From Methylophilales bacterium HTCC2181 (GTDB lineage Bacteria; Pseudomonadota; Gammaproteobacteria; Burkholderiales; Methylophilaceae): a stretch of DNA of 64,000 nt. The notes under the pieces were generated by a model that searched no databases, was not told the DNA's origin, and worked only from the letters and a program-made list of their open reading frames with translations. Made by a program: the position numbers and the translations under genes. Positions 1 to 64,000 of the stretch are shown piece by piece. The stretch is taken from the NCBI GenBank assembly GCA_000168995.1, contig AAUX01000001.1, forward strand, positions 682,001 through 746,000, given 5' to 3'. Within the stretch, counting starts at the first letter, position 1. Every line of letters begins with the position of its first letter.

Positions 1-106
1 ATTTCTCTTTCATTTAAAAATATATATATAACACATGGGAATGCCCTTACTTCTTTGTTAAAATAACATACCACTTTTAACTTACACCTATAAGCTATTA
101 ACAACT

Positions 107-1768
107 ATGCGTAAAATTATTGCCACATCCGCCTTGCCTTATGCAAACGGTAGTATACACCTTGGACATCTTGTCGAATATATTCAAACTGATATATGGG
201 TTAGATATCAGCGTCTTGTAGGTAATGAGATTCATTACATATGCGCAGACGACACGCATGGCACTCCGATAATGCTTAGGGCTGAGAAGGAAGGAATCTC
301 TCCTGAGCAGCTAGTAGAAAATGTGCACAAGGAACACAGTGCTGATTTTTCTGATTTTAATATTTCTTTTGATAACTTCTATTCGACCAATTCAATAGAA
401 AATAAAAATCTATCAGAAGCTTTGTACAAATCCTTAGTTGGGAACAATAAAATAGAGGCAAAAGAAATAGAGCAATTTTATGATGATAAGAAAAATATGT
501 TTTTGCCTGATAGGTTTATTAAAGGAACATGCCCGAAATGTAAAGCCAATGACCAATACGGAGATTCATGTGAGTCGTGCGGAACAACATATAGTCCAAC
601 AGATTTAATCGATGCTTATTCAGTTTTAACAGGATCGAAGCCCGTCAAGAAGAAGACGGAACATTATTTTTTTAAACTTTCCGAGTGTGAGAGCTTTTTG
701 TCTGAGTGGACACAATCTGACACGCTGCAAAAAGAAGCGCTAAACAAATTGCAGGAATGGTTTAAGGCTGGTTTGGCAGATTGGGATATCTCAAGAGATG
801 CCCCATATTTTGGCTTTGAAATACCAGGTGCACCAGGAAAATATTTCTATGTATGGCTTGATGCGCCAATTGGTTACATGGCGAGTTTTAAAAACTATGC
901 CGACAAAAACAATCTATCTTATGATGAATTCTGGAATAAAGACTCAACTACAGAGCTGGTTCATTTTATTGGAAAAGATATACTCTATTTTCATGCGCTA
1001 TTTTGGCCAGCAACGCTAAAATATTCTGGTCACAGAACTCCGAGTAAAATTTATGCACATGGATTTCTAACGGTGAACGGTGAAAAGATGTCAAAATCTA
1101 GAGGGACTTTTATTACAGCTCGAAGTTATATAGATGCATTTAAGACACCTGACTATTTAAGGTACTATTATTTTTCGAAGCTAAATGATTCGATGGGGGA
1201 TATCGATCTTAGCTTGGATGATTTTATTGTTAAGGTTAATAGTGATTTGATTGGTAAGCTGGTCAACATCCCAAGCAGAACCTCAGGATTCGTCACTAAA
1301 TTTTTTGATAATAAAATTATGCTAACGACTTATTTCAATGAGTCTGAATCGCAGATTTTAGTCAACAACATCTTACTTTCTAAAGATGAGGTGACAAGAT
1401 TGTTTGAGGCAAGACAGTTTAGTAAGATTTGCCGCCTTCTCATTTCTCATGTTGAGTCGGTCAATGAATTTGTTAATAATAAAGAGCCTTGGATCTTAGC
1501 AAAGGATGATGCACATAAAATGAAAGACTCATATCTTCATGAGGTTTGTTCAGCAGCTCTCCAATCCTTCCGACTCTTAAGTATATATCTTTCACCAATC
1601 ATGCCAGACCTGACAAAAAAAATTGCATCATTTTTCAATCAAGAAGAATTTTCATCCATAGACAATTTACTATCTGATGTTACAACCATAAAAAATTATG
1701 AGCATCTTTTAAAAAGAGTGGAACAGAAGGATGTGGACATTATGGTTGAGTCTAATAAAAATAATTAG
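107..1768 (+). CDS. metG: Methionyl-tRNA synthetase, short form
   Basis: Charges tRNA(Met) with methionine in the cytoplasm. The class I signature HLGH is at residues 18-21 and KMSKS at 327-331. The connective-peptide zinc knuckle is present as CxxC-x9-CxxC around residues 143-159. At 553 residues the protein lacks the C-terminal EMAP/Trbp-like tRNA-binding dimerisation domain of the ~677-residue E. coli enzyme. It ends close to the length of the known active, monomeric 551-residue E. coli fragment. ATG at 107 puts the family-typical start MRKIIATSALPYANG first. It converges on pyrF with a 4-base gap. No partner gene lies on the far side within this window. Confidence 0.97.
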   Translation: MRKIIATSALPYANGSIHLGHLVEYIQTDIWVRYQRLVGNEIHYICADDTHGTPIMLRAEKEGISPEQLVENVHKEHSADFSDFNISFDNFYSTNSIENKNLSEALYKSLVGNNKIEAKEIEQFYDDKKNMFLPDRFIKGTCPKCKANDQYGDSCESCGTTYSPTDLIDAYSVLTGSKPVKKKTEHYFFKLSECESFLSEWTQSDTLQKEALNKLQEWFKAGLADWDISRDAPYFGFEIPGAPGKYFYVWLDAPIGYMASFKNYADKNNLSYDEFWNKDSTTELVHFIGKDILYFHALFWPATLKYSGHRTPSKIYAHGFLTVNGEKMSKSRGTFITARSYIDAFKTPDYLRYYYFSKLNDSMGDIDLSLDDFIVKVNSDLIGKLVNIPSRTSGFVTKFFDNKIMLTTYFNESESQILVNNILLSKDEVTRLFEARQFSKICRLLISHVESVNEFVNNKEPWILAKDDAHKMKDSYLHEVCSAALQSFRLLSIYLSPIMPDLTKKIASFFNQEEFSSIDNLLSDVTTIKNYEHLLKRVEQKDVDIMVESNKNN

Positions 1769-1772
1769 CTTT

Positions 1773-2465
1773 CTATAATGTTCTTCTGATGGCCTTCAAG
1801 GCCTCGTATGGATTCGAGGAATGTGTGATAGGCCTTCCAATTACTAACATTGTGGAGCCAGATGCTAATGCATCCTCAGGTGTCGTAATTCTCTTTTGAT
1901 CATCATTTGATGAATCAATTGGACGAATACCTGGAGTTACAAAATGAAAGTTTTTGGGTAGCGAGGGCTTAAGGAATTTTATATCGTTTGCTGAGCAAAC
2001 AACTCCATCTAACCCACATTTCGCTACATTCGTTGCAAGATGCGCAATCTCATCTTCTAAATTTTTTGTCACGCCCATTTCATGAAGATTTTTTTGGTCA
2101 TGACTAGTTAGCAAAGTTACACCTATAAGCAACGGTTTGGCTTTTGATTGAGTTAAGCCTTCCTTAGCGGCAATCATCATCTCAGAGCCACCGAGAGCAT
2201 GAACATTAACCATATAAACTCCAAGCCTTGCAGCACTTTGACAAGCTTTTTTTACCGTGTTTGGTATATCGTGATATTTTAGATCTAAAAAAACCTCAAA
2301 GCCTTTTTTTTGGGCATACTCAACTATTTTTGGACCAGCTGCAGTAAACAATTCTTTGCCAATTTTCACCCCACAGTCCGAGGGCGATAGAAGATTTATT
2401 AGCCTGCATGCTGATGTTTCATCTGAGTAGTCGAGAGCTACAAAAATCTTAATATTATTGATCAT
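1773..2465 (-). CDS. pyrF: Orotidine 5'-phosphate decarboxylase
   Basis: Last step of UMP synthesis: decarboxylates OMP to UMP. The catalytic DxKxxD signature of group 1 enzymes is intact, with Asp61, Lys63 and Asp66 in the segment DLKYHDIPN. The length of 230 residues is typical. The start codon overlaps the lapB stop by one base (TAATG), so the two are translationally coupled in one leftward unit. The same lapB-pyrF adjacency occurs in E. coli. The C-terminal phosphate-binding region (VTPGIRP and IGRPIT) is also present. Confidence 0.96.
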   Translation of the reverse strand: MINNIKIFVALDYSDETSACRLINLLSPSDCGVKIGKELFTAAGPKIVEYAQKKGFEVFLDLKYHDIPNTVKKACQSAARLGVYMVNVHALGGSEMMIAAKEGLTQSKAKPLLIGVTLLTSHDQKNLHEMGVTKNLEDEIAHLATNVAKCGLDGVVCSANDIKFLKPSLPKNFHFVTPGIRPIDSSNDDQKRITTPEDALASGSTMLVIGRPITHSSNPYEALKAIRRTL

Positions 2466-3643
2466 TAAGTAATTTCATCCAGAGCAACATCTTTTGGTTC
2501 TGATGGGAGTGATTCCCAGCTATTACATGCTGGACATTGCCAATGAAATTGCTTGGCTTTAAATCCACAGCTATTGCAAACATAAAATCTTCGTATGCTA
2601 ATGGAATTTTTAATGGTTTGTTGTATCAACTCTATGTTGTCGATTTGAGTATTTTTGTTGATTGCTAAGGCTTGAAATAATTGATCAAGAGCCAATAAGC
2701 TTGGACGTTGTATGAGCTCATTTCTCGCTATTTTTTCTGCACTTTTTGGACCCTCGTTTGATATAACCGCTTCATACAATACATTGAGAAGTGTTTTTAG
2801 ATTGTACAAATCATAGTATCTGGATAAGATCGACAAGCCCTCATTGATTTTATTTTGAGCTTGATAACTGTTTATAATTTTCGAAGCAACCAGACCAAGG
2901 TACTCGGGTTTTTGATACTCAATTTTTCGCCAATATGAAACAGCTTCATCAATCATTCCTTTGCCCTCATGAATATCACCGAGCAAAATATTAGCCCTGA
3001 CACAATTTTTATGCTCATCTATTGCGCGTAATAAAAACTTACTAGCATCGTTCATATTTTTTGAAAGAATCATTGAAACTGCCATTTCACAATAGTAATG
3101 GCTTATCTCTTTTCTAAGAGAGACCCCTGAAATTTTTTCGAGTTGTTCAGCCATGCTTACAGCTTTTTTCCATTCCCTTTCTGTTACGTAGATTTCAAGA
3201 AGAGTATTATGTTTGAATTGCTCATAACTGTCTTTAGTAAGGCTTAGCAGTAACTCTTCTGACCTGTCATACAGCCCAGCCTTAAAATAATCTTGAGCAA
3301 GCTCCGCCTTTACTGACTCTTGCTGACCGATACTCATTTCTCTATTTTCAAGTAATTCAAGGTGTAGGCTAATAGCTTTGTCTATTTGGCCAGTTCTTCT
3401 CAAAAGGCTTCCAAGAGCAAAGTGCGTTTCCATTGAATTGTCATTTGCCTTTACTGCAGCGGTGAATGAGTCTGTTGCTTTGTCGTATTGATTGGTTATA
3501 AGGTAATGAACGCCTTTAAAATAGGCTGCCGGAAAGTCTGTACTTTCAGAAATAATTTGTTTTATATCAATTCTGGCCGCAATCCATCCTAATCCGAAGA
3601 AAAAAGGTATTACGAGTATCCACCAAAACTCAAATTCAACCAT
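2465..3643 (-). CDS. lapB: Lipopolysaccharide assembly protein B (LapB/YciM)
   Basis: Inner-membrane-anchored TPR protein. In the family it coordinates LPS synthesis and controls LpxC turnover through FtsH. Visible parts: one N-terminal membrane helix (about residues 5-22), a long run of TPR-like helices from about residue 40, and a C-terminal rubredoxin-type metal site with Cys356, Cys359, Cys370 and Cys373. The length of 392 residues matches the family. The usual upstream partner lapA (a two-helix DUF1049 protein) is absent: only 79 bases with a terminator separate lapB from ihfB. lapB must therefore start from its own promoter or from read-through. Confidence 0.94.
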   Translation of the reverse strand: MVEFEFWWILVIPFFFGLGWIAARIDIKQIISESTDFPAAYFKGVHYLITNQYDKATDSFTAAVKANDNSMETHFALGSLLRRTGQIDKAISLHLELLENREMSIGQQESVKAELAQDYFKAGLYDRSEELLLSLTKDSYEQFKHNTLLEIYVTEREWKKAVSMAEQLEKISGVSLRKEISHYYCEMAVSMILSKNMNDASKFLLRAIDEHKNCVRANILLGDIHEGKGMIDEAVSYWRKIEYQKPEYLGLVASKIINSYQAQNKINEGLSILSRYYDLYNLKTLLNVLYEAVISNEGPKSAEKIARNELIQRPSLLALDQLFQALAINKNTQIDNIELIQQTIKNSISIRRFYVCNSCGFKAKQFHWQCPACNSWESLPSEPKDVALDEIT

Positions 3644-3666
3644 AGATATACATTACTTTATAAATT

Positions 3667-3702
3667 AAAAAAAAAGCATATTTTCTAAAAAAATATGCTT
3701 TT
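3667..3702 (-). terminator. Intrinsic terminator after ihfB
   Basis: A perfect 13-bp stem (arms 3672-3684 and 3690-3702) with a 5-base loop is followed, in the leftward direction, by nine T residues. It lies between ihfB and lapB and should end the cmk/rpsA/ihfB transcript. In the rightward direction the T-tract is weak, so I assign it to the minus strand. Confidence 0.9.
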
Positions 3703-3722
3703 ATTGTTACTTTTTACTTACC

Positions 3723-4001
3723 TTACCTATCAACTCGGACCCTTAGTTCTTTTCCAGCCTTGAAATGAGGTACAAATTTTTCTGGTACATGAACTTGAGC
3801 TCCTGATTTAGGATTTCTCCCAACTCGTGAGGGTCTAAAATTTAGACTAAAGCTTCCAAACCCTCGTATCTCTATTCTATCTTTATTAATAAGAGCTTGT
3901 GACATCGAGTCAAGTATAGCTTTGACGGAAAGCTCAGCATCCTTATGTACTAACTGATTAAAACGGCTAGCCAGTATATTAATTAATTTAGATTTAGTCA
4001 T
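3723..4001 (-). CDS. ihfB: Integration host factor, beta subunit
   Basis: Small DNA-bending protein of the HU/IHF family, which forms a heterodimer with IhfA. The 92-residue length, the GFGSF motif and the DNA-inserting beta arm around RVGRNPKSG identify it. The end [13 protein letters not shown] favours IHF-beta over HU. It lies 9 bases downstream of rpsA, the conserved proteobacterial arrangement, so it is probably co-transcribed with S1. A strong terminator follows it. Confidence 0.95.
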
Positions 4002-4010
4002 GCGAGTAAG

Positions 4011-5522
4011 TTATTTTTTATCATCTAGTTTCGCTTTCAACAGGGCTCCAAGATTGGTTGTTCCACCATCAGTTACTTCAGGCTCAGATTTTTTTGCAGC
4101 AGTTTTTTTAGGTTTCGTAGCTTTTTCTGCTGCTGCTACTGTTGTATCTGATTTTTCTGCTATCTCTGGATTTGGATTCTCTGCTAGCTGTTTGATACCC
4201 AGTGAAATCCTTTCTTTTTCTACGTCAATAGAAATAATAATTGCTTCTAGTTCATCCGCTTTTTTGTACTTTTTAACAGCTTCTTCACCACTATCAGTCC
4301 ATGATATATCTGAAAGGTGGATTAGCCCATCTATCTCCCCTGGCAAACCAATAAAAATACCAAAATCAGTTATTGATTTAATCTGTCCAGTTATTTTTTC
4401 ATCCACCTTATGATTGCTTGCAAAGTCTTCCCAAGGGTTTGCTTGACATTGCTTCATGCCTAATGAAAGCCTTCTTCTATCTTCATCAATCTCAAGAATC
4501 ATCACCTCCACTTCATCTCCTAATTGCACAGCTTTTGTTGGGTGAATATTTTTATTTGTCCAATCCATTTCTGAAACGTGAACAAGTCCTTCAATACCTG
4601 TTTCAATCTCTATAAACGCACCGTAGTCTGTTAGGTTAGAAACCTTCCCAAACAGTTTTGTTTTAACAGGGTATCGTCTTCCTAAACCAACCCATGGATC
4701 CTCATCAAGCTGTTTTAACCCTAGAGATACTCTATTCTTTTCTTGATCAAACTTTAAGACTCTGGCCTCAATTTCATCGCCCACATTTAAAATTTCTGAC
4801 GGATGTTTTATTCGTTTCCATGCTAGATCGGTTATGTGTAACAGCCCATCAATACCACCCAAGTCCACAAATGCTCCATAATCAGTAATATTCTTGATTA
4901 TTCCTTTGACGTTTGCACCTTCCACAATCGATTCAAGAACTGATTCTCTATCTGTTCCTGATTGCTCTTCCATAACTGCTTTTCTAGATACAACTACATT
5001 ATTTCGCTTCTTATCTATTTTGATAACCTTTAATTCGCACTCTTTATTTTCAAATGGAGCTGTATCTTTCACAGGCCTTATGTCGACTAGCGATCCTGGA
5101 AGGAACGCCATAATACCGTTAACAGTAACTCTCAAACCTCCTTTAACGCGACTACTAACAAACCCACTAACAATTCTTCCTTCTTCCATAGCTTCTTCTA
5201 GATCAATCCATGCCTGCAGTTTTTTCGCCTTATCCCTTGATAAGATTGTTGACCCATAACCGTCTTCCAGTTTTTCTATTGCAACTTTAACCAAGTCACC
5301 GACAGCAACCTCAATATCCCCGCTATCACTTAGAAACTCTTCTGTTTTAATAACGCTTTCTGATTTTAGCCCCGCATTCACAATTATAAAGTCGCTTTCT
5401 ACTGAAATAACCTCAGCAGTAATAACTTCGCCTTGACGCATTTCTTTTAGGGACATACTTTCTTCAAATAATGCCGCAAAACTTTCTGGATCTATCTTTT
5501 CTATTTTTTCAGTGGTTGCCAT
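4011..5522 (-). CDS. rpsA: Small ribosomal subunit protein S1, five-domain form
   Basis: mRNA-binding ribosomal protein that helps 30S subunits initiate on structured or weak-SD messages. Five S1 OB-fold repeats can be read at about residues 30-100, 115-185, 200-270, 285-360 and 372-445. Repeats 3-5 carry the typical DYGAF/DFGIF motifs. From about residue 450 the protein continues as a low-complexity Lys/Ala/Thr-rich tail instead of a sixth S1 repeat, giving 503 residues against about 557 in E. coli. The first two repeats, which bind S2 and the ribosome in E. coli, are present. It lies between cmk and ihfB as usual. Confidence 0.96.
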
Positions 5523-5610
5523 GTAATTTAATTAACCTTAATTTTTTTAATCCCAACTAGCGATGGGTTGATTTATATTTGCTAATGATTTGTGCCATTA
5601 GCGCTTTTAC
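5523..5610 (-). promoter_or_regulatory. rpsA leader with two hairpins
   Basis: This 88-base gap between cmk and rpsA holds two inverted repeats. One is a perfect 7-bp stem with an 8-base loop (5581-5602). The other has a 4-bp CCCA/TGGG core (5552-5567). After them comes an A/U-rich stretch and a weak AAGG about 14 bases before the rpsA ATG. E. coli rpsA is autoregulated through hairpins and a weak SD in the same position. A similar role here is inference. Confidence 0.45.
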
Positions 5611-6288
5611 TTAATGCACATCTTTGAGGTTTAAGATAATCGCATCAACAGTTTGATCAATGCTAAGATCATCTGAATTTAAAATGATAGCGTCTCTTGC
5701 AATCTTTAAGGGAGAATACATTCTGTCCATATCCTGCCTATCCCTTGCTTTTATTTCCTCAGCAAGGTCCGTGATGTTAGCATCAATTCCTTTTGATATC
5801 AACTGTTTATATCTTCTTTTTGCTCTTTCTGTTGGGCTGGCATCAAGATAAATCTTAAGGTCAGCATTTGGAAAAACCACTGTAGTCATATCTCGCCCCT
5901 CAGCCACAAGTCCACGCCCACAAAAAAAATCGCGTTGAACCTGTAATATTTGATTTCTGACCCCAATATGCTGTGCAATTTTAGAAGCTATTCTACCAAC
6001 TTCTTGCGTTCTTATTTGCGTTGAAACCTCTATGTTATTTAAAAATGCTGCACCGCCAGAAAATTCAATATCAATTTCTTTGAGGTGACTTATGATTGAT
6101 TCAGCATCATTTAAGTTTATACCCTCTTGCAAACTACTTAAGGCAATTAAGCGATAAATTGCCCCCGAATCCAAATAGTTTAAGTCTAATTTCTCACTAA
6201 GAAGTTTAGCTATTGTTCCTTTTCCTGAGCCTGCAGGACCATCAATGGCAATTAGAAAGGGAAGCCTTGGGATTACTTTATCAAACAC
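5611..6288 (-). CDS. cmk: Cytidylate kinase
   Basis: Phosphorylates CMP and dCMP to the diphosphates. The P-loop DGPAGSGKGT is near the N-terminus, and the NMP-binding and lid segments (VAEGRDMTTVVFP, RAKRRYKQL) are present. I chose GTG at 6288 (225 residues). AAGGA sits 8 bases upstream, and the protein then starts about 12 residues before the family-conserved FLIAIDGP, overlapping aroA by 8 bases. An ATG at 6330 would add 14 residues and a 50-base overlap. It sits between aroA and rpsA, the conserved order. Confidence 0.94.
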   Translation of the reverse strand: MFDKVIPRLPFLIAIDGPAGSGKGTIAKLLSEKLDLNYLDSGAIYRLIALSSLQEGINLNDAESIISHLKEIDIEFSGGAAFLNNIEVSTQIRTQEVGRIASKIAQHIGVRNQILQVQRDFFCGRGLVAEGRDMTTVVFPNADLKIYLDASPTERAKRRYKQLISKGIDANITDLAEEIKARDRQDMDRMYSPLKIARDAIILNSDDLSIDQTVDAIILNLKDVH

Positions 6289-7552
6289 TTTCAAAATCCT
6301 TGAAAAAATTAGGATAGGTTTTGTTGACACACTCGGGATTATTTATAATAACATTTCTCTCTGACAGTGAGATTAAGGAAAAGCACATTGCTATCCTATG
6401 ATCATCGTAGGTATCAATAGTCACATTATCTTTAATTATGGAAGGAGGGGTGATGCTGATTGTATTGTTTGTTGAATGAACAGTTGCGCCAAGCTTTTTA
6501 AGTTCGTTACTCATCGCCTGAATACGATCGGTTTCTTTCACTTTCCAACTAGCTATATTTATAAGCTTGGTTGTCCCTTTGCAAAATAGCGCCATGGTTG
6601 CAAGTGTCATAGCTGCATCCGGGATCATCTTACAATCTACCTCAAGCGCTCTTAATTCACCTGATTTTTCAACTATGATAGATTTTTCAAGGTAGGTGAC
6701 TTTGGCACCCATACTACTTACAACATCAAGGAACTTCAGATCTCCCTGAATACTTTCCTGGTTTATACCATGCACTTCGATCTTTCCAGCTATAGCTGCC
6801 GCTCCAAAGAAATAAGAGGCCGAAGAGGCGTCACCTTCCACCCATATTTCTTCTGGACTACGAAATACAGTTATGCCATTAAGATTAAATTGGTTCCAGT
6901 TCATATTGTTAAAGGAAACGCCAAACTTTTGTAAAAGCCTGAGGGTGATATCAATATAAGGTTTAGAAATCAACTCTCCATCTAAGTTAATTGATAGGGG
7001 CTGGTTAAGTAAAGGAACAGATATTAGTAAAGAGGTAAGAAATTGACTTGAAACATTACCCTTAATGGATATCTTTTGAATAATTTTTTCCGTTTTAGGA
7101 AAAATTTCTAATGGGGGGAAGCCATCATTTTCAAGATAATTAATTCTCGCCCCCAGATCTTTAAGCGAATCAACCAAATCTTTGATAGGTCGCTCATGCA
7201 TCCTTTGAACGCCAGCAAGCCTATAATGACCATCCATCATTGCTAAGGCTGCAGTTAATGGACGAAAGGCTGTACCAGCATTACCTAAAAATAGCTCACA
7301 GTCCTTATTTGGAAATGACCCATTGGTTCCATGGACAGTAATCTCGCTTCCATTTTTTTCTATCATTACACCCAATTTTTCAAGGGCTTCTAGCATATAA
7401 CGAGTATCGTCAGACTGAAGATAGTTTCTGATAAGTGTTTTTTTGTTAGATAGACTTGCCAACAAAATCACTCTGTTAGTTATGCTCTTTGAACCTGGTA
7501 AGATTATTTCTCCCTTGACCTCAGACCGCCCTTTTAAAATATATTGCGTCAC
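6281..7552 (-). CDS. aroA: 3-phosphoshikimate 1-carboxyvinyltransferase (EPSP synthase)
   Basis: Transfers the enolpyruvyl group from PEP to shikimate-3-phosphate in the shikimate pathway. The N-terminal LPGSKSITNR and the NAGTAFRP segment carry the family's substrate-binding residues. The C-terminal DDHRIAMCF is also intact. The 423-residue length is normal. The ATG overlaps the tyrA stop by 4 bases, so tyrA-aroA-cmk are probably one transcript and translationally coupled. This places Phe/Tyr synthesis next to cmk-rpsA, as in many Proteobacteria. Confidence 0.97.
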   Translation of the reverse strand: MTQYILKGRSEVKGEIILPGSKSITNRVILLASLSNKKTLIRNYLQSDDTRYMLEALEKLGVMIEKNGSEITVHGTNGSFPNKDCELFLGNAGTAFRPLTAALAMMDGHYRLAGVQRMHERPIKDLVDSLKDLGARINYLENDGFPPLEIFPKTEKIIQKISIKGNVSSQFLTSLLISVPLLNQPLSINLDGELISKPYIDITLRLLQKFGVSFNNMNWNQFNLNGITVFRSPEEIWVEGDASSASYFFGAAAIAGKIEVHGINQESIQGDLKFLDVVSSMGAKVTYLEKSIIVEKSGELRALEVDCKMIPDAAMTLATMALFCKGTTKLINIASWKVKETDRIQAMSNELKKLGATVHSTNNTISITPPSIIKDNVTIDTYDDHRIAMCFSLISLSERNVIINNPECVNKTYPNFFKDFESV

Positions 7553-8415
7553 TTTTTATCTTCTGCCCATTCAGACCTTGTTGAGCTAGCCTTTGAGAGA
7601 TAATCATTCAAGTTACCTTCTTGTGAGTTGTCAATAAACTCTACAAGAACATCTATTTCTTTTTTATAAAGTGTCAAATCACTAATGATTGCTTTTTTGT
7701 TTGCTAGTGAGATATCGCGCCAAACTTCAGGGGAGCTTGCAGCAATTCTTGAAAAGTCTCGAAATCCGCTGGCAGCAAATTCTAGTAATTGATCTTTTGA
7801 ATTTTTTTTGTTAATTAAATTTACTAAAGCAAAAGCTAGAAGGTGAGGGAGATGGCTTACAGTAGAAAAAATTTCATCGTGTTGAGAGGGTGTCATTGAT
7901 GAAACAATACCTCCCATGCATTCCCAAAAACCCCAAAGGCAATCTAATTGCACCTTATTTGCTTGGCTATGGGGAGTGATAATAATGTTTTTACCTTCAA
8001 ATAACTTCTCATCAGCAGCATCCGGCCCATGTTTTTCTGATCCTGCAATAGGGTGAGACCCTATGAACTGATCAAATTTATCTCCAAGACTTTCTGCAGC
8101 ATCTAGCATAACCTCAGATTTTGTGCTGCCAACATCGGTTACCAGGCAATCTGCATTTAAATAGGGGTAAATTTTTTTGAGAATATTTTTCGTTTGTGCA
8201 ACCGGCGTAGCAATTATAATAAAATTTGCAGTACTTATTGCTTCCTCAACATTTACAGCTATTTCATCAAGCATGCCTTTTTTCACAAAATCATCAAGAG
8301 ATCTTCCGTTATGGCGACTAACTCCGATGACCCTATCAAAAATAGCATCTTTTTTTACCTTTAACGCAATAGATCCACCTATCAAACCTACACCAAAGAT
8401 TAATAAATTTTTCAT
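7549..8415 (-). CDS. tyrA: Prephenate dehydrogenase
   Basis: NAD(P)-dependent oxidative decarboxylation of prephenate (or arogenate) toward tyrosine. The Rossmann motif GVGLIGGSIAL is at residues 8-18, and a GSHPIAGSEK-type active-site segment near residue 140 is conserved. There is no fused chorismate mutase (288 residues), unlike the E. coli TyrA fusion. It is the monofunctional cyclohexadienyl/prephenate dehydrogenase type. It overlaps aroA by 4 bases and is 40 bases downstream of bpt. NAD or NADP preference and arogenate activity cannot be read from the sequence. Confidence 0.93.
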   Translation of the reverse strand: MKNLLIFGVGLIGGSIALKVKKDAIFDRVIGVSRHNGRSLDDFVKKGMLDEIAVNVEEAISTANFIIIATPVAQTKNILKKIYPYLNADCLVTDVGSTKSEVMLDAAESLGDKFDQFIGSHPIAGSEKHGPDAADEKLFEGKNIIITPHSQANKVQLDCLWGFWECMGGIVSSMTPSQHDEIFSTVSHLPHLLAFALVNLINKKNSKDQLLEFAASGFRDFSRIAASSPEVWRDISLANKKAIISDLTLYKKEIDVLVEFIDNSQEGNLNDYLSKASSTRSEWAEDKK

Positions 8416-8455
8416 TCAATACACTTTATTTATAAAAGAAAATTGTATCATGCAA

Positions 8456-9181
8456 TCACTCGGAAGCCTCTTGCCATAGGTCATTAATCAAAATTTCGTA
8501 TGGTTTAAAATTAATTTTGTAAGCCATTTTTACACTTTTTCTTATCCAGTATCCAAGGTAAAGGTACGGCACTTTTTTATTTAAACTATAATTTAGCAAC
8601 CACAGTATGGAAAAAGTCCCCAAGCTATTCTTTGGGTTGGTGGAATCATAAAATGTATACACGGCTGATAATCCATTCTCCATCTCATCTATGATTGTTA
8701 CCATCACCAGTTTGCCTTGATCTCTAAATTCAATTAATTTGCTTTGGACATTACTCTTAATTAAGAAATCATGATAATCAGTCATATCATTTTCGTGATC
8801 ATTTTTACTTCGATGACGTTTATTTTGATAATTTATATACAGCTCATAATGTTCTTCTGAATATTGTAAAGGAAGTATTTTAGCCGTTATATGAGCATGT
8901 TTTTTTATTACCCTTTTCTGAGAACGGCTTATTACAAATAATGTGGGTGATAGTCTTATAGGAATACATTCCTGACATTCCTCACAATGTGGCTTGTAAA
9001 CATACTGACCGCTTCGCCTAAAACCCTTATAAATAAGGTCGTCATATATATCTGAACCAATACTAGCGTATGGAGTTGCTACCATTGATTGCGCGCTGCG
9101 ATTCTCTATGTATCCACATCCATATTTTGTGGTTACATAAAACTTAATGGACTTTAATCCTTTGTTATCAGGGTGGCTCAT
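8456..9181 (-). CDS. bpt: Aspartate/glutamate leucyltransferase (Bpt, ATE family)
   Basis: Adds a leucyl group from tRNA to proteins with N-terminal Asp or Glu, in the bacterial N-end rule that feeds ClpS/ClpAP. Family signs: the N-terminal YVTTKYGCGYIENRSAQ segment, GFRRSGQYVYKPHC followed by the CxxC-type EECQEC, and the C-terminal YLYLGYWI. The length of 241 residues is typical. In many Proteobacteria bpt neighbours aat and infA; neither is here. Its closest downstream neighbour is tyrA (40 bases). Confidence 0.9.
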   Translation of the reverse strand: MSHPDNKGLKSIKFYVTTKYGCGYIENRSAQSMVATPYASIGSDIYDDLIYKGFRRSGQYVYKPHCEECQECIPIRLSPTLFVISRSQKRVIKKHAHITAKILPLQYSEEHYELYINYQNKRHRSKNDHENDMTDYHDFLIKSNVQSKLIEFRDQGKLVMVTIIDEMENGLSAVYTFYDSTNPKNSLGTFSILWLLNYSLNKKVPYLYLGYWIRKSVKMAYKINFKPYEILINDLWQEASE

Positions 9182-9304
9182 ATTTAACGATAAATTATAA
9201 ATTCATATCAATTCTATCCGAATTGTTTATGGGTGGAGTAAAACAGATATACTTTGATAGTATTCTGTTGTTTAAAAAATCTTAAATTGGGCTAATCAAA
9301 ACTA

Positions 9305-10165
9305 ATGTTTTTATTTAAACTATTATATGTATTTACACTTCTTACATTATCATTTCCGATCTTTGCAGTCGATCAATCTGTTTACTGGGAAATAACATCA
9401 CCGTCAGGAAAGACTCATTTTCTTTTTGGGACCATTCATACCGATGACAACAGGGTGTCTGAGTTTCACCCTGAGGTTCTCAGAGGATTAAAAGCCTCCA
9501 ATACTTTTATAATGGAGACTGATGAGATTCAAGACCGAAGTATATTGCTTGTAAAAAATGCTTTTTATGAAAAATACTTGGATGAGGGGGATTTTGATCG
9601 AATTAAAGACCTTGCATACTTCCATACCATGCCCCTAGAAAGTGCCTTACAGATGAAACCATGGTTGCTAGCGATAATTTTTAATTCGCCAAGACCCATC
9701 ACACCCTTTAACCAGGATAATTTATTGAAGCGTAAGGCTGAGGACTTATTTATGGTTGTTCAAGGTTTGGAGACAGTGAGCGAACATTTTAGTGTTTTGG
9801 ATGCTTTTGAAGTAAGTGATCAAATGACATTACTGGCAACAGTTTTAAAAAGAAATGAGGATATTAAATTAAAAGATTATGAGACTTTAGTTAATGCTTA
9901 CCTAACCTTTGATCCAGAAGTAATTTTACAAACCGACGAATCTATCACAAGTAAGCTTGTATCAAACGAGATGTGGAAAGAAATGCAGGAAAAGCTCATA
10001 CAAGCTCGAAACCAATTATTTTTTAAAAGAATTCTTGAGCTGGAGAACGGAAATAATTTATTTATTGCTGTTGGAGCCTCCCATTTAGGAGGAAGTAATG
10101 GCTTATTAAATCTTTTCAAAGCTGGTGGATATCAAATTAAACCTCTTCCACCGCTGGCCCAATAA
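9305..10165 (+). CDS. TraB/GumN family protein
   Basis: A 286-residue protein with an N-terminal signal peptide (hydrophobic residues 3-20, probable cleavage after FA). It shows the TraB/GumN hallmarks: FGTIHTDD near residue 42 and GASHLGG followed by GGY near the C-terminus. Related eukaryotic TIKI proteins are metalloproteases, and the two GxxH motifs are the presumed metal ligands. The bacterial role is not established. It is probably periplasmic. The downstream SpoU methyltransferase starts one base after its stop, so the two are likely co-transcribed. About 120 bases upstream hold a possible promoter (TTGTTT at 9223, TATACT at 9248, 19-base spacer). Confidence 0.8.
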   Translation: MFLFKLLYVFTLLTLSFPIFAVDQSVYWEITSPSGKTHFLFGTIHTDDNRVSEFHPEVLRGLKASNTFIMETDEIQDRSILLVKNAFYEKYLDEGDFDRIKDLAYFHTMPLESALQMKPWLLAIIFNSPRPITPFNQDNLLKRKAEDLFMVVQGLETVSEHFSVLDAFEVSDQMTLLATVLKRNEDIKLKDYETLVNAYLTFDPEVILQTDESITSKLVSNEMWKEMQEKLIQARNQLFFKRILELENGNNLFIAVGASHLGGSNGLLNLFKAGGYQIKPLPPLAQ

Positions 10166-10166
10166 G

Positions 10167-10958
10167 ATGAGTCCTTTGATTATAAAATCACGAGATAGCG
10201 CTACATTTAAAAGGCTTAAGAAGATTTATAGTAGCAAAAGTTATAGGCTTGAAGTGGGAAAGACAATTTTGGATGGGCCTCATTTGGTTAATACATGCTG
10301 CGACAATGGCATGGATATTGCTGAATTTATTCTCGATGCATCAATTAAAACCGATGAAAATAACCGGCTGCTTACTAAGTACCCCAAAAAAAAATTACAT
10401 ATATTAAGTCATGAACTATTTTGCGCCTTATCAGACCTTGATTCCGTTAATGGTTTAATGGCTATTATTGATATTCCCTCTCACCCCTATTATTCAAATG
10501 GTGTAGGCTTACATTTACTACTTGACGATATTCAAGACCCAGGTAATCTTGGAGCTATTCTAAGGACGCATGCCGCCGCCGGCAATAAGTTTGTATTTTT
10601 ATCAAAGGGTTGCTGTGACCTTTGGTCCCCAAAGGTCATAAGAGGAAGTCAAGGCACACAATTTTCTTTAATTTGTTATCAGCAAGAGGACTTAGCCTTA
10701 TTGATAGATAGGTTGGAATTTTCAGTCTTTAGTCTAGGGATGCAAGGCGAATCAGTCTTAAATAGAAAGTTCGATCAAAATATTGCTTTTATACTAGGTA
10801 ATGAGGGAAGAGGGATAAGCTCGACACTTTTGAAAAAGTCGGATCAGATGCTGTCCATACCAATGATAAAAAACGTAGAGTCATTAAATGTTGGAGTAGC
10901 TGCCAGCATAGTTATCTATGAGCATGCTCGTCAATTTCTCTTTCAGCAAAGCCTTTAA
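10167..10958 (+). CDS. TrmH/SpoU family RNA 2'-O-methyltransferase
   Basis: Trefoil-knot SAM-dependent methyltransferase acting on rRNA or tRNA. All three SpoU motifs are readable: DIQDPGNLGAILRT (motif 1), FILGNEGRGIS (motif 2) and SLNVGVAASI (motif 3). An N-terminal substrate-binding (L30e-like) domain covers about 90 residues. I start at ATG 10167 (263 residues), just after the upstream stop. An in-frame ATG at 10125 would run 41 bases into the upstream gene and add 14 non-conserved residues. The exact nucleotide target cannot be assigned. Its 3' end overlaps the convergent gluQ by 47 bases. Confidence 0.88.
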   Translation: MSPLIIKSRDSATFKRLKKIYSSKSYRLEVGKTILDGPHLVNTCCDNGMDIAEFILDASIKTDENNRLLTKYPKKKLHILSHELFCALSDLDSVNGLMAIIDIPSHPYYSNGVGLHLLLDDIQDPGNLGAILRTHAAAGNKFVFLSKGCCDLWSPKVIRGSQGTQFSLICYQQEDLALLIDRLEFSVFSLGMQGESVLNRKFDQNIAFILGNEGRGISSTLLKKSDQMLSIPMIKNVESLNVGVAASIVIYEHARQFLFQQSL

Positions 10959-11811
10959 CCTTGTTTTTTGACCAGCCTTTAATTGCATGCTGAATAATGT
11001 CTTCTACCGTCATAGATAAATGATAGTTTTGGGTTGACTGACCCAAAAAAGTTAATGCATTCATCCAAATTAAATTTTCGTAGTTTTGAATTAAAATCCT
11101 GTCACCATGACCCTTGCTAAGCTTTTTTCTCCCTAGAGTTGCAATTGGAATATGACTACTTTTAGGAAAATCAAAACCCATGACCTTGTGCAAATAAAAT
11201 TGCCTTGGTAATGAGTTTATTAGGTCATAGCCTCTTATGATATGACTTATATTGTCCAGATGATTATCAACTACTACAGAAAACTGGTAAGAAAAAATAT
11301 CATCAGATCTTTTGAGAATAAAATCCCCAATGTCGTTATGAATATTTTGCGATATTTCACCCTGAATACTATCGATGATTGATATGTCTTCATCCACAAC
11401 TTTTATTCTTATTGAGCATCCTGTCTGGTTTTTTAAATTTTTCTCTCGACAGGTTCCGTTATAAATTAAGCCATGAGATCCGGTTAATGAGGAATTGTTA
11501 ATCATTTTCCTTGAACAGTTGCAATTATAAAGTAAACCCTTTTCCTTTAAATCATTAATATGGAATTGGTATTGTTCTTTTCGTTGGCTTTGGTATACAA
11601 CATGATCGTCCCAAGCAAGGCCAAGTCTTTCAAGGCCTTTTAGTATTTCTGAGACTGAACCGTCTCTGACTCTTGGTTCATCAATATCATCAATTTTAAG
11701 AAGCCACTTACCCTTGTTAGATTTGGCATCCAAAAAACTAGCTATTGCAGTAACAATTGATCCAAAATGAAGCGGGCCGGAGGGGGTTGGTGCAAATCTT
11801 CCAATGTACAT
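10912..11811 (-). CDS. gluQ: Glutamyl-Q tRNA(Asp) synthetase
   Basis: Truncated GluRS paralogue that attaches glutamate to queuosine at the wobble position of tRNA(Asp). The N-terminal GRFAPTPSGPLHFGS has the HxGH-like class I motif, and LSKGHG is the KMSKS equivalent. A zinc site with CxC followed by YxxxC (CNCS...YNGTC) lies near residues 98-119. The length of 299 residues, without an anticodon-binding domain, distinguishes it from GltX. It ends inside the convergent methyltransferase gene (47-base overlap). The DUF3301 gene lies 6 bases upstream and is probably co-transcribed. It implies that this organism makes queuosine. Confidence 0.93.
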   Translation of the reverse strand: MYIGRFAPTPSGPLHFGSIVTAIASFLDAKSNKGKWLLKIDDIDEPRVRDGSVSEILKGLERLGLAWDDHVVYQSQRKEQYQFHINDLKEKGLLYNCNCSRKMINNSSLTGSHGLIYNGTCREKNLKNQTGCSIRIKVVDEDISIIDSIQGEISQNIHNDIGDFILKRSDDIFSYQFSVVVDNHLDNISHIIRGYDLINSLPRQFYLHKVMGFDFPKSSHIPIATLGRKKLSKGHGDRILIQNYENLIWMNALTFLGQSTQNYHLSMTVEDIIQHAIKGWSKNKVKGFAEREIDEHAHR

Positions 11812-11817
11812 AGTATT

Positions 11818-12123
11818 TTATTGGGGGTAGGGCGGTATGCGCCAGTCAATAATTTTTTTTCCTACCAAGGTAAGCTGACAATGTATTCGATTTTCTTTGT
11901 TGGAGCTCACATAAAAGAAATAAATGCGTTCTAGGGAAGGCCAATTAGCCTCTGTTCTCACTATTTTTATTTTATTACAATGAACAGTATCATCAAGAAG
12001 TTGAAGGTTAAACTCGGCGGCCAATTTTTTACCTTGCTTAACGGCCTCCTCTCTTTTGGAGATAGAGTCTAGCCAAAATAGAACCAAGGCCGTAATGAGC
12101 ATAAGAAATAAAATATCAAGCAT
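11818..12123 (-). CDS. DUF3301 family small membrane protein
   Basis: A 101-residue protein with one N-terminal membrane helix (about residues 2-19), then a positively charged stretch and a soluble C-terminal domain. The pattern KLAAEFNLQLLDDTV, RIYFFYVSS and the Pro-rich end IPPYPQ match the uncharacterised DUF3301 family. No function is known. It sits 6 bases upstream of gluQ on the same strand and diverges from amtB across a ~200-base regulatory gap. Confidence 0.75.
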   Translation of the reverse strand: MLDILFLMLITALVLFWLDSISKREEAVKQGKKLAAEFNLQLLDDTVHCNKIKIVRTEANWPSLERIYFFYVSSNKENRIHCQLTLVGKKIIDWRIPPYPQ

Positions 12124-12182
12124 GGAGGTATATTAAATTTCTTTCCAGGAAAAAGACAGCCTTAAATAATTTCCTAGATGCT

Positions 12183-12209
12183 AAATTTGCACCAAAATAA
12201 TGCAAATTT
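12183..12209. promoter_or_regulatory. Inverted repeat upstream of amtB, NtrC-like
   Basis: Perfect 9-bp arms, AAATTTGCA (12183-12191) and TGCAAATTT (12201-12209), flank a 9-base spacer. The core reads TGCACC-N5-AATGCA, close to the NtrC consensus TGCACC-N5-GGTGCA in one half. A further GTGCAAA half-site is at 12250-12256. The repeat lies about 115 bases before the amtB ATG, where an enhancer-type NtrC site would sit. I do not see a convincing sigma-54 GG-N10-GC element. The remaining sequence of this 198-base gap is AT-rich and contains no gene. Confidence 0.5.
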
Positions 12210-12321
12210 TTATTAATCCCACGAAAAATTAATTTTATTCCCTGAGTTAGTGCAAAACTATAGATACATCATTTAGAATAATTGAAATTTTTAACGAACG
12301 TCATTTAAGGAATTTTAACAA

Positions 12322-13512
12322 ATGGAAAACTTAGCCGATCAAAGCAATGTTTTATTTATTCTCTTGGGAGCCATTATGGTCTTGGCTATGCATGCAGGCT
12401 TTGCATTTCTTGAGGTTGGAACTGTCCGTGAAAAGAATCAAGTCAATGCGTTAGCAAAAATTATGGCAGATTTTTCTATTTCCACGATAGCTTATTTTTT
12501 CATCGGTTATAGCATAGCTTATGGCGTTGACTTTTACGGTGCAGCATCAGCGCTTAGTGAAAAAAGTGCGTATGAGCTAGTAAAATTCTTCTTTCTTTTA
12601 ACTTTTGCTGCAGCAATACCTGCCATTATTTCTGGGGGAATAGCAGAAAGAGCTAAATTCAACCCTCAACTGATAGCATCTTTTGTATTGGTAGGTTTCT
12701 TGTACCCACTTTTTGAAGGGATTATATGGAATGGAAACTTCGGCTATCAAGATTTTTTGGCCAATCAATTTGGTGCACCTTTTAACGATTTTGCAGGATC
12801 GGTTGTTGTTCATGCTATGGGTGGTTGGATTGCTCTTGCTGCGGTATTAATTCTTGGAGCCCGTCATGGAAGATATACAAAAGAAGGAAAATTAAATGCA
12901 TTTGCTCCATCTAGCATCCCTTTTTTGGCTCTCGGATCATGGATTTTGACTGTAGGTTGGTTTGGGTTTAATGTAATGTCTGCTCAAACTCTTGACGGAG
13001 TAACAGGGCTGGTTGCAGTCAACTCGTTGATGGCAATGGTCGGGGGTACTTTATCGTCTTTCGTGATTGGTAGAAATGACCCAGGTTTTTTATATAATGG
13101 ACCTTTAGCTGGTCTTGTTGCTGTTTGTGCAGGGTCTAACTTATTTCATCCTCTAGGTGCTCTAGCTGTTGGCCTTGTTGCTGGAGGCTTGTTTGTTTGG
13201 ACATTCTCGCTAACCCAAAATAAATGGAAGATTGATGATGTGTTGGGCGTATGGCCATTGCACGGTATTTGTGGAGCTTGGGGTGGAATTGCAGCAGGAA
13301 TTTTTGGCTTAAAAGTATTTGGTGGATTAGGAGGCGTGTCATTTATGTCGCAACTAGTTGGAACAATTTCTGGCGTAATTATTGCTTTTGTTGGAGGATT
13401 TATCATTTATGGGTTGATTCATAAAATATTCAATATAAGACTCACTCAAGAAGAAGAGTTTAATGGGGCGGACATCTCGATCCATAAAGTCAATTCTGTT
13501 TCATCAGATTAA
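12322..13512 (+). CDS. amtB: Ammonium transporter (Amt family)
   Basis: Inner-membrane trimeric channel for ammonium/ammonia uptake. The pore twin histidines are His164 (SVVVHAMGG) and His314 (WPLHGICGAWGG). The usual eleven-helix hydrophobicity pattern spans the 396 residues. There is no long N-terminal signal peptide; the first helix starts near residue 9. A good AAGGA lies 11 bases before the ATG. No glnK/glnB gene adjoins it, although Proteobacteria commonly encode glnK-amtB. The upstream inverted repeat suggests nitrogen control. A short AT-rich hairpin (13513-13530) follows the stop with no T-tract. Confidence 0.95.
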   Translation: MENLADQSNVLFILLGAIMVLAMHAGFAFLEVGTVREKNQVNALAKIMADFSISTIAYFFIGYSIAYGVDFYGAASALSEKSAYELVKFFFLLTFAAAIPAIISGGIAERAKFNPQLIASFVLVGFLYPLFEGIIWNGNFGYQDFLANQFGAPFNDFAGSVVVHAMGGWIALAAVLILGARHGRYTKEGKLNAFAPSSIPFLALGSWILTVGWFGFNVMSAQTLDGVTGLVAVNSLMAMVGGTLSSFVIGRNDPGFLYNGPLAGLVAVCAGSNLFHPLGALAVGLVAGGLFVWTFSLTQNKWKIDDVLGVWPLHGICGAWGGIAAGIFGLKVFGGLGGVSFMSQLVGTISGVIIAFVGGFIIYGLIHKIFNIRLTQEEEFNGADISIHKVNSVSSD

Positions 13513-13540
13513 TTCAATTGTGTAATTGAAGAAATTGACA

Positions 13541-13549
13541 TGCTAAAAT
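13541..13549 (+). promoter_or_regulatory. Extended -10 promoter of ispD
   Basis: TGCTAAAAT matches an extended -10 (TGn plus TAAAAT). Counting 6-7 bases on, the predicted start of transcription falls on the A of the ispD ATG at 13556. No Shine-Dalgarno sequence precedes the ATG. A TTGACA at 13535-13540 is too close to act as the -35 for this -10. Confidence 0.4.
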
Positions 13550-13555
13550 CATAGT

Positions 13556-14251
13556 ATGTCCAAAATTCACGTAATTATCCCAGCTGCAGGCAGCGGCAGT
13601 AGATTAGGCGATAAAATTCCAAAACAATTTGCTCGTATTGAAAATCGAACTGTTATTGAGTACATTGAGGGAATATTCTCTAGAGTAAGCGTGATTGACT
13701 CTATTTCCATAGCGCTTCATCCAGATGAGAAATTTATTTCCTCTGGAAATTGTCAATTCTCAAACAAAACTAAGGTTCTTTATTGTGGTGGGCAAACACG
13801 CTCACAAACTGTATTCAATGCGTTGTGTAATATTCACGATACTAAGGACGATGATTGGATATTAGTGCATGATGCAGCAAGGATAGGAATTACAGAATCC
13901 ATTATTAATCAATTTATTACGGAAATTTCATCAGATAAAGTCGGAGGGATTGTTGCTATTCCTGTCCCCGATACCGTAAAAAAAGTGAATAAAAATTTAG
14001 AAGTTGTAGCCACAGAAAACCGAGAATGTTTATGGTTAGCACAGACCCCTCAGATGTTTAAGTGTAAAACTTTAAAACATGCCATTCAAAGCTTTGATGG
14101 CTCCCCTACTGACGAAGCGGAAGCAGTGGAGGCCATCGGGCTTCAGCCTAAGATTTTTGAAGGAAGCGCATTGAATTTTAAAATTACCTATCCTGAAGAT
14201 TTATATAGAGCACAAAGCGCAATAAATATTATAAAAAAAGGAGCGTTATGA
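13556..14251 (+). CDS. ispD: 2-C-methyl-D-erythritol 4-phosphate cytidylyltransferase
   Basis: Third step of the non-mevalonate (MEP) isoprenoid pathway: makes CDP-ME from MEP and CTP. The CTP-binding N-terminal IPAAGSGSRLGDKIPKQF is at residues 6-23, and VHDAAR lies near residue 104. The length of 231 residues is normal. The stop overlaps ispF by 4 bases (ATGA), the usual ispDF coupling. No ftsB lies in front, in contrast to E. coli; here amtB precedes it. The start is ATG 13556 with no SD, possibly on a leaderless mRNA. Confidence 0.96.
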   Translation: MSKIHVIIPAAGSGSRLGDKIPKQFARIENRTVIEYIEGIFSRVSVIDSISIALHPDEKFISSGNCQFSNKTKVLYCGGQTRSQTVFNALCNIHDTKDDDWILVHDAARIGITESIINQFITEISSDKVGGIVAIPVPDTVKKVNKNLEVVATENRECLWLAQTPQMFKCKTLKHAIQSFDGSPTDEAEAVEAIGLQPKIFEGSALNFKITYPEDLYRAQSAINIIKKGAL

Positions 14252-14720
14252 TTAGGGTAGGGCAAGGTTTTGATGTACATCGTTTAGTTTTAGGAAAGCC
14301 ATGCATTATAGGTGGAGTTCATATTGAACATACCCATGGTCTTGAAGGTCATTCTGATGCCGATGTCCTGCTTCATGCGATATGTGATGCACTTTTGGGA
14401 TCTATTGGAAAAGGCGATATCGGGCAACATTTTCCAGACACCAACCCTGCAATAAAGGGGATTAATTCTAGAGAGATTCTTAGGTCGGTTATATCGATAC
14501 TCCAAAAAGAGAAATATGAAATTGTTAATATTGACTGTACAGTCATTTGCGAGAACCCTAAAATAAGCCCACACACAAAGAAAATGATTAAATATATATC
14601 CGAGGATTGCCAGTGTTCAGAATCTCAAATTAATATTAAGGCAACCACCACTGAAAGAATGGGCTCATTGGGTCGCGGTGAGGGCATAGCAGCTCAGGCT
14701 GTATGTATTGTAACGACAGT

Positions 14721-14724
<4 letters not shown>
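14248..14724 (+). CDS. ispF: 2-C-methyl-D-erythritol 2,4-cyclodiphosphate synthase
   Basis: Cyclises CDP-ME-2P to MEcPP in the MEP pathway as a zinc-dependent trimer. The N-terminal GQGFDVHR supplies the metal ligands Asp8 and His10. GHSDADVLLHA provides the active-site loop and a further histidine ligand. The C-terminal ATTTERMGSLGRGEGI is the CMP-binding region. The length of 158 residues is standard. Translationally coupled to ispD. It overlaps the convergent Smr gene by 4 bases. Confidence 0.97.
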
Positions 14725-16221
<1,497 letters not shown>

Positions 16222-16328
16222 TTAAGAGTAATTTTAGTGGACCCTGTGCTATCAATCAAACTATATAAGCATTATTTTTATATTATTTATCTCTTATTTT
16301 ATAAGTACATAGTTTTTAAAGGACATCC

Positions 16329-16337
16329 TGATATAAT
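16329..16337 (+). promoter_or_regulatory. Extended -10 promoter of ftsK
   Basis: TGATATAAT combines TGn with a consensus TATAAT (16332-16337), giving a predicted start near 16344 and a leader of about 26 bases before the TTG at 16370. No clear -35 is visible, as expected for extended -10 promoters. The rest of the 16192-16369 gap is AT-rich with no gene. Confidence 0.5.
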
Positions 16338-16369
16338 TTACCAAAATAAAAAGGTATTAAAAATACAAA

Positions 16370-18667
16370 TTGTTAGTTAATAAAAAATCAAAAAACACAG
16401 GGAAAAATATATCGTTAGTGAGTAATGCTCCACGCATTTTGGCTAACAGAATTTTTCGTGAAGCCTCATGGTTTGTTTTATTATTTATCGGCCTTTATAT
16501 GACATTAGCACTTGGAACATACAGTGCTCAAGATCCATCATGGTCTAACGCAGTTGAGTCGGGCGTAATTGTATCCAATTTAGCGGGTATTTTTGGAGCA
16601 TACTTTTCTGATTTTACGCTTTATATTTTTGGCATGTCGGCATGGTGGCTTGTATTTTTAAGCATTTATAGCATTTTTCTTATTTACCCAAGAATAGAAA
16701 ATGAAGATTATCGAACTAAGCATATTCTTCCAATTCACTACCTTGGCTTTTTTCTATTAATTCTATCCTCGGCATCCTTTGAGGCCGGACACATAGTTAG
16801 TATGAACGCAAGTTTTCCTTCAGAGCAAGGCGGTATGCTTGGGTCTATAACCATTGCATTATTAATTGAAAATATCGGCTACATAGGATCTTTAATTTTT
16901 TTAATTGTCATGTTTGCTATAGGTTTTAGTTTATTTACTGGATGGTCATGGATCAATATTGCAGAAGGTATCGGTAATTTTTTATGTAATGTAGCTAGTA
17001 AGCTAAACAATTATTATTATGATTGGCAGGATCGTCAGCAAGGTAAAAAATTTGAACAAGAGCGAGCTAGCTTTGTTCAATCCGAAAGAAAAAAACTCGT
17101 TGATAGATCTCCATTATCTATCCTGGAAGCTAAAACTGAAATCAAGGAAAGCGTCCGCGTGGTGAAAGAAAAACAAATCAATTTATTTGGTGATAGCGAT
17201 TCAGAATTGCCCCCACTCCACTTACTTGATGAGCCACCGATTCAAAAAGAAACTCAGTCAGCGGAGACTATTGAGTTTATCTCAAGGCTCATTGAGAAAA
17301 AGTTACTTGATTTTGGTATTGAGGCAAAAGTAACATCTGCTCAGCCGGGGCCTGTTATTACTAGATATGAATTTGAGCCAGCTCCGGGAGTGAAGGGCAG
17401 TCAAGTAACAAATTTATCAAAAGATCTTGCCAGAGCATTATCGGTTGTAAGTATAAGAGTGGTTGAGACTATTCCAGGAAAGACTTGCATGGGATTAGAA
17501 ATACCAAACTCGCATAGGCAGATTGTTTACCTTTCTGAAATCATGAGTTCGAAAAATTTTGCTGACTCTTCAGCTCTTTTGTCGCTAGTTCTTGGGAAGG
17601 ATATTTCAGGTAAGCCGGAAGTAGCTGACATAGCAAGAATGCCTCATTTATTAATTGCGGGTACAACAGGATCTGGAAAGTCGGTAGCAATTAATGCTTT
17701 AGTTTTAAGCTTACTATATAAAGCCAAAGCAGACGAGGTTAGAATGATCTTGATAGATCCAAAAATGCTTGAGCTTTCAGTATATGAAGGAATCCCTCAT
17801 TTATTAACTCCAGTAGTAACCGATATGAGTCAGGCAGGCCATGCGCTTAATTGGGCTGTAGCTGAAATGGAACGAAGATATAAATTGATGTCTACATTTG
17901 GGGTGCGAAATTTGGCTGGGTACAATCAAAAATATAAAGATGCTTATGAAAAAGGCTCCCCCCTCACTAATCCATTCAGTTTAAACCCAGAAGACCCTGA
18001 ACCTCTAGAGGCAATGCCACAAATAGTAATAGTTATTGATGAGTTAGCCGATCTGATGATGGTTATGGGCAAGAAGATTGAAGAATTAATTGCTCGATTG
18101 GCTCAAAAAGCCAGAGCCGCGGGTATACATCTTGTTCTGGCAACACAGAGACCATCGGTTGACGTAATAACCGGGCTAATAAAAGCCAATATACCAGCTC
18201 GTATAGCATTTCAGGTTTCAAGCAAGATAGATTCAAGGACAATTTTAGATCAAATGGGTGCTGAAACATTACTGGGGAAGGGTGATATGCTCTATATGCC
18301 TCCCGGAACTGGCTACCCAGTTAGAATTCATGGTGCATTTGTATCAGATGAAGAAGTCCATAAGGTTGTAAAGTATCTTAAAGAAAAAGGTGAACCTCGC
18401 TACTTAGAAGAAATTTTAAACCCAACAGATATATCTTTGACATCTGGTGATTCCGAAGGTATGTCTGGTGAAAAAGATCCTTTGTATGATGAAGCTGTCG
18501 AGATAGTTTTGCGAACTAGAAAAGCATCAATATCCTATGTGCAAAGAAACTTAAGGATTGGCTATAATCGAGCTGCAAGAATTATTGAGGACATGGAAAA
18601 AGCAGGACTAGTTACCCCAATGCAAAGCAATGGTAACCGTGAAATTATTTCACCAAATAATGATTAG
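16370..18667 (+). CDS. ftsK: DNA translocase FtsK
   Basis: Septal DNA pump that resolves and segregates chromosome termini during division. Four N-terminal membrane helices span about residues 30-195. A short linker follows, then the RecA-like motor with Walker A GTTGSGKS (about residue 430) and Walker [13 protein letters not shown]. The C-terminal winged-helix gamma domain ([20 protein letters not shown]) would read KOPS sites. The 765-residue length reflects a short linker compared with 1329 in E. coli. No ATG is available before the first membrane helix: TTG 16370 is used here, and GTG 16418 is the alternative. lolA overlaps its end. Confidence 0.95.
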
Positions 18668-19271
18668 ACTTTTTTTTATAATTAATTTATGCCTCATCTC
18701 GTATATTTCTCTAGCCAATGAAGAGCCAAGTTTTTCCCATACAGTTGCCGAAATGAAATCTGTTGAAGGTAATTTTTCCCAACAAGTAATTGATCAGAGA
18801 GGATCTGTCATGCAAGAGGTTAGTGGAAATTTCTTATTCAAGAAACCCAATTTATTCAAATGGAATTATATTGATCCAATTCAAAGTCAAATCATCAGTG
18901 ACGGAGAGCTTCTTTATCTTTATGATCCAGATTTAAAGCAAGTAGTAATCAGCTCATTAAAAAAATTGGGAGGCGTTAGCCCAGCAATGCTGCTAGTGAG
19001 CTCTTCAGCCTCAGAGCACTTTATCGTCAAAAGCATAAGAGCAACAGACCTCATAAGCATTTATGAAGCTATACCTAAAAACCCTCAGGAAGCATCTTTT
19101 AGTAAAGTGTTGATACACTTTAACCAAGGCCTCTTATCTCAAATGCATATTATTGATAACTTTAACCATAAGACAAAAATTTATTTTGACAGTATTGTAA
19201 ATAATCGATTGATAAATGATGCAGCATTCCTTTTCAATTTCCCCGAAGGTGTTGATGTCATTAAAAATTAA
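18660..19271 (+). CDS. lolA: Outer-membrane lipoprotein carrier protein LolA
   Basis: Periplasmic chaperone that takes lipoproteins from LolCDE to LolB. ATG 18660 gives 203 residues beginning with a clear signal peptide (hydrophobic residues 4-15, probable cleavage after SLA). The mature protein has the LolA pattern: [22 protein letters not shown] and [18 protein letters not shown] longer in-frame start at 18630 would put 10 residues ahead of the signal peptide, so I rejected it. It overlaps the ftsK stop by 8 bases, and rarA begins directly after it. Confidence 0.94.
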
Positions 19272-20573
19272 ATGAAAGATAATTTAACCAAACCTCTTGC
19301 CGAAATATTAAGACCGAAAAATGTACATGACATTGTCGGCCAAATTGAACTTCTCGGAGAGGGCCAGTCACTAAAGGTTGCTATTGAAGGAAAAAGTCTT
19401 CCTTCTATGATACTTTGGGGTCCTCCGGGCGTTGGTAAAACCTCTATTGCACACGTTATTTCAAACTGCATAGATGCAGAATTTTTATCTATATCGGCAG
19501 TACTATCTGGTGTAAAGGAAATTAGGGAAGCAATAGAAAAAGCTCAATTTATGAAAGAGCACCAACAAAGAAATACTATTTTATTTGTTGATGAGGTTCA
19601 TCGATTTAATAAAAGTCAGCAAGATGCTTTTTTGCCTCATATTGAATCTGGACTTATTACTTTTATCGGAGCAACAACTGAAAATCCATCCTTTGAGGTG
19701 AACTCTGCACTATTAAGTAGATGCCAGGTATATGTTTTAAAAGCCTTGAATGAAAAGGAGTTAGAGTCGATTCTCGACAAGGCTTTAAAGCTATATCCTG
19801 AAAGAAGCATCAATGAGGGGGCAAGAAATTTAGTCGTAACTTATGCCGACGGTGATGCAAGGAAATTAATTAATTTAGTCGAAATGTTGTTAAGCTCTCA
19901 TGCCGCTGATAATAGCAGTGCTATTGATGAGTTAGATGTTAAGAAAATTGTTGCAGACAAGACAAGAAGGTTTGATAAGGGAGGTGATCAATTTTATGAT
20001 CAAATTTCAGCGCTTCATAAATCCGTTAGAGGTTCCGATCCCGATGCCGCGTTGTATTGGCTATTTAAAATGTTGGATGGCGGGGCTGACCCTCTCTATC
20101 TATCTAGGCGCATAATAAGAATTGCTATTGAGGACATTGGCCTGGCCGACCCTAGGGCACAAACAATTGCATTAGAGGCCTACCAGATTTATGAGCGGCT
20201 GGGTTTTCCTGAAGCAGAACTGGCCCTTTCTAATGCAGTTATATATTTGTCAATGGCACCGAAAAGCAATAGTGCTTACCATGCTTACAATATGGTCAAG
20301 AAATATATAGCAAATCAAGGTCATTTCAACGTCCCTATTCATTTAAAGAATGCTCCAACAAAGCTTATGGATAACCTAGGGTATGGTAAAAATTATAGAT
20401 ACGCTCATAATGAAGATCATGCTTATGCTGCGGGAGAAAAATATTTTCCTGATGAGTTAGAGCCTGTAGAATTTTATAAGCCTACTGATCGCGGATTAGA
20501 GAAAAAAATAAGTGAAAAAAAATTATTCTTAAGGCAGTTAGACCAACAATATAAAAATAATAAGTCGGAATAG
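19272..20573 (+). CDS. rarA: Replication-associated recombination protein A
   Basis: AAA+ ATPase (MgsA/RarA), a clamp-loader relative that acts at stalled replication forks. Walker [11 protein letters not shown] is at about residue 50, and the Walker B segment [14 protein letters not shown] follows. The C-terminal tetramerisation region ([12 protein letters not shown] through [12 protein letters not shown]) is intact. The length of 433 residues is normal. It starts at the base after the lolA stop, and serS follows after 5 bases. This ftsK-lolA-rarA-serS order matches E. coli. Confidence 0.96.
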
Positions 20574-20578
20574 TCAAT

Positions 20579-21859
20579 ATGTTAGATATCAATCAATTAA
20601 GAAATGAACTAGATGAGGTGAGCTTAAGATTAAAATCTAGAGGCTTCAAATTCGATGCTGCATTATTTACTGATTTAGAAACACAAAGAAAGGTGCATCA
20701 AGTTAAGGCTCAGGAGCTTCAAGAAAAAAGAAATGATATTTCTAAGAAAATAGGAATAGAGAAATCCAAGGGTAACGAAGCAACAGATCTTATGGCAGAT
20801 GTAACGCAAATTAACGAGTCATTAAAAGAGCAGAATGACGCTTTAACCTTTATTCAAAAGCAAATCCATGACTATCTGCTCAAGGTGCCTAACTTACCCC
20901 ATAAATCCGTGCCTCAAGGGCTTACTGAAGATGATAATGTGATAGTTAGGGAGTTGGGTGAAAAAAAATTGTTTGATTTTGAGGTTAAAGACCATGTTGA
21001 TTTAGGGCACCCCCTTGGTCTTGATTTTGATATGGGAATCAAGTTATCAGGTGCTAGATTTGCAGTAATACGATCCAACTTAGCTCTGCTCCATAGAGCC
21101 CTTGGCCAATTTATGTTGGATACCCACACAAGAGAGCATAATTACGAGGAATGCTATACACCTTATCTGGTAAATAATGAGTCGCTCCTAGGAACCGGCC
21201 AGTTACCTAAGTTTGAAGAAGATCTTTTCAATACTAAAAAAGGCGGTAGTGAAGATAATCTTTTCTTAATCCCAACTGGTGAGGTGCCACTTACTAACTT
21301 TGTTAGAGACGTTATTGTAGATAAAAATGAACTACCGATTAGGCTAACAGCACTAACACCGTGCTTTAGATCAGAGGCAGGGTCATATGGTAAAGATACC
21401 AGAGGGATGATAAGACAGCATCAATTTGATAAGGTGGAGATGGTACAAATAGCTCACCCAGAGAGCAGCTATGAAGCCTTGGATGAGATGCTAGGCCACG
21501 CAGAAAGTATTATGCAAAAACTTGCCCTTCCATATAGAGTTATATCGCTATGCGCAGGGGATATGGGGTTCGGAGCAACCAAAACTTTTGATATTGAGGT
21601 TTGGGTGCCATCACAGAATTGTTATAGAGAAATATCATCAGTATCTAATTGTGAGGACTTCCAAGCCAGAAGACTTAAAGCAAGATTCCGTGATAACGAC
21701 AAGAAAAATAAATTCCTACATACATTGAATGGCTCTGGTGTCGCAGTAGGAAGGGCTATGGTCGCTGTAATGGAGAACTATCAACTTAAGAATGGTGATA
21801 TCGAGGTGCCGGAAGTATTGATTCCATATATGGGGGGTATAAAAGTCATTACCAGCTAA
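20579..21859 (+). CDS. serS: Seryl-tRNA synthetase
   Basis: Charges tRNA(Ser), and tRNA(Sec) where present. The N-terminal ~100 residues form the long antiparallel coiled-coil tRNA arm. The class II motif 2 region [15 protein letters not shown] and motif 3 [17 protein letters not shown] are intact. The length of 426 residues is typical. It is the last gene of the rightward ftsK group and meets the convergent rpiA with a 3-base gap. I see no T-box or terminator. Confidence 0.97.
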
Positions 21860-21862
21860 AAA

Positions 21863-22537
21863 TTAGGTAGTGATTTTTGTAATCTGACCGTTGCTAGCAA
21901 TTAGGGCAAGCCCACACATATCTATAAATAAGCCATGCTCAAATACGCCAGGAATACTTGCGATTTCATCTCCTAGCTTTTTAAGGTTTGTTTCGTTAAA
22001 TTCACAGTCTAAAACGTAATTCCCATAGGAGGTTATTGCAAAAGCATTTTTAGTTAGATTTTCTCTTACCTCACATTTTATTGCTAATTTTTCAACAAGA
22101 ATTTTAGTTATTTTCCATGCAATTGGCGTTATTTCAATAGGAATTGAATACTTTTCACCGATTTTAGATACAATCTTTGATTGATCGCCTATCACTATAA
22201 AGCTCTTGCTGGCTCTTGCCAGAATTTTCTCACGGACTAAATCGTAGCCCCTGCCTTTGAGAATGTCTAAATTTTCTGTGATTTCATCAGCACCATCTAT
22301 ATATAAATCAAGCTCGGTTATCTGGTCTATAGAAATGTAATTTAATCCTGCGGCATTAGCTTTTTCATGAGTTGATGTTGAGCTTGCGACAACTTTTATA
22401 TTGAGCGATTCAGCAGAAATCTTTTTAGCAAGAGCGTTAATAAATATATCAGCCGTTGATCCTGTCCCAAGACCTACGATACTGTTATTTTTAACATAAT
22501 CAAGAGCCGCGTCTGCAACTAATTCTTTATCGTTCAT
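21863..22537 (-). CDS. rpiA: Ribose-5-phosphate isomerase A
   Basis: Interconverts ribose-5-phosphate and ribulose-5-phosphate in the pentose phosphate pathway. The GLGTGSTA loop is at residues 22-29. DGADEI carries the catalytic aspartates, and KGRGYDLVREKILA provides the conserved lysine. The length of 224 residues is normal. It is transcribed alone, diverging from mfd across a 61-base gap that contains a TATAAT (22567-22572) in the mfd direction. Confidence 0.95.
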   Translation of the reverse strand: MNDKELVADAALDYVKNNSIVGLGTGSTADIFINALAKKISAESLNIKVVASSTSTHEKANAAGLNYISIDQITELDLYIDGADEITENLDILKGRGYDLVREKILARASKSFIVIGDQSKIVSKIGEKYSIPIEITPIAWKITKILVEKLAIKCEVRENLTKNAFAITSYGNYVLDCEFNETNLKKLGDEIASIPGVFEHGLFIDMCGLALIASNGQITKITT

Positions 22538-22598
22538 GTTTATCCGTTTATTTGTTAATTCATGTTTATAATACTTCCTTAAAAATAGATAGCAAACA

Positions 22599-25500
22599 AT
22601 GTCAGCATCTTTAGTTAATAGTTCTCTGGGAAATAGTTTCCATATTAATTCTAATACTTCTCAAAGCTTTGAGATTGGTAGGCTTTTCTGTGATCACCTG
22701 GAATCCAGTGGGAAATCTTTAAATATTTTTACCGCTAGTGTATTTGAGGCAACAAGACTTAAGGAAGAGATATCATGGTTTTTTCCTAAGCTTAAGGTGA
22801 ATCATTTACCAGACTGGGAAACACTTCCGTATGACCAAATATCTCCTCATCCTGACCTTATATCTGAGCGATTATTAACTCTTTATGAGATGACTCAAAA
22901 AGAATTTGATATAAATTTACTTCCGCTATCCACTTCCTTACATTTTTTACCTCCACGCTCATATATAGAGCAATTCAGCTTTAATTTTAAAACAGGCCAG
23001 GATGTTGATATTAATGCCTTTAAAAATAGATTGGTTGAGAATGGTTACCTGTATGTAGATAAAGTTTTGAATCCAGGTGAATTTGCTATGCGTGGAGGCA
23101 TCATTGATCTTTACCCAATGGGATCTATAGTTCCGTATAGAATTGATTTTTTTGACAACGAAATTGATTCAATAAGAACTTTTGATGTCGATACTCAACG
23201 AAGCCTTTACCCAACTAATAAAATAAAATTACTTCCAGCTAGGGAGTGTCCCTTAGATGAGAATGGTATTAGTACATTTAGACAAAACTATCGCGAAAGG
23301 TTTGAGGGTGACCTTGCCAAATCAAATCTTTACAAGAGCATTAGTAAAGGCACTCCCTTTGCTGGTATGGAATGGTACCTACCATTATTTTTTGATGGAA
23401 TGGACTCAATATTTGATTACCTTGATAAGGATGATCTAGTGATCCAAATGGGCGATTTATCGAAGTCAGCAGAGAGCTATTGGTCTGAAGCGGAAAGCAG
23501 ATTTCGTTTGTATGCATACGATGCAGAAAGACCTATTTTGCAGCCAAAAGATTTACTAATTTCACCAGATGATTTTTTCAAGAAAATTAAGCAGCATGAA
23601 GAGATTAAAAAGACAAAGCATGCCCCTGAAAATATTGCTATTGTTGCTATTGATAGGGATGTCTCGCCTCCATTAGACAGGCTGAAAACTTTTATTAAAT
23701 GTACAGCTAAAAGAATTCTTATCTGTGCTGAAGGACTTGGTCGTAGAGAGTCACTTTTTGAGCTATTGAATCAGTCATCTATTGATTTTAGTGTTGTAGA
23801 AAGTTGGGATGATTTTGTGGCTTCTAGTGAAAAGATCAGCTTAATAACAAGCCCAATCCACCAAGGCTTTATCCAAAAAGACTATGTAGTTATAACTGAA
23901 AATGAAATTTTCCCTAATTTTGTTCGGCAAACTAAAAAAACAAGAAGAAACAAAAGCTTTAATAATGACGGAATTGTTAAGGATCTTACTGAGTTAAGTA
24001 TAGGGGATCCAGTAGTCCATGAACAGCATGGAGTAGGAAGATACCAGGGCTTAGTTGATCTAGATTATGGCGATGGTATGACAGAATTTTTAGTGCTCCA
24101 CTACGACAAGCAAGATAAGCTATATGTTCCTGTTTCACAGCTTCATTTAGTTTCGCGATATTCCGGAGGCCCTGCAGAGTCAGCCCCTATTCATAAGTTG
24201 GGCAGTGGCTCGTGGGAAAAATCTAAGAAAAGAGCTCTTTTACAAATACATGATACCGCAGCAGAACTGTTGGATTTGTATGCTAAAAGGTCACTACAGA
24301 GAGGATATAGCTCAAAAATAAACCTTAATGATTACGTCAGCTTTGTTGAGGGCTTTCCTTTCGAGGAAACGGTGGATCAAAAAGAAGCTATTGAGCGTGT
24401 AATAGAGGATATGGAGTCTGCCCGTCCGATGGATCGACTTATTTGTGGTGATGTTGGGTTTGGGAAGACAGAAGTCGCACTCAGAGCGGCGTTTATTTCA
24501 GTATTAAATGGTAAGCAAGCCATTGTTTTGGTCCCAACAACCCTTCTTGCCGAGCAACATTTTAATAATTTCAGCGATCGATTCGCGAAGTGGCCCATAA
24601 AGATAGAAGAGATATCAAGATTTAAATCAAAAAAACAACAGCTCGAATCTCTTGAGAAGTTAGAGGAGGGTAAAATAGATATTATTATCGGAACCCACAG
24701 ACTTCTTCAGCCGGATATTAAATTTAAAGACCTTGGTTTGGTTGTTATAGACGAAGAACATAGATTTGGTGTCAGGCAAAAGGAAAAACTAAAAGCCTTT
24801 AGGAGGAATGTTGATGTCCTTGCTTTAACAGCAACACCAATCCCTAGAACATTATCAATGGCAATGGAGGGCCTGAGAGAGTTCTCCGTTATAGCAACAC
24901 CACCACAAAAAAGATTATCAATTAAAACGTTCGTTGTAAATCATAGTCAGGGAATTATAAAAGAGGCTGTTGCCAGAGAGTTCAACAGGGGAGGGCAAAT
25001 CTATTTTTTGCATAATGAAGTTAATACTATTCAATCTATGCATGAAAAGTTGTCCGCACTGCTTCCCGATGCAAAAATTGGAGTTGCACATGGGCAGCTC
25101 CAAGAAAAAGAACTTGAGCGCGTAATGCAAGATTTCCATCAACAAAGAATTAATGTACTTTTGTGCTCAACTATTATTGAAACTGGTATTGATATACCTA
25201 CAGCAAATACCATTATTATGAATCGAGCCGATAAGTTTGGCCTAGCACAGCTTCACCAATTAAGAGGAAGGGTTGGTAGGTCGCATCACCAAGCCTATGC
25301 ATACCTATTGATTGATGAGGAGAGGAAATTAACATCAAATGCTAAAAAACGTCTTGAGGCAATCCAGCTAATGGAAGATTTAGGGGCAGGTTACCATCTT
25401 GCTATGCATGACTTGGAAATTAGGGGTGCGGGCGAGCTTTTAGGAGATAATCAAAGTGGGCAGATGCATGAAATTGGCTTTAGTTTGTATATGGATATGT

Positions 25501-26000
25501 TAAATCATGCTATCAAACAGCTTAAGAAGGGGGAAAAGCTTGATCTGGATTTACCCCTTGCCTCAAATAAGGAGATTAATTTACACACTCCGGCAATTCT
25601 TACTCAAGCATACTGCCAAAATACTAATGAAAGGCTTATTATTTATAAGAGACTTTCAAGTTGTAAAACACGCGACCAACTCAAAGAGTTAAAAGAAGAG
25701 CTGGTGGATAGATTTGGTGTTATGCCAGTCCAAACAAAAAACTTAATACTCTTCCACGAACTAAGGATTGATTTGATATCAACTGATGTCATAAAGATCG
25801 ACTCAAGTCAGACAATCACAGAAATTACTTTTAAAAATAATGCTGATATAGATCCAATACAAATGATAGATCTGTTGCAAAATGATCGTCGATTTAAGAT
25901 GAATGGCCCTGACAGAATTAAAATTACCGCCTCGATAAATGATACCTCTGATAGGGTGGCATTTATCATAAAGACATTAAATCAGTTAAAGAGTAATTAA
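22599..26000 (+). CDS. mfd: Transcription-repair coupling factor Mfd
   Basis: Removes RNA polymerase stalled at lesions and recruits UvrA. Domains visible: a UvrB-homology N-terminal module (to about residue 340), the RNA-polymerase-interacting domain with PVVHEQHGVGRYQGL near residue 470, and a RecG-like SF2 motor. The motor has Walker A GDVGFGKTEVALRAAF, the DEEH box VVIDEEHRFGVRQKEKL and TATPIPRTL. A C-terminal TRCF domain follows. The length of 1133 residues is close to the E. coli 1148. Its last 15 bases overlap the convergent AddA-like gene. Confidence 0.97.
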   Translation: MSASLVNSSLGNSFHINSNTSQSFEIGRLFCDHLESSGKSLNIFTASVFEATRLKEEISWFFPKLKVNHLPDWETLPYDQISPHPDLISERLLTLYEMTQKEFDINLLPLSTSLHFLPPRSYIEQFSFNFKTGQDVDINAFKNRLVENGYLYVDKVLNPGEFAMRGGIIDLYPMGSIVPYRIDFFDNEIDSIRTFDVDTQRSLYPTNKIKLLPARECPLDENGISTFRQNYRERFEGDLAKSNLYKSISKGTPFAGMEWYLPLFFDGMDSIFDYLDKDDLVIQMGDLSKSAESYWSEAESRFRLYAYDAERPILQPKDLLISPDDFFKKIKQHEEIKKTKHAPENIAIVAIDRDVSPPLDRLKTFIKCTAKRILICAEGLGRRESLFELLNQSSIDFSVVESWDDFVASSEKISLITSPIHQGFIQKDYVVITENEIFPNFVRQTKKTRRNKSFNNDGIVKDLTELSIGDPVVHEQHGVGRYQGLVDLDYGDGMTEFLVLHYDKQDKLYVPVSQLHLVSRYSGGPAESAPIHKLGSGSWEKSKKRALLQIHDTAAELLDLYAKRSLQRGYSSKINLNDYVSFVEGFPFEETVDQKEAIERVIEDMESARPMDRLICGDVGFGKTEVALRAAFISVLNGKQAIVLVPTTLLAEQHFNNFSDRFAKWPIKIEEISRFKSKKQQLESLEKLEEGKIDIIIGTHRLLQPDIKFKDLGLVVIDEEHRFGVRQKEKLKAFRRNVDVLALTATPIPRTLSMAMEGLREFSVIATPPQKRLSIKTFVVNHSQGIIKEAVAREFNRGGQIYFLHNEVNTIQSMHEKLSALLPDAKIGVAHGQLQEKELERVMQDFHQQRINVLLCSTIIETGIDIPTANTIIMNRADKFGLAQLHQLRGRVGRSHHQAYAYLLIDEERKLTSNAKKRLEAIQLMEDLGAGYHLAMHDLEIRGAGELLGDNQSGQMHEIGFSLYMDMLNHAIKQLKKGEKLDLDLPLASNKEINLHTPAILTQAYCQNTNERLIIYKRLSSCKTRDQLKELKEELVDRFGVMPVQTKNLILFHELRIDLISTDVIKIDSSQTITEITFKNNADIDPIQMIDLLQNDRRFKMNGPDRIKITASINDTSDRVAFIIKTLNQLKSN

Positions 26001-29000
26001 CTTACCTTTCGGAGCAAAATATATGGCTTTTTTAATTGGGTACTTATTGTCATAAAGAGATTCATAGACACTCATTTGGCCAGTATGTTTTTTTACCTCA
26101 GTAATTAAATCCTTATCACTGAATAAGATTTTATAGTCAATAACCCATCTTGTATTATCGTTAATAAAGGATCGGTCGGGTACCCGAACCTCTAGCGTGC
26201 CACCAAGTCTAATTAAGTGCTGAAGCTCTATTTGATCGTCCTCATGAACAGCATAAATCCACTGCCCATCCTCAGTATTACATAGAGAGAGTAAAGATTT
26301 CTTTATGACATCAAGTGCCATTGTTATTTCTTCTTTTTTGTAATCTTTCTTTATAAATAAAGCCTGAATATAATCTAACTTATTACTTAATATATAATTT
26401 ATATCTAATTGTTTTTTAATAATTAATTTAAAGTATTGATGAATAATAGTGCCAGTATATGTGTAAATATTATCATGATCTGGTTTGAGTTCTTTACCCA
26501 AAATTTTATCAAAAATATGAGTATCTGTTATTTCATTCGCCTTTAAACTATCAGTTTTAATTCGCCGTAATTTTGGCTGATAACTTTCATAACTAACCGA
26601 TTTCTCATCTTCCACTCTTTTACTATCAATAAATTTCCATTGGTTACAATCTTTAATTATAGGCTCCAATATTTTTAGTAAACTATCAGACCTGGCATTA
26701 TATTCTCCATCTTTATTCGGCTTTACGGTACCAATTAAATGGCAATCTTCTATTGATCGACTGATACCAACATAAAGAAGCCTTACACGCTCATTCTTAA
26801 GCCTTAAAGTTTCTTTTGATTGTTGGTAGTCATAAAGATTACTATCATCTACCTTGAAGTTATTAATCGATAAAATATCTTTATCTATAGCAATTAGTGA
26901 TTGCCCATCATTTTTTAGTGGTTGCCCCAGTCCCGGTATGATAACGCTTTCAAACTCCATGCCCTTTGCTTTATGGATAGTCATAAAAAGTATTTCCTTG
27001 CTTGCTTTATCGTTTGATTGGCTACTTGTGTGTATATTTTCTATCAGTCTTTCTAGGAGCTTAAAGTCGATTGACAGTGGGGTGCTAGCTTTATCGATGT
27101 TATCTAGAAATGTATCAATGTAAACAATATCATTTGGATCAAGCAGTAACTCTTCCCCATTAAGCTGCCTCCAAATAGACTCGATAAAAAATCTATGTGC
27201 AATTCTTCCACGATTTTGTATGTTACGTTCAACAACCTTTTTGAAAAAATTAAGCCGAACAAGGCCATCTGCGGATAAATTTGATAATGATTCCTGACGG
27301 TTTATGATTTCCCAGGAGGACATATCTGAACAGTCCTCAAAAAGCACACAAAGATCTTTCAGGGTAAGTCCGCACCATGGTGCCCTTAAAGTTGCTATCC
27401 AGCTGATCTTGTCACTTAGATCATAAAGAGCTTTTGTTAATGATAAAATATCCTGAAAAGACTGCTTGTCTTGTAGGTTATCAATTTCCGTTGTAACTAA
27501 TTTAAAGCCATTGGGAATCTGTTTTCGATGAAAAATACTTAGTATCTCTCTTAAATGAGATCGGTTTCGAGCAAGGACAGCAATTTGCGATAACTTCGAG
27601 TCTTTACATATATTAACAATAAGGTCATACACGTAGGTAGCTTCATTTGCTTTATTGGCTGAAGCTTTCCTGAAACCCTTTAGCATATGAAAGTGAATAC
27701 CAGTCCCAATATCATCATTTTTTGGATCTGATTTACAAGGGTTATACTTTATTAGACCCTTATCAACGTCATCTTTTAATCCAAATGTTTTTCTATATTC
27801 AGTATTTAGCCAATGACAGATTCTTTTACTTGAGCGAAAGTTAACAGTTAGTTCAAGGCTAATTGGTCTGAGGTCCCCGACCCCATTAGTTTGCATTTCC
27901 TTAAAGAGCCTTACCTCTGCCTTTCTAAACCGGTAAATGGATTGCATTGGGTCACCTACAACAAAAAAAGATTTTTTTGGATTTCCAGAAAAGTTATCAG
28001 TAAGGCTTTTAATAAATTTAACTTGAGCTTCGTTCGTATCTTGATACTCGTCTACTAGAATGTGAGAGATTTGATTGTCCATTATCTCTGCAACTGATGT
28101 TTGTTGTAAGGTGAGCGTTGCATATCTTAAAGCTTGAGTAAAATCCATAGTTTTTGTAATAAGAAATATTTTTGATAGATGGGTATCTAAATTTGAGAGC
28201 AGGTCGGCAGCGGCTGTTATTACTGAAGGGAAAATATCCCCAATTTTTTTAGCATAAATAACATTATAAATACTACTTAAATTATTAATTTCATTGGTTT
28301 TATTTTCAATAATTTTTTTAAGTTTAGCCTTATGAATTTCACTTTCTTCATCGGCTGAAAACCCCATTCTTTTATCAAATGACTTCCTAATAGATCCAGC
28401 TCCATCATTAGTTAATACTAGTTTTCCGAATGCAATCCAGAAGTTGATATCATCTGGTTTGTATAAGAACTGAATTTTAGGCGAAGCGTTATGTATATAG
28501 ATGAGGATGTTCTCAATATCTTTTATTTCGTCTATAGAGAAGGCCTCACTAAAACTATCAACGTATTCTTTAACCTCATTTTGATAGTAGTCATATGTTT
28601 TTTTCTCTATTTCTTTGCAGCTCGATGCTTTGTAATCTTTTACTACGTCGATCCATTGATCTCTTTTTTTAAGAAGTTCGATTAGGTAGCTTTTGATTTT
28701 TTTTGTATCGTAGTTTAAGAATGTAATTAACTCCATGTCATTTTCATTCATTTCCAGTATCGTTCTTTTAGCAGCTTCCTCATACTGCTCGCTAGGGTCT
28801 TCAGTAATGTTGGCAAAAAATGAACTACTTAGAATAGGAGCCTTTCTTATTATCTTTGATGCTAAGCTATCAATTGTTATAATATCCATGCTTTCTATAA
28901 AGTTGGCTTCCCAGCCTCTGTTGATAGCATTTTCTTTAGCTTTTAATGCTAGCGTTCTTACTTCATCATTTATTTTATTTTCATTCTTACCCATCACATC

Positions 29001-29210
29001 TATTAATTTACGTCGCATTTGTGCGGCAGCTTTCTTAGTGAATGTTATTGCTATAATTTCACTTGGTTTTTCTATGATTGTTAACAACTTAAGAATTCTT
29101 GTTACAAGCAGAGTTGTTTTACCTGATCCTGCAGGAGCATTTACTACAAATGACTGAAGTGGGTTTGTTGCCCGCTCCCTTACTTGGTAATCTGAGGGTT
29201 TATTTTCCAT
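25986..29210 (-). CDS. AddA-like UvrD/RecB-family helicase-nuclease
   Basis: Large (1074 residues) SF1 helicase with a C-terminal PD-(D/E)XK nuclease domain, probably the motor of a double-strand-break end-processing complex equivalent to AddAB/RecBCD. Motifs: Walker A APAGSGKTTLL (about residues 25-35), DEYQDTNEAQ (motif II), GDPMQSIYRFRKAE (motif III), TIHKAKGMEFE (motif V) and RLLYVGISR (motif VI). Near the C-terminus WVIDYKI supplies the nuclease aspartate and lysine. Its start overlaps the AddB-like gene by 11 bases, so the two are coupled. No recB, recC or recD is visible nearby. The exact family name (AddA or the proteobacterial AddA-like clade) is uncertain. Confidence 0.85.
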   Translation of the reverse strand: MENKPSDYQVRERATNPLQSFVVNAPAGSGKTTLLVTRILKLLTIIEKPSEIIAITFTKKAAAQMRRKLIDVMGKNENKINDEVRTLALKAKENAINRGWEANFIESMDIITIDSLASKIIRKAPILSSSFFANITEDPSEQYEEAAKRTILEMNENDMELITFLNYDTKKIKSYLIELLKKRDQWIDVVKDYKASSCKEIEKKTYDYYQNEVKEYVDSFSEAFSIDEIKDIENILIYIHNASPKIQFLYKPDDINFWIAFGKLVLTNDGAGSIRKSFDKRMGFSADEESEIHKAKLKKIIENKTNEINNLSSIYNVIYAKKIGDIFPSVITAAADLLSNLDTHLSKIFLITKTMDFTQALRYATLTLQQTSVAEIMDNQISHILVDEYQDTNEAQVKFIKSLTDNFSGNPKKSFFVVGDPMQSIYRFRKAEVRLFKEMQTNGVGDLRPISLELTVNFRSSKRICHWLNTEYRKTFGLKDDVDKGLIKYNPCKSDPKNDDIGTGIHFHMLKGFRKASANKANEATYVYDLIVNICKDSKLSQIAVLARNRSHLREILSIFHRKQIPNGFKLVTTEIDNLQDKQSFQDILSLTKALYDLSDKISWIATLRAPWCGLTLKDLCVLFEDCSDMSSWEIINRQESLSNLSADGLVRLNFFKKVVERNIQNRGRIAHRFFIESIWRQLNGEELLLDPNDIVYIDTFLDNIDKASTPLSIDFKLLERLIENIHTSSQSNDKASKEILFMTIHKAKGMEFESVIIPGLGQPLKNDGQSLIAIDKDILSINNFKVDDSNLYDYQQSKETLRLKNERVRLLYVGISRSIEDCHLIGTVKPNKDGEYNARSDSLLKILEPIIKDCNQWKFIDSKRVEDEKSVSYESYQPKLRRIKTDSLKANEITDTHIFDKILGKELKPDHDNIYTYTGTIIHQYFKLIIKKQLDINYILSNKLDYIQALFIKKDYKKEEITMALDVIKKSLLSLCNTEDGQWIYAVHEDDQIELQHLIRLGGTLEVRVPDRSFINDNTRWVIDYKILFSDKDLITEVKKHTGQMSVYESLYDNKYPIKKAIYFAPKGKLITL

Positions 29211-31842
29211 CTACTTCCTCTTCAAACTGCCTTTTTTTGTCACCTAGTCGTAAAATTGACTTAACACTACAATAATCTAGATCTTTTTGGTCAGTAAAAG
29301 TAATGCTTGCATCGCCTTTAAGAAATCCTGATGCGGCATTAAAGATTTGTTCTTGCCAGCTAGGTATTAGATGCTCCCACGATATTTTTTTGCTTAATAC
29401 TAGATCTCCATCAGGTGGTAATTGAATATGAGAGGTTAATCCATATATCTTTTGGTCGTTAATGCTTACCTTAGCTATGCCAATAGCGCTCAGGTTTTTT
29501 ATTTCAGAATATGCTGCATACAGAGGTAGTTGAAGACTCTTTATCGTTCCTTGATAGTCAGATAGGTTAGGTGTTGTAGATCCTGTTTTATAATCAATAA
29601 CAATCATTGAGCCATCGGTATACTCATCAACTCTGTCAATTTTAAGTTTGAATGATAGGCGGCCGATATTTGCAGTGAAGGCTTTTTCAGTAGAACTTAC
29701 CTTAAATATTCCTCTATGATTTTTTTCATAAGATAGCCAGTTGAAAAGCAAACGATTAAAGTAGTTACTTTGTACCTTTATCTGAAAAGGAGAGAGGAAT
29801 GGCAGCGATGCTTCAAGAGTCTTTAATTTCCCCTCAATAATTTGGGTAATATTATTTTTTATTTGTTCATCAGACATACTTTTCAGCACTTCACTATTCT
29901 TATATTTTCTCCAAAAAGCTTCTAAAAGCTCATGAGCTATTGTTCCTCTAGCCATTGGCGACAATTCCTCAACTTCATCCTCTTGAGATTTGAAAGCCCC
30001 TAGCCGATTTTCATAAAATGCCCATGCCGGACATTTTTGAAAATTTTCTAAACATGCGGTACCTCTAGAGATCTTCTTTTCACCAGTAACTTCGGGTGCA
30101 TAATTATCTAGTATAAAATCTACATCATTTAATGATTTTTTACCCTCAATTCTTTTTTTAGTAATTAAGCCTTCTTTTATATCCGAGAAATAATTATTGC
30201 TACAGAATAGGGGGTTTCCATCCTCATCAGTTTGTGAGAATGATATTGTAAGATTAGGACCAAATTTTTTTAATCTATCTTGGTGAACGGTATTAATTTG
30301 TTTATAGTATTCCTCGTCAAAAATATGATATTTTTTTTGAAGTTTCATAGGTAGCAACGAGTTAAACATTAACTTTCCTGGCCAATGATTATCATTCATA
30401 TTCATGAGCCATATAGCATCGTATTCTTTGATCGGATTTTCGTAAAATCCTTTTATATCTATAAGCGACTGACCATCTTTTTTTGGAGCAGGCCAGCTTT
30501 CTAGGTGTATGAAAAGAAGCTTCAGGAATGTTTTAAATTCAATCAATCCATCCACTACTTCGTTATTTTTTAATTGATGTAAAGAGGCATATAAAGAATT
30601 TAAATTATTGATTTCAAATGATAATAAAAAATTTATTTCTGAAAATTTAATTTCATTCCACAATGCTTCTATTTGATAGACCCACTCCCTTAATCGTAAC
30701 GATTTACTCCATAACTTCCGATATTTCTTTAAAATTTTCAGAGTATCTTTGAGTGAATCAAGCTCTAGGTCTTTTAACTTCGGGTCATTGTCAATTATAT
30801 GTTGTATTGAGTGAATAGAATAAGATGGATTGTTTTTTAATTTAAGGTAATTACCTAACTTCTCTCTTTCAGCATAAAATCTATTGTCTATCCAGTTATT
30901 AAACAACAAGCATTCGTAGATAATTTTAGGCTTTATCATTTGGGCTTGTTGGGTTAACTCTAATAATTGTAATCCAGCTCTTATTATTGGCTCGCTTGTT
31001 AACGGTCTTTGTAGATCTGAGTCATAAATACTCTCCTTACTTAAGTTTTTAAATATTTCAGGATTCACTTCCCTGTTAATTTTATTTTGTAAATTTATTT
31101 GTACTTTGCTTAACACAGGACTAATTATCAATAATTTTCTCGCACCTTCAGCTACTTTTGTTTTGACCCACTGGGTAACTCCTAACATCTCCAAGTCTGG
31201 TTTTGCGTAACTCTTTTCTTGTCTATTTTGTTTAATATCCTCTTTTTTAAAGTGAGATATTTGATTGGCTTCCTGCAAAACCTTAAGAAGTTTTTCGTAT
31301 AGAGGAGTGTTGTTATCAAAACCGGCAAAGAGAATATTATTTTCACTAACAACCTTGTATTCCTTTTGTTGTTTGATAAATAGCTCAATAAATGATAACC
31401 GACTTAAAACCCTTTTTTTACTGCAGTATTTATTGAACTCCTTAAGCCACTCATATAGAAAGGTACTCTCCTTAGATAAGCTAGCTTCCTTTAATTCGTC
31501 CATGCTTATTTGATAGTTTTTGATGATTTGGTCTGCACTCAACGCTTCTTGCACTATGGCGTCAGTATCTAAAAGGGAGTAATCTCTTTTATTCAAGTCT
31601 TCATCAATTATAACTTTCCACAGCATACTTTCTTCTATGCCCGATAAAATCACCCGTGATTCGTTTATTGGTGCTGCTGCCATACAAAATTCTTGGTATT
31701 GTTCTACGAGCCAATCGTTCAACGTGCTAATAGTAGGGAGAGGGATTGACTCCTTTTCAATTAAATTTTCAAATATTAGGCGAATATCATTAACTTGATT
31801 TTTAGTCTGGCATAGAATGACATTGTAGGTTTTATTAATCAT
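29200..31842 (-). CDS. AddB-like PD-(D/E)XK nuclease (probable DNA repair protein)
   Basis: An 880-residue partner of the downstream helicase. The N-terminal two-thirds resemble the inactive helicase scaffold of AddB, with no Walker A. The C-terminal third holds the full RecB-type nuclease set: GTIAHELLEAF (His motif), LKIDRVDEY (Asp), VIDYKTGS (D-x-K core) and QLPLYAAY. One cysteine pair flanks the nuclease (FQKCPAWAF and DLDYCS), fewer than the four cysteines of Fe-S AddB proteins. It resembles the family annotated as 'probable DNA repair protein' in Proteobacteria. It heads a two-gene leftward operon divergent from greB. Confidence 0.82.
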   Translation of the reverse strand: MINKTYNVILCQTKNQVNDIRLIFENLIEKESIPLPTISTLNDWLVEQYQEFCMAAAPINESRVILSGIEESMLWKVIIDEDLNKRDYSLLDTDAIVQEALSADQIIKNYQISMDELKEASLSKESTFLYEWLKEFNKYCSKKRVLSRLSFIELFIKQQKEYKVVSENNILFAGFDNNTPLYEKLLKVLQEANQISHFKKEDIKQNRQEKSYAKPDLEMLGVTQWVKTKVAEGARKLLIISPVLSKVQINLQNKINREVNPEIFKNLSKESIYDSDLQRPLTSEPIIRAGLQLLELTQQAQMIKPKIIYECLLFNNWIDNRFYAEREKLGNYLKLKNNPSYSIHSIQHIIDNDPKLKDLELDSLKDTLKILKKYRKLWSKSLRLREWVYQIEALWNEIKFSEINFLLSFEINNLNSLYASLHQLKNNEVVDGLIEFKTFLKLLFIHLESWPAPKKDGQSLIDIKGFYENPIKEYDAIWLMNMNDNHWPGKLMFNSLLPMKLQKKYHIFDEEYYKQINTVHQDRLKKFGPNLTISFSQTDEDGNPLFCSNNYFSDIKEGLITKKRIEGKKSLNDVDFILDNYAPEVTGEKKISRGTACLENFQKCPAWAFYENRLGAFKSQEDEVEELSPMARGTIAHELLEAFWRKYKNSEVLKSMSDEQIKNNITQIIEGKLKTLEASLPFLSPFQIKVQSNYFNRLLFNWLSYEKNHRGIFKVSSTEKAFTANIGRLSFKLKIDRVDEYTDGSMIVIDYKTGSTTPNLSDYQGTIKSLQLPLYAAYSEIKNLSAIGIAKVSINDQKIYGLTSHIQLPPDGDLVLSKKISWEHLIPSWQEQIFNAASGFLKGDASITFTDQKDLDYCSVKSILRLGDKKRQFEEEVDGK

Positions 31843-31903
31843 TTATATACAATTGTAACTTGAACTTAATCAATCTATTTAATATTAAATCTTTAGAGAA
31901 TTA

Positions 31904-32377
31904 ATTATCAAAAACTATATTACGCCAGAAGGTTTTAAGGAGTTGCAGAGAGAATTAAGCTCTTTAATCAAACTCGATCGCCCAGAGACTGTTAAGGTCA
32001 TTAGCTGGGCTGCTGGAAATGGAGATAGAAGTGAAAATGGTGATTATATTTACGGGAAAAAAAAATTACGGCAAATTGACTCTAGGATTAAGTTTCTTTT
32101 AACGGCCATTGAAGATGCTGATATTGTTCATCCATCGACCTCCATAGATAAAAAAAAGGTCTATTTTGGGGCGAATGTAAAACTTCTCGATGAGCAGAGC
32201 AAGTCTACTTTAGATATCCGTATTGTTGGAGCACATGAAATTAATCATAATATTGGTAATATTAGCTGGTTATCCCCACTTGCAAAAGCACTCATTGGAA
32301 GGACATCAAGTGATTTAATTGAGGTACAAACTCCCATGAATATAAAGACTTACATTATCCTAAAGGTTGATTATTGA
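31904..32377 (+). CDS. greB: Transcription elongation factor GreB, non-canonical start
   Basis: Rescues backtracked RNA polymerase by stimulating transcript cleavage. The GreA/GreB coiled-coil tip is intact: WAAGNGDRSENGDYIYGKKKLR carries the two acidic residues, and ISWLSPLAKALIG lies in the C-terminal FKBP-like domain. Conserved GreB sequence (KNYITPEGFKELQREL) begins at 31910, but that frame contains no ATG, GTG or TTG before it; a stop limits it upstream. I place the start at ATT 31904 (or ATC 31907). The first canonical start is TTG 31943, which would remove about 13 conserved residues and has AAGGAG directly abutting it. It overlaps earP by 4 bases. Confidence 0.85.
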   Translation: MIKNYITPEGFKELQRELSSLIKLDRPETVKVISWAAGNGDRSENGDYIYGKKKLRQIDSRIKFLLTAIEDADIVHPSTSIDKKKVYFGANVKLLDEQSKSTLDIRIVGAHEINHNIGNISWLSPLAKALIGRTSSDLIEVQTPMNIKTYIILKVDY

Positions 32378-33387
32378 GAGTTTGGCATATTTTTTCTAGG
32401 ATCATTGATAACTATGGCGACATTGCAATAGCCATTAGGCTTGCTAAGCAACTCAACTCTTTGCCTAAAAATCGAGCCGTATTGCTTGCAGAAAAAAGTA
32501 ACACGCTTAATGAACTCCTGGCTAATAATAATGCAACATTCAAACTACTTGACATAGATGATGATTTATCAGTGGATGCACCAGCAACTTTTATCGTTAC
32601 TATATTTAATACTGAGATACCGAAAAATTACCTTGATAAGATTTCCCAGAAGACTAAGATTTTTATCTATGAGTACTTAACTGCTGAATCATGGACAGAG
32701 AGATTTCATCTAACACCATCGTTAAACCTTAATCCATTGATAGAAAAAATTTATTTCTACCCAGGGTTTAGTAACAAGACAGGAGGTCTATTGAGAGAAG
32801 CCACTGTCGTTAAAAAAGAATATAAGCCCTCCAGTATCAATAAAAGTAAAATAATAAAAACCTCTTTTTTTTTCTACCCCCATACTAAAATACTAGAATT
32901 TTTGGACCTATTTGATGAGATTGATTATAAGTGTAAAGCATTGATTTATAAGGGTATTATTGATAAAGAAACCGTTCTTAAGCTTCCATATCATACTGCA
33001 ACATTTAATTTTTTACCCCCTGATCAATATGACAATTTATTGTATGCATCTGATTTAAATTTCGTCAGAGGAGAGGATAGCTTGTGCAGAGCAATATTTT
33101 CTGGAAAACCTTTTATTTGGCAACCATACATTCAAGCGGATGGAGCTCACCTAAAAAAGCTTGAGGCTTTTATCTTTAAATATTTCGATAGCATAGATAG
33201 TAAACTTAAAAATATAATTAGTGACATATTTAATGATTGGAGCTCAGGCCAATTTAAGTCTGAATCAATAAGGAATTACCTTTATCATTATGAGGATATT
33301 AGCTTGTTTTATGCTGATCGATCTAATCAATTCATCAGCAAAAAAAGTGTAGTAGAGAATTTGTTAACTATTGTTGAAAAATCTTAA
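32374..33387 (+). CDS. earP: EF-P arginine rhamnosyltransferase EarP
   Basis: Transfers rhamnose from dTDP-rhamnose to Arg32 of elongation factor P, activating it to relieve polyproline stalling. Family features: the N-terminal WHIFSRIIDNYGDIA (the Asp corresponds to the proposed catalytic base), FYPGFSNKTGGLLRE, and the C-terminal NFVRGEDSLCRAIFSGKPFIWQ-type donor-site region near residue 235. The length of 337 residues is slightly short. TTG 32374 overlaps the greB stop (TTGA). efp follows 48 bases later with Arg at position 32, which confirms the pairing. Confidence 0.95.
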   Translation: MRVWHIFSRIIDNYGDIAIAIRLAKQLNSLPKNRAVLLAEKSNTLNELLANNNATFKLLDIDDDLSVDAPATFIVTIFNTEIPKNYLDKISQKTKIFIYEYLTAESWTERFHLTPSLNLNPLIEKIYFYPGFSNKTGGLLREATVVKKEYKPSSINKSKIIKTSFFFYPHTKILEFLDLFDEIDYKCKALIYKGIIDKETVLKLPYHTATFNFLPPDQYDNLLYASDLNFVRGEDSLCRAIFSGKPFIWQPYIQADGAHLKKLEAFIFKYFDSIDSKLKNIISDIFNDWSSGQFKSESIRNYLYHYEDISLFYADRSNQFISKKSVVENLLTIVEKS

Positions 33388-33403
33388 GCTAATCTAGTAT
33401 AAT
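33374..33403 (+). promoter_or_regulatory. efp promoter inside the earP 3' end
   Basis: TTGAAA (33374-33379) and a perfect TATAAT (33398-33403) are separated by 18 bases. The predicted start near 33410 gives a leader of about 26 bases with AAGG at 33420-33423. This would let efp be expressed independently of greB-earP. Confidence 0.6.
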
Positions 33404-33435
33404 TCAACAAAAATTTCTTAAGGCAAGAACATAAA

Positions 33436-33996
33436 ATGAAAACAGCACAAGAGCTTAGGGTGGGAAATGTATTTATGATGGGCGAGGACCCAATGGTTAT
33501 TCTGAAAGCTGAATACAATAAGTCTGGTAGAAATTCTGCTGTAGTAAAAATGAAACTCAAGAACTTGCTCACAGACACTTCAACAGAGACTGTTTTTACT
33601 GCCAGTGATAAGTTTGAGCAGGTTATTTTAGAAAAAAAAGAAGTAACTTATTCTTACTTTTCTGACCCAGCATTCGTGTTTATGGATGCGGATTTCAATC
33701 AATACTCGGTTGATGCGGAAAATATGCAAGAAGCCCTAAATTTTCTTGAAGATGAAATGACTTGTAACGTTATTTTTTATGATAACAAAGCAATATCGGT
33801 TGAATTACCAAACTCAGTTGTTCGTGAGATCACCTATACTGAGCCTGCTGTTAAGGGGGATACAACATCGGGTAAGGTTATGAAGCCAGCAAAAATTGCT
33901 ACAGATTTTGAGCTTATGGTCCCACTTTTTTGCGACACAGGAGACAAAATAGAAATTGATACAAGAACGTTAGAGTATAAAAATAGAGTTAAGTAA
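33436..33996 (+). CDS. efp: Elongation factor P, Arg32 (EarP) type
   Basis: tRNA-shaped factor that binds the ribosomal E site and promotes peptide bond formation at polyproline stretches. The acceptor-mimic loop reads YNKSGRNSA, placing Arg at residue 32. This is the rhamnosylated type, not the Lys34 (EpmA/B) type. The three-domain length of 186 residues is standard, ending with [12 protein letters not shown]. earP lies directly upstream. A consensus promoter ahead of it predicts strong independent expression. Confidence 0.97.
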
Positions 33997-34012
33997 AGCA
34001 ATTAACTAAAAT

Positions 34013-35446
34013 TTAACCCGTTCCACCAACTATAATATTATCAATTTTTAAAGTTGGTTGGCCTACACCAACAGGCACACTTTGGCCTTCCTTACCACAG
34101 GTGCCAACCCCTGTATCAAGCTTCATATCATTACCCACCATACTCACTTCATTTAATATATCTGGCCCATTCCCAACAATTGATGCACCTTTGATTGGAT
34201 GGCTCAATTTACCATTCTTTATTACCCAAGCTTGTGATGCTGAGAATACAAACTTACCACTTGTAATATCTACTTGACCACCGCCAAAATTATTTGCATA
34301 GATACCATCATCAACAGACTTAATAATTTCGTCTGGCTCATATTTTCCATTGAGCATAAAGGTATTTGTCATTCTTGGCATAGGTAGATGGGCATATGAT
34401 TCTCGTCGACCATTTCCAGTAACTTTTTGGTTCATTAGGTGAGCATTCATTTCATCCTGCATGTAGCCGACAAGTATTCCATTTTCAATTAACGTTGTTT
34501 TAGATGTGGGATTTCCCTCATCATCGATATTTAAGGATCCACGCCTATTCGGTATAGTCCCGTCGTCCACAACAGTTATTTGGGTGCTTGCAACTTTTGA
34601 TCCCATTTTTCCGCTAAATGCAGATGTTCCCTTTCGATTAAAGTCACCTTCGAGCCCGTGCCCGATTGCTTCATGAAGAAGTATCCCTGGCCACCCTGAC
34701 CCCAAGACAACTGTCATGGAACCCGCAGGAGCTGGTATTGCATCGAGGTTTATAACGGCTTGATTTACTGCCTCTGAGGCATATTCGTGAAGAATTGCAT
34801 CAGTAAAATACTCCAGCGAGTAGCGCCCACCACCACCTGCTGAACCTTGTTCTCTGCGACCATTCTTTTCAATAATTACACTAACAGAAAGCCTTACAAG
34901 AGGCCTTACATCCTCAACAAGCTCTCCTTGAAACGTTTTTATTAAAACGACTTCAAATTGTGATGCAAGGGATGCAGACACTTTGATAATACTAGGGTTT
35001 AATTTTTTAGACAAAGCTTCAATTCGCTCTAATAATTGAATTTTTTTGGTACTTCCTATGCTTTCAATTGGATTTAATGGTTGGTACAGGGAGTGCTTTA
35101 TTAATTTTTCACCGATTGGATAGCTTTTACTTTCATTATCCTTGTTGATACTTTTTACAATTTTTACCCCATCTTTTAGGGCTTCCATAGATATCTCGTC
35201 GGAGTAGGTGAATGCCGTTTTTTGGCCTGCAATAGACCTCATTCCTACGCCTTGATCAATTGAAAAGCTTCCATTTTTTACAGCACCATCTTCCAACGCC
35301 CAAAACTCGTTTTTTGAATATTGAAAATATAAGTCAGCATAATCAATATTATGACTTGATATACTCCCCATAATTAGATCAAGATCGGATTCAGCTAGGC
35401 CTGCTGGACTCATAATATATTTATTTGATAGTGCGAAGCTATTCAT
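34013..35446 (-). CDS. tldD: Metalloprotease TldD
   Basis: Catalytic subunit of the TldD/TldE (PmbA) heterodimeric zinc protease, which trims unfolded peptides and RiPP leaders such as microcin B17 and acts on CcdA. The zinc motif HEAIGH is followed by GLEGDFNRKG, as in the family, with VGTCGKEGQ near the C-terminus. I start at ATG 35446 (477 residues), overlapping the upstream gene by 8 bases. The in-frame ATG at 35485 adds 13 hydrophobic residues lying in the neighbour's coding sequence. No tldE/pmbA is in this window. Confidence 0.95.
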   Translation of the reverse strand: MNSFALSNKYIMSPAGLAESDLDLIMGSISSHNIDYADLYFQYSKNEFWALEDGAVKNGSFSIDQGVGMRSIAGQKTAFTYSDEISMEALKDGVKIVKSINKDNESKSYPIGEKLIKHSLYQPLNPIESIGSTKKIQLLERIEALSKKLNPSIIKVSASLASQFEVVLIKTFQGELVEDVRPLVRLSVSVIIEKNGRREQGSAGGGGRYSLEYFTDAILHEYASEAVNQAVINLDAIPAPAGSMTVVLGSGWPGILLHEAIGHGLEGDFNRKGTSAFSGKMGSKVASTQITVVDDGTIPNRRGSLNIDDEGNPTSKTTLIENGILVGYMQDEMNAHLMNQKVTGNGRRESYAHLPMPRMTNTFMLNGKYEPDEIIKSVDDGIYANNFGGGQVDITSGKFVFSASQAWVIKNGKLSHPIKGASIVGNGPDILNEVSMVGNDMKLDTGVGTCGKEGQSVPVGVGQPTLKIDNIIVGGTG

Positions 35447-38400
35447 TATTTTTTTCTTGACCAAAAAGTTTATTAAGAGGATCAACTACAATATTTTTAA
35501 GCACCTTTTCTGTTGGCTCAGCAATTGTGTTGTAAAGATTTGATGCTGGCTTAATAATAACGCCATCGACCATACTCTCATAGTTATTATTTATCTTTTG
35601 TTCTTCCGGATCATTCCAGTTGCCAGTAATAAAGTATTCAGAGCTAGTGATTTTGTTAAGTGGATCATCAAGAATTTTTTGCGCTATAAATGCAGCAGCA
35701 GCAGCAAGAGGTCCACCTGCCAGAGCCCCCAAAGTAAGGGTGTCACTTATTTTAGGCTTTACAAAAATGTGAAGATTTTGGGTTTCGTTGATAAAATCAA
35801 CTTCCCCACTAAGTTTAATATCGGCGGATGGACCTTTAATTCCAAATGCATTAGAAGACAAACGCCCCTTATTAAGTAGAATTTTTTTTGATTCAATTTC
35901 AGTAAATGGCATGCCCTTTTCGAATAGGTCACTAAAATCAAGCGTTAATCTTTGGGGTAAATTCTGAAGAGATAAAAGACCAATCAATCTTCCGCTAACC
36001 CCTCTATTTATCTCTAGGACTGCACCATCCTTTGCATACAATGAGAATGATCCCATTAGTATGTTCTTATTAAAGTTTAATGGATTTCCTTCCCAAGATA
36101 ATGCACCAGCCAACCTTGCATAACCCTTACTAATTAAATTTTTGAAGTCCATTTCGCTGAGTGTTTTCTCAACATCGTTTAATTCCCATTGAAAATTAAC
36201 GGTGGATTTAGATGGTTTACCTTTAAAGACCCACTTACCATTACCTTCAATTGTATTTGAAGCTTTTTTTATTTTAAAGGAATTAAAATCCCAGCCACTA
36301 TCTATTTCTGACGCCATAAGTTCAATTGCACCATAGAGATTATTATCTATAGTTAACGAATCAATTTGCATTTCAATGTTAATCGCCAGCGAATCAGATA
36401 TGGTTTCTTCGTCGTAGGAGTCAGCTTCAACACCATTATATTTATATCCCATATCACCCCCAGACACTTCAAGCTTAGTAAGCATTACCTGGTAAAGGTT
36501 TTTATTTTTATGCCACTGAACTGTACCATCGGTTTCCTTCGCAGATAGCTTCAAATTAAATCCCTTGGGATTATTTTTTAAAGTTATTTTTACCCCATGC
36601 AAATCTAATGCATTAGGAATGCTCAGGCTATTAAACGACAGTTCTGCGAAGTTAATAAGTGGCGGGGTATTTTGTTCCGCATCTTTATTGATTTCACTAA
36701 GAAACGAAAAGTCGTCTAGGTTAATATCATTAAAATTACCGTAAAGGCTCAATCCTTTGGATGGCATAACATCTTTATCTGTATTGATGGCTATAAACCC
36801 ATGCTTGATGGAGTTATTTTCATTCTGGACAATACGCGCATTTACAAGGTTTTTTATATTAAAAGTAAATAAATCTTCTCGGCCACCCAGTGTTGACTTA
36901 TTTAGATTGATTGTCATTGACTGGCCATAACTCTTGTTAAATGGCCCAAATTTAATAATTGCCATATCTTTCAAGTCAGCATGCAGGTTTAAATCTACCC
37001 CATCATTAAGCAACTTTATTTCACCCTCCCATTGAGCTAAACCTTGAATCTTAGAAGAGATTTCCTGATTCATTGCCTCAAGATTTTTTGTGTCAATATT
37101 CCCTTTTACTTTAAAGATGGTTTCAGCATTAACATTATTCATTGACAACTCAAAAGGCTGACCATAAATACTAGCGGTCCCCTTTTCTATTTTTGTATTC
37201 TCGTTATCAAAATCAAATCTTGCTTTAATGTCACCTAGCCTTGGTAGATCGAGATTTTTGTTCTCGATTGAACTCCCTATAAAATCATAATGCCCATTAA
37301 AAAGAATATGATCTAGATTCGTCATCGGTACATGGACTTGGAATGAAAGCGCTCCCGGACCATCTCCTGTCATCTTTTCAGTTATTCCATCCAGTTTTGC
37401 CTTAATTGGGCTGTTATTTACCAAGGAAAGAATTTTTGGGATAGGGCTATCTAACATTGCATCGATTTTTATAACTGGGTTATTGGTATTGAAAGCGTCA
37501 ATAGACGCTCTAAGACTTTGAATCGGATTAGACTGTATCTCACCGCTATTGCTAATAATATCTACACGATTATTATCCGCACTTAATTCAAAGTCAAAGT
37601 TGACAATCGCTGGCCAATCATCTGAATATTCAATTTTAGTTGCATGAAAATTTGAAGAAATTTTAAAAATGCCTTTAGCATAGTCAGGTTTATTCTCCTC
37701 GTCTACATAAGGAAATTCATTAAGGTTTCCTTTGAGGGCGAGATTGATGTTCCTCGCCTGACCTGATAATAAAGATGTATCTAACCAACTCAAACCTTCT
37801 TTACTAATATTTTTTGGATAGTAGGGTTTTAATTGGGAGATGTTTGCAAAAGGTACATTGACGTTAAGGTTTGCATAACCTCCATTTTTACCAAACACAT
37901 AATTACCATTAACTTTTGACTCAAAATCCTTATTCTTTAAAACCACGTCGCTGAACTTGTATGTATCTTGATCCCAGGCTAGTTTGCCTGAGAATTGGTC
38001 AAACTGTAGCGCCTCTCTAAAAAGGCTATTTTTTCGAACGATAAGGTTCTTTGAGAGCAACTGCGCAAATCCTTTACCTTTATTCAGCTCAATATTGGCT
38101 GTTAGGTTTTCAAAGCTTGGCATCTCTGAAAACGCATTTGAGCTGACATTGAAAGCTTTTAGTGACAAATCTAGATCTTGTAAAAATACGAGATTGTTAT
38201 CCCAGGATAATTTTACGTCGCTAATGCGACCTTTTAACCCCAGCTCGGAAACAGTAGCTTTGGCCTCAGAAAATGGTTCTGGAAGATATTCAGCTGCTTT
38301 GCTAATGTCTTCAAGGTTGATCCTAGCAGAATTAAGGGATACGGATTGCACCTCCATCTGATCTGACATAACAAGCCTAAGACTAGCCTTATTGACTTTA

Positions 38401-39389
38401 AACTCCGCATTTTGTTTTAGGCTAAGATCGGATAGCTTAAAACTAAGAATGTTTTCATTGCGTTTAAAATCTATGGCCCCTTGAAGAATATCAAAATTAA
38501 TAGGTTGTTTTGATAGTGTTGTTGCACGGAGAGCATCAATCTTCAATAAACCACCAACGTCGTTAATATTTCCTGCATCAAACTCTATAGATAGATCTGC
38601 GCTTACCTCACCTTGCTTAATTTGAGATATGGTTTTTTGCCAAGGCTGTATTAGTTTTAATGAAAATTTTTGCAAATAAATAGATGCAGCACCATCTAAA
38701 TCATCTCTGTCACTATAGTTTAGGAGATTAAAGAAGCCACTTAACCTAATGGGGTTTTTAGAAAATTTGGGCATACTGGATGTAAGCTCAAATGCTCTCC
38801 TACCTAAAAACGCTAATGCTTTTGACGACCCATAATGAAAGTTTACGTTGTTGAAGAGAATCACATCAGAGGCGTTTATAGTTTTATCGATCCAGCTTAA
38901 AGTGCCATTACTAATGATGAGGTCGTCAAGATTTAAAGCCCAGTTAGCGAGATCATCATCGACACTCTTTTGGTTTGTGGTGATCCCATTGATAGAAAAT
39001 GTACCATCTGGCTCTTTTACAAGCAAAACATCAGGCTCTAACAACGTAATTTGATCAATGACTGGCCTAAGCTTAAAAAGGCTTAACCATGAAAAATCTA
39101 CTATTATTTTCTTGGTAGAGATTGATTTAACTTGGTCTTTATTAAACACCGCAATATTACTTAATATCAGGCTTGGGTTAATACCATTCCATTCCGCACT
39201 CAGGTCATCGATCTGCACCGTATAGGAAATTTTTTCAGACAGTGATACAACTATTTTTTCTTTGATTTCATTGAGGTGAGAGGGCAGATAAAAGACAAAG
39301 GCAAGAGCAGTTATAATAATGGCGCTAATTACGATAAATAGTGATGAAAAAACAACTTTTTTTGTGATAATCGGAAGTTTGTTTTTCAT
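35439..39389 (-). CDS. yhdP: YhdP-like AsmA-family envelope protein
   Basis: A 1316-residue inner-membrane-anchored protein with one N-terminal helix (about residues 12-31) and a very long beta-rich periplasmic body. E. coli YhdP, with TamB and YdbH, bridges the envelope and carries phospholipids to the outer membrane. The visible pattern of repeated amphipathic strands and the C-terminal AsmA-like segment (KILLNKGRLSSNAFGIKG onward, then GPLAAAAAFIAQKIL and the WNDPE end) fits TIGR02099/YhdP. It is adjacent to tldD, as in E. coli. Sequence identity in this family is low, so the assignment rests on architecture and synteny. Confidence 0.85.
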   Translation of the reverse strand: MKNKLPIITKKVVFSSLFIVISAIIITALAFVFYLPSHLNEIKEKIVVSLSEKISYTVQIDDLSAEWNGINPSLILSNIAVFNKDQVKSISTKKIIVDFSWLSLFKLRPVIDQITLLEPDVLLVKEPDGTFSINGITTNQKSVDDDLANWALNLDDLIISNGTLSWIDKTINASDVILFNNVNFHYGSSKALAFLGRRAFELTSSMPKFSKNPIRLSGFFNLLNYSDRDDLDGAASIYLQKFSLKLIQPWQKTISQIKQGEVSADLSIEFDAGNINDVGGLLKIDALRATTLSKQPINFDILQGAIDFKRNENILSFKLSDLSLKQNAEFKVNKASLRLVMSDQMEVQSVSLNSARINLEDISKAAEYLPEPFSEAKATVSELGLKGRISDVKLSWDNNLVFLQDLDLSLKAFNVSSNAFSEMPSFENLTANIELNKGKGFAQLLSKNLIVRKNSLFREALQFDQFSGKLAWDQDTYKFSDVVLKNKDFESKVNGNYVFGKNGGYANLNVNVPFANISQLKPYYPKNISKEGLSWLDTSLLSGQARNINLALKGNLNEFPYVDEENKPDYAKGIFKISSNFHATKIEYSDDWPAIVNFDFELSADNNRVDIISNSGEIQSNPIQSLRASIDAFNTNNPVIKIDAMLDSPIPKILSLVNNSPIKAKLDGITEKMTGDGPGALSFQVHVPMTNLDHILFNGHYDFIGSSIENKNLDLPRLGDIKARFDFDNENTKIEKGTASIYGQPFELSMNNVNAETIFKVKGNIDTKNLEAMNQEISSKIQGLAQWEGEIKLLNDGVDLNLHADLKDMAIIKFGPFNKSYGQSMTINLNKSTLGGREDLFTFNIKNLVNARIVQNENNSIKHGFIAINTDKDVMPSKGLSLYGNFNDINLDDFSFLSEINKDAEQNTPPLINFAELSFNSLSIPNALDLHGVKITLKNNPKGFNLKLSAKETDGTVQWHKNKNLYQVMLTKLEVSGGDMGYKYNGVEADSYDEETISDSLAINIEMQIDSLTIDNNLYGAIELMASEIDSGWDFNSFKIKKASNTIEGNGKWVFKGKPSKSTVNFQWELNDVEKTLSEMDFKNLISKGYARLAGALSWEGNPLNFNKNILMGSFSLYAKDGAVLEINRGVSGRLIGLLSLQNLPQRLTLDFSDLFEKGMPFTEIESKKILLNKGRLSSNAFGIKGPSADIKLSGEVDFINETQNLHIFVKPKISDTLTLGALAGGPLAAAAAFIAQKILDDPLNKITSSEYFITGNWNDPEEQKINNNYESMVDGVIIKPASNLYNTIAEPTEKVLKNIVVDPLNKLFGQEKNNE

Positions 39390-39420
39390 TAAAATTAGCG
39401 TAATAGGTAAAAACTTTATT

Positions 39421-41394
39421 CTATAGCTTTTCCCTTAGTTGGTCTAATATAGCAGGATTTTCAAGCGTAGAAATATCCGCAGTTATTTCCTCGCCTTTTG
39501 CTATAGATCTTAAAAGTCGTCGCATAATTTTACCTGAGCGAGTTTTGGGTAAATTATCCCCAAAACGTATTTCGTCCGGTTTAGCTATAGGCCCAATCTC
39601 TTTAGCTACCCATTCACGAAGAGTCGCAGTTATTTTTTTTGCATCTTCTTGTGAAGGTCTTTCAGCTTTAAGGACTACAAAAGCTACCACGGACTCTCCT
39701 TTAACATCATGAGGTCTCCCAACGACGGCGGCTTCTGCAACATACTCGCTGGATACCAATGCCGATTCTATTTCTTGAGTTCCCAGTCTATGACCAGAAA
39801 CATTTAATACATCGTCAATTCGTCCCATAATAGTGAAATAACCGGTTTCCTTGTCCCTTACGGCTCCATCTCCAGCCAGGTAGAGATTGCCTCCTATTTC
39901 TTCTGGGAAATAACTTTTTTTAAACCTTTCAGGATCACCCCAAATGGTCCGTATCATCGAGGGCCATGGTTTTTTAATAACTAAAAGACCACCGCTTCCC
40001 CATTCAATATCGACCCCAACCTCATCTACTACATCTATTGCTATGCCAGGGAAGGGGAGCGTGCATGAGCCAGGAACTAATGGTGTTACGCCTGGTAGTG
40101 GCGTAATAACGTGACCACCTGTTTCAGTTTGCCAAAAGGTATCAACAATCGGACATTTTTCATTGCCAACTGATTTGTAGTACCACATCCATGCTTCTGG
40201 GTTAATCGGTTCTCCAACGGTACCCAAAAGCCTTAGTGAGCTAATATCAGAATGCCGTGGGTCGGTTGTCATATCTACTTCTGATGCTTTAATTAATGCC
40301 CTAATAGCCGTAGGCGCAGTATAAAAAATACTCACCTTATGTTTTTCAATGATTTTCCAAAAGCGACTAGCATCTGGAAAGGTTGGAATTCCTTCAAATA
40401 TCACCTGGGTAACACCCATAGCCATAGGACCGTAAGCCACATAGGTGTGGCCCGTTATCCAGCCTACATCGGCTGTACACCAATAAATATCCTCATCTTG
40501 CATATCAAATGTCCATCGGGAGCTATTCATGGCATGAAGTAAGTAGCCAGCTGTTGAGTGCTGAACGCCTTTTGGAGTACCTGTTGAACCGCTGGTATAG
40601 AGAATAAAAAGCGGATGTTCAGAGTCGACAAAAACCGGATCACATTCATTCTTTTGATCATGAATAAGATTTGCCCATGAAATGTCATTTGAACCTAAAA
40701 CAAGCTCATCCTTGTCCCTTTGAAGAGCAATAATGTGTTTGACTGAATCACAACCTCCCATAGCAATAGCTTCATCAACTGATGATTTCAGGGGGATTTT
40801 TTTCCCACCTCTGAATTGATAGTCTGCGGTAATAATGAGTTTGGCTTGAGCATCATCCACTCGCTCTTGAATGCTTTTAGCTGAAAATCCACCAAAAACT
40901 ACTGAGTGGGTTAATCCAATCCTAGCGCAGGCTTGCATCGCTATAACCGCCTCAATAGTCATTGGGAGATAAATTATGACTCTATCCCCTAATTCTAGAC
41001 CTAATGTCTTAAGCCCATTCGCAAATTCACAAACACGGTGATAAAGATCCTTATAACTAATTTCAGTAACTACACCATCATCACCTTCAAAAATAATGGC
41101 TATTTTGTTTGGCTGTGAAGTTAAGTGCCTATCCAAGCAATTATATGAAGCGTTGAGTTTCCCATCTTCGAACCATTTAAAGAAGGGGGGGTTATCTTCG
41201 TTAAGTATTTTGGTGAAGGGCTTTTCCCATATCAATAGCTCTTTGGCTAAGTCGGCCCATGCTTCCTCGTAATTATCAGCAAACTTTTTACATATAGTTT
41301 CGTATGCATCCATGCCAGAAACGTTAGCTTTTTCTATAACATTTTTTGGAGGGTAAAAAATTCTTTCCTCATGATGTATTGACTCAATGTCCAT
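39421..41394 (-). CDS. acs: Acetyl-CoA synthetase
   Basis: Activates acetate to acetyl-CoA through acetyl-AMP. The 657-residue length matches Acs. Adenylation motifs are intact: [15 protein letters not shown] (P-loop), [11 protein letters not shown], and the C-terminal [16 protein letters not shown] and [12 protein letters not shown]. The last carries the lysine that is acetylated by Pat/GNAT in regulated Acs enzymes. It lies 31 bases upstream of yhdP on the same strand and diverges from a two-component system across 200 bases that contain a perfect palindrome. Confidence 0.97.
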
Positions 41395-41421
41395 TTGGAC
41401 CTCGCAAAATAATAATTTAAC

Positions 41422-41442
41422 TCTTATATATGATATATAAGA
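41422..41442. promoter_or_regulatory. Palindrome between acs and the sensor kinase
   Basis: Perfect 9-bp arms TCTTATATA and TATATAAGA flank a 3-base spacer, 28-48 bases upstream of the acs ATG. This is a good size for a dimeric operator or for an element over the acs -10. The rest of the 200-base gap (41395-41594) is AT-rich without a gene. A TATAAA at 41544-41549 could serve the kinase gene. Confidence 0.45.
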
Positions 41443-41594
41443 CTAATAAAAAAATAATACATTTTTTCACACAGAATGTAAAAGTAAATTTAATGTTTTT
41501 CGCACTTGTAATAAACCAATAGCTTATGATACAAATGTCACATTATAAATAAAAAAATTAATTTTCGGATTTGAAATTTTACTGACCATGAGAA

Positions 41595-43304
41595 ATGACC
41601 CTTCGACTTAGACTAAATATCTTAATATCAATCATTATGATGATGTTTACGATTGTGTTGAGTATTGTTTTAATTCTCGCCTCCAAACAATCTATTGAAG
41701 AGGGTGTGGAGGGAGCAAATAAAGTGACGTTGCAATTGCTGGACTCTGTAATTATGAGCTCGGTCCAAAATCCAGAATGGGGAGATACCCATTTAGTTAT
41801 GCAGAGATTTCTAGAGGACCTTGGTCATGTAAGAAGTAATAGAATATCTTTATATGACCTGCAAGGCACTTTACTTTATAAGTCACCACCCAGTACATAT
41901 CGATTAAATACAAATCCTCCAAATTGGTTCATTAAGTTTTTAGCCCCACCAAATAACGTAAATACGCGGTTAATACGATTTGGAAGATTAATTGTTGAAA
42001 CTAATCCTATAGGAACAATTAAGGAGGCTTGGGTTGAGATGAGCAGATTATTCTTTATTACTATAGTTTTTCTTATAGCGCTTAATATCTTTGTATATTT
42101 TCTTTTAGGCCGATGGCTGCAACCAATCAATCCTATGTTAAAAGCTATTGAAAAGATGGGAAAGGGAAAGCTGAGCATCAGACTACCTCAGTTTAAATTA
42201 CCTGAATTTAATTCTATATCAACCAATTTTAATCGAATGGGGGAGTCTCTTGAGTTAAGCATTAAAGAGAATCAAACGCTTGCATCCATTGCAGAACAGA
42301 CTGCTGATGCAATTATCATGCAAGACAAAGATAATAAAATATCTTTTTGGAATCATTCAGCTGAATTGATGTTTGGGTTTAATAGGGCTGATGCTCTTGG
42401 TAGACCTATTGATATAATTTTCCCAAAAGACCGTAAAAAAAATCATACAGAAACTTTTTTAAGTGGGGTACGCGGTAAAGGACTGTCAAATTTTGAAGCT
42501 CAAGGAGTTACCAAAAAAGCAAATTTAATAGATATTTCGATATCCTCTTCTTCGCTAAAAGATCAAAAAACCAAGAGATTTATTGGAAATATATTAAGCA
42601 TTAGGGATATTTCAGAAAAAATAATTGCCGAACAATCACAAAAAGAATTAAGAAGAAACAGAGAATTAACTGCAATTATTCAAGGTCATATTGAGGACGA
42701 ACGAAGAAGTTTGGCAAGAGAGCTGCATGATGAGCTAGGGCAATACGTTTCTGCGGTTAAGATTTTTGCTCAAAATATAATTAATCGCTCTAAAGGTAAA
42801 GATAAAAATATTGAGGAAAGTGCATTATCGGTTACCTCGGCCGCCAATCAGATATATGATGGTATGCATAGCATTATAAGGCAGTTAAGACCGGGCTCCT
42901 TAGACAATCTTGGTTTGGCAGAAACTCTTAAGGATATGGTTTCTGGTTGGCGATCTCAACACAGCGCTATTAATATCGATTTATTAGTAGGTGAAAGCTT
43001 GGGGCATCTTGGAGAAGCAATTAGTATTAACGTTTATCGCATAATTCAAGAGGCTATGAATAATTGCTTAAAGCATGCGGAAGCTAAAAATATTTCGATA
43101 AGCTTGGATAACAAGAAAAAGCAATTAGCTCTAGTCTTTAAAGATGATGGCGTGGGTTTTGATACGACATTGCTGGCCAAGACTAAACAATTCGGGTTAA
43201 TTGGCATGCAGGAGAGAGTGAAGTCCTTGAACGGAATTTTTTCTATAAAAAGCAATCCCAATAAAGGTACATTAATTAACATTACTATCCCATTGGATAA
43301 TTAG
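41595..43304 (+). CDS. NarX/DegS-type sensor histidine kinase (HAMP-PAS-HisKA_3)
   Basis: Membrane sensor of 569 residues. Order: membrane helix 1 (about residues 8-28), a ~120-residue periplasmic sensing region, membrane helix 2 (about 150-172), HAMP (to about 225), a PAS domain (about 235-350), HisKA_3 and HATPase. The phosphoacceptor is His378 in ARELHDELGQ. The ATP-binding boxes are VYRIIQEAMNNCLKHA, DDGVGFD and GLIGMQERV. No ligand can be inferred. The cognate LuxR-type regulator follows 7 bases later, and acs is divergent, so acetate or carbon control is a plausible but unproven role. Confidence 0.9.
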   Translation: MTLRLRLNILISIIMMMFTIVLSIVLILASKQSIEEGVEGANKVTLQLLDSVIMSSVQNPEWGDTHLVMQRFLEDLGHVRSNRISLYDLQGTLLYKSPPSTYRLNTNPPNWFIKFLAPPNNVNTRLIRFGRLIVETNPIGTIKEAWVEMSRLFFITIVFLIALNIFVYFLLGRWLQPINPMLKAIEKMGKGKLSIRLPQFKLPEFNSISTNFNRMGESLELSIKENQTLASIAEQTADAIIMQDKDNKISFWNHSAELMFGFNRADALGRPIDIIFPKDRKKNHTETFLSGVRGKGLSNFEAQGVTKKANLIDISISSSSLKDQKTKRFIGNILSIRDISEKIIAEQSQKELRRNRELTAIIQGHIEDERRSLARELHDELGQYVSAVKIFAQNIINRSKGKDKNIEESALSVTSAANQIYDGMHSIIRQLRPGSLDNLGLAETLKDMVSGWRSQHSAINIDLLVGESLGHLGEAISINVYRIIQEAMNNCLKHAEAKNISISLDNKKKQLALVFKDDGVGFDTTLLAKTKQFGLIGMQERVKSLNGIFSIKSNPNKGTLINITIPLDN

Positions 43305-43311
43305 GAGCATT

Positions 43312-43950
43312 ATGAGCAATATGAAAGTTTTACTGGTCGATGATCACTCAGTTGTAAGAATGGGCTTTAAGATGTTAATTGAGTCTGAGAAAGACATGGA
43401 AATTATTGCGGAGGCAGATTCTGGAGAAAATGGCATCAAAGCTTACAAAGAACATACCCCTGATGTAACCGTCATGGATATTACAATGCCAGGGATCGGT
43501 GGCTTGGAAGCAATTGATAGAATTTTAGCTCATGATAAAAATGCCAAAATTCTAGTGCTATCTGCACATGAAGATTCGGTTCATCCTAAGCGAGCACTCA
43601 ATGCTGGAGCCTTGGGTTACCTTACCAAGAGAAGTGCTGCTGAAGAATTAATCAAGGCTATTCGAACTGTCAGTAAAGGCACAAAGTATTTAGAGTCGAC
43701 AATAGCCCAACAAATGGCAATCACGCAACTTTCGGGAGAAAATAACCCTGTAGAAGTTTTATCTGACAGAGAGTTTGAGGTGTTTATGGCGCTCGCAAAG
43801 GGAAGGAGTACCAATGAAATTGCAGAAACTATTTGTCTTAGCCCAAGAACGGTTGGGACCCACCTTTACAATATTAAACAAAAGCTCAATGCTAGCAATT
43901 CAGCTGAGATAGCTTTGATAGCGATCCGTTCCGGCTTACTTGAGCCTTGA
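43312..43950 (+). CDS. LuxR/NarL-family response regulator
   Basis: A 212-residue regulator. Receiver residues Asp10, Asp11 and phosphoacceptor Asp56 (VMDITMPG) are present, along with YLTKRS with the conserved lysine. A C-terminal LuxR-type helix-turn-helix (LSDREFEVFMALAKGRSTNEIAE) follows. It is paired with the HisKA_3 kinase just upstream. It resembles UvrY/GacA and other NarL-type regulators, but the C-terminal helix does not identify a specific regulon. Its end overlaps the convergent EamA transporter by 15 bases. The palindrome near acs is a candidate target. Confidence 0.92.
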   Translation: MSNMKVLLVDDHSVVRMGFKMLIESEKDMEIIAEADSGENGIKAYKEHTPDVTVMDITMPGIGGLEAIDRILAHDKNAKILVLSAHEDSVHPKRALNAGALGYLTKRSAAEELIKAIRTVSKGTKYLESTIAQQMAITQLSGENNPVEVLSDREFEVFMALAKGRSTNEIAETICLSPRTVGTHLYNIKQKLNASNSAEIALIAIRSGLLEP

Positions 43951-44802
43951 TGATTTTAACGAAACAAAAAGACCGCTTAAAATAATAATTACTATTCCGA
44001 TAAAGCTGAATACATCAATAGCTTCATTCAAAATAATAAAGCCAAGAAGCGCAGAAAAGATAATCGTTAAATATGACATCCCTGCGTTGCTGAGAGTATT
44101 TCCTACTCGGTATGCTCTTGTTAATGCAATTTGCGCTATTGTGGCGGAAGCACCTAATGTGAATAGAAGAATAAGGTCGGCGGGGTTGGGCACAGTCATA
44201 TCCTGGCCGATCAGAAACACTGAAGATCCTAAAGTAGAAATAAGAGTAAAGTAAAAGACAGTGCGAATATCAGGCTCTCTCAGTTGTCCAAGTTGGGTTA
44301 TATATAAGTAGGCTAATGCAGCACCAAATCCAGAAAGCAGTCCCATAAGTCCTGCAAAAAAACTTTGATCCTGAAATATTGGCTTAAGAATGAAAAAAAC
44401 CCCAATAAATCCAATAAATACTAATGCATAAGTTTTAAGGTTGAGCTTTCTATTAAGTATAAATGGTAGTAAAAGCCCTACAAATAACGGAGAGGTATAA
44501 TTTAGGGAAATAGCCGTCCCTAAAGGCAAATGAGCTATAGCGTAAAAAAATAAAAGTAATGACACAAATCCGGTTAGCGATCGTTTTAAATGCAATGAGA
44601 GGTAGTTAGTTTTAATTTTTATGCGGCTATGTCGCATCATAGTAAAAATAAATATCAAGCTAATACTTGAGCGATAGAAAACAAGTTCTGAGGGGGAAAA
44701 TTGCAGGCTCCCTAGTTTCACAGTCAAGCCCATGATGGAAAAGAAAAAGGTAGCCATTAGCATCCAAAAGACACCTTTTTGTAGTTTGGGCATATTTAAC
44801 AA
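43936..44802 (-). CDS. EamA/DMT-family membrane transporter
   Basis: A 288-residue inner-membrane protein with about ten hydrophobic helices arranged as two EamA repeats. Family signs include PLGTAISLNYTSPLFVGLL at the end of repeat 1 and the matching LSNAGMSYLTIIFSALLGF in repeat 2. DMT proteins of this type usually export amino acids or other metabolites; the substrate cannot be read here. ATG 44802 is used, and ATG 44793 is an alternative. It stands alone and converges on the response regulator gene. Confidence 0.85.
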   Translation of the reverse strand: MLNMPKLQKGVFWMLMATFFFSIMGLTVKLGSLQFSPSELVFYRSSISLIFIFTMMRHSRIKIKTNYLSLHLKRSLTGFVSLLLFFYAIAHLPLGTAISLNYTSPLFVGLLLPFILNRKLNLKTYALVFIGFIGVFFILKPIFQDQSFFAGLMGLLSGFGAALAYLYITQLGQLREPDIRTVFYFTLISTLGSSVFLIGQDMTVPNPADLILLFTLGASATIAQIALTRAYRVGNTLSNAGMSYLTIIFSALLGFIILNEAIDVFSFIGIVIIILSGLFVSLKSSRLK

Positions 44803-44901
44803 ATTAAATGGATTGGGAGTATATTAATCAAATAAGTTTCAGTATAATTGTTTCTTTGAAATTTAATAACAATAACTTTAATTATAAGGATCCAGATTAA
44901 A

Positions 44902-45483
44902 ATGAAAAATCCATTAGATTCAATAAAAGGAACTATTGTAGCGGGAGTTGTCCTTTCGGCAATTATTCTCTATGCACTTGCATCAAGCGGAAGTAGTGCT
45001 TACATGGGATTAGTCAGATTCTTTCATGTTATCGCAGGCGTTGCATGGATTGGCTTATTGTACTATTTTAATTTCGTCCAAGTTCCTGCATTAAAAGCCG
45101 CTGCGGCCGATGGAACTGCTGCTGGGATTACTAAACATGTAGCACCCTTAGCTTTGCTTTGGTTCAGATGGGCTGCCCTAGCAACTTGGTTAGCAGGAGC
45201 TGCATTGCTGGGCGGAAATTTCACAGCTGCATTTTTGCTTCAAGGAGGATACGTTGCTATTGGCCTTGGGTCATGGCTAGGTACAATTATGCTATTTAAT
45301 GTTTGGGGTCTAATTTGGCCAAACCAACAAAAAATACTTGGAATGAAAAAAGCAACGGATGAAGAAAAAGTATCAGCAAGAAGGATTGCTCTTTTAGCTT
45401 CCAGAACTAATACCTTGCTTTCAATCCCAATGTTACTTTTAATGACCAACGGCTTATCACACCGAGCTTTGCTTGGGCTGTAA
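44902..45483 (+). CDS. PuuD-like (urate hydroxylase N-domain) membrane protein
   Basis: A 193-residue integral membrane protein with about five helices. RFFHVIAGVAWIG (His42), NVWGLIWPNQQKIL and the C-terminal ASRTNTLLSIPMLLLM with LSHR match the membrane domain of PuuD-type urate hydroxylases (Urate_ox_N family). The cytochrome c domain of full PuuD enzymes is missing, and no purine-catabolism gene is nearby. Enzymatic activity is therefore doubtful. It is a single-gene unit with a good SD (AAGGA 44887-44891), a TATAAT (44843-44848) upstream and a strong terminator downstream. Confidence 0.65.
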   Translation: MKNPLDSIKGTIVAGVVLSAIILYALASSGSSAYMGLVRFFHVIAGVAWIGLLYYFNFVQVPALKAAAADGTAAGITKHVAPLALLWFRWAALATWLAGAALLGGNFTAAFLLQGGYVAIGLGSWLGTIMLFNVWGLIWPNQQKILGMKKATDEEKVSARRIALLASRTNTLLSIPMLLLMTNGLSHRALLGL

Positions 45484-45501
45484 GCTTAACTAAAGCATAC
45501 T

Positions 45502-45527
45502 ACGGCGGCTTTGGCCGCCGTTTTTGT
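45502..45527 (+). terminator. Intrinsic terminator after the PuuD-like gene
   Basis: A GC-rich 7-bp stem (CGGCGGC 45503-45509, GCCGCCG 45514-45520) with a 4-base loop can be extended by one A-T pair and is followed by TTTTTGTTT. It ends 8 bases before the argD ATG. This is the most GC-rich hairpin in the window. Confidence 0.9.
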
Positions 45528-45534
45528 TTCTATT

Positions 45535-46734
45535 ATGAATTTATTAAAGAATAACTTATTAAATACCTACAAAAGGCTCCCAGTTTCATTTGAAAGAGGT
45601 GAGGGTGTTTGGCTGTTCGATCAATTTGGGAATAAGTATCTCGATGGGTTATCAGGAGTTGCAGTAAACACGCTTGGACATAATCATCCGTCGATAGTCA
45701 GCGCAATAAGTGAACAAGCTTCCAAGTTGATACACGTGTCAAACTATTACCATATTCAAGAGCAATGTTTACTTGCGAAAAAAATTACATCCATTTCCGC
45801 TCTCTCGTCAGTATTTTTTTGCAACTCTGGATGCGAGGCAAACGAAGCGGCCATAAAAATAGCAAGACTCCATGGGAACAAAAACCATATTGAAGCTCCA
45901 TCCATAATTGTCATGGATAGCGCTTTTCATGGGAGAACTATGGCAACATTATCCGCCACTGGAAGCAGACGAGCCCAGGCTGGGTTCGAGCCCTTAATGT
46001 CGGGATTCATCAGAGTTCCATATGATGATATAGATGCAATAAAAAAAATAGCTTCTCAGAAAAATAATGTTTCAGCCATTCTGGTCGAACCAATTCAAGG
46101 TGAGGGCGGAATTAATATCCCTCAAGATTTAGGCGGCTATTTATCGTCTTTAAGAGAGATTTGCGACGATAATAACTGGCTTCTTATGTTAGACGAAGTG
46201 CAATGTGGCATTGGCCGAACAGGTGAGTGGTTTGCTTTTCAGCACAGTAAAATTAAGCCTGATGTGATGACCTTAGCTAAAGGTTTAGGATCCGGCATTC
46301 CTATAGGAGCCTGTGTAGTTAATGATAAAGCCGGTAATTTAATGCAGCCAGGAAAGCATGGATCTACCTTCGGCGGAAATCCATTGGCGTGTATTGTCGG
46401 ATTAACAACGTTAGATGTTATGAAGAAGGACGACTTGCTTAGCAATGCTATTCTCCAAGGTGACATTATTGTCAGCAGACTTAAAGCAATCGTTGGTGAA
46501 CACAAAGGTATTAAATCCATAAGATATAAAGGGCTTATGATAGGTGTTGAGCTTGCAATGCCTTGTGTGGATTTAATTGAAATAGCCTTGCAAAATAAAT
46601 TGCTCATTAATGTGACTGCAGACAATGTAATTAGATTGCTACCGTCGCTGATTATTAACGAAAAAGAATCGACCCTGTTGGCAACTAGGCTGGGTGATTT
46701 AATATTAAATTTTTTAGAGAAAAATGATAAATGA
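45535..46734 (+). CDS. argD: Acetylornithine aminotransferase
   Basis: PLP enzyme of arginine synthesis (N-acetylglutamate semialdehyde to N-acetylornithine), often also acting in lysine synthesis. FERGEGVWL and LGHNHP at the N-terminus, LLMLDEVQCGIGRTG, and TLAKGLGSG with the PLP lysine identify it. ATG 45535 (399 residues) is the only reasonable start. The region from 45511 lies inside a terminator hairpin and codes for nothing family-like. No SD precedes the ATG. The stop overlaps argF by 4 bases. Confidence 0.95.
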   Translation: MNLLKNNLLNTYKRLPVSFERGEGVWLFDQFGNKYLDGLSGVAVNTLGHNHPSIVSAISEQASKLIHVSNYYHIQEQCLLAKKITSISALSSVFFCNSGCEANEAAIKIARLHGNKNHIEAPSIIVMDSAFHGRTMATLSATGSRRAQAGFEPLMSGFIRVPYDDIDAIKKIASQKNNVSAILVEPIQGEGGINIPQDLGGYLSSLREICDDNNWLLMLDEVQCGIGRTGEWFAFQHSKIKPDVMTLAKGLGSGIPIGACVVNDKAGNLMQPGKHGSTFGGNPLACIVGLTTLDVMKKDDLLSNAILQGDIIVSRLKAIVGEHKGIKSIRYKGLMIGVELAMPCVDLIEIALQNKLLINVTADNVIRLLPSLIINEKESTLLATRLGDLILNFLEKNDK

Positions 46735-47645
46735 CTATAAAGCACTTTCTAAAGTTTAATGATTTGAGTGCATCAGAAATAGAATCTATTTTTGATAAGG
46801 CCAAATGGATTAAATCAAAATACAAAGCATATGATAAGTACTGGCCCTTAGAAGATCGAACCTTGGTGATGATCTTTGAGAAAGCAAGCACAAGGACGCG
46901 CCTTTCATTTGAGTCGGGCATGCACCAGTTAGGTGGAGCAGCTATCTATTTAAATACTAGAGATTCACAATTGGGAAGAGGGGAACCTGTAGAGGATGCA
47001 GCTCAAGTGATATCTAGAATGTGTGATGTGGTAATGATCAGAACGTTTGAGCAGGATATTATTGAGAGATTTGCCCGTAACTCAAGAGTACCAGTAATTA
47101 ATGGCCTTACGAACGAATATCATCCATGTCAAATTTTGGCCGATATTTTTACTTTTATTGAAAAGAGAGGGTCAATCAAAGGCAAAACAGTGGCTTGGAT
47201 TGGAGACTCGAATAATGTTTGTAATACATGGCTTCAGGCAGCTGAATTACTCGACTTCAACGTTCATGTTTCAACACCAAAAGGATATGAGGTGGAGTTA
47301 GAAAGAGCAGGATTATACAGTGATGATCATTTTGAGCAATTTGACGATCCAATGGATGCAGCTAAGGGAGCTGATATAGTGACAACTGATGTTTGGACCA
47401 GCATGGGTTTCGAAAGTGAAAAGAAAGAAAGAATTAAGGATTTTGCTGACTGGCAAGTTGATACAGATATGATGAAGTTAGCAAATAAAGATGCGCTCTT
47501 TATGCATTGTCTTCCTGCACATAGGGGTGAAGAAGTAACCTCTGAAGTCATCGACGGATCGCAAAGTGTTGTCTGGGAAGAGGCGGAAAATAGGCTGCAT
47601 GTTCAAAAAGCATTATTAGAATATTTATTACTAGGAAGTAAATAG
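46731..47645 (+). CDS. argF: Ornithine carbamoyltransferase
   Basis: Makes citrulline from ornithine and carbamoyl phosphate. The carbamoyl phosphate loop STRTRLSFE, the HPCQ motif and the ornithine-binding HCLPAHRGEEVT are intact. The length of 304 residues is typical of the trimeric anabolic enzyme. Overlaps argD by 4 bases and argG starts at the next base after its stop, so argDFG form a tight operon covering late arginine synthesis; argH is not in the window. Confidence 0.97.
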   Translation: MTIKHFLKFNDLSASEIESIFDKAKWIKSKYKAYDKYWPLEDRTLVMIFEKASTRTRLSFESGMHQLGGAAIYLNTRDSQLGRGEPVEDAAQVISRMCDVVMIRTFEQDIIERFARNSRVPVINGLTNEYHPCQILADIFTFIEKRGSIKGKTVAWIGDSNNVCNTWLQAAELLDFNVHVSTPKGYEVELERAGLYSDDHFEQFDDPMDAAKGADIVTTDVWTSMGFESEKKERIKDFADWQVDTDMMKLANKDALFMHCLPAHRGEEVTSEVIDGSQSVVWEEAENRLHVQKALLEYLLLGSK

Positions 47646-48863
47646 ATGATAAAAGACGTAAATAAAATAGTTTTGGCCTACTCAGGTGGGCTAGACACTT
47701 CTGTAATCTTGAAATGGCTTCAGCAGGAATATAATTGTGAGGTGGTTACCTTTACAGCTGATCTTGGGCAAAAAGAGGAGATAGAGCCAGCCAGAGCAAA
47801 AGCCACATCGGCAGGAGTTAAGGAAATATTTATTGAAGATCTTCGAGAGGAATTTGTAAGAGATTATGTGTTTCCAATGTTTAGAGCCAACGCAATATAT
47901 GAAGGTGAATATTTACTAGGCACATCAATCGCAAGACCTTTAATTGCAAAAAGATTAGTTGAGATAGCTCATCAAACTGGAAGCAATACAATTTCGCACG
48001 GCGCAACAGGCAAGGGTAACGATCAAGTCAGGTTTGAGCTGGGAGCATATGCAATCAACCCTGACATAAAAGTAATTGCGCCATGGAGGGAATGGGACCT
48101 CTTAAGCAGAGAAAAACTTTTAAAATTTGCTGAGAGCAATAACATACCTGTTGAAATGAAGCATAAGCAGGGTGGAAGTCCTTATAGTATGGATGCGAAC
48201 CTTCTTCATATTTCTTATGAAGGAAGGCATTTGGAAGACCCTAAGAGTGCACCAGAAGAATCGATGTGGAGATGGACATCAAGCCCACAAGATGCTCCAG
48301 ATGAGGCTGAAGAGATCACTATCGGTTATGATATGGGCGATCCAGTAAGTTTAGATGGGAAAATGCTGCCTCCCCATGAGATCTTAGAAAAGCTAAATGA
48401 GCTTGGGGGTAAACATGGTATTGGAAGATTAGACTTGGTTGAGAACAGATATGTCGGTATGAAAGCCAGAGGGTGTTATGAAACGCCAGGGGGATCAATA
48501 CTGTTAAAAGCTCATAGAGCTATTGAGTCACTTACTTTAGACAGAGAAGTGGCGCATTTGAAAGATGAGCTAATGCCTAGGTATGCGTCAATAATTTACA
48601 ATGGCTACTGGTGGAGCCCAGAAAGATTAGCAATGCAGGCATTGATCGATCATACCCAATTAAATGTTAAAGGCTGGGTTAAATTAAGTTTTTATAAAGG
48701 TAATATTACCGTCCTTGGAAGAGATAGCGACACCTCGCTTTTTGATCCGGAGATTGCAACGTTTGAAGATGACGATGGTGCTTTTGATCATAAGGATGCT
48801 GCTGGCTTTATCAAACTTAATGCATTGAGACTTCGAATTGCTAACAAAAGAAATAATTCATAA
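47646..48863 (+). CDS. argG: Argininosuccinate synthase
   Basis: ATP-dependent joining of citrulline and aspartate. The PP-loop [14 protein letters not shown] is at residues 11-24, and [15 protein letters not shown] near residue 118 is the citrulline/aspartate site. The length of 405 residues is the standard class. It starts at the base after the argF stop. yajQ begins 11 bases after its end and could be co-transcribed. Confidence 0.97.
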
Positions 48864-48874
48864 GGAAAAAAATT

Positions 48875-49369
48875 ATGCCCTCATTTGATATTACCTCTAA
48901 AGCCAATATAGAAAATATTAAAAATGCGATTGATGTATCTATGCGAATGGTTAACAACCGTTATGACTTTAAAGGAACAAGCGCTAAGTTAGAGCTGTAT
49001 GAAAAAGATATGAAAATCACCCTTAATGGTGATTCTGAGTTCCAGATCAACCAGTTAAAAGATATCCTTTTTCCTTCTATGGAAAAAAAAGAGCCGGACA
49101 GCTCAAAAAGAATGGAGTCAAAAAACATAGAGTCAGTATCAGGAAATAAGTCAAAACAAGACCTTATTATCAAAAGTGGAATTGATATTGATCTTGCAAA
49201 AGAAATTATTAAAACAATAAAAGAATCTAAGATCAAAGTTCAAAGTAGCATTCAGGGAGATGAATTAAGGATTGTTGGTGCAAAGAGGGATGTGCTTCAG
49301 GAATGTATAAGCTTAGTAAAGGCAACACACAATAAATTTCCTTTGAATTTTGGTAACTTTAGAGATTAA
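48875..49369 (+). CDS. yajQ: YajQ family nucleotide-binding protein
   Basis: A 164-residue two-domain protein of the UPF0234/YajQ family. The N-terminal MPSFDITSK and NRYDFKGT and the C-terminal [20 protein letters not shown] are family signatures. Homologues bind nucleotides, and a Xanthomonas/Pseudomonas member binds cyclic di-GMP. The role here is unassigned. It lies between argG and leuC with gaps of 11 and 7 bases, suggesting one long amino-acid biosynthesis transcript. Confidence 0.92.
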
Positions 49370-49376
49370 AAAAATA

Positions 49377-50777
49377 ATGGCAACAACATTGTATGAAAAA
49401 ATATTTAATAGGCATGTGGTCCGAGAAGATAACGATACCTATTTAATATACATAGATCGTCATCTGATTCATGAGGTAACCAGCCCTCAAGCATTTGAAG
49501 GTCTCAGGCTTGCAAACAGACCCATATGGCGCGCCAATTCTATTTTGGCTGTACCTGATCACAATGTACCCACTACTGATAGAAAAAAGGGGATTCTAGA
49601 CCCTATATCAAAAATTCAAGTAGAAACCTTGGATAATAATTGCGATGCCTATAAATTGACTCAATTTAAAATGGATGATGAGCGACAAGGTATTGTTCAT
49701 GTCATTGGACCGGAACAAGGATCAACTCTTCCCGGTATGACAATCGTTTGTGGAGACTCACATACAAGCACGCACGGGGCATTTGGTGCATTGGCAATGG
49801 GTATTGGAACGTCAGAAGTTGAGCATGTGCTTGCTACGCAATGTTTGATTGTTAGAAAATTTAAAACAATGCAAATTAATGTAAATGGCGTTGTTGGAAA
49901 ACATATTACCGCCAAAGATGTAGCTCTTCATATTATTGGGCAAATCGGTACAGCAGGTGGAACGGGTTATGCAATTGAGTTTTCTGGATCAGCTATTAGA
50001 GGCCTTAGTATGGAAGGTAGAATGACGTTATGTAACATGGCTATTGAAGCTGGGTCAAGAGCAGGTTTAGTGGGCGTTGATTCAAAAACTATAAGCTACT
50101 TAAAAGATCGACCATTTTCACCAAAAGAAGAATTGTGGGAGCAAGCCGTAGAAAGCTGGAAAGAATTAATTTCTGATGAAGGCGCTGCATTTGATAAGGT
50201 AATTAATATGGAAGCTTCGTCAATTGAACCTCAAGTAACATGGGGAACTTCACCAGAAATGGTTTGTGGAATCAATGAAAACATTCCATGTCCAGAAGCA
50301 GAAAAAAAAGAATCTAATCAAAAAGGATATCAGCGTGCACTTGATTACATGGGCCTCAAAGAGAGTATGCCTATCACGGACATAACGCTTGATAAGATTT
50401 TTATTGGGTCCTGCACTAACTCTCGAATCGAAGATTTGAGGGCCGCAGCACAAGTTGTGAAAGCAAAAAAAATTGCTAAGAATATCAAGCTAGCCTTAGT
50501 TGTCCCTGGCTCCGGCTTGGTTAAAGCCCAAGCAGAGAAAGAGGGCTTAGACAAAATTTTCATTGACGCAGGATTTGAATGGCGCGACCCAGGTTGCTCT
50601 ATGTGTTTAGCAATGAATGCAGATCGATTAGAGCGAGGTGAGCGGTGTGCGTCAACTTCAAATAGAAACTTTGAAGGCAGGCAAGGTCAAGGGGGTAGGA
50701 CGCATTTGGTCAGCCCACAAATGGCAGCAGCAGCAGCTATTCATGGAAAATTTATTGATGTGAGGGAGTTAGAGTAA
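49377..50777 (+). CDS. leuC: 3-isopropylmalate dehydratase, large subunit
   Basis: Fe-S subunit of isopropylmalate isomerase in leucine synthesis. The cluster ligands fall in IGSCTNSR and [28 protein letters not shown] is also present. ATG 49377 gives 466 residues starting [10 protein letters not shown], the family start. An in-frame GTG at 49350 lies within yajQ. No leuA is adjacent. leuD begins at the next base after the stop, giving the leuCDB order. Confidence 0.97.
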
Positions 50778-51413
50778 ATGCTACCACTCATAAGGCATGA
50801 AGGCGTTGTTATACCTCTCGACAGATCAAATGTAGATACGGATGCAATAATTCCAAAACAATTCCTAAAATCTATTAAAAAATCAGGTTTTGGCCCCAAT
50901 TTATTTGATGAATGGAGATACTTGGATCAAGGGGAGCCGGGGGAAGACTCTACCTTAAGAAAAATAAATCCTGACTTTGTTTTAAATAAGCCACAGTTCG
51001 CAAAAGGAACTATTTTATTGGCCAGAGAGAATTTTGGCTGTGGATCCAGCAGAGAGCATGCGCCCTGGGCTTTGCTTGATTATGGTATTCGCATAATTTT
51101 AGCCCCCAGCTTTGCAGATATTTTTTACGGCAATTGTTTTAAAAATGGAATTCTTCCTATTGCGATAAGCAAAGAGTTGACGAATACCTTTTTTGATAAA
51201 TCCCAAAGCTCACAAGGCCTGAGACTGCTTATTGATCTTGAAAACCAATTTATAATTGACGGTTCGGATAAGCATGATTTTGACATTGACGCATTTAAAA
51301 AATATTGCCTATTAGAGGGCCTTGATGATATCGGGTTAACTTTGAAGCATAGTGTTGATATTAAGAATTTTGAGAATAACTATCATAGCCAATTTCCTTG
51401 GCTAACTAAATAG
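50778..51413 (+). CDS. leuD: 3-isopropylmalate dehydratase, small subunit
   Basis: Swivelling-domain partner of LeuC. The substrate-loop signature [13 protein letters not shown] (residues 18-30) and [15 protein letters not shown] are conserved. The length of 211 residues is normal. It starts immediately after the leuC stop, and leuB follows after 8 bases. Co-expression with LeuC gives the heterodimer. Confidence 0.97.
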
Positions 51414-51421
51414 GAAGCCTT

Positions 51422-52483
51422 ATGAAGATTGCAGTTTTTCCAGGCGATGGTATTGGCCCAGAAATAATTAAACAAGCAGTCAAAGTGCTTGATGCTTTTA
51501 ATCTCTCTGATGCAATAGAGTATGGATCTATTGGAGGGGCAGGATACGAGTTGCACAACGACCCTTTCCCCGAAGTATCTCTTAATCTTGCCCTAGAGGC
51601 GGATGCAGTTTTATTAGGTGCAGTAGGAGATTGGAAGTATGACTCACTTCCAAGGGATATGCGCCCGGAAAGAGGGCTCTTAAGAATTAGACAGGCCCTG
51701 AATTTATTTGCCAATTTGAGACCAGCAATAATGTTTCCAGAGCTGGTTCATGCATCAAGCCTTAAACCTGAAATTGTTTCAGGACTGGATATTCTAATTG
51801 TTAGAGAGTTGACTGGAGATATATATTTTGGAAAACCCCGTGGAATATCCATTAATGATAAGGGTGAGCAAGAAGGTATCAATACGATGCGTTATTCGGA
51901 ATCTGAGATTAGAAGAATTGCCCATGTTGCATTTAATACCGCTGAAAAAAGATCAAAAAAATTGTGCTCTGTAGACAAGGCGAATGTGCTAGAGGCGACT
52001 GAATTATGGCGAAAGATTGTTACAGAGACGGCAGGTGAATATCCTTCAGTTGAGCTAAGTCACATGTACGTAGATAATGCAGCAATGCAGCTGGTAAAAA
52101 ACCCTAAGCAATTTGATGTTATTGTTACTGGTAACATTTTCGGGGATATATTATCTGATCAAGCATCAATGTTAACGGGATCTATTGGAATGCTGCCCTC
52201 AGCTTCGTTAGATGAAAATAATAAAGGCATGTATGAGCCAAGCCATGGCTCTGCACCAGACATTGCCGGAACAAACAAAGCGAATCCTATTGCGACAATT
52301 TTGTCCTTAGCGATGATGTTTAAATACACATTTAACGATCTAGAAAAATTTAACATTATTGAGGATGCTGTAAAGCAAGCATTAAAAGATAATTACCGTA
52401 CTGAAGATATAGCTTCAGATAAAACAACAATTTTAGGATGTGAGGAAATGGGCGATGCTATTATTGAACGAATGCGAATATAG
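51422..52483 (+). CDS. leuB: 3-isopropylmalate dehydrogenase
   Basis: NAD-dependent oxidative decarboxylation of 3-isopropylmalate. The N-terminal [21 protein letters not shown] near residue 125 and the metal-binding [24 protein letters not shown] are intact. [13 protein letters not shown] is the NAD motif. The length of 353 residues is typical. It is third in leuCDB, with asd 3 bases downstream. Confidence 0.97.
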
Positions 52484-52486
52484 TAA

Positions 52487-53605
52487 ATGAAAAAAATAGG
52501 ATTTATTGGTTGGAGAGGTATGGTTGGCTCTGTTTTAATGGAGCGCATGACCCAAGAAAAAGATTTTGATAAAGTCGATCCCTTTTTCTTTACTACTTCA
52601 CAGGTGGGCGAAAAAGCACCAAGCTATTCTCATAAAGAATCATGTCTTTTGGACGCGTATTCCATTTCCGAGCTTGGTAAAATGGATATCATCATATCCT
52701 GTCAGGGTGGTAATTATACAGAAGAGGTCTATCCAAAACTTAAAGATATTAAATGGAAAGGTCATTGGATTGATGCTGCATCCACGCTAAGAATGCATAA
52801 AGAGGCGCTGATTGTTTTAGACCCACTTAACGGGGATGCAATCGAACAAGCCTATATCAATGGAAATAAAACATGGGTCGGAGGCAATTGTACGGTTTCA
52901 TTGATGCTTCTGGCTATTCAAGGATTAGTTGAAAGCAATGCAGTGGAATGGGTTTCCTCAATGACTTACCAAGCAGCTAGTGGTGCTGGAGCAAGAAATA
53001 TGAAAGAGCTATTAGTGCAAATGGGTGAGCTTCATAGTTCTGTAGCTAATAAAATTGAGGATAAAAGTTATAATATTCTTGATCTGGATAAGGATACTCA
53101 GAAAAAAATGCATGCAAAAAGTTTTACAACAACTGAGTTTGGTGTCCCTTTGGCTGGAAGTTTAATTCCATGGATAGACCAAGACCTAGAAGATGGAAGG
53201 AGTAAGGAGGAGTGGAAAGGCCAAGCTGAATCAAACAAAATTTTATCCGGATATTTTGATTCTATTAAGGTGGATGGCTTATGTGTAAGGATCGGAACTA
53301 TGCGCTCTCATAGCCAAGCACTCACCATTAAATTAAAAAAAGATTTAAATATAAAGGAAATTAATAATTTAATTAGTAATGGTAATAAGTGGGTTAAGCT
53401 CATCCCTAATAACAAGCAAGAAAGTATTAAGAGCTTAACACCAGCCTCAGTTTCAGGAACATTGGATATTGCTATTGGGCGAGTAAGAATGCTTGATCTT
53501 GGTAATAATCTAATATCTGCATTCACTGTAGGCGACCAATTGCTTTGGGGTGCAGCAGAGCCGCTTAGGCGAATGATGAACATATTGATTCAAAAAGAGG
53601 GGTAG
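52487..53605 (+). CDS. asd: Aspartate-semialdehyde dehydrogenase
   Basis: NADPH-dependent reduction of aspartyl phosphate, the branch point to Lys, Met, Thr and diaminopimelate. GWRGMVGSVLMERM is the nucleotide-binding start, and GGNCTVSLML carries the catalytic cysteine. The length of 372 residues and the WRGMVGS start place it in the gammaproteobacterial/E. coli-like class. It lies between leuB (3-base gap) and fimV (6 bases), the same order as in Pseudomonas. Confidence 0.96.
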   Translation: MKKIGFIGWRGMVGSVLMERMTQEKDFDKVDPFFFTTSQVGEKAPSYSHKESCLLDAYSISELGKMDIIISCQGGNYTEEVYPKLKDIKWKGHWIDAASTLRMHKEALIVLDPLNGDAIEQAYINGNKTWVGGNCTVSLMLLAIQGLVESNAVEWVSSMTYQAASGAGARNMKELLVQMGELHSSVANKIEDKSYNILDLDKDTQKKMHAKSFTTTEFGVPLAGSLIPWIDQDLEDGRSKEEWKGQAESNKILSGYFDSIKVDGLCVRIGTMRSHSQALTIKLKKDLNIKEINNLISNGNKWVKLIPNNKQESIKSLTPASVSGTLDIAIGRVRMLDLGNNLISAFTVGDQLLWGAAEPLRRMMNILIQKEG

Positions 53606-53611
53606 CAGGGT

Positions 53612-54877
53612 ATGCGTTCAAGATTATTTCTACTAATTATTGTCACAATGTTTAGTCAGGCTGGACAAGCCGTACAATTAGGAAAAATTCAGGTTAACTC
53701 TACCCAAGAGAGAGCATTCAATGCTCAGATAGTAGTAGGAATTGAAAAGGGAGACAATCTAGAGCAGGTGAAATATTCGATTGCATCACCAGAAATCTAT
53801 AAATCTCAAGGGATGCAAAGACAAGCAATTCATTCAGATATCAGTATTGATTTTTTAGAGAGCCAAGGAAAAGTCCCTACATTAATTCTTAAATCAAAAA
53901 AACCGGTAAAGGATTCTTTTTTAGACTTATTAATTCAAATTGACTCTCCTAAAGGGAGGTTGTTTAAGGAATATACCGTATTGCTTGACCCACCAACAAA
54001 GAAAGAAGCTGATAGACCCGCAGATGAAGTCACAATAAAAAATACTGCCAACAATACCAAGCCTAAGGTATCAAAAAAAGTAAAAGCCACTAGTATCGTC
54101 ACAAAACCAGGGAAAACATTATTTCAAATTGCTAGAGAAAATAATATCTCAGGCATTACAACTGCACAATATGCTGTTGCAGTATTTCAAATAAATCCTG
54201 CTGCTTTCGCAAATAACAATATTAATGGACTTAATAAAGGTCAAAAAATATCGTTACCCACTAAAGATTACTTTCAAAAATTATCACATTTAGAAGCTAG
54301 AAAAATATTAAAAGAACAAAACATACAGTGGAAGAAAATAACAAATAAGAATCTAAGAAAAGTTTCAGAAAAAAAACCAACAGCACCGAAGAAGAAAAAT
54401 AATTTAGAGCTATCTAAGCTTAAAGCTGAGGTTCAAAGATTAAGAAAAGAGTTGAAGGAGGTTAATGAGTCAACTGATTTGGTGAGCAAGGCAAATTCGG
54501 TAGATGAAGTTGTGATTAAATCGGAAGAAAAGATAACGCAGGTCGACAAAGCACCAGAAATAGAAAATATTCAGCCAGCAGAAGAAGAGGTCTTGGAGAC
54601 AATAGATAATCAAGACTTTGTGTCATCCATTGCCGTTCAGGAAGAAGACATTATTGAGGAAGTTATTATGGATGAAACAAGCTTGCCTGAGGATAATTCT
54701 CGTTCAGGATTAGTGTATGTCTTGATGATACTTTTTGCTATCTTAGGTGGGTTATTAGTATTCTTAACCAAAAAAAGGGCATCATTAAGAACCTTGCCGA
54801 AAGATCCAATAAGAACCTCTGTTGATGAGTATATCTACAAAAAAAATATTAGAAAAAATATGACCAATAAGTATTAA
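53612..54877 (+). CDS. fimV: FimV/HubP-like protein, short form
   Basis: Polar or septal peptidoglycan-binding organiser in Pseudomonas and Vibrio. Here 421 residues: signal peptide (to about residue 20), FimV N-terminal beta domain (LGKIQVNSTQERAFNAQI onward), a LysM-like segment (about residues 165-215), a coiled coil near 260-295 and an acidic stretch. One membrane helix (about 368-390) and a short basic cytoplasmic tail follow. The long acidic cytoplasmic region and C-terminal FimV domain found in 700-900-residue homologues are absent. It keeps the conserved place between asd and truA. No type IV pilus gene is in the window. Confidence 0.88.
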   Translation: MRSRLFLLIIVTMFSQAGQAVQLGKIQVNSTQERAFNAQIVVGIEKGDNLEQVKYSIASPEIYKSQGMQRQAIHSDISIDFLESQGKVPTLILKSKKPVKDSFLDLLIQIDSPKGRLFKEYTVLLDPPTKKEADRPADEVTIKNTANNTKPKVSKKVKATSIVTKPGKTLFQIARENNISGITTAQYAVAVFQINPAAFANNNINGLNKGQKISLPTKDYFQKLSHLEARKILKEQNIQWKKITNKNLRKVSEKKPTAPKKKNNLELSKLKAEVQRLRKELKEVNESTDLVSKANSVDEVVIKSEEKITQVDKAPEIENIQPAEEEVLETIDNQDFVSSIAVQEEDIIEEVIMDETSLPEDNSRSGLVYVLMILFAILGGLLVFLTKKRASLRTLPKDPIRTSVDEYIYKKNIRKNMTNKY

Positions 54878-54883
54878 TTTAAA

Positions 54884-55501
54884 ATGGTTAATGGATCTAT
54901 TTTATTCTTAGGGCTTCTTCTGCTTTTTAGTATTGGGGGGCTTTCATTAGCTATTCAAGTTATTTTTCTAATCTTGCTATTTCTTCTTTCAGTACTGTTA
55001 TCGATGAATATATTCGTCTTTCTGCGTAAAATAAAATTTTTTATCGCAACAATCGCACTTGTTTTTTTATTTTCAGTGCCCGGCGAGGTTTTATATTTTT
55101 ATGGCCCTTTATCAATAACAAAAGAGGGTTTAGTGTTGGCTGGGTTTAATATTGTTCGGCTTGTCAATATTTTTACTATTGTGTTTATTCTAATGAAAGT
55201 CTTGCCAAGAGACTTTATTACCACCAGCATTATAAAAGCATGCCTTTTTGTAACTTATTTTGGTGTTAAAAAAGAGCGTTTAATTGCCAGAGTTTTTCTT
55301 ACCTTTGAGTACCTCGACTTTTATCGCAATGCAAAATTTACCTTCAATAGCCTTGGTGCGGACATAGCAAAGCAAATAAATTCAGATTATAGTGAGAAGA
55401 TTAAACCAAACCTACCTCTTGTAACATTCGGTACTAATGACTTTTTTTGGTCTGGCTCTTTTGCAGTCGCATTTTTAACTATTCAATTTTTGCTGATATG
55501 A
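54884..55501 (+). CDS. Unassigned polytopic membrane protein, faint EcfT/CbiQ resemblance
   Basis: A 205-residue hydrophobic protein with about five membrane helices. I do not recognise it with confidence. The segment YGPLSITKEGLVLAGFNIVRL followed by a helix ending in RDFITTSI resembles the transmembrane T-component of ECF transporters (CbiQ/EcfT). However, the paired Ala-Arg-Gly coupling motifs are not evident, and no ATPase subunits lie nearby. It sits between fimV (6 bases) and truA (4-base overlap) and is co-transcribed with them. The N-terminal 50 residues are almost entirely Leu/Ile/Phe. Confidence 0.5.
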   Translation: MVNGSILFLGLLLLFSIGGLSLAIQVIFLILLFLLSVLLSMNIFVFLRKIKFFIATIALVFLFSVPGEVLYFYGPLSITKEGLVLAGFNIVRLVNIFTIVFILMKVLPRDFITTSIIKACLFVTYFGVKKERLIARVFLTFEYLDFYRNAKFTFNSLGADIAKQINSDYSEKIKPNLPLVTFGTNDFFWSGSFAVAFLTIQFLLI

Positions 55502-56292
55502 GAATAGCTTGTTCAGTTAGTTACAATGGATATGGATTTTCTGGTTGGCAAAAGCAACCAGACGTAAAGACAATACAGGGTCTGATTGAGAGCGCTTTAA
55601 CTGAAATTGCCAAAGACACGGTTATTACTCATGCATCCGGAAGAACTGATAGCGGTGTACATGCCCTTGGGCAAATTATCCATTTCGATACTACAAAAAA
55701 TAGACCATTAACTGCTTGGGTAAAAGGTGTGAATGCTTTTCTGCCGAGTTCCATTAAAGTAAGGTGGGCTAAAAATATATCCGAAAGCTTTCATGCGCGT
55801 CATTCTGTTTTGGAAAGAGAGTATCAATACCTTTTAATTAAAGATACAAATAATTCTGCTATTTTTCATGCAACGGCAGGTTGGACTTATTTTGATTTAG
55901 ATGACTATAATTTAATGGCAGCATGTAAATGCTTTGAGGGTACGCATGATTTTAGCTCCTTTCGATCATCCGAGTGCCAAGCAAAGTCGCCTGTTAGAAC
56001 CATAAATCAATTTCGTTGCGAACAATTCGGCAATACCTATCTTTTTACTATTCGAGCTAATGGTTTCTTACATCATCAGATACGCAATATGATTGCTGCC
56101 GTTATCCATGTCGCAAAAAATGAAGATAGCGTTGGGTTTATTGATGATTTATTGTCAAAAAAAGACCGTACACTTGCACCACCAACCTTTATGCCGAATG
56201 GTTTATATCTATCAAATATAAAGTATGATGATAAATGGAAACTTCCCCAAATAAATAATTCGGTAAATATCTTTAGTAAAAATGACAATTAA
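55498..56292 (+). CDS. truA: tRNA pseudouridine(38-40) synthase
   Basis: Isomerises uridines 38-40 in the tRNA anticodon arm. The catalytic Asp51 is in SGRTDSGVHALGQ. The FHARHSVLEREYQY and HHQIRNMI segments are conserved. ATG 55498 gives 264 residues with the family start MRIACSVSYNGYGFSGWQ. A start at 55447 would lie in the upstream gene. It overlaps that gene by 4 bases and trpF by 11, so it is in one unit with trpFBA. Confidence 0.96.
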   Translation: MRIACSVSYNGYGFSGWQKQPDVKTIQGLIESALTEIAKDTVITHASGRTDSGVHALGQIIHFDTTKNRPLTAWVKGVNAFLPSSIKVRWAKNISESFHARHSVLEREYQYLLIKDTNNSAIFHATAGWTYFDLDDYNLMAACKCFEGTHDFSSFRSSECQAKSPVRTINQFRCEQFGNTYLFTIRANGFLHHQIRNMIAAVIHVAKNEDSVGFIDDLLSKKDRTLAPPTFMPNGLYLSNIKYDDKWKLPQINNSVNIFSKNDN

Positions 56293-56905
56293 AATTAAAA
56301 TATGCGGCATTACTAACATTGAAGATGCTTTGAACGCTTCGCTCCTAGGAGCGGATGCCCTTGGTTTTGTCTTTGTAGGAAAGAGTCCTCGCTATATTAC
56401 GCCCCTTAATACATCAATTATTATCGATGCATTACCACCCTTTATAAGCAAAGTTGGTTTATTCGTCAACCCATCAAAAGAAGAAGTAGAGGATGCTATA
56501 AGAGTTGCTAAATTTGATCTTTTGCAGTTTCATGGCGATGAAAATGAAGAGTTTTGCAATCAATTTAATTTGCCTTACATCAAAGCAATTTCAGTAAAAA
56601 GCGAAGTTAATTTGGTAGAATATGAAACGAATTACAATTCAGCATCAGCGCTCTTGTTGGATACATACTCTGAGAAGGCTAGGGGTGGAACTGGAACAAC
56701 ATTTGATTGGAATTTAATTCCAGCAGAAGAGTCGAAACCTTTGATAATTGCAGGCGGGCTCAATAATGAAAATATTACTGATCTGTTACGGCATACAACC
56801 CCATATGCAGTCGATGTGAGTGGTGGTGTAGAGGTATTAAAGGGCAAGAAAGATTATAAAAAAATGGAAAATTTTATTTTGGGAGTAAGAAATGCAACCT
56901 TATGA
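56282..56905 (+). CDS. trpF: Phosphoribosylanthranilate isomerase
   Basis: Tryptophan pathway Amadori rearrangement of PRA to CdRP. The catalytic cysteine is in KICGIT (residues 6-11), and the general acid Asp is in [31 protein letters not shown] is the phosphate site. The length of 207 residues is typical of the monofunctional enzyme. It overlaps truA by 11 and trpB by 14 bases. No trpC or trpD is in this window. Confidence 0.96.
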
Positions 56906-58094
56906 TTTACCGGATCAGTTCGGCCATTTCGGTCAATTTGGCGGAACATTTGTTGCGGAGACATTAATTGAAGCTCTAGATGAGTTGCGAGACATGTATG
57001 CGAAATACAAAGATGATCCAGAGTTCCTTGCTGAATTTCATCATGATTTAAAGCATTTTGTTGGTAGGCCTAGCCCAATCTATTTCGCCGAGCGTCTAAC
57101 TGATCAAATTGGCGGAGCTAAAATTTACTTAAAACGAGAAGATTTAAACCATACAGGCGCTCATAAAGTTAATAATACGGTCGGCCAAGCATTGTTAGCT
57201 AAAAGAATGGGTAAGCCTCGAGTCATTGCTGAAACCGGTGCTGGGCAGCACGGAGTTGCTACGGCAACGATTGCCGCACGTCTTGGCTTAGAATGTGTTG
57301 TTTATATGGGAGCTGAGGATGTGAAACGCCAGTCTCCAAATGTCTACAGAATGAAATTACTAGGTGCGACAGTGATCCCAGTGGAGAGTGGATCAAAAAC
57401 GCTTAAAGATGCCTTAAATGAAGCTTTAAGGGATTGGGTTACTAACGTTTCGAATACGTTTTATATCATTGGGACGGTTGCAGGACCGCATCCATACCCT
57501 ATGATGGTCAGAGATTTCAATTCGGTAGTAGGTCATGAGTGTATAACTCAAATGCCGGAAATTGCTAACCAACAACCAAATGTAATTATTGCATGTGTTG
57601 GTGGGGGATCTAATGCAATGGGTATTTTCCATCCCTACATTAACGACAAAAATGTTCGTCTGATCGGGGTAGAAGCTGCTGGTGATGGAATTGAAACTGG
57701 TCGGCATGCCGCTCCGTTAACTTCTAATAGTGGCATCGGAGTGCTGCATGGAAACAGAACATACCTCATGCAAAACCCAGAAGGACAAATTATTGAAACG
57801 CATTCAGTTTCTGCGGGCCTTGATTACCCTGGAGTGGGCCCTGAACATGCCTGGTTAAAAGAATCTGGAAGGGCAGAATATGCTGCGGTCACCGATGATG
57901 ATGCTTTGAAAGCATTCCATAACTTGTGTCAGGTTGAAGGGATTATTCCTGCCCTTGAGACAAGTCATGCTCTTGCTTATGCAGAAAAATTAGCGGCCAC
58001 TATGCCTAAAGATCAAGTAATTTTGGTTAATCTATCAGGAAGGGGTGACAAAGATATTAATACTGTAGCTAGTATTTCAAACATCTCCTTATAA
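56892..58094 (+). CDS. trpB: Tryptophan synthase, beta subunit
   Basis: PLP enzyme that condenses indole with serine. The PLP lysine is in [10 protein letters not shown], and the phosphate-binding GGGSNAMG is present. [12 protein letters not shown] is the active-site loop. The length of 400 residues matches TrpB1, the partner of TrpA. It overlaps trpF by 14 bases and is followed by trpA after 5 bases. Confidence 0.98.
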
Positions 58095-58099
58095 AATTT

Positions 58100-58894
58100 A
58101 TGTCTAGAATAAAAACAACTTTTAAAGGCTTAGCGGAAGATAAAAAGACTGCACTTATACCCTTTATCACCGCCGGCGATCCCCATCCTGACATGACGGT
58201 CAAACTTCTTCATGCGCTAGTAGAATCTGGTGCAGATATGATTGAGTTAGGTATCCCTTTCTCTGACCCAATGGCAGACGGGCCTGTCATCCAAAGAGCA
58301 AGTGAAAGAGCTTTGGCGAATAATGTCGGTATTAATAAAACTATTAATTTAGTAAAAGACTTTAGAAAAGATAACACACATACACCCATTATTTTAATGG
58401 GTTACGCAAACCCTATCGAAGCTATAGGACTTATTAATTTTGTCGACTCTATTAAAAAAGCTGGAGTTGATGGGGTAATTACAGTTGATTATCCACCTGA
58501 AGAGTCTAAAGAATTTGTCTCTCTACTATTAGAAAATGACATTGATAGCGTTTTCCTCCTATCACCTACAACCGAAGATGATCGAATTCAGCTTATTATT
58601 GACCAAGCAACGGGTTTTATTTATTACGTTTCTCTTAAAGGGGTTACTGGCTCAGCTAATATTGATATAGAACAGGTAAATGAAAGAGTAAATAATGTGC
58701 GAAAGTTTACCAAATTACCTGTGGGCGTAGGTTTTGGAGTAAGGGATGCTAAAACGGCAAAAGAGGTTGCAGCTATTGCTGATGCTGTTGTCATAGGCAG
58801 TCGTATCGTGCTTGAAATTGAACAGTCAAATAAAGACACATTGATTGATAACATTAAAAAACTTATGCGTGAGATGAAAAATGCAATTGAATAA
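58100..58894 (+). CDS. trpA: Tryptophan synthase, alpha subunit
   Basis: Cleaves indole-3-glycerol phosphate to indole and G3P. The catalytic Glu is in MIELGIPFSDPMADGP (about residues 46-61), and the catalytic Asp is in VDGVITVDYPPEE. The phosphate-binding GVGFGVRDAKT is conserved. The length of 264 residues is standard. It completes trpFBA, and accD follows after 15 bases. Confidence 0.97.
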   Translation: MSRIKTTFKGLAEDKKTALIPFITAGDPHPDMTVKLLHALVESGADMIELGIPFSDPMADGPVIQRASERALANNVGINKTINLVKDFRKDNTHTPIILMGYANPIEAIGLINFVDSIKKAGVDGVITVDYPPEESKEFVSLLLENDIDSVFLLSPTTEDDRIQLIIDQATGFIYYVSLKGVTGSANIDIEQVNERVNNVRKFTKLPVGVGFGVRDAKTAKEVAAIADAVVIGSRIVLEIEQSNKDTLIDNIKKLMREMKNAIE

Positions 58895-58909
58895 GATGAA
58901 AAAAATATC

Positions 58910-59758
58910 ATGAGCTGGTTAAAAAATGTTTCCCCTAAAATTAAAAAGATTGTTGGCAGTCTAAAGAAAAATATTCCTGAAGGACTTTGGCATAAATGCC
59001 CTTCATGCCAATCAACGCTTTATAGATCTGAGCTAGAAAAAAATAGCGAAGTTTGTCCAAATTGTAGTTTTCATAATAGGATAGGTGCCAGGTCCCGCAT
59101 CAAACTTTTGTTAGATACTCCTAATCAGAATGAGATTGGAAAAAAAATAAGTGCTACAGATCCGCTAAAATTTGAAGACACACAAAAATATAAAGACCGT
59201 CTCGTTTCAATGAAAAAAAATACTGGAGAAAACGATGCGCTAGTAGTTTCTGAGGGATTTATTGAATCCATGCCAGTTGTTATGGCTGTCTTTGAATTTA
59301 AGTTTATGGGTGGATCTATGGGCTCTGTAGTAGGAGAGAAGTTTGTTCTAGGGCTTAATAAGGCGATACAAAATAAAGCTGCATTTGTGTGTGTGACATC
59401 AAGTGGAGGAGCAAGAATGCAGGAAGGCTTGCTATCACTTATGCAGATGGCTAAAACCAGTGCAGCATTAACTAAGCTAAGCGCTCAAAAGCTTCCTTTC
59501 ATTTCAGTATTGACTGATCCCACAATGGGTGGTGTATCGGCTAGTTTTGCCATGTTAGGTGATGTCATTATGGCTGAGCCAAAAGCCTTAATTGGGTTTG
59601 CAGGACCAAGAGTTATTGAACAAACCGTTAGAGAGAAGCTCCCTGAAGGATTTCAACGGTCTGAATTTCTTCTCGAACATGGGGCGATAGATATGATTGT
59701 AGATCGCAGGCAGATGCGTAAAACTATTGCTAAGATTATTTCACACTTAATGCGTTAG
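58910..59758 (+). CDS. accD: Acetyl-CoA carboxylase, carboxyltransferase beta subunit
   Basis: With AccA, transfers CO2 from carboxybiotin to acetyl-CoA, the first step of fatty acid synthesis. The N-terminal zinc ribbon has Cys30, Cys33, Cys49 and Cys52. The CoA-binding [10 protein letters not shown] and [20 protein letters not shown] are conserved. The length of 282 residues is normal. It keeps the trp-accD-folC order widespread in Proteobacteria. Confidence 0.97.
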
Positions 59759-59761
59759 ACA

Positions 59762-61033
59762 TTGCTTAACAAGCTATCTAAAAAAGACAGTCTTGAGGCG
59801 TGGCTTGACTATATTGAAAAGTTACACCCCAGTGAAATTGAATTAACTCTTGAGCGTGTTCGAGAGGTAAAAGATCTTGCTAATATTTCCCCGGATTTTC
59901 CCATTATTCTCGTAGGCGGCACAAACGGCAAAGGTTCTGTATGTGCCTTCATAGAATCAATTCTTCATGCATCAGATCTAAAGATTGGTTGTTATACCTC
60001 TCCGCATTTATTACGCTTTAACGAGCGCATTCGTATTAATAAGCATGAGGTTGATGACAAAGCTATTGTTAATGCCCTTGACCACATTGAAAGAAGTCGT
60101 CGAGATATTCCATTAACATATTTTGAGATTACTACGTTAGCAGCAGTTAAGTGTATGAATGACGAGGCGGTGGACATAGCTATTCTTGAGGTAGGCTTAG
60201 GGGGCCGCCTGGATGCGGTTAACATATTTTCCCCAACAATTTCATTAATAACCACTGTTAGTTTGGATCATCAAGCTTATCTTGGTGATAGTGTTGATAA
60301 AATCGGATTTGAAAAGTCTGGAATCTTCAGAAGAAATATCCCGGCAATCATTAATCATAAAAATCCTATTCCTAGCATGATCAGTGCGGCAAATAAAATA
60401 AATGCCAACCTGTCTTTACTCGGTAACGATTATAATCTAGTTATTCATGATAAGTCACTGAGCTACACTAGCAACGATCTGAGTTACTCTGATCTTCCAT
60501 TACCTCAAATTAAGGGGAATCATCAAATTATTAACTTAGCTGGAGCGCTAAGATGTATAGAGCTATTGAATAGCACCATACCTATTTCTATTAAAGCGAT
60601 AAAGAAGGGGATATCGGATGCATCAATTAGAGGCCGTTTTGAGGTGCTACTTAACAATCCTTTAGTTGTTGTTGACGTAGCTCACAATCCAGAATCAGCC
60701 AACAATTTAGCCAATAATTTCATGGATGCGAAGTTAGATGGCATAACCACCGCTATTTTTTCGGTATTTGAAGATAAGGATGTTTTATCAATTATTCAGC
60801 CATTTATAAATGTTATCGATAAATGGTATATTGCAGAACTTTCCTCAGAAAGAGCATTGTCATGCGAGGGTATTGAGGAGGCATTAAAAAGTGTTATGCC
60901 AACAGTCACTGTAGAAAAGTTTCCAACAGTTCGCCACGCCTATAAAGAAGCTTTAAAGAATGCCCATGATAATGATAATATATTGATGTTTGGTTCATTT
61001 TTAGTAATTTCAGAAAGCATTGGTGAAACGTAA
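59762..61033 (+). CDS. folC: Dihydrofolate synthase / folylpolyglutamate synthase
   Basis: ATP-dependent addition of glutamate to dihydropteroate and folates. The P-loop GGTNGKGSVCAFIE is at about residues 51-64, followed by YTSPHLLRFNERI. DVAHNPESA and FSVFEDKD belong to the C-terminal Mur-ligase-like domain. The length of 423 residues is typical. The start is TTG 59762; no ATG or GTG occurs before the conserved region. It lies between accD and the SPOR gene with 2-3-base gaps. Confidence 0.96.
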   Translation: MLNKLSKKDSLEAWLDYIEKLHPSEIELTLERVREVKDLANISPDFPIILVGGTNGKGSVCAFIESILHASDLKIGCYTSPHLLRFNERIRINKHEVDDKAIVNALDHIERSRRDIPLTYFEITTLAAVKCMNDEAVDIAILEVGLGGRLDAVNIFSPTISLITTVSLDHQAYLGDSVDKIGFEKSGIFRRNIPAIINHKNPIPSMISAANKINANLSLLGNDYNLVIHDKSLSYTSNDLSYSDLPLPQIKGNHQIINLAGALRCIELLNSTIPISIKAIKKGISDASIRGRFEVLLNNPLVVVDVAHNPESANNLANNFMDAKLDGITTAIFSVFEDKDVLSIIQPFINVIDKWYIAELSSERALSCEGIEEALKSVMPTVTVEKFPTVRHAYKEALKNAHDNDNILMFGSFLVISESIGET

Positions 61034-61035
61034 AT

Positions 61036-61557
61036 ATGTCAGATAATAAAGAAACTTTTCAAGAAAGCATTTTAATTAAACGTGCCAAAAGAAGGTTGTT
61101 AGGTGCGACTACGATCCTATTAATTTTGCTTGGATTGTCGTATGTTTTTATCGAAGACAGAACAGGTAAGTACAAAAAGGGCAATGTTAAGGTATCGTTT
61201 CTTGAGATGAGTGACTATGCTTTGAGTGAAAAGGCTACCGACGCTTATAACGAAGATATATTGAGCGTCCTTTCGTTATCGGATTACCCCGAGCAAATTC
61301 ACAGCCAAGGCTCAAATATTCAAAATGGCTTTTTTATTCAAGTTGGGATTTTTTCAACCAACAAAACGGTAGAAAAGTTAGCTAAAGCAATTGATAGCAT
61401 TGGCCTGCAAACAAGAAAAATACCAATCACATTGAACGGGCAGGAGAGAATCCAATTAATCACCAATTCCTTTGACGACAAGGCTAAAGCGAAAATTGCA
61501 CTAGCAAAAATAAAAGAAGCCAAATTGCCTGGCATTATCAAGCAGCAAGCTAATTAA
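61036..61557 (+). CDS. dedD: SPOR-domain membrane protein (DedD-like)
   Basis: A 173-residue cell-division-associated protein with a short cytoplasmic N-terminus, one membrane helix (about residues 23-40), a linker and a C-terminal SPOR domain (about residues 96-170). The SPOR domain begins GFFIQVGIFSTNKTVEKLA, the usual first strand and helix. SPOR domains bind denuded septal peptidoglycan. Location between folC and cvpA is the same as for DedD in E. coli and Pseudomonas. The linker is short. Confidence 0.88.
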   Translation: MSDNKETFQESILIKRAKRRLLGATTILLILLGLSYVFIEDRTGKYKKGNVKVSFLEMSDYALSEKATDAYNEDILSVLSLSDYPEQIHSQGSNIQNGFFIQVGIFSTNKTVEKLAKAIDSIGLQTRKIPITLNGQERIQLITNSFDDKAKAKIALAKIKEAKLPGIIKQQAN

Positions 61558-62058
61558 ATGACAGCAATTGATTACTCAATAATCACCATAATTCTTATTT
61601 CACTTGTTCTTGGATGTTTTCGGGGCTTTGTTAGGGAACTTCTAGCTTTAAGTGGTTGGGTCCTAGCTTTTTATTGCGCTAACTATTTTTCAGATTCGCT
61701 TTATGCGCTCATTCCTTTTGAACTTGAAAGTAATGTGAAATATATTGCAGCTTATATCTCGATTTTTCTGCTCATACTTATTTTTGCATCTTTAATAATT
61801 AAAGTTTTTAATCGTTTCGTTAAAAGTGTGGGATTGGGATTGTCTAATTTTCTTCTTGGCGGCATTTTTGGTTTCATTCGAGGGGTGCTAATAATTTTTA
61901 TTCTTATTATGGTTTTGGAAAGAACTTCTTTTTCCGTCAACCCAGGCTGGGCTAACTCTATCTATATACCAATCATAAAAAATACTGTTGAAAATACTTT
62001 GCCATATTTGCCCGAACAATGGTTTAAAGATGTAAAATACGACAATATTCTGACCTAA
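61558..62058 (+). CDS. cvpA: CvpA family membrane protein
   Basis: A 166-residue inner-membrane protein with four hydrophobic helices. The family start DYSIITIILISLVLGCFRGFVRELLAL and GLSNFLLGGIFGFIRGVLII are clear. CvpA is needed for colicin V production in E. coli and affects envelope stress; its molecular activity is unknown. It begins at the base after the dedD stop and is followed by purF (13 bases), the conserved order. Confidence 0.92.
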   Translation: MTAIDYSIITIILISLVLGCFRGFVRELLALSGWVLAFYCANYFSDSLYALIPFELESNVKYIAAYISIFLLILIFASLIIKVFNRFVKSVGLGLSNFLLGGIFGFIRGVLIIFILIMVLERTSFSVNPGWANSIYIPIIKNTVENTLPYLPEQWFKDVKYDNILT

Positions 62059-62071
62059 TTGAGAAGAAATT

Positions 62072-63613
62072 ATGTGTGGAATCATAGGAATTGTTGCTAA
62101 CGAACCTGTCAATCAACTTTTGTATGATGGTTTGCTGGTATTACAACATCGAGGGCAAGATGCTGCGGGCATAGTCACAAGCGATGGCAGTCGTTTCCAT
62201 ATGCATAAAAACAACGGTCTCGTTAAGGATGTTTTCCATACACGCCATATGAAAACATTGAATGGTAATGCTGGGATTGGTCATGTTCGTTATCCCACAG
62301 CAGGCTCATCTTCGTCAGCAGAAGCTCAGCCGTTATATGTAAATTCTCCTTACGGCATAGTCCTTGCCCACAATGGCAATCTTACAAATGCCGATAAGCT
62401 AAAAGACGATATGTTTAAGCTTGATCTTAGACACCTCAATACAAACTCCGACTCCGAAGTGTTGTTAAATGTTTTGGCTCACTCAATAGTAGAATCCACT
62501 CAAGACAACGTATTAACATCAGACATTATTTTTGAAGCTGTAGCTTCGGTATTCGCTCGATGCAACGGAGCGTATGCCGTAGTATCTATGATTGCTAATT
62601 TTGGCCTACTAGCTTTTAGAGACACCCATGGTATTCGCCCCCTTGTTATAGGTATTAAAGAGACTGAGGCTGGTCCTGAGTATATTGTTGCCTCAGAAAG
62701 TGTCGCCTTAGATATGCTGGGATTTAGATTGTTGCGTGATGTTGAGCCAGGTGAAGCAATCTTTATAGATTTAGATGGTAATTTTTATTCAAAAAAATGC
62801 GCTCAACAAGCAAAACAGACCCCTTGTATTTTTGAGTACGTATATCTTGCACGTCCTGACTCAGTTATTGATGGAGTATCGGTTTATCAAACACGCCTAA
62901 ATATGGGCGGCACTTTGGCCAAAAAAATTAAAAGAGACTGGGCTAATTTATCCATTGACGTAGTGATTCCTATTCCAGATACTAGCCGCCCTTGTGCTCA
63001 AGAGGTTGCGTTAAAGCTCAATGTTAATTTTAGAGAAGGGTTTATTAAGAATCGCTATATAGGTAGGACTTTTATTATGCCCGGGCAAGCTCTCAGAAAA
63101 AAATCAGTGCGACAAAAATTGAACCCTATTAAATTTGAATTTCTGGGTAAGAATGTTTTGTTGATTGATGATTCAATTGTAAGAGGCACCACTTCTAAAG
63201 AGATAGTTCAGATGGCTCGGGATGCCGGAGCAAAAAATGTATATCTTGCATCAGCGGCCCCACCAGTAAAATTTCCTAATGTCTATGGTATTGATATGCC
63301 TTCGAGAAATGAACTTTTAGCTCACAATAAAACTTATGATGAAATCATTGATGAAATTGGTGCTGATGCACTGATATATCAAGATCTAGATGATTTAAAA
63401 TTGACTATTACTCAAGAAACGACTGCTATCAAAGACTTTGATTGTTCATGCTTTGATGGTAAATACATTACAGCCGATATAGATGAAGCATATCTGGCTA
63501 ATATTGAAAATGCTCGAGCCGATAAGGATGGTGATAATGAGTCCATTCCCAGCAGTCAATTAGATTTAAATTTATTAAATTACTCATCGGAAAATGAGGA
63601 GCAGCATGCCTAG
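62072..63613 (+). CDS. purF: Amidophosphoribosyltransferase
   Basis: First committed step of purine synthesis. The N-terminal nucleophile Cys2 follows the initiator Met (MCGIIGI). The glutaminase residues RGQDAAG and HNGNLTN are present. The PRPP-binding VLLIDDSIVRGTT is in the C-terminal domain. The length of 513 residues, with no N-terminal propeptide, matches the E. coli class; no [4Fe-4S] cysteine cluster is obvious. It is the last gene of the block and is followed by the metZ promoter and riboswitch. Confidence 0.97.
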   Translation: MCGIIGIVANEPVNQLLYDGLLVLQHRGQDAAGIVTSDGSRFHMHKNNGLVKDVFHTRHMKTLNGNAGIGHVRYPTAGSSSSAEAQPLYVNSPYGIVLAHNGNLTNADKLKDDMFKLDLRHLNTNSDSEVLLNVLAHSIVESTQDNVLTSDIIFEAVASVFARCNGAYAVVSMIANFGLLAFRDTHGIRPLVIGIKETEAGPEYIVASESVALDMLGFRLLRDVEPGEAIFIDLDGNFYSKKCAQQAKQTPCIFEYVYLARPDSVIDGVSVYQTRLNMGGTLAKKIKRDWANLSIDVVIPIPDTSRPCAQEVALKLNVNFREGFIKNRYIGRTFIMPGQALRKKSVRQKLNPIKFEFLGKNVLLIDDSIVRGTTSKEIVQMARDAGAKNVYLASAAPPVKFPNVYGIDMPSRNELLAHNKTYDEIIDEIGADALIYQDLDDLKLTITQETTAIKDFDCSCFDGKYITADIDEAYLANIENARADKDGDNESIPSSQLDLNLLNYSSENEEQHA

Positions 63614-63620
63614 CTTCACC

Positions 63621-63648
63621 TTGATTTATTTTAAATGAAATGGATAAT
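63621..63648 (+). promoter_or_regulatory. Promoter of the metZ leader
   Basis: TTGATT (63621-63626) and GATAAT (63643-63648) are separated by 16 bases. The predicted start is near 63655, about 5 bases before the first riboswitch helix. This fits an RNA whose leader starts with the aptamer. Confidence 0.55.
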
Positions 63649-63658
63649 ATAGAATGGT

Positions 63659-63714
63659 TAGCGCCGATTTGAATAATTCAGCTTGCGGGCGCTCTAAAAA
63701 TCAGCTAAAGCGGG
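63659..63714 (+). promoter_or_regulatory. SAM-II-like riboswitch aptamer upstream of metZ
   Basis: Stem P1 is a perfect 6-bp helix, AGCGCC (63660-63665) with GGCGCT (63688-63693). Its loop starts with GATTTGA and ends CTTGCG. The 3' strand (63694-63714) contains TAAAAAT, then CAGCTAAAG and CGGG. This order (GCGC, GATTT, TTGC, GCGC, then GCTAAA) is that of the SAM-II pseudoknot aptamer as I remember it. GCTT in the loop (63681-63684) could pair with AAGC (63708-63711) as part of the pseudoknot. SAM-II normally controls metA, metX, metC and metZ-type genes, matching the gene here. SAM-V, which shares this fold, is the alternative. Confidence 0.75.
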
Positions 63715-63715
63715 T

Positions 63716-63747
63716 AAACCCATCAGCAGCTGTTTGGGTTTTTTTTT
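63716..63747 (+). terminator. Riboswitch expression-platform terminator
   Basis: AAACCCA (63716-63722) pairs with TGGGTTT (63735-63741), and nine T residues run 63739-63747. CAGCT (63702-63706), inside the 3' half of the aptamer, can alternatively pair with AGCTG (63728-63732) in the terminator loop, with AAA/TTT support. This gives an antiterminator that is exclusive with SAM binding. It suggests transcription attenuation of metZ. Confidence 0.75.
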
Positions 63748-63777
63748 GTCTAAATTAGGTAAAGTGAATAAATCGTA

Positions 63778-64000
63778 ATGAATAAATTACCAAATAAATT
63801 TAACACTAATGCTGTCCGTGCAGGTATTAATATGACGGAAGAAGGGGAGCATTCAGAAGCAATGTTTTTAACATCAAGCTTTGTGTTTGAAAATGCGCAA
63901 CAGGCTTCGGATAGATTTAAGAATGTAGAAAAAGGAAATGTTTATTCTCGCTTTACAAATCCTACCGTTAGAGTTTTTGAGGAGCGGTTAGCCTCGTTGG
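63778..64000 (+). CDS. metZ: O-succinylhomoserine sulfhydrylase, N-terminal part
   Basis: The window ends after the first 74 codons. The visible sequence (NTNAVRAGINMTEEGEHSEAMF, then TSSFVFENAQQASDRF and YSRFTNPTVRVFEERLA) matches the N-terminus of Cys/Met-metabolism PLP enzymes. MetZ is favoured by the purF-metZ order of Pseudomonas. It would make homocysteine directly from O-succinylhomoserine and sulfide. The upstream SAM riboswitch supports a methionine role. ATG 63778 has a weak GGTAAAG SD about 15 bases before it. The gene is cut by the window edge, not broken. Confidence 0.88.
   Translation, partial: MNKLPNKFNTNAVRAGINMTEEGEHSEAMFLTSSFVFENAQQASDRFKNVEKGNVYSRFTNPTVRVFEERLASL

Follow-up and report, generated by a model that had tools for sequence, protein, structure and literature searches.

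Introduction

SAM-II riboswitches (SAM_alpha, Rfam RF00521) were described with a promoter just before stem P1 and often with a terminator after the aptamer, and Bordetella bronchiseptica is named in the key to the alignment figure of that report (Corbino 2005, PMC1273637, available parts). Terminator-linked SAM-II elements were reported in beta-proteobacteria in 2007, and the SAM-II RNA before metZ of Sinorhizobium meliloti is, in the accessible text of PMC9373788, predicted to form a terminator. A study from 2014 (PMC4239095), in the portions available, reports no SAM_alpha outside Rhizobiales and Rhodobacterales and proposes a new element, metXZ, in the metX and metZ leaders of beta-proteobacteria, three Methylophilales included. 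Tandem SAM-II/SAM-V leaders and double SAM-II leaders with mixed platforms are known as well (PMC9481103 and PMC11508383, in excerpts), and a cobalamin riboswitch is the only one reported for an OM43 strain in the accessible portions of PMC9004378.

Here we describe the leader of metZ in Methylophilales bacterium HTCC2181, located close to the end of the window, i.e. the whole stretch of 64,000 nucleotides that was analysed. Judged from sequence comparison and folding, metZ is in all likelihood controlled by a SAM-II riboswitch that acts through transcription attenuation.

Architecture of the metZ leader

The leader extends from the end of purF (63613) to the ATG of metZ (63778), and all features discussed in it are on the forward strand. 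The 6-bp P1, the motifs GATTT, TTGC and GCTAAA, the hairpin and metZ are all found where the first-pass annotation, made from the letters of the window, had placed them. The metZ gene (63778..64000) continues past the window; in the genome contig it encodes 390 amino acids, and the full protein reaches 646.9 bits with the curated model for O-succinylhomoserine sulfhydrylase (cut-off 522).

At the upstream end a putative sigma-70-like promoter, TTGATT and GATAAT separated by 16 nt, occupies 63621..63648, and transcription would start near 63655. The promoter claimed previously is present as a site matching at 9 of 12 positions, but it is not singled out from chance, being one of three such sites on both strands of 500 bases with 1.3 expected. 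In the nearest relative (L124) a similar promoter-like site is seen by eye at the equivalent place.

Stem P1 is formed by AGCGCC (63660..63665) and GGCGCT (63688..63693), which make six pairs. The conserved loop GATTTGA of the SAM-II core (63666..63672) fits the SAM_alpha consensus, and the core letters are GATTT at 63666-63670, TTGC at 63683-63686 and GCTAAA at 63704-63709. The 5′ strand of P2a, GCG (63685..63687), has C63705, G63704 and C63702 as partners and overlaps the core TTGC, which likewise fits SAM_alpha, while the 5′ strand of P2b, ATTC (63676..63679), is best placed opposite 63712-63715, in which register the window's copy contains two G-U pairs. The 3′ strand of P2 is at the same time the switching strand CAGCTAAAGCGGG (63702..63714); it contains the SAM-II core GCTAAAG and has an alternative pairing with the first half of the terminator. 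The predicted intrinsic terminator (63716..63747) consists of a hairpin at 63716-63741 and a T-run at 63739-63747, and the end of the SAM-II core is separated from the metZ start codon by 68 nt.

The alternative fold predicts an antiterminator hairpin at 63702..63732, in which CAGCU (63702-63706) pairs with AGCUG (63728-63732), GC (63710-63711) with GC (63726-63727) and GGG (63712-63714) with CCC (63719-63721). Without SAM, the CAGCUAAAGCGGG strand would pair in this manner with the first half of the terminator and the polymerase would read into metZ. With plentiful SAM the pseudoknot would be stabilised and GCUAAA would be paired with the P1 loop, leaving the strand not free; with the strand sequestered, the terminator would form and transcription would stop about 30 nt before the start codon. 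We infer that SAM is the ligand, that the pseudoknot folds and that termination depends on SAM in the cell.

Match to the SAM-II models

The best RF00521 match of the genome covers 63651-63725 with 29.4 bits (E 5.7e-5). It is the first of ten matches at E ≤ 10 and lies 16 bits ahead of the runner-up (13.7 bits); a search of the leader stretch against all Rfam likewise gave RF00521 with 29.4 bits (E 4.4e-5). Of 14 control genomes, RF00521 matched all at E ≤ 10, two at 0.05 and none at 1e-4. A check with Infernal and the Rfam SAM-II and SAM-V models had been proposed together with the first description of the element. It gave no SAM-II match above cut-off (29.4 versus 36 bits, the latter being a gathering score, i.e. 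a reporting cut-off and no structural feature) and no SAM-V (RF01826) match at E ≤ 10 in 63560-63800. In the Rfam scan of the entire window no family reached its gathering score, the SAM_alpha copy included. The SAM-II long loop model (RF01726) gives 21.5 bits on the same stretch (cut-off 44) and is weaker than SAM_alpha. A SAM-V identity was rejected on the missing RF01826 match and the distance of the core from the start codon, and the other weak Rfam names at this place (snoRNAs, RNAIII, a microRNA, a thermometer), as well as Burkholderia Bp2_287 on the opposite strand (16.3 of 70 bits), were set aside as chance.

A model built outside the window's own family, Methylophilaceae, recognises the element far better. 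R3 comprises 25 sequences, 16 from genomes of other families of the order and nine from named records, none of them assigned to Methylophilaceae or placed in its MetZ clade, the placement of L196 and L225 being unsettled. It scores the window's copy with 65.3 bits (E about 1.6e-18), the next match reaching 9.8 bits in the window and 14.5 bits in the genome; E-values of models of this type are rough, and the informative quantity is the gap in bits. Furthermore, 10 of 20 scanned loci from the order exceed the RF00521 cut-off. These loci were drawn from the 25 best new matches (L068-L092) of the family model R1 described below and are thus top scorers; all ten come from other families (10 of 19 other-family copies, L083 belonging to the same family). 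RF00521 is over its cut-off in only 2 of 187 genomes of the family. Taken together, these counts make the low score of the window's copy look like drift of the same RNA, probably towards the limits of a model whose training set is mainly alphaproteobacterial.

Distribution and genes behind the element

The family model R1 was built from 20 sequences, the window's own included. At E ≤ 0.001 it matches 158 of 187 family genomes in 22 of 24 genera, and 288 of 399 order genomes, the matches in both sets having been checked in part for the gene behind them. Compared with the 2 of 187 found by RF00521, this points to a large beta/gamma-proteobacterial SAM-II branch which scores near or under the public cut-off and can therefore go unannotated.

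Within the family, metZ stands beside the element in 27 of 30 loci checked; the exceptions are L009, L019 and L037, the last of which has neither element nor metZ. Alignment A1 of the family loci takes 20 of the 29 other loci (L001, L009-L036), with L037 and near-copies left out, and weak matches in the own genome (L002-L008) were not used. A separate set of comparison loci was located with a pattern that requires the core (29 of 30 found) and is no test of core conservation. When 80 metZ loci of named records were fetched by protein, 39 matches were obtained, of which 38 precede metZ and one (L234, 18.2 bits) lies at another place. The 38 carriers include Methylobacillus, Novimethylophilus and Methylophilus as well as records titled Gammaproteobacteria, Ectothiorhodospiraceae and Sedimenticola.

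Curated models identify the genes behind the element above cut-off as metZ (window, L068, L074, L077) and metK (L069, L071), and weaker copies precede metX, likewise above cut-off (L264, L266, L271, L272, L276). Copies ahead of metZ, metX or metK are thereby seen in families other than that of the window. A gene of the cystathionine gamma-synthase family lies behind L090 (over cut-off), while the first part of metH (L081) and a MetN-like gene (L273) remain below cut-off with the frame cut or partial. The open reading frames tested behind L084 and L085 and the frame picked for L263 gave no model match. One family genome (G159, contigs C29, C22 and C2) carries three copies of the element, L009 among them, two of which exceed the SAM_alpha cut-off.

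These data bear on the best of the alternatives, namely that the leader carries a separate beta-proteobacterial element, metXZ, which attenuates but is not SAM-II and may sense another compound. It draws on the publication of metXZ as new in such leaders, with a pseudoknot, an alternative pairing and a terminator (PMC4239095, available parts), and on the failure of the window's copy to reach the Rfam SAM-II cut-off. The same RNA family, however, has copies over the SAM_alpha cut-off in half of the scanned order loci, keeps the SAM-II core letters and, within one bacterial order, precedes both metZ and metX. Since core and genes are shared and copies pass the cut-off, the two names appear to describe one thing, and a distinct element is improbable. 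The preferred reading thus remains a SAM-II aptamer.

Three metX leaders (L264, L271, L274, the gene of the last assigned by eye) have GCTAAAGAGGTC directly before the start codon. They are probably translational, because no room is left for a terminator before the start codon.

A further group of metK leaders from other families (L279, L280, L281, L283, L284) has the same layout with GAGTTA in place of the core GATTTG; metK was assigned by model for three of the genes and by eye for two. By eye, P1 and a short P2b seem to co-vary in these five leaders, of which RF00521 detects a single one at E ≤ 1 (20.9 bits). They possibly represent a variant with altered binding. In five loci where the element precedes metK, SAH riboswitches with 52-62 bits follow it at a distance of about 1.3-1.4 kb (L069:51-128, minus strand; L071:2911-2989, plus; L279:123-230, L280:186-268 and L281:143-220, all minus), and SAM-type and SAH sensors hence lie side by side.

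Conservation of the aptamer helices

Alignment A4 holds 79 chosen loci (78 distinct rows) that resemble the window's leader type (type A, see below), taken at E ≤ 1e-8 and fitted to P1. Genus types B-D were left out, so that its counts speak for the chosen set; six loci below 54 bits (L160, L205, L178, L175, L163, L234) and two genome repeats (L162, L176) were also kept out. In A4, P1 is paired in 96.4% of cells and three of its six pairs are changed on both sides, the outer pair being seen as UA, UG, AU and CG. P2a is paired in all 78 distinct rows and is almost invariant, with one compensatory change (A-U for G-C), and P2b is paired in 75.2% of cells, two of its four pairs showing changes on both sides. 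P1 and P2 together reach a covariation score of 0.139; shuffling gives 0.092, with none of 500 shuffles attaining the observed value, and sliding the helices yields no more than 0.069. Further pair types in A4 are not in excess, 313 of 500 shuffles having at least as many.

An alignment of 20 family sequences made without fitting to P1 gives the same picture for this stem. Within the genus, too, two-sided changes occur in three of six P1 pairs with a score above all 500 shuffles, although the count of two-sided pairs is not unusual alone (399 of 500 shuffles). Compensatory changes in homologous metZ leaders, which the first-pass annotation had made a test of its proposal, are therefore present. 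Of the two parts of that test, these changes speak for the proposal and the missing match above the Rfam cut-off speaks against it. The plain fold energy of the leader is no better than that of shuffles (z 0.31).

Terminator and alternative pairing

The terminator had been called strong. Hairpin and T-run are indeed present and the hairpin at 63716-63741 folds at -8.8 to -8.9 kcal/mol, but a generic terminator scan reported none. Among the 79 loci of A4 a terminator is found in 78, the window's included, L187 being the exception.

If the terminator pairs are penalised, the best fold of the window's leader keeps P1 and joins 63702-63714 to 63719-63732, at -21.4 versus -21.9 kcal/mol unconstrained. 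For transcripts lengthened in steps of 4 nt the antiterminator is part of the best fold at ends 63734 and 63738 and no longer so at 63742. As the energy model contains neither pseudoknots nor SAM, we infer the switch point itself.

The aptamer strand GCUAAAGC can pair with the first half of the terminator in the window and in all chosen loci that have a terminator (78 of 79), in a test that was chosen after the fold had revealed the pairing and is not fully independent. In the best fold the strand NNNGCUAAAGC has at least 6 bases paired with the linker or the terminator arm in 78 of 78 loci, on average 8.2 compared with 4.8 when linker and arm are shuffled. The 7 pairs of NNNGCUAAAGC in the window are reached by 0 of 60 shuffles; at the median locus 12% of shuffles do equally well and, given the relatedness of the loci, the test draws its strength from the sum. 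A duplex test of aptamer against terminator arm is weak (mean z -0.62 for 78 loci; window z -0.27, 43 of 100 shuffles as good).

Folds and loci together support the capacity of the leader for two mutually exclusive pairings, as had been claimed. The earlier assignment of the switch to CAGCT holds for the switching pairing but needs a qualification: CAGCT occurs twice (63679-63683 and 63702-63706), and it is the second copy that is used in the best antiterminator fold.

Leader layouts within the genus

The metZ gene is present in 26 of 31 genomes of the genus, and its leaders (L123-L148) show four layouts. Type A, to which the window belongs, has SAM-II followed by a terminator (7 of 26). Type B (8 of 26) has a SAM-II-like core 23-32 nt from the start codon and no credible terminator, the hairpin of L146 having -0.6 kcal/mol. 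In type C (4 of 26) SAM-II and terminator are followed by a second aptamer-like element, and in type D (6 of 26) this second kind of element stands alone, with 10 nt between its core and the start codon and AGGA in its 3′ strand. L148, with a type A aptamer and no terminator found, falls outside clean typing. In five type D leaders (L137, L138, L140, L142, L143) one stop was counted inside the MetZ match; the frames are open for 389 amino acids from the ATG, and the genes therefore look whole.

R1 scores type B and the first element of type C with 22-46 bits and leaves type D unmatched at E ≤ 1; alignment A3 includes one chance row of 22 bases and no type D. A second model, R2, built from the second element of type C and similar copies elsewhere with no D leader among them, finds all six type D leaders (E 1e-6 to 1e-9); in the window's genome nothing matches it at E ≤ 0.01. 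Thirteen type B-D leaders scanned with Rfam showed no match to a SAM family at E ≤ 1. When short stretches were searched, L133 gave 24.0 bits with SAM-II long loop and 20.4 with SAM_alpha for its first aptamer and 15.9 bits with SAM-V (cut-off 41) for its second element, and L140 gave 15.4 and 13.1 bits, all below the cut-offs.

The four layouts follow the tree of 33 MetZ proteins. Types B, C and D each form one clade and C and D are sisters (100/98). Type A leaders are scattered among the basal branches adjacent to the outgroup, and the fork of B to C+D has no more than 85/81. The layouts perhaps record transcriptional control giving way to translational control. One tentative scenario, to which we assign somewhat less than an even chance, is that an ancestral terminator-linked SAM-II was joined by a downstream SAM-V-like aptamer in a tandem and was then lost, and that a second line lost its terminator independently. 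The order A, C, D would follow from this, though a tandem stage need not have preceded type D, and type B is a less clear case of translational control, 23-32 nt separating its core from the start codon. Were the scenario true, tandem leaders would be a route by which SAM-V-like aptamers can replace SAM-II, with the window displaying the starting state. In the parts of the literature covered, no comparable graded series within one genus was found. With four layouts in one genus, a riboswitch change from transcriptional to translational control becomes testable with natural sequences.

SAM-V-like elements of up to 32.6 bits (cut-off 41) are also seen before small open reading frames of 46-109 amino acids, some of them paired, from a search at E ≤ 1 that matched 3 of 14 control genomes as well. 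They are located at L150:599-666 and 866-933 (minus), L152:542-609 and 767-834 (plus), L153:605-672 (plus), L155:205-272 (minus) and about L154:699-763 (minus), and their P3-like stem reads GAC/GTC and GGC/GCC. Of five small proteins behind them none exceeds a Pfam cut-off, and three of the five gave weak unknowns or nothing in PHROGs. On their letters, these elements may be a SAM-type switch on small genes without family assignment. A viral origin was considered and found no backing, a strict, exact pattern giving 0 matches in viral contigs; L156, another match of the SAM-V search, lacks the core and was set aside.

The layouts give some weight to the idea that the aptamer of the window acts mainly on translation or RNA stability, with the hairpin minor or inactive as a terminator: 14 of 26 genus leaders (types B and D) are SAM-II- or SAM-V-like without a credible terminator, and the window's hairpin is modest at -8.8 kcal/mol. 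All seven type A leaders of the genus, however, have hairpin and T-run, as do all but one of the A4 loci, and the ribosome site lies outside the aptamer, the core ending 68 nt from the start codon and thus leaving that site uncovered. Control mainly at this level is therefore very improbable. Decay to a non-working riboswitch, as might be suspected from the shrinking genome (1.3 Mb) and the genus relative L148 without detected terminator, is hardly credible, given that the core letters are intact, P1 is kept through two-sided changes within the genus and the antiterminator pairing is kept. The element, with its SAM-II-like aptamer, metZ and terminator supported by models, relatives and covariation, is a genuine and ordinary member of the SAM-II class and very probably a working attenuator.

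Comparison with known systems

The first-pass annotation had regarded an attenuating SAM-II in a beta/gamma-proteobacterium as noteworthy, SAM-II being taken as mostly alphaproteobacterial and in many cases translational. The report of 2007 anticipates such elements; SAM-II has also been called most common in Alpha-, Beta- and Gammaproteobacteria (PMC2704228, accessible text), and the majority of SAM-II riboswitches have been called transcriptional (Huang and Lilley 2018, PMC6061858, accessible text). With these earlier reports the reason for surprise falls, and the finding itself is little new, one more SAM-II attenuator of a known class.

Compared with RF00521, the element shares the P1 hairpin and GAUUUG, GCUUGC, UAAA and GCUAAAG in the same order. 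It differs in P1, which is CCGUGG in the RF00521 consensus and GCGCC in the window, and in having the short P2b instead of the long GGCC-type helix that is read by eye from the consensus. With the S. meliloti metZ SAM-II, as presented in the available part of PMC9373788, it has the downstream terminator and the metZ target in common. The tandem two-aptamer SAM leaders resemble type C of four genus relatives, whereas the window has one aptamer.

The closest counterpart by description is metXZ. Compared by the available text of PMC4239095, not letter by letter, it agrees with the window's element in genes, in beta-proteobacteria with metZ of Methylophilales, and in pseudoknot, alternative pairing and terminator, and the element falls under its description, i.e. 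before metX or metZ in beta-proteobacteria with a terminator. In that part of the text its authors do not equate it with SAM-II, and literature on SAM-II with betaproteobacteria or Burkholderia, examined in part and with most subscription journals outside its range, yielded no link between the two; within that range no other paper mentions metXZ together with riboswitches. Because genes, bacteria and architecture agree, our comparison suggests that metXZ is very probably SAM-II, and a ligand can very probably be assigned to an element that was first described as new.
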